A stretch of 44,520 nt of DNA from a virus: positions 1-44,520 of IMG/VR virus record IMGVR_UViG_3300044941_000125, one strand, 5' to 3'. A program made the translations under genes and the position numbers. Below, one piece after another: positions 1 through 44,520 of the stretch (the stretch's first letter is position 1; each line of letters starts with the position of its first letter). Below the pieces are notes generated by a model. It saw only the letters and a list, made by a program, of their open reading frames with translations. It did no database searches and was not told the origin of the DNA.

Positions 1-127
1 ATTAAAAAAAAATGAACATAAACATAGCACCGCACGAGAAAATGATTAGAGGATACTTTCAACTTGGCAAGAATGTCGATGATATGAATGCTGAGAGAAT
101 ATTCTTTGGCAAGATTGGAGATTTAGC
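1..127. repeat. terminal direct repeat, left copy (circular overlap)
   Basis: The first 127 bases are identical to 44394-44520. The exact length of 127 is a common assembler k-mer size, so this is best read as the overlap left when a circular molecule is written as a line, not a biological terminal redundancy. The unique circle is 44,393 bp. Confidence 0.95.
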
Positions 128-257
128 GGATGCCTTTTTTATGACTGCTCTCATGAACGAGCTTGAGTCTATGGTATTCATACTAAACCCAGAAGATGTT
201 TTGTTCTTTAAGACATGGTTAGAAAGCAGCTTGATTATAGAAGAAACTGAGGACTAG
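12..257 (+). CDS. hypothetical protein (81 aa)
   Basis: An unrecognised small soluble protein with an acidic C-terminus and no visible motif, signal peptide or membrane segment. It begins 7 bases after the stop of the holin-like gene (44159-44398) once the circle is closed, and 4 bases separate it from the HNH nuclease gene, so the three appear co-transcribed at the end of the plus-strand late operon. The A-rich tract before the ATG is not a clear ribosome site. No function can be assigned. Confidence 0.75.
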   Translation: MNINIAPHEKMIRGYFQLGKNVDDMNAERIFFGKIGDLADAFFMTALMNELESMVFILNPEDVLFFKTWLESSLIIEETED

Positions 258-261
258 ACAA

Positions 262-573
262 ATGTCTCGTCGAAGAAAACCATATAACTTCGACTTTGAA
301 ACTAAACTCAAGGCACTCGAAAAAAACAACTTTTGCTGTGCTAGGTGTGGCAAGCATAAGAGCAAGTGCAAACCCTCATACCTTGAAGTACATCATCGTC
401 TACCCATTGGAGTCGCCCTCGATCACTTTCCACAAGTTATTCACAAGTTGCACACATTAGAAAATGCACTTCCTCTTTGCGTTTCCTGTCATAAAGAAGT
501 GCATGAAAATCTAACTATCGAGGAGTGTGCTGTCATTGCTCAGGCTTTGCTTGGACTTCTTGCTTATCAATAA
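262..573 (+). CDS. HNH endonuclease
   Basis: A 103-residue HNH protein. An early CxxC (CARC), the catalytic-type His pair (EVHHRLP), a central Asn (LENALPLC) and a second CxxCH (CVSCHKEVHE) form a zinc-stabilised beta-beta-alpha metal fold that nicks or cuts DNA. Free-standing HNH proteins of this size are common near phage packaging genes, where some assist terminase. Here it lies after the lysis genes and about 9.2 kb of circle away from TerL. It could instead be a small homing-type nuclease; no intron or flanking split gene supports that. Confidence 0.85.
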   Translation: MSRRRKPYNFDFETKLKALEKNNFCCARCGKHKSKCKPSYLEVHHRLPIGVALDHFPQVIHKLHTLENALPLCVSCHKEVHENLTIEECAVIAQALLGLLAYQ

Positions 574-621
574 GCTAGAAAGCCTACACTTATTTAGTCG
601 TGGAAGTATATCAGCTTTAAG

Positions 622-771
622 TTATGATTGTGCTTTCTTGTATTCTTTTAATGCTTCTATGATCAGATCAATTTCGTCCTCTTTAATCGGAAAAGCTACT
701 CCACCTTCATCAGAATCTATAATAAGCCACAAATCATTGCCATCTTTCACTACTTTTGCTTTGTTTGTCAT
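622..771 (-). CDS. hypothetical protein (49 aa)
   Basis: A short reading frame starting MTNKAKVVKDGNDLWLIIDS and ending in a charged helix (ALKEYKKAQS). Coding bias is convincing: mixed acidic and basic residues and a beta-then-helix look. An in-frame ATG three codons upstream (780) is an alternative start; both sit near a weak AAGAG ribosome-like stretch. It is the last gene of the minus-strand accessory block and converges on the HNH gene. No family recognised. Confidence 0.6.
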   Translation of the reverse strand: MTNKAKVVKDGNDLWLIIDSDEGGVAFPIKEDEIDLIIEALKEYKKAQS

Positions 772-822
772 TAAGACCATTTCTCTTACTGATATTTTTT
801 GTGCTGCTTTTTAGTTTTCCTT

Positions 823-1269
823 TTATTTATTGGGTGCGGGGCTATATTTTTTTTCTATTGCTTTTAATTGTTTAGCCAGACTAATACATTGATCTATACA
901 GTATTCTTTATCCCTGTAAACATATTCCGAAAAAGCTGGAATGTTCGGAAGATTTATGTGCCAATCTCCAAAATGAGAAGTATCAAACCCAAAATACCAA
1001 ACATCATCATTTTCCCTAAAACCAGAATAGGTCAAACCTCCATGAACTGTGATATTAGACAATTCTTTAACATAGCCAGGAGCTCCACAAAATTCACAAT
1101 CGCAACAATGTGTATAATTAACTTTATATAAGATACTGGCACTCACAACCCCAACATAACCACACCAATTTTTTAACTCAGGGTGTCTCAAAAGAAGAGC
1201 TGGCATACCCATTGCCTTGAACTTATATTTATCTCCCTCCATTTTGATTTTTTCTAAAACATCAGACAT
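823..1269 (-). CDS. conserved phage protein with GGLTY/WYFGFD motif
   Basis: The chosen ATG at 1269 follows a 20-base leader (AATAACACCAAGAAAG then ACG) shared with two other genes of this genome; an upstream TTG at 1311 would start inside a large inverted repeat. The 148-residue product carries GGLTYSG followed by WYFGFDTSHFGD, a combination I recognise from uncharacterised phage and mobile-element proteins, plus a Cys-rich patch (CCDCEFC) that could bind metal. The function is unknown. It lies downstream of the DNA methyltransferase in the accessory operon. Confidence 0.8.
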   Translation of the reverse strand: MSDVLEKIKMEGDKYKFKAMGMPALLLRHPELKNWCGYVGVVSASILYKVNYTHCCDCEFCGAPGYVKELSNITVHGGLTYSGFRENDDVWYFGFDTSHFGDWHINLPNIPAFSEYVYRDKEYCIDQCISLAKQLKAIEKKYSPAPNK

Positions 1270-1301
1270 TTCGTTCTTTCTTGGTGTTATTTTTTTTACT
1301 A

Positions 1302-1412
1302 CTGTACTCAATACTGGCTCGGAGAGAGGATCGTTTCTGAATCTTACTTAAAAAACTCACCCTGGATTATTGAGTATTACTCCAGCGACCTCCGAACCAG
1401 TGGTCAATACAG
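1302..1412 (-). other. large imperfect inverted repeat in the leader of 823-1269
   Basis: Arms 1302-1324 and 1390-1412 match in 18 of 23 positions, with some mismatches able to pair as G-U in a minus-strand RNA. Inside are two smaller stems: CTGGA/TCCAG (1372-1385 area) and AGGAT/ATCTT (about 1327-1345). The result is a three-way-junction-like RNA fold between the methyltransferase stop and the next ribosome site. It could be a regulatory leader or processing site. It is not a tRNA: no T-loop or anticodon arm is present. Confidence 0.45.
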
Positions 1413-1466
1413 TGCTACTGTACTTGTGCGTGTATGAGTCAATGCGCACCCCTGACTTATTTTTAA

Positions 1467-2510
1467 TTAAAATTTCATAAAACTTATTATATGCCTGACT
1501 ACTTCTACATTAAAAGCGTTTCCCAACATTTTATATCTTTGTGTATTACTTACACCTTCTGTGTAGTTGTCATCTAACGATTGAAGTCTCTCACATTCTA
1601 TGGGGGTTAGTTTTCTAATTACATAGTCATTCATCACCATTGAATCGGTTTGAACTGTTGTTAGCGCGTTTGCCTTATCACCACCTATTTCTGGCTTCTT
1701 GCCTTCTCCACGATTGCGTAGTGCTACTGCATACAACCCAGTCTTTGCACCCCTACCACCACCGAGAGCAGACAGTGTAGTTGATTTTCCTTCAGGTGAA
1801 TAAACCCTGTCTCCTTGACCAAAATTTCTTGAATAATTTTTGCCATCTTTGGCCCAATCCTTATTCCTAATCCCACCAATAAAATTAAGTTCTTTTTTAA
1901 TGTTAGATTGAGAACCAATTAAAACAACATTTTGTAAAAAATACTTTTCATCAACATTTTCTTCTAAAACATCCTTGAGCAAAATACCTCTGTCCTCTGG
2001 TTGTAGTATATCAACCTTGACATATTTATCACCGAATCTTGACCCAACCCAAAATAGCCTTTTTCTGTTCTGGGCTGATACAAGTGCCGCATTTATCATT
2101 ACGAGTTCTACGCCTAAAGTTTGCGAGATTATCTCTTTATCTTTCTTTGGCATGCTTGACACATTTTCCAGCACAAAAAATCTAGGTTTTACTTCCTTTA
2201 AGATACGGACATACTCCCAAAATAGACTACTTTTTTCTCCATCTAATCCCTTGCGGTCTTTTTTAGCAATCGACAAGTCTTGGCAAGGCGAGCCACCAAT
2301 TAATAAATCAGGATTGTTAATTTCTGGATACTTAGTTAGTGATATTTCTCTAACATCCCCAAGCTGGATTGTGTCTGGATAATTCTTTTGTGCAATTTGG
2401 ATAGCGTATTTATCTATTTCGCTTGCATAATATTTATCAATCTTAATTCCACCTCTCTCCAAAGCCACTCTAGCACAAGATATTCCGTCAAATAGACTAA
2501 GAACTTTCAT
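1467..2510 (-). CDS. C5-cytosine DNA methyltransferase (orphan)
   Basis: A 347-residue DNA (cytosine-5) methyltransferase that transfers a methyl group from SAM to cytosine in DNA. Motif I is LFDGISC (residues 6-12), the catalytic Cys sits in GGSPCQ (Cys76), motif VI is ENV (115-117), motif VIII is QNRKR (147-151), and motif IX-X is near the end (RYKMLGNAFN). The variable target-recognition stretch lies around residues 190-270. No restriction endonuclease is adjacent, so self-protection against host restriction or regulation by methylation is more likely than a complete R-M system. The target sequence cannot be read from the protein. Confidence 0.93.
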   Translation of the reverse strand: MKVLSLFDGISCARVALERGGIKIDKYYASEIDKYAIQIAQKNYPDTIQLGDVREISLTKYPEINNPDLLIGGSPCQDLSIAKKDRKGLDGEKSSLFWEYVRILKEVKPRFFVLENVSSMPKKDKEIISQTLGVELVMINAALVSAQNRKRLFWVGSRFGDKYVKVDILQPEDRGILLKDVLEENVDEKYFLQNVVLIGSQSNIKKELNFIGGIRNKDWAKDGKNYSRNFGQGDRVYSPEGKSTTLSALGGGRGAKTGLYAVALRNRGEGKKPEIGGDKANALTTVQTDSMVMNDYVIRKLTPIECERLQSLDDNYTEGVSNTQRYKMLGNAFNVEVVRHIISFMKF

Positions 2511-2538
2511 TTTACTCTTTTATTGCTTCAATTTTTAA

Positions 2539-2826
2539 TTAAATTTCCAAATATGCTCTTGTTTCTATTAATTTATTTAACAATTCTTCAATCTGGTTAT
2601 TGTGTTGTTGTACCATATTAAATAATTGAGACGAACCAGTAGGGATTATTGGTTCTTTTTGTTCAGGTTGCCCATTTTCAATCTGACTTGATACAATGTC
2701 TATTTTCTTAATCAATTCTCCAACTTCTTCGTTTAATTGACTAAGTAATCTTTGTTGATTATTTAACACCACCATAATCGGGCTTATTTTAATTTCTGAT
2801 GACGCATTTGTAATTGTGTTTTGCAT
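2539..2826 (-). CDS. coiled-coil hypothetical protein (95 aa)
   Basis: A small, Gln- and Asn-rich protein with heptad-like hydrophobic spacing (LLSQLNEEVGELIKKIDIV and IEELLNKLIETRAYLEI) and a Pro-rich linker in the middle, so probably two short coiled coils. No catalytic motif is visible. Its start follows AGAAAGGATC, a good ribosome site. It lies 28 bases upstream of the methyltransferase start on the minus strand and may be co-expressed with it. Function unknown. Confidence 0.75.
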   Translation of the reverse strand: MQNTITNASSEIKISPIMVVLNNQQRLLSQLNEEVGELIKKIDIVSSQIENGQPEQKEPIIPTGSSQLFNMVQQHNNQIEELLNKLIETRAYLEI

Positions 2827-2940
2827 TAAGATCCTTTCTGCCTTTTGGCTATATTATTTTAATTAAATATCTCTTACTTGCTCAAATAAGCGTTTTTAAT
2901 CTCCTAATCTCAAGCTCCTATTAAAGGCTGAGTTAGAGGA

Positions 2941-4221
2941 CTAAGACTCTATTTCTAAATTATTGTATTCTTCCTTTGTAAGATTGAGTTTCCAGCTCAT
3001 ACTTAAATCTGCATCTTTCTTTTCTCCCACTTCTGGATCAATTCCTGAGAAGTAAACCCTGCCCGTACTCGGACAAGTGTATTTTAGAAAGTAGGCGTCT
3101 TGTGAAAAAACATTCTTTAACAGATAAAGCTCATTGCCTCTTTTGCTTTTATCAAGCAAAGTAGCTTGTTCAATAATCTTCTCCACTCCATGAAGTTTTA
3201 ATGCTGCCATTCTTTGCTCCATATTTTTAATGTTTAGAATGGTTTTACAGGTTGCTCGTTTACTGGTTACTTTCTTATACAGCTTTTCTTTAAATATAAC
3301 CCCATAAAGGCTATACATTCCCCAACCATCGGCATATTTAACCGCCATACCTGTTTCAGAGTGTAGTTTTCCTTCCTTCCATTCTATCTGTGGGTTTTCT
3401 GAGACAAAGGCAATTCCATAATAAGGAATAATAAACGAAACATTGGTAACAAAATCCATGAATATCTTAAAGATTTTATTATCAAATTTTACTCCAATAT
3501 ATTTTGCATAGTCGTACCATCCCGCCCAAACTAACCACCAGAAAACCAGTAACCAATTACTATTTATGTTGCTAAGCTGACTACGAAGCTGATTATCAAG
3601 TTGAATATCAAGTTGACTATGAAGCTGGCTATCAAGCTGGTTATCAAGCTGACTACGAAGCTCATTAATAAGCTGATTATTAAGCTGACTACGAAGCTGG
3701 CTGTGAAGCTGACCATAAAGCTGGCTACGAAGCTGGCTATGAAGCTCACTACTAAGCTGGCTACGAAGCTGGTTAATAAGCTGGCTACGAAGCCGATTAT
3801 CAAGTTGAATATCAAGCTGGTTATAAAGCTGATTATTAAGCTGATTATAAAGCTGGTTATCAAGCTGGTTATAAAGCTGACTATAAAGCTGACTATCAAA
3901 CTGACTACTAAGCTGGCTACGAAGCTGAATATGAAGCTGACTATAAATATGACTATTAAGCTCATTGCTAAGATAACTACCATCTTTTACTAATTTGTTT
4001 TCAAATAAAATCTTGGTCATAAAAGCCATATTGGCAGTAGCAAGTGGAGATTGACCAAAAATAACAATAGGTTTTTTAAACCCAGCATTCTCATATAAGT
4101 CTTGTACTGCTTTTGTTGCTTTAACCCTATTGGTTGGTTGAGAGGCTAGAGAAACATATTTTTCAATAAATTCTGGTATTTTAGCTTTTTGTTCTGGCGT
4201 TAGTTTATTGATTATTGCCAT
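2941..4221 (-). CDS. DUF6745-type protein with tetrapeptide repeat insert
   Basis: The N-terminus (LTPEQKAKIPEFIEKYVSLA, then a GQSPLA segment) and the C-terminal half (HSETGMAVKYADGWGMYSLY, later PSTGRVYFSG) match DUF6745 as I remember it. In that family an SVWDSV-like repeat often fills the middle. Here residues about 85-218 are instead a period-4 repeat of the form (S/N)QL(R/D/H/Y), followed by a Trp-rich stretch. The function of the family is not known. The gene is followed on the circle map by its typical small partner (4241-4534), which lies just upstream in transcription. Confidence 0.8.
   Translation of the reverse strand: MAIINKLTPEQKAKIPEFIEKYVSLASQPTNRVKATKAVQDLYENAGFKKPIVIFGQSPLATANMAFMTKILFENKLVKDGSYLSNELNSHIYSQLHIQLRSQLSSQFDSQLYSQLYNQLDNQLYNQLNNQLYNQLDIQLDNRLRSQLINQLRSQLSSELHSQLRSQLYGQLHSQLRSQLNNQLINELRSQLDNQLDSQLHSQLDIQLDNQLRSQLSNINSNWLLVFWWLVWAGWYDYAKYIGVKFDNKIFKIFMDFVTNVSFIIPYYGIAFVSENPQIEWKEGKLHSETGMAVKYADGWGMYSLYGVIFKEKLYKKVTSKRATCKTILNIKNMEQRMAALKLHGVEKIIEQATLLDKSKRGNELYLLKNVFSQDAYFLKYTCPSTGRVYFSGIDPEVGEKKDADLSMSWKLNLTKEEYNNLEIES
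3571..3962 (-). repeat. 12-bp tandem repeat inside the DUF6745 gene
   Basis: About 32 degenerate copies of a 12-base unit (AAGCTGRYTAYR on the plus strand) encode the tetrapeptide (S/N)QLx. Third-base and fourth-residue variation shows it is an old, diversified array rather than a fresh expansion. Copy-number slippage would keep frame. Open frames on both strands over this array are by-products of the repeat. Confidence 0.85.
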
Positions 4222-4240
4222 AAATCCTTTCTAAATCATT

Positions 4241-4534
4241 TTAATCTTGAACAGCTTTCAAGGTTTTCTCTAGATAATCATATTCTCTCTCAAAACTTAC
4301 AATGTAAGTTCCTGAAGTAAAGTGTATAGTGTCGTGTTCTGGGTGTACTAGCTTAGCTTTACCTTTAACTGTAAATTTAGTTTTATCGCCATAAATTTTT
4401 GATCCTGCTTCTGCAATCAAAACATGATTATGCCCCGTGAACTCTCCTTTTGCTATGGTAAGTTTGTTTAATTGCTTGCCACCAACTTCTTCATTTATTT
4501 TTGAGAAAATAATGTCTCCTTGTCTGATTTTCAT
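4241..4534 (-). CDS. small DUF6745-associated protein
   Basis: A 97-residue beta-rich protein starting MKIRQGDIIFSKI, with GEFTGHNHVL in the centre and VHPEHDTIHFTSGTYIVSF near the end. I recall the same 'GE-TGH-H ... H-EH-I-L-G-Y-V-REY' pattern in small proteins encoded beside DUF6745 genes in other bacteria, and here it is the immediate upstream neighbour (20 bases apart). The conserved His residues (GHNH, HPEH) could bind metal. There is no clear ribosome site before the ATG. Function unknown; pairing with DUF6745 is the main clue. Confidence 0.72.
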   Translation of the reverse strand: MKIRQGDIIFSKINEEVGGKQLNKLTIAKGEFTGHNHVLIAEAGSKIYGDKTKFTVKGKAKLVHPEHDTIHFTSGTYIVSFEREYDYLEKTLKAVQD

Positions 4535-4597
4535 ATGTTTAACTTTTTTTTGATAGTTTTTACTGTTTTTATACTTATTTTTTTCTTCTCGGCTATA

Positions 4598-5356
4598 TTA
4601 TTTAACCTCTTTTAAGTCTCTAATTGCTTGCTCAAAATCAGCTTTGTTATATTTCTTACCAGCTATTTCAACTGTTTCTTCTTTTTCTCTCACATCTATA
4701 CCAGTAATTTCAAAAAATATTTCTGCGTCGAATCCTGGTAGTGTTAAAAATCTTTCATGTTCTTTTTCGTTCTCAGCCCACCATATTCTGCACGCCTCCT
4801 TAAAATCTAGTGTTTTAAGATACCCACCCATTGTTTCCCAACAACTAACCTCTTTTTTCTCTTCGTCTGTCATATCTTCTTGACAAACCCATTTAGTAAG
4901 AGGTAAGTCCATATATAAAGAATACTTTTTGTAGAACTCTGAAACAGTCATATCTAAATCTTTATTGAATAACCTCATTTTTGGTTCATTAGTATTGAAC
5001 GATCCTGAATTATGGTTTCCTGAGTTGAAGTAACCTGAGTTCCTGTTTCCTGAGTTACAGTTACCTGAGTTTAAGTTACCTGAGTTTAAGTTACCTGAGT
5101 TACAGTTACCTGAGTTGAAGTTACCTGAGTTGAAGTTACCTGAGTTGAAATTACCTGAGTTACGGGCACCTGAGTTATAGTTTACCGAGTTGAAGCTACC
5201 TGAGTTGAAGCTACCTGAGTTGAAGCTACCTGAGTTCCAGTTGCCTGAGTTACGGGCACCTGAGTTGAAGCTACCTGAGTTCCAGTTGCCTGAGTTGAAG
5301 CTACCTGAGTTGAATTTACCTGAGTTACAGTTACCTGTATTTTTACGATTTAACAT
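4598..5356 (-). CDS. NSG pentapeptide-repeat protein with phage C-terminal domain
   Basis: Residues about 5-118 are more than 20 tandem copies of a five-residue unit ([16 protein letters not shown]), expected to fold as a right-handed beta-helix like other pentapeptide proteins. The C-terminal 130 residues (from [15 protein letters not shown]) form a globular, acidic domain with WWAENEKE and [12 protein letters not shown], which I recognise from phage pentapeptide proteins of unknown role. Beta-helix proteins may mimic DNA or form fibres. Translation starts 6 bases inside the upstream HTH gene's end, whose last codons contain this gene's leader. Confidence 0.75.
5003..5341 (-). repeat. 15-bp tandem repeat encoding NSGxx
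   Basis: Around 22 copies of a 15-base unit (consensus on the plus strand CCTGAGTTGAAGTTA with variants) in perfect register, each coding one pentapeptide. Several neighbouring units are identical, showing recent slippage or recombination. Confidence 0.9.
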
Positions 5357-5553
5357 AACCGTTCTTTCTTGGTGTTATTAAAATTTTTTTCAATCCAAGC
5401 CATTACTTTGTTTTTATCAAAAAGCCTGCTTCTATATTTGTTGAGCTTTTCGATTGGCATATCTTTATAGTCACCTCTACTCAAAGATCTCCTCAGAGAA
5501 TGGTAGTTCACTCTTAAATAATCAGCCATTTCGCTTGTCGTTAGTAGTTTCAT
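5350..5553 (-). CDS. excisionase/MerR-like HTH protein (67 aa)
   Basis: A small winged-helix DNA-binding protein: [20 protein letters not shown] matches the HTH_17/excisionase pattern (strand, then recognition helix), followed by a basic wing ([18 protein letters not shown]). Such proteins act as excisionases or transcription regulators. No integrase was found, so a regulator role is more likely. It overlaps the upstream HTH gene by 32 bases and its last codons carry the ribosome leader of the NSG-repeat gene, so the three are translationally coupled. Confidence 0.78.
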
Positions 5554-5686
5554 GATCTTCCTCTAGTATGATGATGATATTACCTATTTTTTTGTACTTA
5601 ACTGTACCTGCTTTAATGCGTAAATACGCCGCAGCTCTAGTAATGCCTTTCTCTTTTGCGTACTGTGTTACTGATAGTTCTCTCAT
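5522..5686 (-). CDS. second small HTH protein (54 aa)
   Basis: A reading frame from ATG 5686 with an excellent ribosome site (AAGGAGAAAACGT just upstream). The product begins MRELSVTQYAKEKGITRAAA and continues YLRIKAGTVKYKKIGNIIII, a helix-turn-helix of the kind that reads a short operator (compare 'GVSRQAVYKRIKKGTLKAEKIG' proteins). It is first in the operon behind the strong promoter at 5707-5735 and overlaps the next HTH gene by 32 bases. A likely autoregulator of the accessory operon and one candidate reader of palindromes in this genome (inference). Confidence 0.75.
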   Translation of the reverse strand: MRELSVTQYAKEKGITRAAAYLRIKAGTVKYKKIGNIIIILEEDHETTNDKRNG

Positions 5687-5706
5687 ACGTTTTCTCCTTA
5701 ACTAAA

Positions 5707-5735
5707 GTTATACCATTTATGTTGAAAATTGTCAA
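5707..5735 (-). promoter_or_regulatory. sigma70-type promoter for the accessory operon
   Basis: Minus strand TTGACA (5735-5730), a 17-base spacer, then TATAAC (5712-5707), 20 bases before the ATG of the first HTH gene. The -35 abuts the stop codon of NinG. The start of the spacer (ATTTTCAA) is shared with three other promoters of this genome. Confidence 0.85.
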
Positions 5736-6161
5736 TTAAGAATTTAGAAGTGAATCTGCCTTCTTTTTATATTTAGCCTCAATCTCTTGTAGGTCTTCGA
5801 CTGTATATTTGACTGTTTGAAAAGCGAGAAGTTTATACTCCTCAACCTTGTCTCTACCATACATTTCAACCATTTTCTGTTCATAAGTAACCCAGTCGCC
5901 CTTTTTCCACATATTACAAACACCACACTGACCATGAACTAGGTCTTCATGAAATAAAACGCCATTTTTTCTTCCTGGAATGAAATGTCCTGCGTGAATG
6001 GAGGATCGTCCTAGTGTTGGACAGATTTTTCCGCAAGTAATACAAGCACATTGTTTCGTGTTACCCACTGTTTTAAGAGAATCTCTAATGCGAATAAATC
6101 GACTAAACTCAGTCCACGCTTTTTTCTTAGCTTTAGTTAGTGTTATTTTTTTGGTAGTCAT
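5736..6161 (-). CDS. ninG: NinG/Rap-like recombination nuclease
   Basis: A 141-residue NinG (lambda Rap) family protein, which in lambda cuts branched recombination intermediates. Zinc and HNH-like residues are visible: CxxC at 40-43 (CITC), IHAGHFIPGR (His56, His59), and CGVC (79-82) followed by MWKKGD. The N-terminus is basic (TTKKITLTKAKKK). It begins inside the end of the upstream gene (28-base overlap) at the end of the replication operon and fits with RecA, the exonuclease and SSB as a recombination set. Confidence 0.88.
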   Translation of the reverse strand: MTTKKITLTKAKKKAWTEFSRFIRIRDSLKTVGNTKQCACITCGKICPTLGRSSIHAGHFIPGRKNGVLFHEDLVHGQCGVCNMWKKGDWVTYEQKMVEMYGRDKVEEYKLLAFQTVKYTVEDLQEIEAKYKKKADSLLNS

Positions 6162-6705
6162 CTAGCGATTGTAAGATAGTTATATTTGGGTGGTAAGAAA
6201 CAATCCAACTTTCTTGTTCATCACTCCAATAAACAGAAGGTTTGCCGCCATTTTCTAATTTTCCTTTGATCTCACGAATAAAATCTCCATGGCGAAGTCC
6301 ATTCATCTTATCTATTTGTTCAATCACTTGTTCTTTATTTTCAATCTTTTTAAGCTCAGGCAACATCATATAGAGTCTTCCTGGGTTCATTTTACTCACT
6401 TCTTCAATAGACAACTCTAAGTGTTCTATAAAATACTCAAAAGTTCTGATATAGCGGTAGGCTGATTCACGAGAAAAACCCAGTTCCTCTGAGGAAAGAA
6501 ACTGGGTGAAATTTTCATAATCTAGTTGTTTGAATAACTGTTTGTCTCGAAACTCTTTCAAGAGTTTGCCAACAATGAGAAAAGAAGTGTTTTGTACTTT
6601 AACTACCTTGATGAGCTTCTCCCAGAGCTTGAATGTGTCATCGTGACTTACATTTTCAAACTCTGAAAGAACATTTGGGTGGTATTTATCTAGGTAATCA
6701 TTCAT
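6133..6705 (-). CDS. putative HTH DNA-binding protein (190 aa)
   Basis: A helical protein whose central part (LGFSRESAYRYIRTFEYF) reads as a helix-turn-helix, preceded by DYENFTQFLSSEE and followed by a second helical bundle (SIEEVSKMNPGRLYMMLPEL). This resembles plasmid partition/replication HTH domains of the KorB/ParB type only in general shape, with no nuclease or NTP-binding motif. It overlaps its neighbours by 4 and 29 bases. It is a candidate for binding the dispersed palindromes; this is untested inference. Confidence 0.6.
   Translation of the reverse strand: MNDYLDKYHPNVLSEFENVSHDDTFKLWEKLIKVVKVQNTSFLIVGKLLKEFRDKQLFKQLDYENFTQFLSSEELGFSRESAYRYIRTFEYFIEHLELSIEEVSKMNPGRLYMMLPELKKIENKEQVIEQIDKMNGLRHGDFIREIKGKLENGGKPSVYWSDEQESWIVSYHPNITILQSLDDYQKNNTN
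6635..6649. promoter_or_regulatory. dispersed palindrome, weak copy
   Basis: GTGTCA-TCG-TGACTT: perfect left half and inner right half, last two bases diverged. Inside the HTH-like gene 6133-6705. Confidence 0.45.
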
Positions 6706-7058
6706 AGGAAGTCTAGCATTTCTGATTTGGCGGTGAAAATGCGAGCGTCTTTAAGAGCTTGAGCTGTGTTGGTATACACTACAGACTGGTTCTTGAACTC
6801 ATCGTAGGTTTTGCCCTCGTCGTACTTAAACAACGCTTTTTCTTTTTTCTTGAACTCTATCTCAAACCAAACTTTATCTATTTTTTCTAGTGATTGGAGT
6901 CTTTTTAAGAAAGCACCCTTTTTAGTGGTATTAAAACTCTTTTTCTCATTATTACTTATCCATCGCAATCTGTACTTAGGATAACGAGCGAATGTTATTC
7001 TTCTCTTTTCAAGAGCTTCTTTTGTTTTTGCTTTGTGCAGTTGTGTTTTTATGTGCAT
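6702..7058 (-). CDS. hypothetical basic protein (118 aa)
   Basis: A lysine-rich protein (start MHIKTQLHKAKTKEALEKRR) with mixed strands and helices and no recognisable motif. The high positive charge would suit nucleic-acid binding. It is in the replication operon between the SSB-like gene and the HTH-like gene, overlapping the latter by ATGA. Function unknown. Confidence 0.72.
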   Translation of the reverse strand: MHIKTQLHKAKTKEALEKRRITFARYPKYRLRWISNNEKKSFNTTKKGAFLKRLQSLEKIDKVWFEIEFKKKEKALFKYDEGKTYDEFKNQSVVYTNTAQALKDARIFTAKSEMLDFL

Positions 7059-7126
7059 TCCTACTTTTTAAGTCGCCTATCTATTAAGCATTAGACCCCT
7101 CTAATTACTTTTCCGACCTACCATAG

Positions 7127-7765
7127 CTAAAATGGTACATCTTCCTCATCTTCGTCCTCAATGTTTGTTTCTACAGCTATGCTTGTGTCTTCCTCTTCTG
7201 TACCGTAGATGAACTCACTTAAATCAATGTCCTTACCTTTAGCTAGTTCTTGCTGTTCTGAGCTACTAAGAGCTTTTGTTTCAGCACTATCCACTACAGA
7301 GAGGGAATAGTAATCAGCTCCGGGTTTTTCGGTGCGAATAACAATAATGTCTCGATCTAAAATTTTGACACCAAGTTGAATTTGATCTTCGATTTTGTCT
7401 CGAACAGACTTAGTTGTTTGGAACACCTCAAAAAGACCAGTTTCTCGGTTAATAATAGGAAAGTAAAAAGAAATTGTTGGCTTAAATGGTTTCGTTAGAC
7501 GATCTTTTTCTTTTTGATCGACAGCATCTTTTTTAGCTTTTGCTAAAACTTTGAAATAGTTGTTGCAAATCTCACACTCTTTTCCCTCATTGATGCGAGG
7601 ACAGGGGACTATATTCCAGTTGCCTTGTTCGTCTTTGAGAAAGTGCTTTCCATCATAAAATGGGGCTTTAACAATTCTAAATTGGATTTTATCACCTTTA
7701 CTCTTTAGTTTGGTGAATTTTGAATACCCTGTAGAGAAAATTTCTCCAAATTGTAGTTCTGGCAT
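7127..7765 (-). CDS. single-stranded DNA-binding protein (gp32-like)
   Basis: A 212-residue protein with an OB-like core, a metal-binding type cluster (PCPRINEGKECEICNNY, three Cys in CX8CX2C spacing) and a strongly acidic tail ending EDEDEEDVPF, the hallmark of SSB proteins that recruit partners by their C-terminus. Phage gp32-like SSBs often carry such a Cys cluster. It would coat ssDNA during replication and RecA-driven recombination. It follows the helicase gene in the replication operon. Its leader CCAAGAAAGATACAA resembles the shared translation leader of three other genes. Confidence 0.8.
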   Translation of the reverse strand: MPELQFGEIFSTGYSKFTKLKSKGDKIQFRIVKAPFYDGKHFLKDEQGNWNIVPCPRINEGKECEICNNYFKVLAKAKKDAVDQKEKDRLTKPFKPTISFYFPIINRETGLFEVFQTTKSVRDKIEDQIQLGVKILDRDIIVIRTEKPGADYYSLSVVDSAETKALSSSEQQELAKGKDIDLSEFIYGTEEEDTSIAVETNIEDEDEEDVPF

Positions 7766-7814
7766 TTGTATCTTTCTTGGCGTCTTAACACCTTTGTTGG
7801 TACTGTAATGTATT

Positions 7815-8030
7815 TTACATTAATGCTTGAATAATTGCAAGGACAAAATCATCTTTTTCAAGCTCTTTTGCGCACAGTGCGACATCGAGCGCAAACTCAA
7901 CTCTTGCATACTCTGGATGTCCATAATGATACAAAAACCATTCTCGAATCTTCTCGATAGTATTATCGAGTTCTTCTGGGGTGAGGAGATAGTAGTTTTT
8001 ACAGTGATAGTTGTTTTTCTGGATCGACAT
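7815..8030 (-). CDS. hypothetical protein (71 aa)
   Basis: A small protein (start MSIQKNNYHCKNYYLLTPEE, later ELEKDDFVLAIIQALM) starting 32 bases inside the 3' end of the helicase gene, implying translational coupling. Mostly helical with no known motif. A helicase accessory or loader role is possible from position alone. Confidence 0.65.
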   Translation of the reverse strand: MSIQKNNYHCKNYYLLTPEELDNTIEKIREWFLYHYGHPEYARVEFALDVALCAKELEKDDFVLAIIQALM

Positions 8031-8937
8031 AGTCTTGTATACCTTTTCTTGCAGAGTCTACAAACATTCCTGTTTCAGTCAAAATTGCAAGTGAAATGTA
8101 TTTATCCATTCCAGTTCTTCTTGACTTATCAACCCAAATCTTGACTGTTTTTTCTTTTGACTCAATATGTCCTTCTTTCTCAGGGTCTTCTGTTCTATTG
8201 ATAGATAAAAAAAAGTCGCACTTTGCTACAACTGAGACTGATCCAGCCATGTCTTCTTTTTTGATGATCTTTTTTTTATAGCCCTCTTTGTTGGATTGAA
8301 CAAGAATAAACATCCAAACATCATCGTAGGTGTTTCTGATAAACTTAAACACCTCTCCCCATTCCTCAGACACCTGTTGGTTTCTATCATTCACAGAAGC
8401 TCCTGGGATTTCGTGGAAGTGGTCGAACAAAAATACTCTAATCCCTTTGTCATATAACTCTTTAAACTTATCTAGAAAACCGCTTGTGGTTATTTGATTG
8501 TCTGATTGAGTATAGTCAATGATTGTTGGTTGTATCTGTTTTATTTTTGAAACACCCAGCGAGAAGTCTGTAGCATACAAAAAGTCTTCATACGACATAT
8601 TGGAATAACTCTGGAGCATGCGTTTTTTAATACCTTGGTAATCCATTTCAAGAGAGAAGATAGCGCTACGCAGTCCATTCAACTCCCAAGCAACGTACAC
8701 TAAATAAGTCATAAACCAAGACTTACCAGCACCAGATTGGCCTGCTATTAGGTTCATGCCTGTAGGAACACCGCCTTTATCTAGTTTATCAATTCCAATC
8801 TTGAGTGTTGGGTAGTGTTTTACTCTTAAGAGGTCTTCAACACTCTCATTCCCCATATTTATTTCAAGAGGGGCTGATGAAACATCGCTTACAGCTTTGT
8901 TTGCAATAATCTCGGCTAATCTTTTCTGGTGTTTCAT
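7999..8937 (-). CDS. dnaB: DnaB-like replicative helicase
   Basis: A 312-residue RecA-fold ATPase of the DnaB/gp4 helicase group. The Walker A is GQSGAGKS (66-73), the H1/Walker B region is RVFLFDHFHE, and a sensor-like strand MFILVQSNKEG follows. Only the C-terminal helicase domain is present: the N-terminal collar domain of host DnaB is missing, leaving about 45 residues before the core. It would unwind DNA 5' to 3' at the phage fork. Its start overlaps the primase-like gene by ATGA, and the two proteins likely act together. Confidence 0.88.
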   Translation of the reverse strand: MKHQKRLAEIIANKAVSDVSSAPLEINMGNESVEDLLRVKHYPTLKIGIDKLDKGGVPTGMNLIAGQSGAGKSWFMTYLVYVAWELNGLRSAIFSLEMDYQGIKKRMLQSYSNMSYEDFLYATDFSLGVSKIKQIQPTIIDYTQSDNQITTSGFLDKFKELYDKGIRVFLFDHFHEIPGASVNDRNQQVSEEWGEVFKFIRNTYDDVWMFILVQSNKEGYKKKIIKKEDMAGSVSVVAKCDFFLSINRTEDPEKEGHIESKEKTVKIWVDKSRRTGMDKYISLAILTETGMFVDSARKGIQDYVDPEKQLSL

Positions 8938-9554
8938 GAGAGCTCCTTGACTGCTGTTACAAAGTCTATGTTTCTTGTTTTTTGAATAAAGCTAATAGCA
9001 TCTCCATACTCACCACAACCAAAACATCGGTATTTATTATCAGAGAAAATAGTAAAAGAGGGTGTTTTCTCGCTGTGAAACGGACATAGTCCTACAAATT
9101 TATTGCCTACACGCTTTAGATCACCCTCAAAAAGGTCTTCGATTGGAAACTCCCTAGCTCTTTGTATATCATCATCGCTTAAGCTGTTTTTAGGGTATTC
9201 TATGAGCTTCTCGTTTGTTGTTAACTCATAGAGCCTGCTCCAATATCGAAGCCATTTCTTAATTATTTTTGTTTCCTCGTAGGCTATACCCTCAAGGTAG
9301 CTCCAGAAAAAGACGCTGTCGCTGTCCCATTTTCCAGCAACAGCAACATTTTTTATGTAGCGATAGTTGTTAGTAAACCGAGACTTAACCTCAGTAAACC
9401 GATCAATAAGTTCTCCTATTTTCTCCTCAGCGGTCAGGTACAGCGAGTCTGGCATAAACTCTAAATCAATCTTTGGTGGTGATATGAAAGTAAATGAGTC
9501 TTTGTAGCGTCTTACATAATCTAGTTCTGGTATTGTTCTTGCAATGTAGTTCAT
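8934..9554 (-). CDS. primase zinc-finger (CHC2) protein lacking the catalytic domain
   Basis: A 206-residue protein. The last 60 residues are a DnaG-type zinc-binding domain (LCPFHSEKTPSF with Cys157/His160, YRCFGCGEYGD with Cys177/Cys180) and the protein stops at the end of that domain (FVTAVKELS). No TOPRIM or RNA-polymerase fold follows, so it cannot be a full primase. Residues 1-130 are helical and unrecognised. It may guide host primase or act with the helicase. Its ATG lies directly at the left edge of the TnpB element, so the ribosome site formerly inside the upstream gene has been replaced by element DNA. Confidence 0.82.
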   Translation of the reverse strand: MNYIARTIPELDYVRRYKDSFTFISPPKIDLEFMPDSLYLTAEEKIGELIDRFTEVKSRFTNNYRYIKNVAVAGKWDSDSVFFWSYLEGIAYEETKIIKKWLRYWSRLYELTTNEKLIEYPKNSLSDDDIQRAREFPIEDLFEGDLKRVGNKFVGLCPFHSEKTPSFTIFSDNKYRCFGCGEYGDAISFIQKTRNIDFVTAVKELS

Positions 9555-9573
9555 ACAATATAAGCCAAAGAAA

Positions 9574-9596
9574 CTATCAGGTCTTTAGCCCGATAG
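9574..9596 (+). repeat. left-end imperfect palindrome of the TnpB element
   Basis: CTATC (9574-9578) pairs with GATAG (9592-9596) around AGG-TCTTTAG-CC. A second stem AGAGGA/TCCTCT (9595-9617) followed by T residues lies just inside. Y1 transposases of this family recognise such subterminal hairpins. Confidence 0.75.
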
Positions 9597-9643
9597 AGGA
9601 ATTGGCCTGTATCCTCTTTTAGTATATGATAATATAACTCTAT

Positions 9644-10756
9644 ATGCAATTGTCTATTAAAGTTAAACTTATTCCGACACAAGAACAAAGAGATGTTCTT
9701 TTGAAAACGATTAAGACATACAATGATGCCTGTAATTTTGTTTCTCAAATAGCTTTTGAGAATAAAACTGCTTCTGTGGTAAAAATCCACCATAAATGTT
9801 ACTACGAAATCCGTAAAAGATTTAACCTTTCTTCTCAAATGGCAGTAAGAGTGGTGGGTAAAGTTGCCGATGCATATAAAGTGGCGAGAAATAAAAAACT
9901 TCAACTTAAAAAACCTCATAAGTTTGCTAAATATGGAGCTATTGTTTATGACCAGCGTATTTTTTCTTGGAAGGGACTTGAAAAGGTTTCTATTCTTACT
10001 TTGGAAGGCAGACAAGTTATTCCCATTGTTTTTGGAGAATATCAACAAATTAAACTTCGGTTTCCCCGTAGAGGACAAGCAGACCTTATTTATCAAAATG
10101 GAAACTTTTATTTGATGCCTATTGTAGATATTCCAGAACCACCCCAAAAAATAAGCAAAGATTTTCTTGGAGTTGATTTGGGAGTAGTTAATCTTGCTGT
10201 TGATAGTAAGGGTGAGTTTTATTCGGGAAAGGGGGTGGAAAAGAAAAGAATAAAACTTGATAAACTTAAATCTGCTTTGCAAAAATGTGGAAGTAAATCT
10301 GCTAAAAGACATCTTAAAAAATTGTCTGGTAAAGAAAGCAGATTTAGAACTTGGATAAACCACAACATTAGCAAGAAGATTGTTGAAAAGGCTAAAAGGC
10401 ACTCTTTGAGTATTGCCATTGAAAACTTGACGGGAATACGCCAAAGAGCAACTGTTAGAAAAAGCCAACGGAGACAATATTCTTCTTGGGCGTTTAATCA
10501 GTTGAGAAGATTTTTGGAATACAAATCCAAACTTGCGGGGATTGTTTTGAAAGCTGTTGACCCTCACTATACTTCTCAAAAATGCTCTAATTGTGGTTAT
10601 GTTGCTAAACATAATCGTAAAAATCAATCAAACTTTTCTTGTAAGTCGTGTGGCTTCTCCGTCCACGCCGACCTAAACGGAGCGATTAACATCGCTCAAT
10701 TGGCAAAAGTAAACCTGCCAATCGTAGCCCCCGCAAGGGGAGTTACAAGCCACTAG
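9644..10756 (+). CDS. tnpB: TnpB, RNA-guided DNA nuclease
   Basis: A complete 370-residue TnpB, the ancestor-type of Cas12 nucleases. RuvC residues are all present: Asp178 (LGVDLGVVNLA), Glu260 (IAIENLTG) and Asp343 (HADLNGAINIA). A zinc ribbon (CSNC 314-317, CKSC 333-336) sits between the last two. Family members use an RNA from the element's right end to cut DNA next to a short motif equal to the left-flank target. The stop codon TAG lies in the right-end hairpin. A possible promoter is TTGGCC-N17-TATGAT (9603-9631). It is transcribed against the replication operon it interrupts. Confidence 0.95.
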   Translation: MQLSIKVKLIPTQEQRDVLLKTIKTYNDACNFVSQIAFENKTASVVKIHHKCYYEIRKRFNLSSQMAVRVVGKVADAYKVARNKKLQLKKPHKFAKYGAIVYDQRIFSWKGLEKVSILTLEGRQVIPIVFGEYQQIKLRFPRRGQADLIYQNGNFYLMPIVDIPEPPQKISKDFLGVDLGVVNLAVDSKGEFYSGKGVEKKRIKLDKLKSALQKCGSKSAKRHLKKLSGKESRFRTWINHNISKKIVEKAKRHSLSIAIENLTGIRQRATVRKSQRRQYSSWAFNQLRRFLEYKSKLAGIVLKAVDPHYTSQKCSNCGYVAKHNRKNQSNFSCKSCGFSVHADLNGAINIAQLAKVNLPIVAPARGVTSH

Positions 10757-10780
10757 GTCTTTAGCCTAGTGGTGGTTTAC
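10650..10780 (+). ncRNA. predicted omega/reRNA scaffold of TnpB
   Basis: By family rule the guide RNA comes from the tnpB 3' end and right end; its scaffold should stop at the element border (10780), and the guide would be the flank from 10781 (AACTTACCCTCATC...). The visible structural part is the strong stem CCACTAGG/CCTAGTGG (10750-10772). The 5' boundary given here is a guess. Confidence 0.45.
10750..10772 (+). repeat. right-end palindrome of the TnpB element
   Basis: Perfect 8-bp stem CCACTAGG/CCTAGTGG with loop TCTTTAG. It contains the tnpB stop codon and shares the loop core with the left-end hairpin. Confidence 0.85.
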
Positions 10781-11244
10781 AACTTACCCTCATCAAGCAT
10801 AATTTCTGCATCAATTCTTGAGATTGGCGTGTTAGCAAACTGAGCAAACATGGTTGCGGCAGTAATTTTTTCCTCATCTGACATACTCTTTTTTAGTGTC
10901 ACCGTGGCACACTCTCTAAGAACAGCCATGTAGTCTGACTTAGTTCTACCAGCAGCGTCTAGTTTGTTTAGCTTTTGAGTAAAGAACCAGTAGAGCTGGT
11001 AGGGTCTAACACCAAACTCCCTTGCAACACTTCTAATGTGTTCTTGCTTAATTGAGTCTTTAGTTGGGTAATCAGAGGTAGGTTTCCCTGACTCAACCAG
11101 TGTTGCCCAGTCCATCACTCCTGAATCAGCAATACCAAGAACTCTGTCTACTTCCTGCTCAAGCCTATCACCCATCAACCAAGGTTTAGTTCTACGTAAT
11201 TCTTTTTTAACCTTATAACGCCTGCGTTTTTCTAGGTAGTTCAT
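10777..11244 (-). CDS. replication-operon hypothetical protein (155 aa), 3' end rewritten by the TnpB element
   Basis: A helical, charged protein (start MNYLEKRRRYKVKKELRR) with VAREFGVRPYQLYWFFTQKL, which could be a DNA- or protein-contact helix pair. No family recognised. It overlaps the initiator gene by ATGA and precedes the primase-like gene. Its last codon and stop (TTG TAA) are partly element DNA; in the reconstructed uninterrupted locus they would be TTA TGA, still Leu then stop, so the protein is unchanged. A loader or replisome organiser role is suggested by position only. Confidence 0.75.
   Translation of the reverse strand: MNYLEKRRRYKVKKELRRTKPWLMGDRLEQEVDRVLGIADSGVMDWATLVESGKPTSDYPTKDSIKQEHIRSVAREFGVRPYQLYWFFTQKLNKLDAAGRTKSDYMAVLRECATVTLKKSMSDEEKITAATMFAQFANTPISRIDAEIMLDEGKL
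10896..10910. promoter_or_regulatory. dispersed palindrome copy
   Basis: GTGTCA-CCG-TGGCAC within gene 10777-11244. Confidence 0.6.
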
Positions 11245-11951
11245 CTATTCCTTCCACCAGAATCATACTTACCTTTAGAAACATCTTCCGACACCCAAGA
11301 GTTGAGGAGTGCGTAGGGTTTCGCAACCCATTTTTGATTAGCCGTCATGTAACTAGCTAGGTTCTCAGCAGTACGAGCAACTTCAGACTCATACAATCCA
11401 TGTCTTACAGCAATCGATTTAAAATAAGGCTTACAACTATTAAAAACATCGGAAATGGTTACTTCCTTGTCGGATTTCTTTTCTTGTGTGTGGGGGCTAC
11501 CACACACACTCTTATAATCTGTATTACTATTAGGTATAGGTGCGACACTTCTGTCGCTTTGATTTCTCTTTATAGTCGTTTCGATTTCCCGATTTCGGGA
11601 AATGGAAATGTAGGATTCGAGAAATGGGTTATTGCCGAGTGCATACCATTTTGTTCTATCATATTTAACCTTGTTGAAGTTTCCACTTTCTAAATAGTTC
11701 TTTTCTTCTAGTTTTTTGATAATTCTCTCTATCTGTTTTTTACTAAGCCAAACAAACTGTCTTGAAAAAGCGAGTGCTGAATTGTATGTCCACCATTTTC
11801 CATTATGGAAAGAGCTTTTATTATCTCTATCCATCTGGTTTGCTTGGTTTTTATCTATCCAATAAGCTATGTTTTCAAGAATAATTGCCGCATCTGTTCC
11901 CACATCTTTTGCTATGTCTGGGTTGAAGCTCATTTTTACAAGTGTTTTCAT
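11241..11951 (-). CDS. phage replication initiator (winged-helix, replisome-organiser type)
   Basis: A 236-residue protein. The N-terminal winged-helix (NPDIAKDVGTDAAIILENIA, then HNGKWWTYNSALAF, FVWLSKKQIERIIKKLEEKN) is typical of phage initiator/replisome organiser proteins that bind the phage origin. A polar linker follows, and a C-terminal helical domain (VFNSCKPYF... YALLNSWVSEDVSKG) resembles DnaD-like partner-binding domains. It is the first gene of the replication operon, 75 bases downstream of an attenuator-like leader. The origin may lie within this gene's linker or the adjacent non-coding region, but no iterons are obvious in either. Confidence 0.82.
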   Translation of the reverse strand: MKTLVKMSFNPDIAKDVGTDAAIILENIAYWIDKNQANQMDRDNKSSFHNGKWWTYNSALAFSRQFVWLSKKQIERIIKKLEEKNYLESGNFNKVKYDRTKWYALGNNPFLESYISISRNREIETTIKRNQSDRSVAPIPNSNTDYKSVCGSPHTQEKKSDKEVTISDVFNSCKPYFKSIAVRHGLYESEVARTAENLASYMTANQKWVAKPYALLNSWVSEDVSKGKYDSGGRNR

Positions 11952-12026
11952 AATTCACCCTCCATTTCTGTGTGTCTTACTTTTAATCATATTTATCTTT
12001 TTTACCTTGTAAGCATAATGAGATAC

Positions 12027-12117
12027 AAAAAACCGCCTCTATCACCTGCCAACCTCCCTAAAGAAGTTTTTGCCAAACTTAAAAAGGATGGCATGTGATA
12101 GAAGCGGTTGCTTCTAT
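12027..12117 (-). terminator. attenuator-like leader of the replication operon
   Basis: In the minus-strand RNA, AACCGCTTCTATCACATGCC (12109-12090) can pair with GGCAGGTGATAGAGGCGGTT (12050-12031; 18 of 20) followed at once by six U (12032-12027): an intrinsic terminator. The same first arm can instead pair with the immediately upstream ATAGAAGC (12117-12110), an 8-bp stem with a 4-base loop, which would break the terminator. The loop holds a further small stem AAGTTT/AAACTT. Mutually exclusive stems are the classic attenuator layout. Confidence 0.7.
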
Positions 12118-12125
12118 TAAACTGT

Positions 12126-12134
12126 ATTATATCA
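12126..12134 (-). promoter_or_regulatory. extended -10 promoter for replication leader
   Basis: Minus strand TGATATAAT is a perfect extended -10 (TGnTATAAT). No good -35 is seen at the usual distance, which such promoters tolerate. RNA would start near 12119, just before the attenuator hairpins. Confidence 0.6.
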
Positions 12135-12146
12135 CTTCTTTAGGTT

Positions 12147-12220
12147 GCACGCCCTGTTTGGCAAAAGGGCTTGGGGTTAATTCCCCAACTTATGGTAGTG
12201 CTGGCTCATCATTAAATGAG
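12147..12220. other. cluster of stem-loops upstream of the replication leader
   Basis: GCAC/GTGC (12147-12150 with 12198-12201) encloses two stems: GCCCT/AGGGC with inner TTT/AAA (12151-12170), and TTGGGG-TTAATT-CCCCAA (12171-12188). A third stem CTCAT/ATGAG follows (12205-12220). This region plus the leader makes up the 475-base gap 11952-12426, which has no convincing gene. It may be a structured RNA or a replication origin; neither can be shown from sequence alone. Confidence 0.5.
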
Positions 12221-12335
12221 ACAATCTCTACTGTTTCATATTTTACTTAGAAAATCAACTAGATATTATTTAATCAAACCAATCTTCTTAAGAATACTTA
12301 AGCATTTCCCTAAAAAAATAACACAAACAAAAAAA

Positions 12336-12352
12336 CCCCAATATAAGTGGGG
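12336..12352 (-). terminator. bidirectional intrinsic terminator after recA
   Basis: CCCCA-ATATAAG-TGGGG with seven A on the left (T-run for minus-strand RNA at 12335-12329) and CTTTTT on the right. It ends the recombination operon 75 bases after the recA stop and also faces plus-strand transcription. Confidence 0.8.
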
Positions 12353-12426
12353 CTTTTTAGATTGCGTTTTCGTACTAACTTTTGATTAAAACCAAAACGA
12401 ATGCCTTGTATAATACTAAAAATGTT

Positions 12427-13377
12427 CTAGCTTGTCAATCCGAGTTTTTCTCTAAACGCTTTGTCTTTTAGTTTTTCCATAAGTCCTGTTTTACCTTTTG
12501 CAACTGCAACACCGTCAACCTTAAACCATGCCCCTGCTTTTTCTATCTTACCCTCACTAATAAGTACATCAATCAGCTCGCTAGTACCATCAATTCCGTC
12601 TTTTCCTATCTCATAAGTGGTAACAGTGTGCGGTGTTGCTAATTTGTTCTTTAAAACGACCATTTTACCTTTATCGGCAAGCCACTCATCACCAGACTTT
12701 CGTTTCCCAATAACACTCATTTCAATACGAAGACTGCTGTAGAACTTTAGAGCGACTCCACCAGTAGGTACTTTAGTTGCCCCATAACTACTAAAACCCG
12801 ATCGATATTGATTAATGAATACTAAGGCAGTGTTATTTTTGTGGCACGGTGACACTAATTTTCTCATTGCCTGACTCATCAACTTAGCATGAACTCCCAT
12901 AACACTATCACCATACCCCTTTTCAACCTCTGTTTGTGGAATGAGCGCTGCAACAGAATCCACTATAACTAGCCCCATACCACTGTTCATACCCATTTCT
13001 ATAAGTTCTAGAGCCTGTTCTGCGGTATCTGGCTGACTAATAATGAGTCTATCCAAATCAACACCAAGATGAGCCATTCTCTTTGGATCTAGGGCGTGTT
13101 CCATGTCTACATACAAACACCCAACGCCCATCTTTTGTGCTTGAACTACCGTGTGTAAACACAGTGTGGTTTTCGCAACTCCAGCATGACCTACTATTTC
13201 AGTAATTCTGCCTCTAGGGATACCGCCAATACCGAGCGCTTTATCTATATTTTCGATCCCTGTAGGGATAACAGCAACATCTAGAGTTTTACTACCACTA
13301 GCAAGGACTGCGATATTCTTACCAAACTCTCTTTCTGCCTCTGCTATAAACTTTTGTAGGTCGTCTATGTTAATCAC
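12427..13377 (-). CDS. recA: RecA-like recombinase with atypical P-loop
   Basis: A 316-residue RecA. VDMEHALDP, LVIVDSVAALIP (Walker B), FINQYRS and TGGVALKFYSSLRI (DNA-binding loop 2) are all recognisable. The Walker A reads GHAGVAKTT (63-71) where RecA normally has GPESSGKTT, so the P-loop Gly before Lys is Ala68 (codon GCG at 13176-13174). The protein is slightly shorter than bacterial RecA and lacks most of the acidic C-terminal tail. It is last in the recombination operon, overlapping the upstream gene by ATGA. It would perform strand exchange with the phage SSB and nuclease. Confidence 0.93.
   Translation of the reverse strand: MINIDDLQKFIAEAEREFGKNIAVLASGSKTLDVAVIPTGIENIDKALGIGGIPRGRITEIVGHAGVAKTTLCLHTVVQAQKMGVGCLYVDMEHALDPKRMAHLGVDLDRLIISQPDTAEQALELIEMGMNSGMGLVIVDSVAALIPQTEVEKGYGDSVMGVHAKLMSQAMRKLVSPCHKNNTALVFINQYRSGFSSYGATKVPTGGVALKFYSSLRIEMSVIGKRKSGDEWLADKGKMVVLKNKLATPHTVTTYEIGKDGIDGTSELIDVLISEGKIEKAGAWFKVDGVAVAKGKTGLMEKLKDKAFREKLGLTS
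12841..12855. promoter_or_regulatory. dispersed palindrome copy
   Basis: GTGGCA-CGG-TGACAC inside recA. Confidence 0.6.
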
Positions 13378-13661
13378 AACATTCCTTTTGCAATAGAGTA
13401 GCTGGTGAAGTTGGTGGCAACAACCACCATAGTAATTGCGTTGAATATAGTCATACCCAAACGAGTAGCTCGACTGTTAAACCGTAGTAAAAACTCATTG
13501 AGAATGAAAATAAAAATTAATTGGTAGAAAATAAAGAAGAATACTCCATGCTCTAACAAAAACCTACTCACAGGGTTCACTTCCAACTCAACCCCAAACT
13601 CTCCTACTGAAAGTAGAGTAGAACATATATCAAGTAGTCTTAATATAATAAACATTATCAT
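13374..13661 (-). CDS. small membrane protein, DUF5658-like
   Basis: A 95-residue protein with three hydrophobic segments (about residues 1-18, 36-58 and 68-88) and the pattern D-x-x-ST...E-x-NP (LLDICSTLL ... ELEVNPVSRFLLEHG), which resembles DUF5658 membrane proteins. Function unknown. It starts 32 bases inside the helicase gene and its stop overlaps the recA start, so it is translated within the recombination operon. A membrane protein between a helicase and recA is unusual and could be an accessory moron gene. Confidence 0.7.
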   Translation of the reverse strand: MIMFIILRLLDICSTLLSVGEFGVELEVNPVSRFLLEHGVFFFIFYQLIFIFILNEFLLRFNSRATRLGMTIFNAITMVVVATNFTSYSIAKGML

Positions 13662-14901
13662 AGTATTTCACTTTCTCTATTTTTGGCTTCTGTAGTTTGT
13701 GTGAATAGAGTTCAACGCCATTCATCCCTTCTGGATAGGTTGAGGTAAGTACATTCCAGCCAGTAGCTAGTTTCTTCACTTCTATACTCTCTAGAGTACC
13801 AAGCGACTTTATGTTACCTACAAGGTCATACACAGTACAATACGTTTTTCCTTCAGCCTTGCGAGTGCCACGCCCAAGTAATTGACTCCAAATTCTTAAG
13901 CTCTTTGTTGGTCTAAGGCTTACGATTGAGTCCAGAGAGGGTACATCAAAGCCTGCTATAAAGATTGCCACACCTAGCAGCACTTTAATAGTACCCTCAC
14001 GGAAGTCTGTAATAGCTTTTTTTCGGTTTTTTGCACTTGTTTGGCTAGTAACAGCCACCGAGCCTTCAATAAGCCGTTCTAATGCATTTGCTTGCGAGAT
14101 AGAACTACAAAACACTAGCGTTTGTTTATGTGGTAGGTTTCGAATAAAGTTAGCAATACTACTTGTGGCATCGTGACACATCTCATCAAATGCGTCTAGG
14201 TCAAAATCAGTTTTGCTTTTATTCACTGGTATTTGGTCATGGGTTACGATACTCACATCTTTGTAGCGTAGCTCACCAATATACCCAGCCTCTTGAAGTT
14301 GCTTTGTGTTAATAACACCAAGCATTCTATGCCAGAATGGTTTTTTAAACCTATTTATCATTTTCAGGCATGTTACCGTTTCTAACTGTGCTTTCTGCCA
14401 AACTGATCCAGTGTATCCACTCCAGCCACCAGGCCTTCTATAAAAACTATCAAGCCTATAGGGAGAACCAGTCAATCCATACACTTTCTTAACCCCCATT
14501 TTTTTAAATGTTTTAGAATACATACTCTCTTTGTTTATGGGCAATAAGTCGCACTCATCGAGTATAACCACATTAATATCGGTAAATAGCTCAGGATTCT
14601 TAACAACGCTTTGGATTGTGCCAATGACAATCTTGCCTGTTGCGTCTTTGCTATTAAGTCCCGCTGAATACACACTCACATCATCAGTTACTGACTGCAA
14701 CTTCTCTAGGTTTTGGCTTACAAGTTCTTTATTTGGCGCAAGCACAAGCACTCGCTCGCCTAATTTTTCCGCAAACGCTGCGATGATCACTGATTTTCCC
14801 GCACCTTGACATATCGAAAGCAGATCGTTGCCTGGCAACCCTCTAGCCCAAATCATCTTTTCGACTACTTTTTTCTGATACGGTCTTAAGACTATGCTCA
14901 T
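13630..14901 (-). CDS. superfamily 2 DNA helicase
   Basis: A 423-residue SF2 helicase of the RecG/UvsW/type III restriction subunit kind. It begins with a Q-like motif (LRPYQKKVVEKM), then Walker A CQGAGKS (31-37), motif II DECD (115-118), motif III-like LTGSPYR, and motif VI QLLGRGTRKAEG. It probably remodels branched or displaced-strand DNA intermediates, as UvsW does for T4. It is flanked by small genes and overlaps both neighbours by 4-32 bases in the recombination operon. Confidence 0.9.
   Translation of the reverse strand: MSIVLRPYQKKVVEKMIWARGLPGNDLLSICQGAGKSVIIAAFAEKLGERVLVLAPNKELVSQNLEKLQSVTDDVSVYSAGLNSKDATGKIVIGTIQSVVKNPELFTDINVVILDECDLLPINKESMYSKTFKKMGVKKVYGLTGSPYRLDSFYRRPGGWSGYTGSVWQKAQLETVTCLKMINRFKKPFWHRMLGVINTKQLQEAGYIGELRYKDVSIVTHDQIPVNKSKTDFDLDAFDEMCHDATSSIANFIRNLPHKQTLVFCSSISQANALERLIEGSVAVTSQTSAKNRKKAITDFREGTIKVLLGVAIFIAGFDVPSLDSIVSLRPTKSLRIWSQLLGRGTRKAEGKTYCTVYDLVGNIKSLGTLESIEVKKLATGWNVLTSTYPEGMNGVELYSHKLQKPKIEKVKYYDNVYYIKTT
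14165..14179. promoter_or_regulatory. dispersed palindrome copy
   Basis: GTGGCA-TCG-TGACAC inside the SF2 helicase gene. Confidence 0.6.
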
Positions 14902-15146
14902 TTGTAGAGTACCTTTTTGCTATTGATTGTCTCCCAGACCAACCCCTTCAATCGCCTCACCATATCCGCATAATCACTAGCCACTACTTCCATGCGACTG
15001 TTCTTATAATCTTCAATATGTTCTTCAATTTCTTGGCTATTATCAAAAATAAAGTAGACTTTATTGCCATCCAATATTCTCTCTCTAGGCGAAAATCCTT
15101 TTATCATTAGGCCAGCCACCAAATAAGTATCACTTATTTTACTCAT
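14898..15146 (-). CDS. DUF5659-like small protein
   Basis: An 82-residue protein: YLVAGLMIKGFSPRERILDG, then VYFIFDNSQEIEEHIEDYKN and DYADMVRRLKGLVW. This pattern matches DUF5659 as I recall it, a phage/mobile-element family of unknown role often placed beside recombination nucleases and helicases. It overlaps the helicase start by ATGA and sits 2 bases after the nuclease stop. Confidence 0.75.
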   Translation of the reverse strand: MSKISDTYLVAGLMIKGFSPRERILDGNKVYFIFDNSQEIEEHIEDYKNSRMEVVASDYADMVRRLKGLVWETINSKKVLYK

Positions 15147-15148
15147 TT

Positions 15149-15835
15149 TTACCCTTCGTATCCAATTTTTAATAATTTTTCTCGATTCAAGTAGCAGTAT
15201 AATTTCTTAGCTGCTAAGAATGCGTCAAAATCTTCGGTCATAGTTTGAAACTTATATTTCCCCGTTGGCAGCTTATCTGCGCCTGTTTCAAGTAGTAAGA
15301 CCGCAATTCCATCAACTTTTTTATCGTTGTCCCGCATCATTTGTGCGTACGCTGATAATTGAATACCTGCCTCTTGATAGATGTCTTTACCAGTCTTTAT
15401 GTCTATAATGTATCTAACGCCGCCAATATCAACATACACATCAAGCGTGCCCGCAATTTTATACTCTTGACTGATAAGCGTCTTTTCTTGTTCAATTAGA
15501 TCAGCATTAAAATCTCGCATGAAGTCATAAAATGCTGCAGCATATCCTTTGAAGTTTTCGCTAATATCTTCGATTCTTTCTCCAGTGCGCTTATATGCCT
15601 CTACAATACTGTGTACGGTAGTACCACGATCTTTTGCCTTTTCTCCAGATCGGTATGGGGCAGAGAGGGCGTCATTTTCGTTTAGTGTTGGATCGACAAG
15701 CATAGCTCGATACACCTCTTGTCCATACCAGTACCTGAGTGCTGGCTTATCTATTACTTGCAGTACTGTTGTTACGGATAGGTAAGGAGTACTTTCCTTC
15801 CAATAAAACCCGCCTCGTCTTTGTTGTATGTTCAT
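15149..15835 (-). CDS. PD-(D/E)XK nuclease (RecB/Cas4-like exonuclease)
   Basis: A 228-residue nuclease with the full RecB-family signature: His75 in GTTVHSIVEA, Asp132 in AGTLDVYVDIGG, the DxK pair in YIIDIKTGK (Asp145, Lys147), and the QxxxY motif IQLSAYA (159-163). Such phage enzymes resect double-strand ends to load recombinases. With RecA, SSB, SF2 helicase and NinG it completes a recombination module. No four-Cys iron-sulphur cluster as in Cas4 is seen. It is tightly packed in the operon. Confidence 0.9.
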   Translation of the reverse strand: MNIQQRRGGFYWKESTPYLSVTTVLQVIDKPALRYWYGQEVYRAMLVDPTLNENDALSAPYRSGEKAKDRGTTVHSIVEAYKRTGERIEDISENFKGYAAAFYDFMRDFNADLIEQEKTLISQEYKIAGTLDVYVDIGGVRYIIDIKTGKDIYQEAGIQLSAYAQMMRDNDKKVDGIAVLLLETGADKLPTGKYKFQTMTEDFDAFLAAKKLYCYLNREKLLKIGYEG

Positions 15836-16056
15836 TGTGCCTCCGTTCTTTTTAGTTCGTTTTTAGTGTATGCGAGAGCTTTGTCTATCAATGTTTCAAA
15901 ATCTGTATCGTTTAATCTAGGATACTTTCTTTCGTGGGATAGAGGAGAATCATCTGCGTAAGAATGAACCTCCCAGCCAGTTACCTCATATTGAATGAAA
16001 CTAAGTTTATTTTTATTCAATGTACTTAATTCTTTGATTTTTTCGTTCAGTGTCAT
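15832..16056 (-). CDS. hypothetical protein (74 aa)
   Basis: A small charged protein (start MTLNEKIKELSTLNKNKLSF, later GWEVHSYADDSPLS). Its start overlaps the upstream stop by ATGA and its end overlaps the nuclease start, so it is part of the recombination operon. No motif recognised. Confidence 0.72.
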   Translation of the reverse strand: MTLNEKIKELSTLNKNKLSFIQYEVTGWEVHSYADDSPLSHERKYPRLNDTDFETLIDKALAYTKNELKRTEAQ

Positions 16057-16340
16057 AAAACCTCACTTTCTTTAGTGTTTTTGCTAGGCCTCACCATACC
16101 GTATTCTGTATCAGTGTCGATCATTCTGCTCTCTTCTTCTTCAATTAAATCTATAGTCCACTGCTTGACCCAATCATCCATGCCAAGATAATCGCACATA
16201 TCTTCAACAGAAATGCGTAGGTACTCATCTTTGACGTAGCTTGTTATATCGCCATTTGGGAGTGTTTCGTATTCATTGAACTCTATGCCTTCTTCTTCAA
16301 GATGTTCAAAAAATTTTTCTTCAAGTTTTTCTCTAATCAT
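16053..16340 (-). CDS. hypothetical acidic protein (95 aa)
   Basis: The first gene behind the promoter at 16372-16400, with ribosome site GAAAGGATC before the ATG. The product is strongly acidic (start MIREKLEEKFFEHLEEEGIE, then DLIEEEESRMID). No family recognised; acidic early phage proteins can be DNA mimics or enzyme inhibitors, but nothing here proves that. Confidence 0.75.
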   Translation of the reverse strand: MIREKLEEKFFEHLEEEGIEFNEYETLPNGDITSYVKDEYLRISVEDMCDYLGMDDWVKQWTIDLIEEEESRMIDTDTEYGMVRPSKNTKESEVL

Positions 16341-16371
16341 TTTGATCCTTTCATTATTTTATACTGTTTAT

Positions 16372-16400
16372 ACTATAGCACAATTTTTGAAAATTGTCAA
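16372..16400 (-). promoter_or_regulatory. sigma70-type promoter for the recombination operon
   Basis: Minus strand TTGACA (16400-16395), 17-base spacer beginning ATTTTCAA, TATAGT (16377-16372), 32 bases before the ATG at 16340. Confidence 0.85.
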
Positions 16401-16403
16401 TAG

Positions 16404-16538
16404 CTAGTTAAGCTCTACTAATGAAAACGCCTCTCTCATAGCCTCTGCCATTGTTTTCTTTTCTGATTGATACACTGTGCCCCTATATTCAAGGGTAACC
16501 TTCCAGCCTCTATTTGTTTTTTCACGTTTAATTTTCAT
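16404..16538 (-). CDS. small protein (44 aa), possible integrase-arm-like fold
   Basis: From ATG 16538 with ribosome site AAAAGGATTAC. The product reads MKIKREKTNRGWKVTLEYRG and ends TMAEAMREAFSLVELN: a three-strand then helix pattern resembling AP2-like/arm-binding mini-domains that bind DNA. Its stop is 4 bases from the -35 of the next promoter. Function is inferred only from shape. Confidence 0.6.
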   Translation of the reverse strand: MKIKREKTNRGWKVTLEYRGTVYQSEKKTMAEAMREAFSLVELN

Positions 16539-16587
16539 GTAATCCTTTTATTATTTTACTCTTTTATACTATCTCTTGAGGATTCTC

Positions 16588-16971
16588 TTAGCAGTAGTTC
16601 TTTTTTTCAAAAACTAACGCTTTTCCAAAAACGAAAGCTTTTCCAAAAACTTGAGCTTTTCCAAAAACTAACGCATTTTCGTAAATTAAAGCATTTTCAA
16701 AAACTAACGCATTTCCAAAAACTTGAGCTTTTCCAAAAACTAACGCATCTTCAGAAACTTGAGCATTTTCGTAAACGAAAGCATCTTCATAAACCTTAGC
16801 ATTATCAAAAACCCAAGCTAAACCCTCTTGAGAAAGATTGTCTTCTTTTTCTATAAATCCTCCTAACTCTCCTTTTACTACATTTCCAAATGAAGTGATA
16901 GCTTGTATTTGAAAAAGAGTTTTGCCAGATTCTGTTTTAGTTGTTTCAGTAAGTTTGTATTTTTTAGACAT
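16588..16971 (-). CDS. hexapeptide-type beta-helix repeat protein
   Basis: A 127-residue protein. After a 45-residue head, about 13 copies of a six-residue unit (LVFGKA, QVFGNA, LIYENA) follow to near the C-terminus. The pattern (hydrophobic-x-G/E-N/K-A-x) matches left-handed beta-helix repeats common in phage proteins of unknown role (NAKVYGDA-type). The DNA shows 18-base repetition (about 16599-16806). It has the same 20-base translation leader (16974-16993) as genes 823-1269 and 4598-5356. Confidence 0.75.
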   Translation of the reverse strand: MSKKYKLTETTKTESGKTLFQIQAITSFGNVVKGELGGFIEKEDNLSQEGLAWVFDNAKVYEDAFVYENAQVSEDALVFGKAQVFGNALVFENALIYENALVFGKAQVFGKAFVFGKALVFEKKNYC

Positions 16972-16994
16972 TTCGTCCTTTCTTGGTGTTATTT

Positions 16995-17105
16995 TTATTC
17001 GAACGCCTCTTTTATCTCGTTATACTCCTCTTTAATCTGCTCGAGGTTGCGTACATATTGCCCAATTTGTATTTGCTTGTCGATTGACTCGCTACCATTA
17101 ATCAA
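16995..17105 (-). CDS. short coiled-coil frame, perhaps the severed tail of 17112-17312
   Basis: A 36-codon frame (TTG start assumed) coding INGSESIDKQIQIGQYVRNL then EQIKEEYNEIKEAFE, clearly protein-like. It lies in the same frame as the upstream gene with only TAA-GAG-GGC between, so either it is a separate TTG-start gene with AGAGGG as ribosome site (very close), or a nonsense change split one longer gene. Confidence 0.45.
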   Translation of the reverse strand: MINGSESIDKQIQIGQYVRNLEQIKEEYNEIKEAFE

Positions 17106-17111
17106 GCCCTC

Positions 17112-17312
17112 TTATCGTGCTTGCTCGATATAGTCCACTACCTCGGGCAGTGATTTGTAGATGTCGTGATAATAAACATCCACATTACTATCTGCAATCT
17201 CGTGCATGTTGTCTTGAAGTTCGCCGTCTTCATCGGCGATCATGTCTTCAATAGAGTCATAATAGTTGGAGAGTTCGCTATCATTAAATAGCTTCTGTGC
17301 TTCTTCTGTCAT
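17112..17312 (-). CDS. small acidic hypothetical protein (66 aa)
   Basis: The start is ATG 17312, preceded by GAAAGGATCAAA; the longer frame reaching 17372 would begin inside the promoter and is rejected. The product (start MTEEAQKLFNDSELSNYYDS) is very acidic and helical. Promoter and leader are nearly identical to those of 17954-18106 and 16053-16340. Function unknown. Confidence 0.7.
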   Translation of the reverse strand: MTEEAQKLFNDSELSNYYDSIEDMIADEDGELQDNMHEIADSNVDVYYHDIYKSLPEVVDYIEQAR

Positions 17313-17343
17313 TTTGATCCTTTCATTATTTAATACTACACAT

Positions 17344-17372
17344 AGTATACCATTCTTTTTTACAATTGTCAA
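17344..17372 (-). promoter_or_regulatory. sigma70-type promoter
   Basis: Minus strand TTGACA (17372-17367), 17-base spacer, TATACT (17349-17344). Drives gene 17112-17312. Confidence 0.85.
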
Positions 17373-17401
17373 TAGTTAAAACAGTATTACTACTTTACTA
17401 C

Positions 17402-17430
17402 TTGATTTCCTTGAGGTAAGTTGTTATAAT
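17402..17430 (+). promoter_or_regulatory. promoter for terminase small subunit
   Basis: TTGATT (17402-17407), 17-base spacer, TATAAT (17425-17430). Same -35 as the TerL promoter at 35388. RNA would start near 17437, giving a 58-base leader that contains the palindrome at 17449-17464. Confidence 0.78.
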
Positions 17431-17448
17431 TACCCTATATCGTGAGTT

Positions 17449-17464
17449 GTGTCATTAGTGACAC
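17449..17464. promoter_or_regulatory. palindrome in terS leader (dispersed motif, 4-base spacer)
   Basis: GTGTCA-TTAG-TGACAC, extended to 8-bp arms TTGTGTCA/TGACACAA (17447-17466). It lies about 12-28 bases after the predicted start of RNA, a good operator or roadblock position. Confidence 0.7.
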
Positions 17465-17494
17465 AAAAAAGAGCACGTATATTACAATATTACT

Positions 17495-17944
17495 ATGAGC
17501 ACCAAAGGGCTACCAGTTTCACAAGCCACCAGGCAGAAAATAAGTTTAGCCAAGACTAAGTACACGGTCGATTACTTGACTAGCTGCGCTACTAAGTATT
17601 TACAACAGTTTGAAAAGGTAGACCCAGAACATCCAAAATTGCCCACCGTTGCCGGTTTCTGCCGAGATCATCATATTGAACAATCAAGACTCTATAGAAT
17701 AGCAAACGACAAACCAGAGGTGCGCAAATTATTAGATCAGATTCTTCAATTACAAGAAGCGCAGCTATTAGATGATGCAACTTATAATAGAGCTAACGCA
17801 GGCTTCGCACAGTTTTTACTCAAGAGCAAACACGGATATACTAGTGAGCCTGTAACATTAACACAGAATAATAATTTTACTATTTCTCCAGATATTGTCA
17901 AGACCGCATTAACTATCATGGCTAACAAAAAAGCCGCCAAATAA
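17495..17944 (+). CDS. terS: terminase small subunit-like protein
   Basis: A 149-residue helical protein matching small terminase/DNA-packaging proteins of the P22 gp3 type: an N-terminal region with YLTSCATKYLQQF, PTVAGFCRDHHIEQSRLYRI (DNA-binding helix-turn-helix style), then ANAGFAQFLLKSKHGYT, the common terS ending motif. It would recognise phage DNA for packaging and hand it to TerL. It is isolated on the plus strand between minus-strand genes and about 17.5 kb from terL, with its own promoter and operator-like palindrome. No cos or pac site could be identified. Confidence 0.8.
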   Translation: MSTKGLPVSQATRQKISLAKTKYTVDYLTSCATKYLQQFEKVDPEHPKLPTVAGFCRDHHIEQSRLYRIANDKPEVRKLLDQILQLQEAQLLDDATYNRANAGFAQFLLKSKHGYTSEPVTLTQNNNFTISPDIVKTALTIMANKKAAK

Positions 17945-17953
17945 CGTATACTT

Positions 17954-18106
17954 TTAGTTATTTTTCCCCTTGTATCGTTCTTTTTCCAACTCTCTTTCTA
18001 TCTCTTCCATAAGATCGTCCACTTCCTCACTACTATTCACATAGTCAATAAAATAAGATTGATATAGCGGGCTTTCATATATAGCCCTCATCTGTTCCTC
18101 TGACAT
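17954..18106 (-). CDS. small acidic hypothetical protein (50 aa)
   Basis: ATG 18106 has ribosome site AGAAAGGACATC; the longer frame to 18166 runs into the promoter and is not used. The product (start MSEEQMRAIYESPLYQSYFI, ending in a Glu/Lys-rich helix) resembles 17112-17312 in its first residues and in its promoter, suggesting a duplicated expression cassette. Function unknown. Its stop is 9 bases from the terS stop (convergent). Confidence 0.68.
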   Translation of the reverse strand: MSEEQMRAIYESPLYQSYFIDYVNSSEEVDDLMEEIERELEKERYKGKNN

Positions 18107-18137
18107 GATGTCCTTTCTATTATGTAATATTAGATAC

Positions 18138-18166
18138 AGTATGCCACATAATTTGAATATTGTCAA
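18138..18166 (-). promoter_or_regulatory. sigma70-type promoter
   Basis: Minus strand TTGACA (18166-18161), 17-base spacer, CATACT (18143-18138). Fourth member of the TTGACAAT family. Confidence 0.8.
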
Positions 18167-18230
18167 TAGTATATTTTAGATTGGTGTATCAAGGCGTAGG
18201 GCGTGTGTGAGAGTGGGTAAGATAGGTGTT

Positions 18231-18253
18231 GGGGGGGGTAGGGGGTGGGGGGG
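18231..18253 (+). other. G-quadruplex-prone block
   Basis: Runs of eight, five and seven G separated by TA and T, with a further GGG nearby (18214-18216). On the plus strand this can fold as a G-quadruplex. Long G homopolymers are also sequencing-error prone, so run lengths should be treated with caution. The gap 18167-18443 contains this block and the repeats described next, no gene. Confidence 0.65.
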
Positions 18254-18341
18254 TGTAGGAATAAAAAATGATTGGGACTCCTGATGTTACTAGCGAGGGG
18301 AGTAAAGGACGATACATCAACCAATTTAGCTACTATTTTTT

Positions 18342-18419
18342 AAATGGTACACACATTGCTCATTTTTAAAAAAATGTGGTACACACATTGCTTATTTCTA
18401 ATAAAATGTGGTACACAAT
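18342..18419 (+). repeat. three direct repeats at exact 32-bp spacing
   Basis: TGGTACACACATTGCTYATTT occurs at 18345 and 18377 and a truncated copy (TGGTACACA) at 18409; spacing is 32 bases (about three helical turns). TTGCTY in one repeat lies 18 bases before TACACA in the next, so the units may act as stacked weak promoters or operators for the antitoxin-like gene that begins at 18444. A replication iteron role is the alternative. Confidence 0.75.
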
Positions 18420-18443
18420 AAAAAGTACCTCAAGAAAGTATAT

Positions 18444-18830
18444 ATGAAAGAACTATCTACTAGAGAACTAAGGGAACAAATAGGTGTTATTGAGCAAGAG
18501 GATCTTCCTATTATAGTGAAGAAATATACTACTCCTGTGTTTGCCCTTGTGAGTTTTGAAGAGTATGAAGAGTTGCTTCTAATGCGGGCGAGTTTATATC
18601 ACCCTGTTTCTGAGTATAAGGCTGCGTATAGAGTTGCTACCACCTTATGTGAGAGGTATGGAGTTTCTTTTGACGAGGCTCTTAACTGGGAGCTGGAAAA
18701 TGAAGACTCTGATAGTACAAATCCGTTTATTTTAGATCGTGAACCTAATTTGAAAGGTGTAAGAGAAAGTAAAGAAAAAATGTGGGCTGATGTGTTAAAG
18801 AAAAGCAAGATTTTTGCGAAATCAGCCTAA
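18444..18830 (+). CDS. Phd/YefM-like antitoxin without visible toxin
   Basis: The start is ATG 18444 (an upstream ATG at 18408 lies inside the repeats). The N-terminal 50 residues (MKELSTRELREQIGVIEQED then VKKYTTPVFALVSFEEYEEL) fit the Phd/YefM fold: a DNA-binding N-terminal strand-helix followed by the characteristic 'P-V-A-V-L-S-x-E-E-Y' stretch. The C-terminal 75 residues are acidic and unmatched to a known toxin-binding tail. No toxin gene is adjacent: upstream is non-coding and downstream is a convergent zinc-ribbon gene. It may neutralise host toxins or act as a repressor on the 32-bp repeats. Confidence 0.7.
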   Translation: MKELSTRELREQIGVIEQEDLPIIVKKYTTPVFALVSFEEYEELLLMRASLYHPVSEYKAAYRVATTLCERYGVSFDEALNWELENEDSDSTNPFILDREPNLKGVRESKEKMWADVLKKSKIFAKSA

Positions 18831-18839
18831 GAAAAGAAA

Positions 18840-19001
18840 TTAGTATTTTTTCCAAGGAGAGTTTTTTGCTGTTTTGCTTGAGTTAAGCGATCTTAGCTTA
18901 GAATCACATTCTTTGCTGCACGTTTTTCTAAAAACCTTAGATTTTTCTTTGTATGGTTGTGTAGGGTTGTTGCAGATTACGCATTTGCCTGGTTTTGTCA
19001 T
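18840..19001 (-). CDS. zinc-ribbon small protein (53 aa)
   Basis: From ATG 19001 with AGGAAAC ribosome site. The product begins MTKPGKCVICNNPTQPYKEK and has a second pair in TCSKECDSK, i.e. CxxC...CxxxC, a probable zinc ribbon with a basic tail. It is the last gene of the late minus-strand transcript. It may bind nucleic acid; function unknown. Confidence 0.68.
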   Translation of the reverse strand: MTKPGKCVICNNPTQPYKEKSKVFRKTCSKECDSKLRSLNSSKTAKNSPWKKY

Positions 19002-19156
19002 TGTAGTTTCCTAGAGTTTTAGTATTCTTATAAGTATATTGTTAAAAAACAAGATTTTTTGGTGAAAATTGACGATCAATGACCCGTCAAAAAAAGAAAA
19101 AGCCCAAAATAAGCCATTGTAGCTTGTGCCTAGAAATGCTCTCGAGGAAAAATTAT

Positions 19157-19888
19157 TCATTTTTTGCTCCAATATCTGCCATTTTCTATTTTTTCCCACC
19201 CTACTGGTCGTTTTTCTTTAAGTCCTGTAACTGGGTATAGGTCGTAGATACCAGATCCAATGGTGAGTGCTGTTTTACCGATCTCGCAGAGTCTATCCAC
19301 TAAAAATACCCCCATTGGTCCACAAGATACAAAGTATGTGTCGAAGGTTTTATCTATCTGATCCCATAGTCTATCTATAGTTTCAAAACTATTACGATCA
19401 CGCATATCTCTACCATTAAAATAGCCCTCTGGTGTCACTATGCCACACACCTTATGTTGATCCTCAATCAAATCAGCAATAGAGCCAATCACATATGTTT
19501 TGCCCTTAAATGATCTTAAGTAATGAACATCTTTCCAGTAACAATAGTTTTCTCCAAAAACTTGAGCGTACTCCTCCAATCCGCTTTGGTCTACATGATA
19601 CTCGCCATGCACCATTAAATGAAAAACATCGCTTTTTTTTAGAGCTTTTTCGTATTCTGTTAAGAATCTCTTGTACACCTCACTATCTCTAACAGCGTCC
19701 ACATCTATATCAAAATACGAACCAGAAATTTCCTTGTCATACCAACCACTACTACTGTATAACCAGTTAATGAACTCATCTTCGCATGACTTTTTGTACA
19801 GACCTTTGTTTTTTAGCCAATTATTGTAAATAAGTGTTCCCTCAGTTAGTCCCGTTCGCTGACACTTGTATCCTCGTATTTTTTCCAT
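19157..19888 (-). CDS. GT-D-like glycosyltransferase
   Basis: The start is ATG 19888, behind GGATCTTAAT at the end of the preceding gene. The 243-residue protein has a DIDVDAVRDSEVY-type acidic motif and the Rossmann-like CGPMGVFLVDRLCEIGK with ALTIGSGIYDLY, which resembles the GT-D (DUF1792) glycosyltransferase fold as I recall it. It is immediately downstream of a GT2 enzyme in the late operon, so the two may build a two-sugar decoration on virion proteins or host wall polymer. Assignment to GT-D is moderate. Confidence 0.6.
   Translation of the reverse strand: MEKIRGYKCQRTGLTEGTLIYNNWLKNKGLYKKSCEDEFINWLYSSSGWYDKEISGSYFDIDVDAVRDSEVYKRFLTEYEKALKKSDVFHLMVHGEYHVDQSGLEEYAQVFGENYCYWKDVHYLRSFKGKTYVIGSIADLIEDQHKVCGIVTPEGYFNGRDMRDRNSFETIDRLWDQIDKTFDTYFVSCGPMGVFLVDRLCEIGKTALTIGSGIYDLYPVTGLKEKRPVGWEKIENGRYWSKK
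19432..19446. promoter_or_regulatory. dispersed palindrome copy
   Basis: GTGTCA-CTA-TGCCAC within the GT-D-like gene. Confidence 0.6.
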
Positions 19889-19889
19889 A

Positions 19890-20612
19890 TTAAGATCCAA
19901 AAAAGCCTAACTCCTGCCTAATAAGCGTCTCTTTCTTACCAGTCATTTGTTCGTAGGTTACTAGGTCCTTAGTAATAACCTTGTAATACTCATCCTTTTT
20001 TACCGTTTTTCCTGATTGTGTTATGAGGTGATTTATCTCGCCAGCCCAGCCAACAAAACTCATTTGATTCACTTTGTCTGCTAACCATCTATCTGAGTAC
20101 CAATGGACTAACACTTCTGGTAGCGGGAATAGCATTGATCGATACTTCTTCTCAAACATAAAACAAGATCCTTGTATCATCTCAGGATCTATACGCTCAA
20201 TAAGTGAGTCTAGCTTCTTTCCATTCGCAAATGGACAAGCAATACGGTGTGTTTCTAGTTTCTTAATTAGCAGACTGTCCCAGCCTTTGCTAAAAGTGAT
20301 GTCGCTGTTACAAACTGCGATGTATGGGCAATGAGCAAGTCTTACTCCTGTATTGACGCTTTTCGTAAACCAGCTATGTGTAGGGTTTCTGGTCTTAATA
20401 AGACGGATAATAGAGTCATCTCTCATTCTAAGACTATCAATAAATATTCTCGTTTCTTCATCACTACAATCATCTACTAAAATAATCTCGCCTACATTGT
20501 CAGTATTCTCTATAAGTGAGGTAAGCATTTGCTTTAGACACTCTTTGGCGTTATACACTGGAACTACTACCGAGAGTTTACCTTCTGATAAGTTTTTTTG
20601 TGTTTGCATCAT
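19890..20612 (-). CDS. family 2 glycosyltransferase
   Basis: A 240-residue GT-A enzyme: SVVVPVYNAKECLKQMLTSL at the start, nucleotide-sugar motif ILVDDCSDEET, then YIAVCNSDITFSKGWD (DxD-like NSD), and a C-terminal RWLADKVNQMSFVGWAGE region. It transfers a sugar from a nucleotide donor. It lies between a zinc-ribbon protein and the GT-D-like gene at the end of the structural operon. Sugar decoration of the particle, or of host surface to block superinfection, are the two plausible roles. Confidence 0.85.
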   Translation of the reverse strand: MMQTQKNLSEGKLSVVVPVYNAKECLKQMLTSLIENTDNVGEIILVDDCSDEETRIFIDSLRMRDDSIIRLIKTRNPTHSWFTKSVNTGVRLAHCPYIAVCNSDITFSKGWDSLLIKKLETHRIACPFANGKKLDSLIERIDPEMIQGSCFMFEKKYRSMLFPLPEVLVHWYSDRWLADKVNQMSFVGWAGEINHLITQSGKTVKKDEYYKVITKDLVTYEQMTGKKETLIRQELGFFGS

Positions 20613-20889
20613 ATTTCCAAATGAGCGGATGAGCCACCTGTAAAAAATTACATTTCTCGCATTTGAATTGATTTGCTTTATGTGGCATCATGACACACTC
20701 TTTACACTTAATAGTCCTAAATGGAGTGTCAATGTACATTGTCTTTTGAGTGAAGGTTTCAGTCCTTGATTTGTACTTTACAGCACCCTTCTTATCAATT
20801 TCAGGTCTAACAACCTCTATAGATACATCTTCAGTAATCCATTCGTTTGTTTTTTTTGGAAACTTACTCGACAATTTGTACCTCCCCAT
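20578..20889 (-). CDS. late-operon zinc-ribbon protein (103 aa)
   Basis: Contains CKEC and CEKC pairs 17 residues apart (TIKCKECVMMPHKANQFKCE), a zinc ribbon, after a basic N-terminal beta-rich part. It overlaps neighbours on both sides (26 and 35 bases). Its location between the polyvalent protein and the glycosyltransferases suggests a virion-associated or assembly protein; function unknown. Confidence 0.7.
   Translation of the reverse strand: MGRYKLSSKFPKKTNEWITEDVSIEVVRPEIDKKGAVKYKSRTETFTQKTMYIDTPFRTIKCKECVMMPHKANQFKCEKCNFLQVAHPLIWKYDANTKKLIRR
20682..20696. promoter_or_regulatory. dispersed palindrome copy
   Basis: GTGGCA-TCA-TGACAC inside gene 20578-20889. Confidence 0.62.
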
Positions 20890-21238
20890 TTCTAACGAGC
20901 GTATTTAATTGTTCAAAATCATTTACCCAATGAGAAAGTGTTTCTTTTAGCCTTTTAATAGCTTGGTACTGACCAGACAATTCTTCTAGTTGCTGTTTGC
21001 GTGAAAATCCTAGAGTGGATTTAATTCCATTCACTAAACCCTCTTGTTGAATATCCCACAAACTATTCGTCAAGACTTTTTCCTCAGCCGAGCGTAACTC
21101 AGTATTGATTAGCTCTAAAAATGGCTTGCCAACCTTTTCGTTTAGAATAAGGTCTGCAATAGCTGCTTTAGCTGAAAGCTCATCAAACTGTTTTTGAGTA
21201 ACTGTTTTCTTGCGATTGAGGCTTAAGATTTTGTTCAT
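20864..21238 (-). CDS. helical hypothetical protein (124 aa)
   Basis: The start is ATG 21238; an earlier in-frame start at 21259 would overlap the previous stop region and gives no better ribosome site. The protein is almost all helix with coiled-coil spacing (QLEELSGQYQAIKRLKETLS), 22 bases downstream of the giant polyvalent gene. A virion or assembly role is likely from position; no family recognised. Confidence 0.65.
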   Translation of the reverse strand: MNKILSLNRKKTVTQKQFDELSAKAAIADLILNEKVGKPFLELINTELRSAEEKVLTNSLWDIQQEGLVNGIKSTLGFSRKQQLEELSGQYQAIKRLKETLSHWVNDFEQLNTLVRNGEVQIVE

Positions 21239-21261
21239 TTTTGTACTATTGTAGCACAATT

Positions 21262-24200
21262 TTATTTTCTATATCGTGAAACGCTTTGCATAAGCGATGC
21301 GGTCTTTCCAAGTCCTAAATCAAACCGTTTTATACTACCTATTTTATTGAGTTTTGGTATGTCTAGGAATGATTTAGCTTGTGCGAAGGTGAGTGTCTTT
21401 GGTTTAGAGTTAGTACCACTAGACCTAGTGCCACTAGACCTAGTACCACTAGACCTAGTGCCACTAGATCTAGTACCACTCCACTTACTACCCTTATTGA
21501 AGTAAAACTTACCAGTAAATTCATCAAACTTTAGGGCTTTAAGAATTTCCATTTGTTGTTTGTTTATGTAGTCGTTATTGTATAACCATTGAACTGACTC
21601 ATTTGTAATAATTGCCCTCTCTCCAAGCGTAGCTTTCATTAGCGCTAGTCTCTTGAAATTTTCTGGGTCAGATAAGTCCCCAAGTGTTGGTAAGACCTCA
21701 CGAAGTGCATCTTTCTCATCCATAGCGGCAATGCGGTAGAACTCCCACTGATCTTGACTTACACCGCTTGCTTTAAGAATAGCCGCCTTTTGTTCGTCTG
21801 AGTAATACTCATTCGTCATAGCGCTATTGAGCGCTTTAAGTACTGATTTGCGATCTTTCATGTTTGTTTTAATTGATTTAGTATCAAACAAAACCTGTTT
21901 GAGATGGTTCTCTGCGGGCACTTGATCTGCTTCTAACATAGTATCCACATAAGATTTAAGAATATCTCTTTCTGCTTTATTACTTGGTTTGAAGTCATCT
22001 GGAATAGTGCTCTTTTCTTTAGAAAGGAATCTAGATAACCAATTTCCCTCACTTGGCTTAGCTGAATCAAACATAGCTTGAATTTTATTTTTATTCTGAG
22101 CAGCATTATAGATAGCACTTCTCGCAGAAGGATCTGCTTGTCTATACACTTCTGATTGTTTTTTGTTGAGCGGTTTAGTGAAATCATTATCAAAGAACTC
22201 TTTAGACTTAGGAGTAGCCCATTTACCAAAAAAAGCCATTTGAGCAAGTGATAGTGGGTTTTTATCAATCTCGTGCATAACATTACCACTAGCAGAGGTG
22301 GTGTACCCATCTAACCAAGATTTCAAACCACCCGCAGTTTTCATTGCCTGACTACCACCACCAACAGGACTAAAATTAGCAGCCATATTTGGTATGCCTT
22401 TAGTAAATGCGTCCGTGTACATATTTATAGAACCAAACCGAGTTGGGTCATCAGAACCAAAGATTTCTCTTGAAGGAGGCGCGCCAGCTCCTTTAGCTAT
22501 TGGATAAAGTGCTGCTAGCAAGTTATGAGTAATAGGGTGAGCTCCAGACAATCCAGCAAGAAGTCTTCCAATCGCTCTTACCTCATTCTTTTCTTTCTTG
22601 TCTGACCCAACCCATTGTTCTGCTGAGTTTATAATAGTTTCTATCGGGTCAAATAACACAGGACTTCCTCTTAATGCCTCAGCCCCTTTGTTAAATAAGT
22701 GGTTGAGAACAAGGGTTGCAGAGAGCGCTCCAATCTCTTTTCTTTTTACCATTTCAGACATGACATGAAAAGCGTTCGCCCACTCTACAGAGAAGGGTAA
22801 AACTGTACCCACTAGTCTGTTTTGCATGGCTGGAGCCATGTCTCCAACACCCCTGCCAGCTACCATTAACTCAGTTAGTTCATCTGCATACTTAACCGCC
22901 TTCATATCTATACCACTACCAGTCTTTTGTGACTCATAAAACATATTCCAGATATATCTTGTTGGGAGTTCATCAGCTTTTTTTAGAGCAGAACCAGCAA
23001 CAGATCTTGTTTTATGTATCTTGCCCTTAATAAATTGTGTTGGGGTATTGTAGAAACGGTCTGCTAAGAAACTAGAAGCTTTCATAGCATCGGAGTTTTT
23101 ATTCAAGTTTTTAAGACCAAGCATTATTGCTTTTGGATTTTTCCAATTCTTTCCAAGAGCTTGTGGTAAGTTACCAAACTGAGCAATAAGCGAACTTACA
23201 TTTCCAAGTATTTTATTCATTCTGATAGTTCCACCAACAGCGTCAGCACTATTTACAACGATGTTCCCAATCTCTCCAAGGTCTTCTTCCACTTTTGTAC
23301 CAGCTATTTCATCTGTTAAATCCCTTAAATATTTAACAGCATTTGGATTAGCTCCATTCTTTTCAAGGATGTCAGTTACTCTAGCAAAGTTTTTAGCAGG
23401 TGCTTCTAAAAATCCTTTCTTACCAGCAGCCTCTACCCAATTACTATAGTTACCCACAGCGTCGTAAATAGTTTCTTCGCCTTTTCTTTGTTTGGCAATA
23501 GATGATCCAGTAGAGCCTGTGGGCTTATTGCTTGCTAAAGACTCCCAAAATCCACTATTCATCTCTCCAATGTGTCTGAAATAATTTTGACGTTCTTTAA
23601 TTGGTTCTAAACCATCTGCAATCCTTCTATCATTGATTGTTTTTAAACCATCTTGATATAGTTTTTTAAACTCAACGCTTGCTTTTTTAATTCTCTCTGC
23701 ACCACTTTCTCCAAACTCTTTAACTAGCTTATCGTAATCAACGATACCCTCACCAAACTTATGAATGTACTCTGATTCTTTTGAACCAGCAGAGGCTTTC
23801 GTTATAGCCTGTGCTCTTTGGTTAAACTCTGTTTTAAACTTAGCAGCATCTCCCTTGGCTTGTTTGAATGGAGCGTATGCTTGTTTATTAACATCATTCC
23901 ATGCTCCACCAAGGACTTTAGGCAATGCTCTAATTCTTTCTACAAAGTTACGTGTATAAATATCACCTCCAGTTGCTTGTTTTGCGACTAATTTAAGAGC
24001 TTGGTCCGCTTGATCTATTCTTTTTGATATACCATATTCTCCTGCGAACATTTCTTTACCAGACTTTTGAGCCTTTTTGAGTATCTCAATTTTATTCCCT
24101 GGAACACCAGCTTTTAGAGCATCCCTAGCCTCATTAGCATTTTTAACAACAACTTTACGAACACCATCTAAATTACTGCCACTTTCCGCTAGTTTTTTAT

Positions 24201-26565
24201 ACTCTGTCACCGTGACATCTCTTATTGGCTGTGGAAGGCTAAGAGTTTTAGGAGCGGGAAGTTGAAGGTTATCAGCTACTTTTAAATCGGGTTTATTTAT
24301 TAAGTTTAGTAAGTCCTCAATCTGCTTGGTTGATTCAATATTCACTTTAGGTTTAACTATACCTTTAGGCGTAGAAATGAAATCAGTTTTTGTGTTTTTA
24401 GCATTACTTAATAGTTTTTCTATCTCCCTAGACACCTTAGCTAGTTCTATTTTTGTTTCTTTAATACCCTCTTTAAGTGCTTTCTTATCAGGAACGAGCC
24501 GACCTGATTTCTTAATCAAATCATACTGTTTCATCATTATTTCTGATTGTTTAAGAGTTTCTTGAAGTTCCTTTTTGTAATCTGGAAGATAATCGAGAAT
24601 AGTTTTCACCCTCTCTGCTACTAAGTTGGTTGTTTTTGGCTGGAGTATTTCTTCTACAGTTGTAGGCTTAGTCGGCTTTTTTTTCTTCCCTCCATCAATA
24701 GTAATAGCTCCCCTTTGTAAGTATTGATCTCTTGTCAATCCTAACTCAGCGGCAACTTTATCGGCGTTTGCATCAAAATCAGCCTTACCAGCTTTAATAG
24801 TAGTCTTAATTGCTTCTTTATCAGCAGGATTGATGACTGATTTGACTTGCTTTTCTTCTATTTTACTAGGATTTAATACCTCATCAATGGTTTTGAGCTT
24901 AGTATTATTCTCTTGAGGTTTGATTTGGGTTTGTTGTGCTTTGTTCCAGATGTCGATGAGTTGGGATTTGGTTTTTGCTGGTTTAATTTTTATCTTATCA
25001 TAATTAAAAATAACAGATTGCTCGCCATCTGGCGAATATGATGCACTTACTCCATCATAACCTTTATCTTTTAGATATTGTTGCTCTAAACCAGACATTA
25101 TATCCCCAGTCATGGGGTCTTTATATGTCATAAGTTTCTTTGCTTTTTCCGTCTCTTGCCAGCTTTTGTGTGGTTTTTTTGTGCCGCTTAAATAAACAAT
25201 TTCTCCGTTTGGTTTTCTGGTTGTTTTATATTCAAAATATCCCCTATCTTTACCCCAATTTATTAACTCTGAACGAGTTGGATAATCTTCCGCTATTCTT
25301 AAATCTTTAGCATCTATTTCATAAACATAGTCTCTTTTACCAATTTGACCGCCACGCCATGTTTCACTATCTTTGGAAACATAAAATCCTTTTCCAAGTT
25401 GTCCTTGTTTTGGTGAGTAATTTGGGTCAATTTTTAGATTGGGGTTTTCAGAAACATGATAAAGTTTATTTTTTGTTTGGCTATTCACAAACTCCTCAGC
25501 ACTCTTATACTTCTTAGCTTCTTCTATGAGAGGATCGGTGGGTTTTTTACCATCGCCAATAGTAATTGCTCCCCTTTGTAAATATTGTTTTCTGGTTAAA
25601 CCCAATTCTGCAGCTCTTCTATCTATATCAGCGTCAATTTCTGCTTTACCTGTTTTAATTACTTTTGGAGCTAAACCTGCACCTTGTCGCACGCCACCAA
25701 TTAAGGCATTAGAGAGTAGGTCTGAAAGGAAGCGATCTCTATAGTTTTGTGCGTACCCACCACCACCCTTAGCAGTGTCTTGAGCCGCAAAGTATGCTGT
25801 TTCTAGCGGAGTTTCAGCAGCTTCTCTGATCGCACCTTTTACAATCTGTTTTGGAGCTTGTCTTACTATCTGATTAAAAGTTCCTTGTTTAATAGCATTT
25901 CCAGAAGCGCTCAGCGCATCATCAGTCAGACTACTCAGTCCTGGGATAGCTTTACTTCCTACTTTCAAAAGTTTATCTGCAACGGGGTTTGTAAGTGGAT
26001 AGATCCAAGAACCCTCAGCTCCTTGTATTGCACCCTCACGCACTCTATCTAAACTTGGTATTTGTCTTTGTATTAGATCGCCAATGGCAGAAGAACCACC
26101 ACCAAAAGCGGCGCCAATAGCGGCGTTTCTAGCCATAAGAGGAATGTTTCCACCAGCTATTTTCCCTGGAACTCCCATTGCATACCCAGTAAGAGTGCCA
26201 AGCGGGGCAGTAATTTGACCAGCAGTTGTTTTTGGTCTATATGAGGAAACCTCTGCATATTTTTCTGGAAGGTATTTTTCAAGACCACTATTACCAAGCT
26301 GACCACGAATATTAGCAGCGCCAAAACTAAGAAGCGCGTCTGCGGTTCTTTGAGCTAGTGGAGATTGTCTAAAAGCAGTGTCTATAGAACCACCAGGAGC
26401 AAAATTAGCTCTATTTTGAGCTTGCCAGTTACTAAAATTCTGCGCAATAGCTTGGTTTCTATCAATAGCGCTTTGGCGTGCATTACCAACAAAGTTACTT
26501 ATAGAATTACCAATAGCTTGCGCTGTTCCTATAGCTTTTTGTTTGATTCTTTCAAGAAGTAACAT
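21262..26565 (-). CDS. giant polyvalent protein with ADP-ribosyltransferase-like domain
   Basis: A 1,767-residue protein, the largest here. Gly/Ala-rich N-terminus; residues about 365-527 look like an ART domain (KLYHVSENPNLK, GKGFYVSKDSETW, VYEIDAKDLRI, YLKDKGYDGVSASYSPDGE, VIFNYDKIKIK). The domain is flanked by two copies of an ELGLTRxQYLQRGAIT module (about 300 and 590). Long helical segments follow, and an SGTRS repeat lies near the C-terminus (about 1697-1717). This layout fits polyvalent proteins delivered with DNA into the host, where the ART part would modify a host target. It may also be an internal ejection protein. No lysozyme or protease motif was seen. Confidence 0.75.
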   Translation of the reverse strand: MLLLERIKQKAIGTAQAIGNSISNFVGNARQSAIDRNQAIAQNFSNWQAQNRANFAPGGSIDTAFRQSPLAQRTADALLSFGAANIRGQLGNSGLEKYLPEKYAEVSSYRPKTTAGQITAPLGTLTGYAMGVPGKIAGGNIPLMARNAAIGAAFGGGSSAIGDLIQRQIPSLDRVREGAIQGAEGSWIYPLTNPVADKLLKVGSKAIPGLSSLTDDALSASGNAIKQGTFNQIVRQAPKQIVKGAIREAAETPLETAYFAAQDTAKGGGGYAQNYRDRFLSDLLSNALIGGVRQGAGLAPKVIKTGKAEIDADIDRRAAELGLTRKQYLQRGAITIGDGKKPTDPLIEEAKKYKSAEEFVNSQTKNKLYHVSENPNLKIDPNYSPKQGQLGKGFYVSKDSETWRGGQIGKRDYVYEIDAKDLRIAEDYPTRSELINWGKDRGYFEYKTTRKPNGEIVYLSGTKKPHKSWQETEKAKKLMTYKDPMTGDIMSGLEQQYLKDKGYDGVSASYSPDGEQSVIFNYDKIKIKPAKTKSQLIDIWNKAQQTQIKPQENNTKLKTIDEVLNPSKIEEKQVKSVINPADKEAIKTTIKAGKADFDANADKVAAELGLTRDQYLQRGAITIDGGKKKKPTKPTTVEEILQPKTTNLVAERVKTILDYLPDYKKELQETLKQSEIMMKQYDLIKKSGRLVPDKKALKEGIKETKIELAKVSREIEKLLSNAKNTKTDFISTPKGIVKPKVNIESTKQIEDLLNLINKPDLKVADNLQLPAPKTLSLPQPIRDVTVTEYKKLAESGSNLDGVRKVVVKNANEARDALKAGVPGNKIEILKKAQKSGKEMFAGEYGISKRIDQADQALKLVAKQATGGDIYTRNFVERIRALPKVLGGAWNDVNKQAYAPFKQAKGDAAKFKTEFNQRAQAITKASAGSKESEYIHKFGEGIVDYDKLVKEFGESGAERIKKASVEFKKLYQDGLKTINDRRIADGLEPIKERQNYFRHIGEMNSGFWESLASNKPTGSTGSSIAKQRKGEETIYDAVGNYSNWVEAAGKKGFLEAPAKNFARVTDILEKNGANPNAVKYLRDLTDEIAGTKVEEDLGEIGNIVVNSADAVGGTIRMNKILGNVSSLIAQFGNLPQALGKNWKNPKAIMLGLKNLNKNSDAMKASSFLADRFYNTPTQFIKGKIHKTRSVAGSALKKADELPTRYIWNMFYESQKTGSGIDMKAVKYADELTELMVAGRGVGDMAPAMQNRLVGTVLPFSVEWANAFHVMSEMVKRKEIGALSATLVLNHLFNKGAEALRGSPVLFDPIETIINSAEQWVGSDKKEKNEVRAIGRLLAGLSGAHPITHNLLAALYPIAKGAGAPPSREIFGSDDPTRFGSINMYTDAFTKGIPNMAANFSPVGGGSQAMKTAGGLKSWLDGYTTSASGNVMHEIDKNPLSLAQMAFFGKWATPKSKEFFDNDFTKPLNKKQSEVYRQADPSARSAIYNAAQNKNKIQAMFDSAKPSEGNWLSRFLSKEKSTIPDDFKPSNKAERDILKSYVDTMLEADQVPAENHLKQVLFDTKSIKTNMKDRKSVLKALNSAMTNEYYSDEQKAAILKASGVSQDQWEFYRIAAMDEKDALREVLPTLGDLSDPENFKRLALMKATLGERAIITNESVQWLYNNDYINKQQMEILKALKFDEFTGKFYFNKGSKWSGTRSSGTRSSGTRSSGTRSSGTNSKPKTLTFAQAKSFLDIPKLNKIGSIKRFDLGLGKTASLMQSVSRYRK
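21417..21478 (-). repeat. 15-bp tandem repeat with CTAG palindromes
   Basis: Four to five copies of a 15-base unit (CCACTAGACCTAGTR on the plus strand) coding SGTRS. Each unit contains the inverted repeat ACTAG-AC-CTAGT, so the array can also form small hairpins. Confidence 0.85.
24204..24218. promoter_or_regulatory. dispersed palindrome, variant copy
   Basis: CTGTCA-CCG-TGACAT inside the polyvalent gene; inner 13 bases are palindromic, outer bases differ from consensus. Confidence 0.5.
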
Positions 26566-26586
26566 ATAGCCCTCTATCTTAGAAGA

Positions 26587-27681
26587 CTATAATAAACCAG
26601 CTTGTCTTCTTCTAAGTAGCCTATCTTGATCTAATTGACTCTTACCTTCAAGCGCGAAATTAGTGTTTTCATTTCCTGGTCTACCGAATGCTGAAACTAT
26701 GGGATTAGCTAAGCCACTAAGTCCTTCAGTAAAGTCTTTTCCATATCCCTCATTAACATACCGCTGGAAGTTTTGGTTATTAATTCCAGCAAGCGCTGCA
26801 GCTAGCGCAGCTCTGTTGTTTTGAGCGTTTATCAGTAAGTTTTGTAATGTATTTAACCCCTCCTCACCTACAGCTCTTTGCGCTTGCGCGTACTGTCTTT
26901 CAATCTCACCTTTGTTCCAGTTAGCAGAAGCAACTTGGTCGTCAGCCCAGTTATTTCTTTCGTTAAATTGTGCTTGATTAGCTCCAAGATTCTTTTGCTG
27001 TACAGCAGATACATTTCCAAGTTGAGCTGATCGTTGTCCCTCATTTCTTCTTAGAGCTTCATCGAGTGCTGAACCACTAACCCCACTAGCCAACATTCGT
27101 CTTGTGGTCGCAGCGTCAGATCCACGAGCTGCTCCTTGCATAGCATTAAGAGCGTTATTATATGAAGCGTAATTTTCATCATCTGCTAATTGTTTTTGTT
27201 CTGTGAAGCCTTTTCTCTTATCATCAATAGCTTTAAGAATGTTGTCTACCATACTTAGTGCTGAATTCCTATTTCCACGAAGCTCATCTAATCTGCTAGC
27301 AATCATTCTGTTGATCTGTTCCATTCGAGTATCTTCTTGAGAATCGTTTATCTGTTTCCAGCCATCGGCAGCATCCCAAAACATTCCACTACGGTCTTCA
27401 ACACGAGTATTGCCACCGCCGCTCTGTTGTTGTTGGGTTGGTACTGGTTGTAAGAACTGACCAGTCATAGGATTAGTTTTTACAATGGGCTGACCATTCG
27501 AAGCTCCCAAAACACTATTTCTATAAAGTGGAGCCCCGTATGCGTTTACCTGATTAGAGACGCTAGTCATTGGTGTTTGATTTTGATAGTTTGCGTACCG
27601 TGGATCAGTATAACTAGACCCTTGAATGTATGAAGTTAATCCTCTTGCGATTGGGGGATTTGTTGGTCGTGGTGTTAACAT
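26587..27681 (-). CDS. internal virion / ejection-type protein
   Basis: A 364-residue protein. The N-terminal third is Pro/Gln/Asn-rich and disordered; residues about 120-310 are long Ala/Arg/Gln-rich helices (IASRLDELRGNRNSALSMVD, later NQAQFNERNNWADDQVASAN). This composition is typical of internal virion proteins of podoviruses that are ejected with DNA. The ribosome site is AAAGGAAAAC. It directly precedes the polyvalent protein, supporting a shared ejection role. Assignment rests on composition and context, not on a named family. Confidence 0.6.
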   Translation of the reverse strand: MLTPRPTNPPIARGLTSYIQGSSYTDPRYANYQNQTPMTSVSNQVNAYGAPLYRNSVLGASNGQPIVKTNPMTGQFLQPVPTQQQQSGGGNTRVEDRSGMFWDAADGWKQINDSQEDTRMEQINRMIASRLDELRGNRNSALSMVDNILKAIDDKRKGFTEQKQLADDENYASYNNALNAMQGAARGSDAATTRRMLASGVSGSALDEALRRNEGQRSAQLGNVSAVQQKNLGANQAQFNERNNWADDQVASANWNKGEIERQYAQAQRAVGEEGLNTLQNLLINAQNNRAALAAALAGINNQNFQRYVNEGYGKDFTEGLSGLANPIVSAFGRPGNENTNFALEGKSQLDQDRLLRRRQAGLL

Positions 27682-27794
27682 AACAGTTTTCCTTTTTCTA
27701 TAATATGTTATTTACTCTAAGTTGCTTAATCATAGAATAATCATAATGATTGCTTTAGGTAACAGATTGCTGTATGTTATACTAAATTAAGGTA

Positions 27795-27850
27795 TCAATG
27801 TTACATACAAAGAGCCGCCTTTTCGTAACATTGAGGGCGGCTCTTTGTAT
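27795..27850. other. interlocked double inverted repeat (A-B-A'-B')
   Basis: Arm A TCAATGTTAC (27795-27804) pairs with A' GTAACATTGA (27825-27834), 10 of 10. Arm B (27805-27819, ATACAAAGAGCCGCC) pairs with B' (27836-27850), 15 of 15. A abuts B and A' is one base from B', so the two stems are interleaved and mutually exclusive on either strand. B-B' alone is a strong GC-rich hairpin but has no T-run, so simple termination is not evident. It lies in the gap between tail gene 27872 and gene 26587. Confidence 0.8.
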
Positions 27851-27871
27851 TAGAAAGGCTGTGTGAGCTTT

Positions 27872-29110
27872 TTATAAAAAGTTGGTGTAAAGTATGCCCC
27901 CACCACTCTTAGGTTTGATTGTAGGATCAAATCTACTTGATAGTGTGGGGTTTGTTGTGCCTGTAACTGAGCCTGAGTAGTCTAGGTGAATACGACCAAC
28001 AGCACCAGCTCCGCCAGCAGTTCCATTTCCATTTGCAGACCCACCACTACCTCCAGTTGCAGTCACTCTTGTTGTCCCAAGAGTTGCATTTACAGCTTTT
28101 AATAAAATAGATCCACCAGCACCTCCTCCAGCACCACCTCTTGCATTACCACCATTTGCCCCATTAGCTCCATTTGAATATAAATATCCATTAATAACAA
28201 TGTTTTTAGCAATTAAAATCATTGCACCAGCCCCTTTTCCTCCATAGTGATTTGCTGCCGTTCCAGCCCCAGCATCGTGCCATCCACCAGGACCTCCTGC
28301 CCCACCACCAAAAATCATTGTAGTAAGACCACTATTTCCACCAGTACCGCCACCATAACCACCATTGTAACTTGGAGAAGTAGTAACGCTTACCCCATTT
28401 GAACCACTAGCACTATGTCCGCCGCCACCACCTCCAGAAGCTGCATCTGTTCCTCTTGAAGCACGCCCACCAGAACCAGCATTAAATTGTGCAGCAGTAT
28501 TTGGGGAAACAGCACCGCCGTTTGAAGATCCAATGCCACCACCATTAGCATTTTGAACGGAGTTATGTGACTCACCAGAAAATCCAGATTGAGTTTGTCC
28601 AGAACCAGGGGATGTGCCTGGAGCTCCGCCCAGAAATCCACACCCACTAATATCAATAGTCCCATTTATAGTTACCGTTTCTTTACACAAGAAAGCTATT
28701 ATTCCCCCAACATCTCCATTCCAAGCCTTAGCGGTTAGCGTATGACCAGAGTTTTGAGTAAAACTAGAGTATTGTTTAAGTTGAATGACTTGAGCTTGTG
28801 AAACACCTGAGTCAGTGTAGGTATTCTGAAGTGGCTTTTTGAGTGTAATCGTACCAGTGGTATAAGATTGGATCTGATTGAGTTCCCAATTACCCGCACC
28901 AGTTCCTCTTGTCTGATGAATTAAAACAGGTTTCAAAGCGGTGAAAGAAGCGTTTGTAGCAGATAGTGAAGTAGACCCAGCAGTCCCAGAACAAGATGAG
29001 TCCACAGGAGCGTCAGTAGCGTTACCAGTGGAAGAATATACTCCATCAGAGCTATCTCCAAAGCCAAGCCACCATTTTTGCGTGTCGTCACTTCTAAACT
29101 GCGTGCTCAT
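27872..29110 (-). CDS. glycine-rich tail adhesin
   Basis: A 412-residue protein. The N-terminal 150 residues are beta-rich and bind into the tail by inference; from about residue 150 to 380 the chain is dominated by Gly/Ser/Asn tracts (GGAGGPGGWHDAGAGTAANH, GGNARGGAGGGAGG). Gly-rich regions like this occur in adhesins where polyglycine loops contact the receptor. It is the last of the tail genes before the interlocked repeat. The receptor is unknown. Confidence 0.68.
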   Translation of the reverse strand: MSTQFRSDDTQKWWLGFGDSSDGVYSSTGNATDAPVDSSCSGTAGSTSLSATNASFTALKPVLIHQTRGTGAGNWELNQIQSYTTGTITLKKPLQNTYTDSGVSQAQVIQLKQYSSFTQNSGHTLTAKAWNGDVGGIIAFLCKETVTINGTIDISGCGFLGGAPGTSPGSGQTQSGFSGESHNSVQNANGGGIGSSNGGAVSPNTAAQFNAGSGGRASRGTDAASGGGGGGHSASGSNGVSVTTSPSYNGGYGGGTGGNSGLTTMIFGGGAGGPGGWHDAGAGTAANHYGGKGAGAMILIAKNIVINGYLYSNGANGANGGNARGGAGGGAGGSILLKAVNATLGTTRVTATGGSGGSANGNGTAGGAGAVGRIHLDYSGSVTGTTNPTLSSRFDPTIKPKSGGGILYTNFL

Positions 29111-29120
29111 TTTATCTTCC

Positions 29121-30143
29121 CTACATTTCGCTAGCTACTTTTATCCCTGTGCAAGTAATGTTATTTATTGCTGTAAAGATAAAGTCATCATAATCCCACT
29201 TCGAACTAGAACACTGACCCACTTCATTCTCAGCCCAGATAATCTGAACCGCCATTGTGTGAACACCTGATTGAGAGCCGCTTGTAGTAATAGTCGTACC
29301 TGCATAGGCATTAGCTTTAGAAGTAGCTAAATTACCAGTAGTAGCACTCGTTCTAATCCAGTAATAAGTAGTTCCAGAAGTCAAGCCGGATGGTAAAGCT
29401 CCTGTGGTTGTAAACTTAATTGGAGTACCAGTTCTTAGGTCAAAAGTGGTTGTTACGACTGCTGGGTTAGCAATCGTTATAGTTACGACCCCACTTGCGG
29501 TTGAAAACCAAACTGGTTGTCTATTTCCAGTTCCATCTTGGCGGGTGCGGATCATAAAAACCATACCCTCAGTCATATTAGAAAGAGTAAAGGTTCTATT
29601 TCCAGTTAAAGGAGCAGTTAAAAACTTTAATTTTTTTACTGGCTCAGAAAGATCAAAGTTCATAGTAGGAGCGTCAGCAACAGTAATCCATTCATGAGAA
29701 CTAAATCCAAGTTGTGTCACCGTGCCACTATCATCAATAGAAAATGGCACTCCATTTTTCATATAAAAGATAACCTTACCGCTAGTAGGAGTATCTGGAT
29801 CGTTAGTTCTATCTTCAAGCCTAATAAAGTCATCATTAACCACATCAGCGTATTGATTAAAGTATTCCTCAACAATCACATAATTGATTGGAGTACCCTC
29901 TGGTAGATTTTGTAGTCCTCCAGAAATAACCTGTACTCCTGTAAGAGAATAATTAGCGGGTGAGTCGCCAGAAACACCAGTAACATAAAACTTGGTTTGA
30001 TTAGACTGATTCCATCCAGCTACCACAATAGTTGGTAAATTAGAAGGTATCTTTGTTACCTGTATTGTCGAGTCTGCTGGATCTGCAATCCATGTTTGTC
30101 GAAGCGAGCTTGTGAAAGTGTCATTGGCCTTGGCTGTTTGCAT
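29121..30143 (-). CDS. tail fibre/appendage protein
   Basis: A 340-residue, Thr/Ser/Val-rich beta protein (QTWIADPADSTIQVTKIPSN, later PAVVTTTFDLRTGTPIKFTT and GALPSGLTSGTTYYW). The latter is a repeated phage tail/Ig-like pattern seen in fibre proteins. It has no enzymatic motif. Its place between nozzle-like and adhesin genes supports a tail appendage. Ribosome site AAGGAAAATAC. Confidence 0.65.
   Translation of the reverse strand: MQTAKANDTFTSSLRQTWIADPADSTIQVTKIPSNLPTIVVAGWNQSNQTKFYVTGVSGDSPANYSLTGVQVISGGLQNLPEGTPINYVIVEEYFNQYADVVNDDFIRLEDRTNDPDTPTSGKVIFYMKNGVPFSIDDSGTVTQLGFSSHEWITVADAPTMNFDLSEPVKKLKFLTAPLTGNRTFTLSNMTEGMVFMIRTRQDGTGNRQPVWFSTASGVVTITIANPAVVTTTFDLRTGTPIKFTTTGALPSGLTSGTTYYWIRTSATTGNLATSKANAYAGTTITTSGSQSGVHTMAVQIIWAENEVGQCSSSKWDYDDFIFTAINNITCTGIKVASEM
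29714..29728. promoter_or_regulatory. dispersed palindrome copy
   Basis: GTGTCA-CCG-TGCCAC inside the tail appendage gene 29121-30143. Confidence 0.6.
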
Positions 30144-30170
30144 ATCTGTATTTTCCTTGTATTAATGTAA

Positions 30171-32228
30171 TTAGGTAATTGCTAGTCTCTTAATTCTTAG
30201 TTTGTGGCTGATTTGTTTTCCAGAATCACTGTAGTAAATAAATACTCCAAGTAAACTCATTTCATCATTAAGTCCGTCATTTTGGATGTTTAACTTAACC
30301 CAGAACATATCTTTTTGTTTTAGGTTGAAATATCTGACGATAGAGTTATTTTCAACTTCTTGATCTAAGGGCAACATTCCAAACTCAGCTTGTCCCCACT
30401 CAACACCACTATTTGATACTAAAGTGTCCACTTTGTATCTTGGCAAAACAGTAAGTCCTTTTTCGTCTAGGTAGGAAACGCCTATTGTTGTATTTTGACC
30501 ACTAAGCGATCCAAATACAAACGACACTCTATCAAACTTCTTAAATTTATCAGCCAAATTCATATCGTATTGTTTAGTGGTGATAGAAAGAGTAACCTTT
30601 GTTCCATTTGTTCCTGTAGTGCCGTAGTCTGTTTTACCCTTAAACATCTCTACCACATCTGCAGTCTTATTTGATCCGTAGTAGAGTCTCTCCACCCTAT
30701 CAATAGGACTAATCATCTTAGCAAATGTATTCACAAACAAGCCTGTCCACAGCACCCATGAGTTATACCGCTCGTCATACACCAAACAAGCGTTATTTCC
30801 TTCTCCTGCAAGAGTTGTTGAAATAGCAAAGATTGAAAGTGATTTGAAATATACTCCACATACTTGGGGAAGGTTTGCGGCAGTTACTCGCTCAGTGATT
30901 CCAGATGCTCTAAGTGATAAGACTGAATATCTTAAAATGTTTCCATAGTTAGCCTCATTTCCGACACTCGCAGCACCATCTCTGCTCCAGAAACGAAGGT
31001 TGTTCCCCGCAATATGAGGACTCTCTTGTGAGAGTGATCCAACAGCAATGTTAATATCTCTAACCTGCCCACCAAGCTCGTTAAATCTAAACTGACCAAA
31101 TGAACTGTCTTTAAAGACATACAGACTATCTTCATTGGAAGCAATATGTACTTTTATGGCGTTAATCTTTGTTCCCTCACCTAATCGGTAAGGAATGTAT
31201 CCACCACCCCATTCTATAGCAAATGAAGGTGTACCTGATGGTGATGTGTATGGTTCACCACTCCAAGCTAAATACTCATCTCCAAACTCTTTAGTAACAC
31301 CAATAAGTTTATCTTGATAAACCTCAACCAACCTAAATTGCTGTCCTTTTGTATCATTTCTCTCAGGAAGTCCAAAAAATGGATCAAAATTGTCTTGTCC
31401 CTTATCTATATAGGTAGTTGTAGTAGCATCGATTGAGGTAACATAATATCCAATGCCTTTAGTATTTGATCGGTAAATACCAACCTTTACCGCATTTGCT
31501 GGTGGAGTTGGTAGTGTAACCGTCAGGTATGTAGTATCATTTAGTGTGTTAGGCATACCTGATCTATAGCCCGTTCCATTTGGGTCTACCGCAGGATCAG
31601 CGCTAGGAGAGGGGAGCGTTCCACCAACCTCGTTGTACCAAACAAAGTAGTAGAACCAGTTTTGAGAACCAGTCCCAGAGCCAGTCTTTGTTACTGTAGG
31701 CTTTGTTGTTGGATCTGCAACTGGACTCCATACATACCACTGACCATTAAGCCAGTAACACATTTGATCTTCGCTGTTTAGAAAATAAATTGCTTTTCCA
31801 AGTCTTTTGATATGTGTTTTAACTGTGGTGTTGAATGTAGGCACGCCATTATTAAAAGATGGGCTAGAACCAGTGTATCCTTGTGGAGCAGTGCCAGAGA
31901 AGTAACTCCATGTGTTGTTGGTAAATGAAAATACTTCTGGTTTTCCATTATCTGAAATACGAAAATGCCTATCAATACCATCAACGCTATAAATAGATTG
32001 TAGGGTATTAATCTTAGTAGCATTTTCTGCGGTGTTTCCTAAAATAGTAGAACCAAGTCTTTTTGAAAGCGTCCCATACTGTGAATAGACACCATTTATA
32101 AACTCAGATAATTCAGAGTCTTTTAGAGAAGATGGGTGAGCTAAGGTATTCAAACCATCCCTAAACCCAGCAGAACCACCTCTTTTAATCTGGGGATTTT
32201 TACGCTTTTTAGCTAAGGGACGCTGCAT
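30171..32228 (-). CDS. tail nozzle / tubular protein B-like
   Basis: A 685-residue beta-rich protein. The start (RGGSAGFRDGLNTLAHPSSL, then GVYSQYGTLSKRLGS) carries the 'GLNT-x-P-x-x-L ... G-x-L-x-KR-x-G' pattern common in short-tail nozzle and stabilisation proteins (T7 gp12-like). The bulk looks like beta-propeller blades with Trp/Tyr-rich turns (YNSWVLWTGLFV). It should form the tip of the tail tube, docking on the adaptor encoded just upstream. Assignment by pattern memory, moderate confidence. Confidence 0.7.
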   Translation of the reverse strand: MQRPLAKKRKNPQIKRGGSAGFRDGLNTLAHPSSLKDSELSEFINGVYSQYGTLSKRLGSTILGNTAENATKINTLQSIYSVDGIDRHFRISDNGKPEVFSFTNNTWSYFSGTAPQGYTGSSPSFNNGVPTFNTTVKTHIKRLGKAIYFLNSEDQMCYWLNGQWYVWSPVADPTTKPTVTKTGSGTGSQNWFYYFVWYNEVGGTLPSPSADPAVDPNGTGYRSGMPNTLNDTTYLTVTLPTPPANAVKVGIYRSNTKGIGYYVTSIDATTTTYIDKGQDNFDPFFGLPERNDTKGQQFRLVEVYQDKLIGVTKEFGDEYLAWSGEPYTSPSGTPSFAIEWGGGYIPYRLGEGTKINAIKVHIASNEDSLYVFKDSSFGQFRFNELGGQVRDINIAVGSLSQESPHIAGNNLRFWSRDGAASVGNEANYGNILRYSVLSLRASGITERVTAANLPQVCGVYFKSLSIFAISTTLAGEGNNACLVYDERYNSWVLWTGLFVNTFAKMISPIDRVERLYYGSNKTADVVEMFKGKTDYGTTGTNGTKVTLSITTKQYDMNLADKFKKFDRVSFVFGSLSGQNTTIGVSYLDEKGLTVLPRYKVDTLVSNSGVEWGQAEFGMLPLDQEVENNSIVRYFNLKQKDMFWVKLNIQNDGLNDEMSLLGVFIYYSDSGKQISHKLRIKRLAIT

Positions 32229-32243
32229 GGTGCTATCCTTTTA

Positions 32244-32939
32244 TTACCAACCTTGTGTATGTCTATTTGGTCTGTAGTAAAACTGTTTTTGATACGCAAT
32301 TCTATCTATGCGTTTCCTACTAACCGTAATAAGCTCACTCCTATCAGGAATAAGCTCTAGTGAAATATATTCTTGAAATCTGTTTTCACCCTCAGCACGG
32401 GCATCATCTTGAGATCCTTCCGCTCCAGTAGTGCGAAAATACTCGCTTAGTGCTGCAAACCCAACCATATCTCCTGGTAAAAGTAAGATGTCGCTTTCCT
32501 GAGTGGGTACTGGCGGGTTAGCAAAGTACCAAATAACAACTGTCTGTTGTGGTACTGGCTCTGGAAACCGCATTTGCCATTTTCCAAAATCACTATCTTC
32601 TGGATCGTTAATCATCTCTACTGAGACCTTCTTATTATCTGGGTCGCACCAATCCTCAACCTCACCATTGCTGTTTGTTGCCTGTAATACATACAGTCCG
32701 TTAGGTTTATGAAAACGATCTGGAAGCACTGTTGTGTCACCTGACACAACTATTTCCTCACGAGTCAAACATCTTCGCCAAAATCCTCTGACAGCAAACT
32801 CTTGTTGTTTTTGTTGAATCCAACCCACCCACTGGTTGTACTCATCACTATTAGCCTCAGGAACAGATCCACCAGCAGAGGGAGCCATAAATTCTAGTGT
32901 TTGTAAAAGCGTTGCAGTGATTTGATTGGTTAGAAGCAT
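32244..32939 (-). CDS. head-tail adaptor (tail tubular A-like)
   Basis: A 231-residue protein: N-terminal helix (LLTNQITATLLQTLEFMAPS), a WVGWIQQKQQEFAVRGFW segment, then beta strands and a helical region (FAALSEYFRTTGAEGSQDDA), compatible with gp11/gp4-type connector adaptors. It lies between capsid and nozzle genes, as is usual. It is first behind its own promoter after the strong terminator at 33001-33026. Assignment rests on context and fold-like features. Confidence 0.6.
   Translation of the reverse strand: MLLTNQITATLLQTLEFMAPSAGGSVPEANSDEYNQWVGWIQQKQQEFAVRGFWRRCLTREEIVVSGDTTVLPDRFHKPNGLYVLQATNSNGEVEDWCDPDNKKVSVEMINDPEDSDFGKWQMRFPEPVPQQTVVIWYFANPPVPTQESDILLLPGDMVGFAALSEYFRTTGAEGSQDDARAEGENRFQEYISLELIPDRSELITVSRKRIDRIAYQKQFYYRPNRHTQGW
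32734..32747. promoter_or_regulatory. dispersed palindrome, 2-base spacer, 9-bp arms
   Basis: GTTGTGTCA-CC-TGACACAAC (32731-32750) inside the adaptor gene. Longest arms of all copies. Confidence 0.62.
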
Positions 32940-32957
32940 GAGAGTCCTTTACCTTTA

Positions 32958-32986
32958 GTATTAAAGATTTGGAGGTCTTAGGTAAA
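32958..32986 (-). promoter_or_regulatory. promoter before the adaptor gene
   Basis: Minus strand TTTACC (32986-32981), 17-base spacer, TAATAC (32963-32958), 18 bases before the ATG at 32939. It would restart transcription after the terminator. Confidence 0.55.
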
Positions 32987-33000
32987 TAAACATTAAAAAA

Positions 33001-33026
33001 AGAGGGAGGCCTTTCGACCTCCCTCT
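33001..33026 (-). terminator. strong intrinsic terminator after the capsid operon
   Basis: AGAGGGAGG (33001-33009) pairs perfectly with CCTCCCTCT (33018-33026), loop CCTTTCGA/complement, followed on the minus strand by a run of T (33000-32994). It separates capsid/scaffold expression from tail genes. Confidence 0.92.
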
Positions 33027-33048
33027 AATTTTATTCTCTTGCAACTTA

Positions 33049-33210
33049 CTAAGAAGTTGGATAAGGGAATTTTGTTGCATCGGTCTTATATGCAATCGTT
33101 GCAGGATCAAGGTCATAAGCCTCTGCGTCTGTTAAGACAACCATTGCTCGATTACCAAGTTCTTCTGTGCCTAGTACAAAAGAGGTTATACCGTTAGTTT
33201 CGTTTGTCAT
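33049..33210 (-). CDS. small capsid-operon protein (53 aa)
   Basis: From ATG 33210 with AGAAAGGAAACGT upstream. The product starts MTNETNGITSFVLGTEELGN and ends ATIAYKTDATKFPYPTS. It lies directly after the major capsid gene and before the terminator, so it could be a minor capsid or decoration protein. No family recognised. Confidence 0.7.
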   Translation of the reverse strand: MTNETNGITSFVLGTEELGNRAMVVLTDAEAYDLDPATIAYKTDATKFPYPTS

Positions 33211-33232
33211 ACGTTTCCTTTCTTAGGCTTTA

Positions 33233-34390
33233 TTAAAGTCCTAGGTTATAAAAATACACATGAGCTTGAGGAATACCCATCATGAAGGTATAGATACCTT
33301 CAACCTGCCATCGGTAGGATTGCCCTTCTTTAGCAAGTGGGTATGTTCTCCAGCTTACAAGTGGTTTGTAACCGATGTCTGACTCATCTGTTACGAAGAT
33401 GAAGTCGTCCATCAAGCCATCAAGCCCCTGTAATTGCACAACGTCAACAGATCCAAAAACGTTAGTGTCGTACTTACGAACTACACCAATACCTCTTTTT
33501 TCAGGAGTTGCGTTAGTTGTGTAAGTGTTACCAGTTTGAATGTACTTAAACTTGTTCATAAACCGCTCTGACACCCACATTACAGGTTTTTTGAATGCTT
33601 TTTCAGAGATAACTCTAAATGCTTCATCCAATTTTTCCTGTACTGCACGGTCTGGATTAGAACCACTCCATATTGCGGATCCGCCGAAGTCTAAGGCATT
33701 CTCAGGAGCATAAAGATCAATCATGTTCTTCATACCACCCATGTAAGTAATGTCTTGAGCGTTGTCTTTGGCGCGTTTACCAAAAACGATAGCTCGTTGT
33801 AACTTCTCAGTTAATTCCATTTGTTTTCTGGTAATCAACTTTGCAGAGTTCTCTCGTCCTCGTACATTAGAAGCATGGTCGGTGCTTGAGATGTCTACCA
33901 CATCCTCGAAGTTACCTACATAGTTAAACAGATCTTCATAGCCAGTTGTGACCATGGTGTCTGCTTTTTTACCATGAGGTGTACCTCCAGAAATGATAAA
34001 GACATCAGTTCCAATATCACTTGCTGGGAGTGTTTCTCCAGGAAGCGCTGCTACAGTTAGAGTGTCTCCACCAGTAACTACTACAACACGAGCCTGCTGA
34101 CCTCCAAGAGAGATAACATCATCCACATTGAAGACACCTGGGGTATCAACAATAAGAGTTGTTGCTGCTTGTGAAACAGCTTGTGCCAACTTAGCTCGCA
34201 TTGGTCGGTTTGGACGAATTGACCAATCGTATCGGTGAGATGTAACGTCTTTCTCGAAGACTGAGCCATCTAATCTTTGTACTACTTCTCGACGCATAGC
34301 TGGAAACTTGCGTACATTTTTCTCTATATTTATATAGAGTTCTTTTTCACTCGCAGAGGTTGTATTTCTCTGTCCGTAATATGCTTGCAT
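33233..34390 (-). CDS. major capsid protein (SU10/DUF5309-like)
   Basis: A 385-residue protein downstream of an acidic scaffold-like gene. It has an N-terminal arm, a beta-rich insertion (SQAATTLIVDTPGVFNVDDV), the spine-helix region (RKQMELTEKLQRAIVFGKRA), MGGMKNMIDLYAP, and a C-terminal segment with GIPQAHVYFYNLGL. The SU10-like (DUF5309) group of HK97-fold capsids shows this order as I recall it. It builds the icosahedral shell. Ribosome site AGAAAGGTATGT. Likely very highly expressed. Confidence 0.85.
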   Translation of the reverse strand: MQAYYGQRNTTSASEKELYINIEKNVRKFPAMRREVVQRLDGSVFEKDVTSHRYDWSIRPNRPMRAKLAQAVSQAATTLIVDTPGVFNVDDVISLGGQQARVVVVTGGDTLTVAALPGETLPASDIGTDVFIISGGTPHGKKADTMVTTGYEDLFNYVGNFEDVVDISSTDHASNVRGRENSAKLITRKQMELTEKLQRAIVFGKRAKDNAQDITYMGGMKNMIDLYAPENALDFGGSAIWSGSNPDRAVQEKLDEAFRVISEKAFKKPVMWVSERFMNKFKYIQTGNTYTTNATPEKRGIGVVRKYDTNVFGSVDVVQLQGLDGLMDDFIFVTDESDIGYKPLVSWRTYPLAKEGQSYRWQVEGIYTFMMGIPQAHVYFYNLGL

Positions 34391-34407
34391 ACATACCTTT
34401 CTTCAAC

Positions 34408-35244
34408 TTAAAAGCCCATTCTTTCCATTTCTCTGGCCAATGAGGCTTCAGGAGAAAGAGAAGTTGGTACTCCTTTCGTTGGTTTTTGACTTGTTACTAT
34501 TTTTCCAGACACCTTTCGTTGCACATTTGTCTGTGCTCGTTGTGAGCCTACCTGTTGAGCTTGTCTAATGCCCTCCATGTAATAATCAGCAAATTGTTTA
34601 AAAGATGGTCTGTTGCTTAACAACCTTCCTTGTGAGTCATACGCAGAGTTCATATACATTTTTGTTAGACTTGAGTCTAACGCCTTGTTATAAAACTCTT
34701 TGTTGTTCTCATCGAGTTCTGGGTAAGAGCTTCTTACCTCCGCAATTTCTGCTGAGAAATTCGAGAGATTTAAATACTCTTGGCTTTGAGCTTGATTTTG
34801 TTGTAAAACTTGCTCAAGCTTTTCTGCCCTACTCACAGACTGATTGACCATTGAGTGAAGTTGATTAAACGCATTTACAATGTCTTCTGGAGTTTTGAGC
34901 TTATCCAATTCTAAAAATGGTTTTTGCTCCTCCTGCGGTTGTTGAGTCTGAGTTTGTTGAAATTGCTGGGCAATTTTTAACATCCTCTCTTCTGCTTCTA
35001 ATCTTGCTCTTCTCTCGTTGGCAAGTTGTTGATGAAGTGCTGATTGGGGATTTGGGTCTAGTTTAGTTCCCTTTTCAGTGAGCTGTGGAGTTTCTTCCTG
35101 AGCTTCTTCCTGAGAGTCTAGAGTTTCCTCTTGATTCTCTTGAAATTCTTCATCCTCTGAATCTGCTTCAAATTCGTCATTGGTAGTTTCTTCAAACTCC
35201 CCTGACTCATCCATAGATTCGTCTTGAGTATTAAACTCGTTCAT
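34408..35244 (-). CDS. capsid scaffold protein
   Basis: A 278-residue, strongly acidic N-terminus (DEFEADSEDEEFQENQEETL), a Gln-rich coiled coil in the middle (residues about 75-170), and a basic C-terminus (AQTNVQRKVSGKIVTSQKPT then MERMGF), the classic scaffold layout in which the C-terminus binds capsid protein. It is immediately upstream of the major capsid gene and first in the minus-strand late operon. Ribosome site GAAAGGATTATT. Confidence 0.82.
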   Translation of the reverse strand: MNEFNTQDESMDESGEFEETTNDEFEADSEDEEFQENQEETLDSQEEAQEETPQLTEKGTKLDPNPQSALHQQLANERRARLEAEERMLKIAQQFQQTQTQQPQEEQKPFLELDKLKTPEDIVNAFNQLHSMVNQSVSRAEKLEQVLQQNQAQSQEYLNLSNFSAEIAEVRSSYPELDENNKEFYNKALDSSLTKMYMNSAYDSQGRLLSNRPSFKQFADYYMEGIRQAQQVGSQRAQTNVQRKVSGKIVTSQKPTKGVPTSLSPEASLAREMERMGF

Positions 35245-35317
35245 AATAATCCTTTCTTTCTTTTAAGTTCCTAACGATTTATATGACGAGGTTCGATGCA
35301 CCCCGAAGACTTGTTAG

Positions 35318-35336
35318 AAAAGTAAAGATTACTTTT
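35318..35336. promoter_or_regulatory. palindrome in the divergent late control region
   Basis: AAAAGTAA-AGA-TTACTTTT, perfect 8-bp arms, 74 bases upstream of the scaffold ATG. Probable operator or small hairpin. Confidence 0.6.
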
Positions 35337-35365
35337 AGTTGTTAATTAAACAGTAAATTATTATT

Positions 35366-35388
35366 AGCAGTTAGGTAACATAACTGCT
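35366..35388. promoter_or_regulatory. inverted repeat abutting the terL promoter -35
   Basis: AGCAGTTA-GGTAACA-TAACTGCT; the right arm touches the -35 hexamer at 35388, the usual place for an activator or repressor site. Confidence 0.65.
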
Positions 35389-35416
35389 TGATTTTCTCTT
35401 AAAATGTTTGTACTAT
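35388..35416 (+). promoter_or_regulatory. plus-strand late promoter
   Basis: TTGATT (35388-35393), 17-base spacer, TACTAT (35411-35416). RNA would start near 35423, at the GTG of terL. Confidence 0.7.
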
Positions 35417-35422
35417 TAAGGA

Positions 35423-36991
35423 GTGAATTTAGATTCAAACCTGCCAAAACTTTCTCCCAGAGAAATGAGGGAGCTTCAAAAAACATTCGAGGAAATGAAA
35501 GCGAATGCAATGGAAGACCCTATTTTTTTCTTTAATACATTTCTTAAAATATACAATCCAAAACAAACACCCTCTGAAATACCTTTTGCTACTTACCCTT
35601 ACCAAAACAGATTGATTCGCCAAGTTCTCAAAGCTATTGAAGATGGTGAGGATATTTTTATAGATAAAACTCGTGAAATGGGAGTCTCTTATGTTATATG
35701 TGGATTATTTCTTTGGCTTTGGCTAAGTCGCCCTGGATTTAGTGCTATTTTAGGTTCTCGTAAAGAGGAGTATGTAGATAACCGCAGAGGAAGGGTTGTG
35801 GGTAATAAAGATATGAGTTTGTTTGGAAAAATAGACTATATGCTAACCAGACTCCCCCCATTCATGATTCCAGACACTTTTAGGCGTGATAGGCACTTTA
35901 CTTATATGTCGCTAACAAATCCTGAGAATGGCAACACACTTTCGGGTGAGTCTAGTAATGCCAGTTTTAGTCGTGGTGGTCGAGCTACTTGTATTCTCTT
36001 AGATGAGTTTGCTTTCTGGGACAATGCGTATGGAGTCTGGGGAGCAACCGCAGACACCACTCGGTGTCGTATTGTTGTTACTACCCCTGGAGAAAAACCA
36101 AGCAAGGCAAAACGACTGAGATTTGGGCTTGATGGAGAAAAAATTAAAATTATTGAAGTTCCTTTTAGCTTACATCCTGAAAAGAGTAAAAAGAAATGGT
36201 TGGAAGCAGAAAAAGAGAGACGTGGCGAGGAAGACTTTAATCGTGAAATCATGATGGACTGGGGACTATCCATTAAAGGCAGAATCTACCCAGAGTTAGA
36301 ACGAGCTAAGTATGGCAAGTATCCTTATATTAAAGGTGAACCTCTGTACTGCTCTGGTGATTATGGACTTGATGGAACTGTTTTTGGATTCTGGCAGATA
36401 AATCCTAAAAACAATCGATTAAGACTTATTGACTGTTTTTTCTATGAAGATGAGCCAATAGAATACTCTTTTCCAATATTCGGACAGCCAATAGATACTG
36501 TTTATAACTACACCAAAGACCATCTAAAAGCTATTGAAGAGTTAAAGGACTTGCCCCATGCTATTCATTTTGGCGACCCTTCTATTATTAAAAGATCGGG
36601 CAATGCCGATAAGGAGTCTGATAGAGATAAATTGGCTAAAATCGGAGTTCATGTCAATATCTACACTAAAAAGAACACTATTGATTATCGAGTCAAAACG
36701 ACTAAAACTTATTTTAATAGGGGTATTGAGGTAAATGAGGGCGAGCGTACTTACGTCATGCTAGATATGATGAAACAGTATCGTTGGAAAACATGGGACG
36801 AAGACCATGAAACGAGTGCTACTTTTAGAAAACCAGTTCATAATCTTAGTTCTCACTTTGCAACATCGGCTGAGTATTTGTGCGTAAATCTTGAGAACTA
36901 TGTATCTGAGGTGAGAGAAACACCAGATTGGGCTAAGACAAGTAGGTTTATTACTAATAAATCAATGCTAGTTAATAGAAGTTATAAATAG
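35423..36991 (+). CDS. terL: terminase large subunit
   Basis: A 522-residue packaging motor. The ATPase Walker A-like motif is DKTREMGVSY (81-90), Walker B is CILLDEFAFWD (Asp194, Glu195), coupling motif TTPGEKPS, and the RNaseH-like nuclease has Asp residues in YCSGDYGLDG and HFGDPS. The GTG at 35423 directly abuts AAGGA and coincides with the predicted RNA start, so it may be leaderless; an in-frame ATG at 35465 (residue 15) is the alternative. It heads the plus-strand late operon and ends in a perfect dispersed palindrome. Confidence 0.92.
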   Translation: MNLDSNLPKLSPREMRELQKTFEEMKANAMEDPIFFFNTFLKIYNPKQTPSEIPFATYPYQNRLIRQVLKAIEDGEDIFIDKTREMGVSYVICGLFLWLWLSRPGFSAILGSRKEEYVDNRRGRVVGNKDMSLFGKIDYMLTRLPPFMIPDTFRRDRHFTYMSLTNPENGNTLSGESSNASFSRGGRATCILLDEFAFWDNAYGVWGATADTTRCRIVVTTPGEKPSKAKRLRFGLDGEKIKIIEVPFSLHPEKSKKKWLEAEKERRGEEDFNREIMMDWGLSIKGRIYPELERAKYGKYPYIKGEPLYCSGDYGLDGTVFGFWQINPKNNRLRLIDCFFYEDEPIEYSFPIFGQPIDTVYNYTKDHLKAIEELKDLPHAIHFGDPSIIKRSGNADKESDRDKLAKIGVHVNIYTKKNTIDYRVKTTKTYFNRGIEVNEGERTYVMLDMMKQYRWKTWDEDHETSATFRKPVHNLSSHFATSAEYLCVNLENYVSEVRETPDWAKTSRFITNKSMLVNRSYK

Positions 36992-37005
36992 TGTCATCAT
37001 GACAC
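36991..37005. promoter_or_regulatory. dispersed palindrome, perfect copy
   Basis: GTGTCATCATGACAC, a perfect palindrome around a central C, overlapping the last base of the terL stop and 14 bases before the next ATG. Confidence 0.72.
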
Positions 37006-37019
37006 AGAAAAGGAGTAGT

Positions 37020-37169
37020 ATGAGTTACCTAGAAAAAACAGAAAGAGAGCTAATGATTGATATTCACATGATGCTTACTGCTTTCTTAGAAACCTTAAAA
37101 GAGATGAAAGAAAGACAGATCGAGATGAATAAAAAAATTATTGCCATTTACAGCAGGAAAAAAGACTAA
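37020..37169 (+). CDS. small helical protein (49 aa)
   Basis: From ATG 37020 with AAAAGGAGTAGT just upstream. The product starts MSYLEKTERELMIDIHMMLT and continues as one Lys/Glu-rich amphipathic helix. It ends one base before the glycosyltransferase ATG. No family recognised; translation is likely coupled. Confidence 0.68.
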   Translation: MSYLEKTERELMIDIHMMLTAFLETLKEMKERQIEMNKKIIAIYSRKKD

Positions 37170-37170
37170 C

Positions 37171-37827
37171 ATGAGTCAGGCTGACCTATCAGTGATTGTC
37201 ACTAACTACAACAAGCTCCCTGAAGAGATAGAACAATGTATGCAGTCTATCTTCAAGCAGACTGTCGCACCAAAGGAAATTATCTTTGTTGATGATTGTT
37301 CAAGGAATCGCCCCACCTACAGGAATGTACTTTCTATTGTAATGCCAAAAAACTCTGGTGTTGCTAGGGCTAGAGATATGGGGGTTAAAAACTCTACTGG
37401 GAAATTACTACTATTTGTAGATGCTGATGACTACTTGAGTTTAGACTTCATTCAGCAGTGTGGCAAGGTGATTACCAAGTGTGATGTTGCATATCCAAAC
37501 CTCTTACTATTTGGAGAGATGGAGCGACCAATACTAAGTGAAGCACCAGCTAAGTTAAATCAAAAAAAACTCTTATCTCAAAAGTTAGATATACCCGTAA
37601 CAAGTATGATTTTTAGGTCTATGTATGACAAGCTGGGCGGGTTTAGAGATTTACCTGTGTTTGAAGACTGGGACTTCTGGCTTAGAGCAAGCAAGGAACA
37701 CACCTTCAAAAAAGCAAACACACTTTTGTATTACAGACAAAAGGCTGGTAGTAGAAACAGACAGTCTTTAGAAATAAAAAAAAGAGTTCGCGCTCAAATA
37801 GAGAAAGACTTTTATGGACGGATATAA
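37171..37827 (+). CDS. family 2 glycosyltransferase
   Basis: The start is ATG 37171 (a TTG at 37141 overlaps the preceding gene). The 218-residue GT-A enzyme has LSVIVTNYNKLPEEIEQCMQ, IIFVDDCSRN, GVARARDMGVKNSTG, the DxD metal motif LLFVDADDYLSLDF and the acceptor-side motif FEDWDFWLRA. It is the third glycosyltransferase of the phage and lies between terminase and portal, an unusual place unless it decorates particle proteins. A role in glycosylating modified DNA is also possible but no base-modification enzyme other than the methyltransferase is present. Confidence 0.85.
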   Translation: MSQADLSVIVTNYNKLPEEIEQCMQSIFKQTVAPKEIIFVDDCSRNRPTYRNVLSIVMPKNSGVARARDMGVKNSTGKLLLFVDADDYLSLDFIQQCGKVITKCDVAYPNLLLFGEMERPILSEAPAKLNQKKLLSQKLDIPVTSMIFRSMYDKLGGFRDLPVFEDWDFWLRASKEHTFKKANTLLYYRQKAGSRNRQSLEIKKRVRAQIEKDFYGRI

Positions 37828-38242
37828 AAGACTATTCAAAGAGATTACTGGTAGTGATTTTGATCAGAGAGTTGTTCGTAAAAAAAACAAAGCTGCTAAA
37901 AATAAGTTAATTTATGTTCCAAAGAGTTATAACTTTTCAGAGATGGAAACAGAGGAAGGCGAACAATTTGATGTCTCTGATAATTTTTATCACAATAACG
38001 CACTGTATGACGAGCTTGATTTTGAGATTCTCTTTTTAGACATATTAAGCAATCTCTCAGACAGAGAGAAGATAGTATTCCTTTTTTGTATCGTAAGAGA
38101 ATATGGTCATAATATAGACCATAAAAGTTTTGCAAAAACTATGGGGATTGTTAAAGAGAGCTATATGGTCATCAAAAGAAGAGTACAGCAAAAGACTGCC
38201 ATTATTGTCAATAAGCACAGAAATACTACCTTAAACAAATAA
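37814..38242 (+). CDS. sigma-region-4-like HTH protein
   Basis: A 142-residue protein. The N-terminal half is acidic; the C-terminal half (LSNLSDREKIVFLFCIVREY then KSFAKTMGIVKESYMVIKRR) reads like sigma-70 region 4: 'L-x-x-RE-x-x-V ... I-A-x-x-x-G-I-x ... R'. It may direct RNA polymerase to late promoters, such as the TTGATT-type ones before terS and terL. It overlaps the glycosyltransferase gene by 14 bases. No region 2 is present, so it is not a full sigma factor. Confidence 0.58.
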   Translation: MDGYKRLFKEITGSDFDQRVVRKKNKAAKNKLIYVPKSYNFSEMETEEGEQFDVSDNFYHNNALYDELDFEILFLDILSNLSDREKIVFLFCIVREYGHNIDHKSFAKTMGIVKESYMVIKRRVQQKTAIIVNKHRNTTLNK

Positions 38243-38290
38243 AATAGAGATACTGTTAGTATAGCAATACTGTACCTATTGGAAGACATT

Positions 38291-40279
38291 ATGGCAACAA
38301 AAATCCCAGAGATTATTAAACTTCGCTACCAGAAGATGAAGGATTTAACAGATCCTATTTTTGCTGCTAAACAATTAAACAGAGCTTTGTATGCTGGTAA
38401 TTATTATCCAAAGATGGATGATAGCGACTATGCTTTAACTGACCCTCACACCTTCCCAGTAATGAGAAACTACCTTGCTCGCTCTAATATAGCTAACTCT
38501 GGAATTAGGCTTGATCCAACAAACGAATACCACTATGAAACAAGAGACATAAATCAAAAATATCTCGACTGGGAAATTGGCGAGATTATGGCTACAACTC
38601 TTTTTTATAGAATAAACTACTCAGCCTACATGAATGGTAAGGGATATGCCTCAACTGGCTGGAAGTATGAAAAAGCTATTAAAATAGAAGATGTTGATGA
38701 TGAGGGAAATGTTATTCGAACCAAAGTAATGAGGGATATTGTAAATAGAGCGGATGCTAAGTTTGTTCGCTTTGAAGACATACTCGTTCCCAACCAAAAC
38801 ATCCCAACTCTTAGGGAACAACCCTACTACATCAAACTTATACAAATGAATGTGGGAGAGATGTTAGATGAAAATGAGTATTTGCTTGAAATGGGCCAAA
38901 AACCATACTGGAATGAAAAGTGGCTTAAAGACTTAAAGGAGTCTGGTGTTGAGAAGAAACTACTTGATTACCAAATGGATTTTCCTGATGAATCAAACAT
39001 TAGTAAAGAAGACATAGCGTTTAGGAGTGCGAATGTTGCTATGATCTGTATGCACACGAAAGAGGGAGATGTTTTTTATCTTCCCTTCTCTGGTAACGAT
39101 TTCCAAGAAAAGATTGTAAATAATGATACTAATAATAAATACTGGCACGGACATTATCCAGATTTTGACTTCACCCCATTCCCAGAAGATGATAATTACT
39201 TCCCCCTGTCGGTTGTAGACACATTCGCTGACTTACAAATTGCCTCTAGCGAACTACTTAACTTAGGACTAACTAACATTAGACAGGGTACATTCCAAAT
39301 GTGGGTGGCAGGAACTCCCGCCGCACAAACTCCTGACTGGATGTTTAGAACTAGAGCTGATGGAGTTATTCGTGTTGTAGGAGATCCTAATCAAATCCAA
39401 CCAATTAGAGTTATGGATAACTCTCGCTCAACCATGAACATGGCTCAAGAAGTTGCAACTAGAATTGAAAAAGCTACTGGTATTTCATCTTTATATAGCT
39501 CTGGGGTTCATACATCTAAGGCTATTAACCAGACTGCTAGAGGAGCTCAGATTATTGACCAAAACATCGACACCAACATGACTATGATTATGGATTTGTT
39601 TGGTGAGCAGGTAATTAAAGTTTTAGCAGAAGATTTCCTTGAGTTAAATGCTCAATATGTTACTGAAGAACAAACTTTTATGATAACAGGCAAAAGAGGT
39701 GTTTCTGAGTTAGTTCACATTACTCCAGATCAAATAAGTGCTAACTTCAAAGTCAGAGTAAACCCAGAAAGACTCACTAAACAATCTCCAGCAAGCAGAC
39801 AAGCATCTATTCAAAACTCTATTACTATTTTGCAAAATATACAAAATCAATCACAAGGAGCAGTACAAATTGACATTGCCCCATTAGTGGAAGCTCTTAT
39901 TGATTCAACTCCAGATATGCAAAACATAACAGACATTGTCGTTTCGGTTGATGAGAAGAGCAAGAGAGATATTCTTATGTTAGAGCGTGGTCAAATGCCA
40001 GAAATTAAGGTTAGAGACGCTCACTTAGAGCTTATTCAACTAGCTGATATGCATTTTACTGAAAATGCTCAAACCTATACTCCAGAAATACAACAACTTT
40101 TTGAAAGTTATGTAGAGAAACACATGGCATTCTTACAATCCCAACAAGAAATCCAAATGATGAGTCAGCCACAAATGCCTCAAGCACCAGGAGCTGAGGA
40201 AATGATGGGCGATATGGGTAATGCTGAAGAGGTTATGGGTGAGAATGATGGGACATATAATTTAGGAAAAATCGTATAG
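38291..40279 (+). CDS. portal protein
   Basis: The start is ATG 38291 with GGAAG six bases upstream (a TTG at 38279 is less likely). A 662-residue portal of the podovirus/large type: helical N-terminus, central wing with GKGYASTGWKYEKAIK, and QEVATRIEKATGISSLYSSG, which is typical of portal channel regions. The C-terminal Gln/Met-rich tail (QEIQMMSQPQMPQAPGAEEM) is like the barrel/tail of longer portals. It forms the DNA entry ring. It is on the opposite strand to the capsid gene. Confidence 0.88.
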   Translation: MATKIPEIIKLRYQKMKDLTDPIFAAKQLNRALYAGNYYPKMDDSDYALTDPHTFPVMRNYLARSNIANSGIRLDPTNEYHYETRDINQKYLDWEIGEIMATTLFYRINYSAYMNGKGYASTGWKYEKAIKIEDVDDEGNVIRTKVMRDIVNRADAKFVRFEDILVPNQNIPTLREQPYYIKLIQMNVGEMLDENEYLLEMGQKPYWNEKWLKDLKESGVEKKLLDYQMDFPDESNISKEDIAFRSANVAMICMHTKEGDVFYLPFSGNDFQEKIVNNDTNNKYWHGHYPDFDFTPFPEDDNYFPLSVVDTFADLQIASSELLNLGLTNIRQGTFQMWVAGTPAAQTPDWMFRTRADGVIRVVGDPNQIQPIRVMDNSRSTMNMAQEVATRIEKATGISSLYSSGVHTSKAINQTARGAQIIDQNIDTNMTMIMDLFGEQVIKVLAEDFLELNAQYVTEEQTFMITGKRGVSELVHITPDQISANFKVRVNPERLTKQSPASRQASIQNSITILQNIQNQSQGAVQIDIAPLVEALIDSTPDMQNITDIVVSVDEKSKRDILMLERGQMPEIKVRDAHLELIQLADMHFTENAQTYTPEIQQLFESYVEKHMAFLQSQQEIQMMSQPQMPQAPGAEEMMGDMGNAEEVMGENDGTYNLGKIV

Positions 40280-40287
40280 GAGGCAAA

Positions 40288-40644
40288 ATGGCATTTAAAT
40301 TTCCAAAACAAATTAGTTGGACTATTATTAGAGGAGATAGAAGAAACTTGCAGGTATCAACAGGAATTGATCTGACAGGTAAATCAGTCCTCTTTACTGC
40401 AAAATTAAGAGAGAATATCATCCCTTTTGACCCTACAGACTCAAGTGCTGTGCTTAAAAAGACAGCAATCGTTACTGACCCAACAAGCGGAAATGCCGTA
40501 TTTGAGTTTGTGCATGATGATACTAAGAATATTGTTCCTGGCGAGTATTTTTGTGATATTCAAATTGTTGAAAATGGGCAACCAACAAGCACTAATATTT
40601 TTAAAATTGAGATTATTCCTGATGCTTCACAACGAGTTGCCTAG
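40288..40644 (+). CDS. BppU-like N-terminal domain protein (118 aa)
   Basis: A compact beta-sandwich protein: SWTIIRGDRRNLQVSTGIDL, SVLFTAKLRENI, and PGEYFCDIQIVENGQPTST followed by KIEII. This resembles the N-terminal domain of phage baseplate upper proteins (BppU) and related fibre anchors. It is 8 bases after portal and 12 bases before the collagen-like fibre, so it likely anchors that fibre to the particle. Confidence 0.68.
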   Translation: MAFKFPKQISWTIIRGDRRNLQVSTGIDLTGKSVLFTAKLRENIIPFDPTDSSAVLKKTAIVTDPTSGNAVFEFVHDDTKNIVPGEYFCDIQIVENGQPTSTNIFKIEIIPDASQRVA

Positions 40645-40656
40645 AGAAAGAATACA

Positions 40657-41643
40657 ATGAACGACGTAAACTTACAAATAATAGATACACCAAACATTGG
40701 TATTTCTATAGTAAATCCACCACAGCTTACTGTAACCATGATAAATACTGGTGCTAAAGGAGATCAAGGTCCACAAGGACCTCAGGGAGAGCAAGGCCCA
40801 CAAGGAACTCAAGGACCTCAAGGTATTCAAGGAATTCAGGGAGAAATTGGACCATCTATTATTTCTGCCGATTTTGACGAAAATGACATTATTTTTACAA
40901 AGGATGATTCTAGTGTTGTTACACTAGAAAATGCAAAAATAGAATTAAAAGGCGAACAAGGTATTCAAGGACCGCAAGGTCCACAAGGACCGCAAGGACC
41001 TCAAGGACCACAAGGACCACAGGGAGAGCAAGGTCCACAAGGACCACAGGGAGAGCAAGGAATCCAAGGAATCCCTGGTACGGGAGAAGTACCTGGAGGC
41101 ATAGAAGACAACATTGTTACTATTGACGACAGTGAGCAGCTTAAAGACTCTGGAGTGTCAATCAACGACATTCTCTCTTTGGCAGACATTCTCCCAGCGG
41201 TTTATCCAGTCGGCTCGATCTATACCTCCGTTGTAGCCACCAACCCAGCAACTCTGCTTGGCTTTGGTACTTGGACTGCTTTCGGCGCTGGTCGTGTCCT
41301 AGTAGGTTACGACTCAGGACAAACTGAATTTGATACAGTAGAAAAAACTGGTGGTGCGAAAACTCACACACTCTCTGTGTCAGAGATGCCATCCCACACT
41401 CACATCCAAAACCCCCATAATCATATTCAGGACCCCCATTCACATACTCAAAACACTTATCAAGCTGATGGCTCTAACTCTACTGGTGGCTCTAACCGAA
41501 GACAAGATCTTGGTGGAAACACAGGGTCAACTACGGCAACTAACCAACCTGCAACAGCTACCAACCAAAACACAGGTGGTGATGGAGCTCACAATAACCT
41601 ACAACCATATATTGTGGTTCACATGTGGAAGCGTACGGCGTAA
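40657..41643 (+). CDS. collagen-like fibre with collar/receptor tip
   Basis: A 328-residue fibre. An N-terminal anchor (about 1-35) is followed by Gly-X-Y collagen repeats (GPQGPQGEQ) in two blocks (about 36-64 and 101-145) flanking a small domain. The C-terminal tip has [29 protein letters not shown], and a His-rich loop ([19 protein letters not shown]) as in tail collar/receptor-binding tips that hold metal ions. DNA is 9-base repetitive in the collagen part. It likely contacts the host surface. Confidence 0.85.
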
Positions 41644-41652
41644 ACTAATTGT

Positions 41653-42702
41653 ATGAACAAAAAAACTTTTATATCACTAGAAGAATACAATCAGGTTGAA
41701 CAAACCTCTTTGGCGGCTAAAAAGTTTTTGAGTGACGAGCGCTTTAAGTTTATTCGTGACTATATCAACAACGATGTTCAGGATGCTACGAAGAACTCAG
41801 CAACCGCAACTCTGACTAATAAGACACTCACAAGTCCAGTAATTAATACCAGTGTGAGTGGTACAGCTATACTAAATGACAACACGTTCGCCACAGCCTC
41901 AACTACTACCGTTCCAACGAGCGAGAGTGTTAAAAACTATGTGGGAAATCAAACCTCAATCACCTCAAGTGCGACACCAACGCCAACAGGAGATAGAAAA
42001 CACAACGAGTTATACATAACAGCACTTGCAGTAGCAGCAAATTTTCAAGCACCAAGCGGGACGCCTACAAACGGAAATACTTTAACAATAAGAGTAAAAG
42101 ATGATGGAACAGCTAGAGCATTAACTTGGAACGCAATTTTTAATCCAAGATATGCAACGCTTCCCACCACAACAACTGTAAATAAATACTTACACATTGA
42201 GTTTGTGTATAACAGCACCGCTAGTACCTGGGATTGTGTTAAATCACTATTAGAAGATGAATCAAATTCCACAAACATTGTGGGTGTTAGAGTGTTAAGA
42301 ACAAGCGCTCAATCTATTAGCCATAACACAGAAACAGCAATTCAATATACGAGTGAAACGTTTGACACGCATAATTTTCACGACAACACCAACAACAATA
42401 CTAGAATGACTGTACCAAGCGGAAAAGGTGGATTATATCTTCTCACAGCAAATGCAAACTTTGCCTCAAACTCAACTGGTAGGAGAGCTTTGCTTTTTAG
42501 AAAGAATGGATCAACAACATTCGCACAGTCTGAGTGGGGAAACTCAGCAAGTAATGCTCCCCACATGAACCTATCTTCTATGATTGATATGGTCGCTGGA
42601 GATTATGTTGAGGTTTTTGTATTTCAAAGCTCTGGAGGAAATTTAAACATTTCAACATATTTAAATGCATCATTTATAAGACTAGGAACCATTCCATCTT
42701 AA
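41653..42702 (+). CDS. tail fibre with C1q/TNF-like tip
   Basis: A 349-residue fibre. The N-terminal helix resembles a docking peptide; NSATATLTNKTLTSPVINTS and VPTSESVKNYV are common phage fibre connector patterns. Next comes an all-beta module (NTLTIRVKDDGTARALTWNA) and a C-terminal jelly-roll-like domain (GKGGLYLLTANANFASNSTG, then AGDYVEVFVFQSSGG), typical of C1q-like trimer tips. It probably binds a sugar or protein receptor along with the collagen-like fibre. Confidence 0.75.
   Translation: MNKKTFISLEEYNQVEQTSLAAKKFLSDERFKFIRDYINNDVQDATKNSATATLTNKTLTSPVINTSVSGTAILNDNTFATASTTTVPTSESVKNYVGNQTSITSSATPTPTGDRKHNELYITALAVAANFQAPSGTPTNGNTLTIRVKDDGTARALTWNAIFNPRYATLPTTTTVNKYLHIEFVYNSTASTWDCVKSLLEDESNSTNIVGVRVLRTSAQSISHNTETAIQYTSETFDTHNFHDNTNNNTRMTVPSGKGGLYLLTANANFASNSTGRRALLFRKNGSTTFAQSEWGNSASNAPHMNLSSMIDMVAGDYVEVFVFQSSGGNLNISTYLNASFIRLGTIPS
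42002..42025 (+). repeat. 24-bp direct repeat, copy 1
   Basis: Exact match to 42744-42767. Here it is in the fibre gene and encodes N-E-L-Y-I-T-A. Confidence 0.9.
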
Positions 42703-42714
42703 GAAAATATAATC

Positions 42715-42837
42715 ATGGCACAAAAACAACGACAAATACAATTACAACGAGTTATACATAACAGCACAAATGCAAGTGGTCTTTCAATTTCTGCAACCGG
42801 AGCAAGATCAACTATAGTTACTGAAATTTACAAATAA
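42715..42837 (+). CDS. small frame after the fibre gene (40 aa), possibly a fibre remnant
   Basis: ATG 42715 to TAA 42837; product starts MAQKQRQIQLQRVIHNSTNA. It contains the second copy of a 24-base sequence from the fibre gene, read in another frame, and is followed by an 8-base tandem repeat (TAACTAAA). It has only a weak ribosome site. It may be a real tiny gene or debris from a recombination that swapped fibre tips. Confidence 0.45.
   Translation: MAQKQRQIQLQRVIHNSTNASGLSISATGARSTIVTEIYK
42744..42767 (+). repeat. 24-bp direct repeat, copy 2
   Basis: Exact match to 42002-42025, 742 bases downstream and in a different reading frame. Confidence 0.9.
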
Positions 42838-42866
42838 CTAAATAACTAAATAAGTAATAACAGACT

Positions 42867-43148
42867 ATGAATGAAATATTTAAGGAAACAAGAAAAGTTG
42901 TCATCAGCGTACTTATTAGTTCGCTTGTTGGTTCGTTTTTTGGTATTGCCAGCTTTTATATCACTACTCGTCTTGCTCTTGCTTCCCTTGATCTTCGAGT
43001 TGCTGCGACAGAAACAGGACTTATTGAAATCAAAGATACTTCGGTTCGAAAAGATGTACTTGAGGAAGTTATACAGCCAGTTAGAAAAGACATACAAAAA
43101 CTAGAGAGTAAAATTGATCGTCTTATAGAGCGAGAAAGTAACAGATGA
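42867..43148 (+). CDS. membrane-anchored coiled-coil protein, holin/spanin-like
   Basis: A 93-residue protein with an N-terminal transmembrane segment (VVISVLISSLVGSFFGIASF) followed by a soluble coiled coil (RKDIQKLESKIDRLIERESN). It overlaps the endolysin start by ATGA, the usual position for a holin or a holin regulator. With one membrane segment and a cytosolic or outer coiled coil it could instead be a spanin-like or pinholin protein; topology decides. Confidence 0.68.
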   Translation: MNEIFKETRKVVISVLISSLVGSFFGIASFYITTRLALASLDLRVAATETGLIEIKDTSVRKDVLEEVIQPVRKDIQKLESKIDRLIERESNR

Positions 43149-44152
43149 CACTACAATCATTTGTTGATACCTTTATCAAAAAGTATCTTGGTAAACAGGT
43201 AGAGTACCACTCTTTTGGCGGTACAGATACTCACTTTCAGTGCGTTGATCTTGTAAATCAATACATCAAGGAACTCGGACTTACCCCTGTAATTGGCACA
43301 AACGCAAAAGATTTTCCCTCTAAAGTTAGTAGTAAAGAGTTTGAAGTGTTAAAAAATACACCTGATTTCAAACCTATTGTAGGCGACATCGCTATCTGGT
43401 CTGGGGCTGTAGGTGGTGGATCAGGACACATCGCTATCGTTCGAGATAACAAGGCAACATTGTCGATGTTTAATTCAGTAGACCAAAACTGGTCAAGAAC
43501 AAAATATGTTACACTTGAATCACACAGTTATAAGAATGTTACGCACTTTCTTAGACCAATACAAAAAAGGGTTGGAAACCCACCAGATATGCCAAAAACC
43601 TACACACAGGAACAATGGGACAAACTAAACTTAGAGAATACTGATAACTGGAATAAATGGAAAAAAGCAGAAAATGACCTAGTCAGTCTAAGACATGAAA
43701 ATCAAGACAACTGGGATAAGTGGCAAGCAGAACTCAAAAAAGCTGCCAAACTACAATCAGACTTAGACGGCGCTAATGCAAAAGCAGATCAAAGGAAAAA
43801 AGAGTATGAAACACTGCTTGAAACTCTTGCTAAAAAACTCACTCTTCCTGCTACAAGCGATATTAGCGACATCATGGGAGCTATTGAAAGGCTTTTATCG
43901 GTAGAAGAACTGCTTAGAAAAGCAGAAAAAGACCTCGCTAAACAACAAGAAAAACATGATCAAGAAAAAGAACAGTTTATTCGAGACATTGAAGCCCTTA
44001 GAGGTGCTATAGATAAACAACAAAAAGAAAATGAAACATTACTTGCTCGAATCAACGACCTTGAAAAGAGACTTGAAGCCAGAGAAGAGGCTATAAAAAT
44101 GAGCAGTCGATTTAGTATTTTTCTTGAAAAAGTATTAAGAATATTTAAGTGA
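43145..44152 (+). CDS. CHAP-domain endolysin with long coiled coil
   Basis: A 335-residue protein. Residues 1-140 are a CHAP amidase/peptidase: Cys33 in HFQCVDLVNQY and His95 in GSGHIAIVR, with DIAIWSG between. It would cut peptidoglycan peptide bonds. Residues about 150-330 are a charged coiled coil (two NWxKW repeats at about 164 and 184, then heptads) where a wall-binding domain is more usual. A C-terminal stretch FSIFLEKVLRIFK is weakly hydrophobic and could touch membrane. The long coiled coil suggests multimerisation or a virion-bound role as well as lysis. Confidence 0.85.
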   Translation: MTLQSFVDTFIKKYLGKQVEYHSFGGTDTHFQCVDLVNQYIKELGLTPVIGTNAKDFPSKVSSKEFEVLKNTPDFKPIVGDIAIWSGAVGGGSGHIAIVRDNKATLSMFNSVDQNWSRTKYVTLESHSYKNVTHFLRPIQKRVGNPPDMPKTYTQEQWDKLNLENTDNWNKWKKAENDLVSLRHENQDNWDKWQAELKKAAKLQSDLDGANAKADQRKKEYETLLETLAKKLTLPATSDISDIMGAIERLLSVEELLRKAEKDLAKQQEKHDQEKEQFIRDIEALRGAIDKQQKENETLLARINDLEKRLEAREEAIKMSSRFSIFLEKVLRIFK

Positions 44153-44158
44153 GGAATT

Positions 44159-44398
44159 ATGAAAATAACAAAAAAAGAAAAAAGCAAGTGGATAGAGAAT
44201 CAGATTGAGTTTCTAAAACCATTATTTGGGTTTATTTTAATCACCTATTTAGCTCCAATCATACTGCTTCTATCCAATGAATCACACGTACTATCTCTAG
44301 CCGATTTTGTGCCATCTAGCACGGTAATAAACGCTATTGCGTTTTACATAATAAACGCACTTTATGACTTTGGTAGAAGATTGCAAATAAAAAATTAA
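44159..44398 (+). CDS. holin-like membrane protein (79 aa)
   Basis: A basic N-terminus (MKITKKEKSKW) followed by two hydrophobic segments (about residues 22-39 and 55-70) and a short basic tail, consistent with a class II holin with both ends inside. It is 6 bases after the endolysin stop, with GAGGAATT as ribosome site. If 42867-43148 is also a membrane lysis protein, the pair may be holin and anti-holin. Confidence 0.7.
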   Translation: MKITKKEKSKWIENQIEFLKPLFGFILITYLAPIILLLSNESHVLSLADFVPSSTVINAIAFYIINALYDFGRRLQIKN

Positions 44399-44520
44399 AA
44401 AAAAATGAACATAAACATAGCACCGCACGAGAAAATGATTAGAGGATACTTTCAACTTGGCAAGAATGTCGATGATATGAATGCTGAGAGAATATTCTTT
44501 GGCAAGATTGGAGATTTAGC
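44394..44520. repeat. terminal direct repeat, right copy (circular overlap)
   Basis: Identical to 1-127. It includes a 116-base truncated second copy of the gene that begins at 12 (starting here at 44405), which is not a separate gene. Confidence 0.95.

What the first reader, a model, noticed from the sequence alone, without database searches (positions are those of the whole stretch)
9550..10800. TnpB guide predicted to target the uninterrupted replication locus of sister phages
Known TnpB biology: the guide is the flank right of the element, and cutting requires the left-flank motif (TAM). Here TAM would be TTCAT and guide AACTTACCCTCATCAAGC, exactly the reconstructed empty site. All RuvC and zinc residues are intact. 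In a co-infection, TnpB could cut element-free relatives in their replication operon, favouring spread of the element or excluding competitors.
Basis: partly seen in the sequence, partly recalled or inferred. Interest (0 to 1): 0.66.

Follow-up and report, generated by a model that had tools for sequence, protein, structure and literature searches.

The report
Phage TnpB aimed at its empty site
A phage carries a small transposon-derived RNA-guided DNA cutter, apparently intact, whose guide matches the spot it occupies, so it should cut related phages that lack the element; this is known TnpB behaviour, but no element-free sister of this phage was found to test it on.

Summary
Observation confirmed, interpretation partly supported. 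The window holds a 1,226-bp tnpA-less IS200/IS605-type element (9555-10780) with an intact TnpB. Its RuvC triad (D178/E260/D343) and four zinc cysteines are invariant in 24 relatives. It has a predicted reRNA whose guide-adjacent helix (GTAAAC 10709-10714 / GTTTAC 10775-10780) covaries across the family, so the guide starts at 10781. The left flank TTCAT fits the family motif NTCAY. The two closest phage-borne relatives sit at GTCAT (91% identity) and TTCAT (79%), so the leading T is probably not strict. Rejoining the flanks restores an ATGA gene overlap with a Shine-Dalgarno at normal spacing.

Not shown: any element-free sister of this phage. A real counterpart exists elsewhere: Lactobacillus phage iLp1308 carries a related element, while CL1 (99.6% identical flanks, same host species) has the empty site with TAM CTCAT and a 20/20 guide match.

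New detail: phage elements using TCAT sit mostly between the Shine-Dalgarno and the antisense start codon (16 of 22; background 17%), so the TAM is the start codon itself. TnpB cutting of element-free replicons is already published for plasmids, so this is a new member of a known kind.

The parts
9550..9554 (+). TTCAT left flank = target/TAM of the element; its CAT is the antisense start codon of the gene at 8934-9554
   Evidence: Sequence; family consensus NTCAY in 39 cellular/mixed and 45 phage-borne junctions; true empty site in a relative
9555..10780 (+). complete IS200/IS605-type element without tnpA (1,226 bp)
   Evidence: Left end by homology and ATGA/SD reconstruction; right end by covarying reRNA helix; no Y1 transposase in the record
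9564..9606 (+). left-end imperfect hairpin: inner stem 9574-9596, outer GCCAA/TTGGC
   Evidence: Fold; same position as in relatives
9644..10756 (+). tnpB, 370 aa, RNA-guided nuclease
   Evidence: Pfam PF07282 and PF01385, NCBIfam NF040570, AlphaFold model pLDDT 87 matching Cas12f and TnpB structures
10175..10177 (+). RuvC catalytic D178
   Evidence: Invariant in 24/24 relatives
10421..10423 (+). RuvC catalytic E260
   Evidence: Invariant in 24/24 relatives
10583..10651 (+). zinc-finger cysteines C314, C317, C333, C336
   Evidence: Invariant in 24/24 relatives
10670..10672 (+). RuvC catalytic D343
   Evidence: Invariant in 24/24 relatives
10709..10714 (+). 5' arm GTAAAC of the guide-adjacent reRNA helix, inside the tnpB ORF
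   Evidence: Covaries with 10775-10780 across the family; GTC to GTA synonymous change against the 91% relative
10724..10773 (+). two reRNA scaffold hairpins, 10724-10746 and 10749-10773
   Evidence: MFE -37.2 kcal/mol, z -5.8 for 10709-10798
10775..10780 (+). 3' arm GTTTAC and right terminus of the element; also gives the upstream gene its present stop codon (TAA, 10777-10779)
10781..10798 (+). predicted guide AACTTACCCTCATCAAGC, left unpaired in the fold; complementary to the ribosome-binding-site leader of the gene at 8934-9554 in the empty allele
8934..9554 (-). 206-aa protein with C-terminal CHC2 zinc ribbon (replication gene); its start codon abuts the element and its native SD is displaced
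10777..11244 (-). upstream replication-operon gene of unknown function; its last codons encode the guide region
   Evidence: no family match

Best explanation
This is a tnpA-less IS200/IS605 (IS1341-type) element whose TnpB takes its guide from the phage DNA right of the element and cuts DNA in which that sequence follows NTCAT, that is, the same locus without the element. The occupied genome is safe because its guide match is preceded by TTTAC. In a cell that also holds element-free copies (after excision, or a co-infecting sister phage) the cut would remove those copies or be repaired from the element-bearing copy, favouring the element. Shown here: element ends, motif, reRNA fold with covariation, intact nuclease residues. 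Inferred: expression, cleavage, existence of sister targets, homing versus exclusion.
For: NCBIfam guided_TnpB well over cut-off. Catalytic and zinc residues invariant. Model resembles solved Cas12f and TnpB complexes: 8j12, 8iaz, 8h1j, 8exa. Guide-adjacent helix pairs in 54 of 75 non-redundant elements, versus shuffled mean 16.8 and maximum 28; control segments downstream 5-9%. Guide left unpaired in a strong fold, z -5.8. NTCAY at the junctions; closest phage relatives GTCAT and TTCAT. Exact empty site in a relative. Own genome has no second match of the guide with a TCAT within 3 mismatches. Sister-phage case iLp1308/CL1 with TAM CTCAT and 20/20 guide match. Published mechanism: ISDra2 TnpB cuts the donor joint (PMC8612924); TnpB removes IS-free plasmids (PMC11870625).
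Against: No element-free sister of this phage was found. No RNA or cleavage data. No tnpA in the record, so how the element arrives is unexplained. The left end is unlike that of the 91% relative and may be degenerate. The 91% relative sits in a phage with no detectable relative of this phage's zinc-ribbon protein or terminase, at another site, which shows movement but not homing into an allelic site.
Confidence: 0.62

Rival explanations
1. Retention only: TnpB acts just on the empty donor site left after TnpA excises the element (peel, paste and copy), and co-infecting phages play no part.
For: This is the proposed role of ISDra2 TnpB (PMC8612924); Y1 transposases that could act in trans occur in some genomes with related elements.
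Against: No TnpA in this phage record. The same guide cuts any copy of the site, so the two roles are not exclusive. Multi-copy replicons gain most (PMC11870625).
Confidence: 0.2
2. Passenger: the element is immobile and silent in this phage, and TnpB has no present effect.
For: tnpA-less; left end diverged from the 91% relative; insertion displaces the native Shine-Dalgarno of a replication gene, a likely cost.
Against: Full-length ORF with all catalytic residues; compensatory synonymous change keeps the reRNA helix; many phage-borne relatives (474 of the stretches matched).
Confidence: 0.14
3. RNA-level or binding-only action: the guide, antisense to the ribosome-binding site of the target gene, represses the element-free allele without cutting (TldR-like or antisense RNA).
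For: Guide is complementary to the SD and leader just upstream of the start codon; nuclease-dead TldR repressors exist in phages (PMC13418256).
Against: The RuvC triad is intact, unlike TldR.
Confidence: 0.04

Closest known systems
ISDra2 TnpB (IS200/IS605; Karvelis 2021, PMC8612924)
   Same: RuvC and zinc-finger architecture, right-end reRNA overlapping the ORF, guide from the right flank, TAM equal to the target motif
   Different: TAM TTGAT versus NTCAT here; ISDra2 has its own tnpA; low sequence identity; here carried by a phage
TnpB gene drive on plasmids (Mears 2025, PMC11870625)
   Same: Predicted cutting of element-free copies of the same replicon, favouring element-bearing ones
   Different: Shown for plasmids in E. 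coli; here a phage, untested
TnpB element of Lactobacillus phage iLp1308
   Same: Related TnpB (32%), TCAT junction, GTTGAC right end with a matching upstream GTCAAC; sits between the erf and ssb genes; element-free sister CL1 exists
   Different: Interrupts a coding gene in the sense direction rather than sitting at an antisense start codon
Homing endonucleases of phages (established knowledge)
   Same: Cut the allele that lacks the element, giving spread or marker exclusion
   Different: RNA-guided, reprogrammed at each new site; not an intron
TldR repressors of phages (PMC13418256)
   Same: TnpB-derived, phage-encoded, right-end guide RNA
   Different: TldR has lost the nuclease residues; here they are intact

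Membership tests
RNA-guided TnpB nuclease | TnpB domain architecture above curated cut-offs | tested here: met
   NF040570 197.8 bits (cut-off 100), PF07282 86.9 (26.3), PF01385 45.7 (30.5)
RNA-guided TnpB nuclease | Intact RuvC D/E/D and CxxC...CxxC zinc finger | tested here: met
   Invariant in 24/24
RNA-guided TnpB nuclease | Structured reRNA from ORF 3' end plus right end, followed by the guide | tested here: met
   Fold z -5.8 and helix covariation; transcript itself not testable
RNA-guided TnpB nuclease | TAM-dependent DNA cleavage | not testable with these tools
   Needs biochemistry or plasmid interference
IS200/IS605 element (IS1341-type, tnpB only) | Sub-terminal hairpins and site-specific junction without target duplication | tested here: met
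   Hairpins; NTCAY junction; clean empty site in a relative
IS200/IS605 element (autonomous member) | Y1 transposase tnpA within the element | tested here: not met
   None in the record; so a non-autonomous tnpB-only element
TldR (nuclease-dead TnpB repressor) | Loss of RuvC catalytic residues | tested here: not met
   Triad intact
Type V CRISPR (Cas12f) | Adjacent CRISPR array | tested here: not met
   No repeat array in 7500-12500
Inter-replicon gene drive / homing system | Element-free allele with matching TAM and guide target in related replicons | tested here: inconclusive
   None found for this phage; present for iLp1308/CL1

The most novel reading that the evidence does not exclude
Phage-borne TnpB elements of this clade are interference-competition devices. 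They settle between a phage gene's Shine-Dalgarno and its antisense start codon, so the TAM (rc ATG) cannot mutate in rivals without losing the start codon, and they cut element-free sister phages during co-infection.
Probability: 0.3. Interest if true: 0.75.

Novelty: new member of a known kind. Interest (0 to 1): 0.5.

Why it matters
TnpB is the ancestor of Cas12, and why it persists on mobile elements is an open question. A role in phage-phage competition would explain its frequency in phages and would parallel homing-endonuclease marker exclusion. The pair iLp1308/CL1 makes the question testable now. The start-codon siting suggests why targets cannot easily escape.

Tried and rejected
Sister phages of the window: protein searches with the zinc-ribbon protein, upstream gene and DnaB and a degenerate empty-site DNA scan. 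The scan's hits are unrelated gene pairs sharing a DEGKL-stop/ATGA junction, and their number is roughly what I estimate chance would give. DNA search of the element in annotated phages: none. Rfam: no match. CRISPR array next to tnpB: none. Early idea that the element begins a few bases further in, at a CCTC motif, because two near-identical copies differ between CAT and CCTC: rejected by the real purS-purQ empty site. Idea that elements systematically supply an outward Shine-Dalgarno: seen in several cellular copies but not in the window, and in few phage copies (4 of 19, versus 11 of 19 for the empty leader); not pursued.

Full report
WHAT IS THERE. The window is a 44,520-base viral record. 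Between two genes of a leftward replication operon lies a 1,226-bp insertion, 9555-10780, in the opposite orientation. The flanking genes are 10777-11244 (unknown function) and 8934-9554 (206 aa, C-terminal CHC2 zinc ribbon), followed by a DnaB-like helicase. The insertion carries one gene, tnpB (9644-10756, 370 aa), a left hairpin and a right-end structure. The record has no Y1 transposase and no CRISPR array nearby.

THE PROTEIN. It passes the curated cut-offs of NCBIfam guided_TnpB and two Pfam TnpB families. D178, E260, D343 and C314/C317/C333/C336 are invariant among 24 relatives of 35-91% identity. An AlphaFold model (pLDDT 87) matches solved Cas12f and TnpB-RNA-DNA complexes. It is therefore not a nuclease-dead TldR by sequence.

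THE RIGHT END AND GUIDE. The last six bases of the element, GTTTAC (10775-10780), pair with GTAAAC (10709-10714) inside the ORF. In the 91% relative the pair is GTCAAC/GTTGAC; the coding change GTC to GTA is synonymous (Val) and restores pairing. Across 75 non-redundant relatives 54 form this helix, in ten pair combinations, against a shuffled mean of 16.8 (maximum 28) and 5-9% in control segments. In some relatives the motif lies in another reading frame, so I infer that selection acts on the RNA. Folding 10709-10798 gives -37.2 kcal/mol (z -5.8) with the last 18 bases unpaired. Related sequences are not independent, so the shuffle figure is not a probability.

THE LEFT END AND TAM. In 39 curated junctions of cellular and mixed relatives the four bases left of the element are TCAT or TCAC in 38. 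In 51 phage-borne relatives found by profile search, 45 have TCAY at the expected place, against 1,056 of 4,903 background windows. The fifth base is T in only about half. The closest relatives sit at GTCAT (91%, read across the ends of its contig) and TTCAT (79%). For one relative a real empty site exists: purS-purQ in sister genomes reads TTCAT|GAATGACTCCC, exactly the joined flanks. In the window the joined flanks give GGT AAG TTA TGA with ATG overlapping, as at neighbouring gene junctions, and put GAGGG before the start codon, whereas the occupied allele has no recognisable Shine-Dalgarno there. The reconstruction is therefore well supported. The strict TAM is probably NTCAT.

TARGETS. The occupied genome has the guide match only behind TTTAC, so it should be spared. 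Sister phages of this genome were not found. Elsewhere the predicted situation is real: Lactobacillus phage iLp1308 carries a related element at CTCAT|GAAATCGTATACGCGCGAGA between erf and ssb, and CL1 (99.6% identical flanks, same host species) has that site uninterrupted with 20/20 matches. J-1 and R23.9 have two mismatches (positions 4, 16) and LJ three.

MECHANISM. Established TnpB biology (PMC8612924) says the nuclease cuts the empty site when TAM and guide match. In plasmids this removes IS-free copies and drives the IS to fixation (PMC11870625). Applied here, a co-infecting element-free sister would be cut at the start of a replication gene, and would either be lost or be repaired from the element-bearing copy. 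The second outcome needs homology and recombination; the phage encodes a RecA-like protein. I consider nuclease activity likely, and action against sister phages plausible but unshown.

AN UNEXPECTED REGULARITY. Among phage-borne relatives with a TCAT junction, 21 of 24 open an antisense ORF of at least 40 codons from that ATG (background 637 of 1,606). Where the right end could be set, 16 of 22 look like true starts, against 267 of 1,606 (Fisher p about 1e-8). Several reconstructed leaders show textbook Shine-Dalgarno sequences, for example AATAGGAGGCAAG-ATG in L214 and AAGAAAGGAGCGAAAAA-ATG in L229. TCAC junctions show no such bias (7 of 20 open 40 codons; background 461 of 1,035). The simplest reading is survivorship: insertion just before the ATG leaves the coding sequence whole. 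Its consequence is that the TAM coincides with a start codon. Limits: small sample, junctions assigned by rule, relatives not independent.

NOVELTY. The element is a new member of a known kind. I found no paper in the held library on TnpB in phage-phage competition or on start-codon siting, but most subscription papers are not held, including Meers 2023.

Noticed in passing
L168-L247 (phage-borne relatives), window 9550-9554: TCAT-type TnpB elements of this clade sit between Shine-Dalgarno and antisense start codon (16/22 against 17% background); TCAC-type ones do not.
   Followed up: partly
L156 (iLp1308), L159 (CL1), L160-L162: Natural isogenic-like phage pair with and without a TnpB element, perfect TAM and guide match in CL1: a ready test system.
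   Followed up: yes
L002 / L030 (IMGVR_UViG_3300045912_000306): A 91%-identical TnpB element lies in a phage without detectable relatives of the window's zinc-ribbon protein or terminase; the contig ends overlap by 127 bases, so it is probably a complete circular or terminally redundant genome, and the left flank is only visible at the other end.
   Followed up: yes
L005 and L006, left ends: Two near-identical elements differ at most of the five bases directly after the CAT junction while the next 80 bases are nearly the same; unexplained.
   Followed up: no
window 8934-9554: The 'primase' has its CHC2 zinc ribbon at the C-terminus of a 206-aa protein with no TOPRIM domain recognised; the polymerising subunit may be elsewhere.
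   Followed up: no
window 1467-4221: A C5 cytosine methyltransferase (1467-2510, minus strand), and at 2941-4221 a protein with a weak match to a type I specificity subunit.
   Followed up: no
L031 (phage contig IMGVR_UViG_3300037137_001787): The same contig that carries the 39% TnpB relative also has a separate IS200-like tnpA at 26389-26754, apparently followed by another tnpB-like frame.
   Followed up: partly
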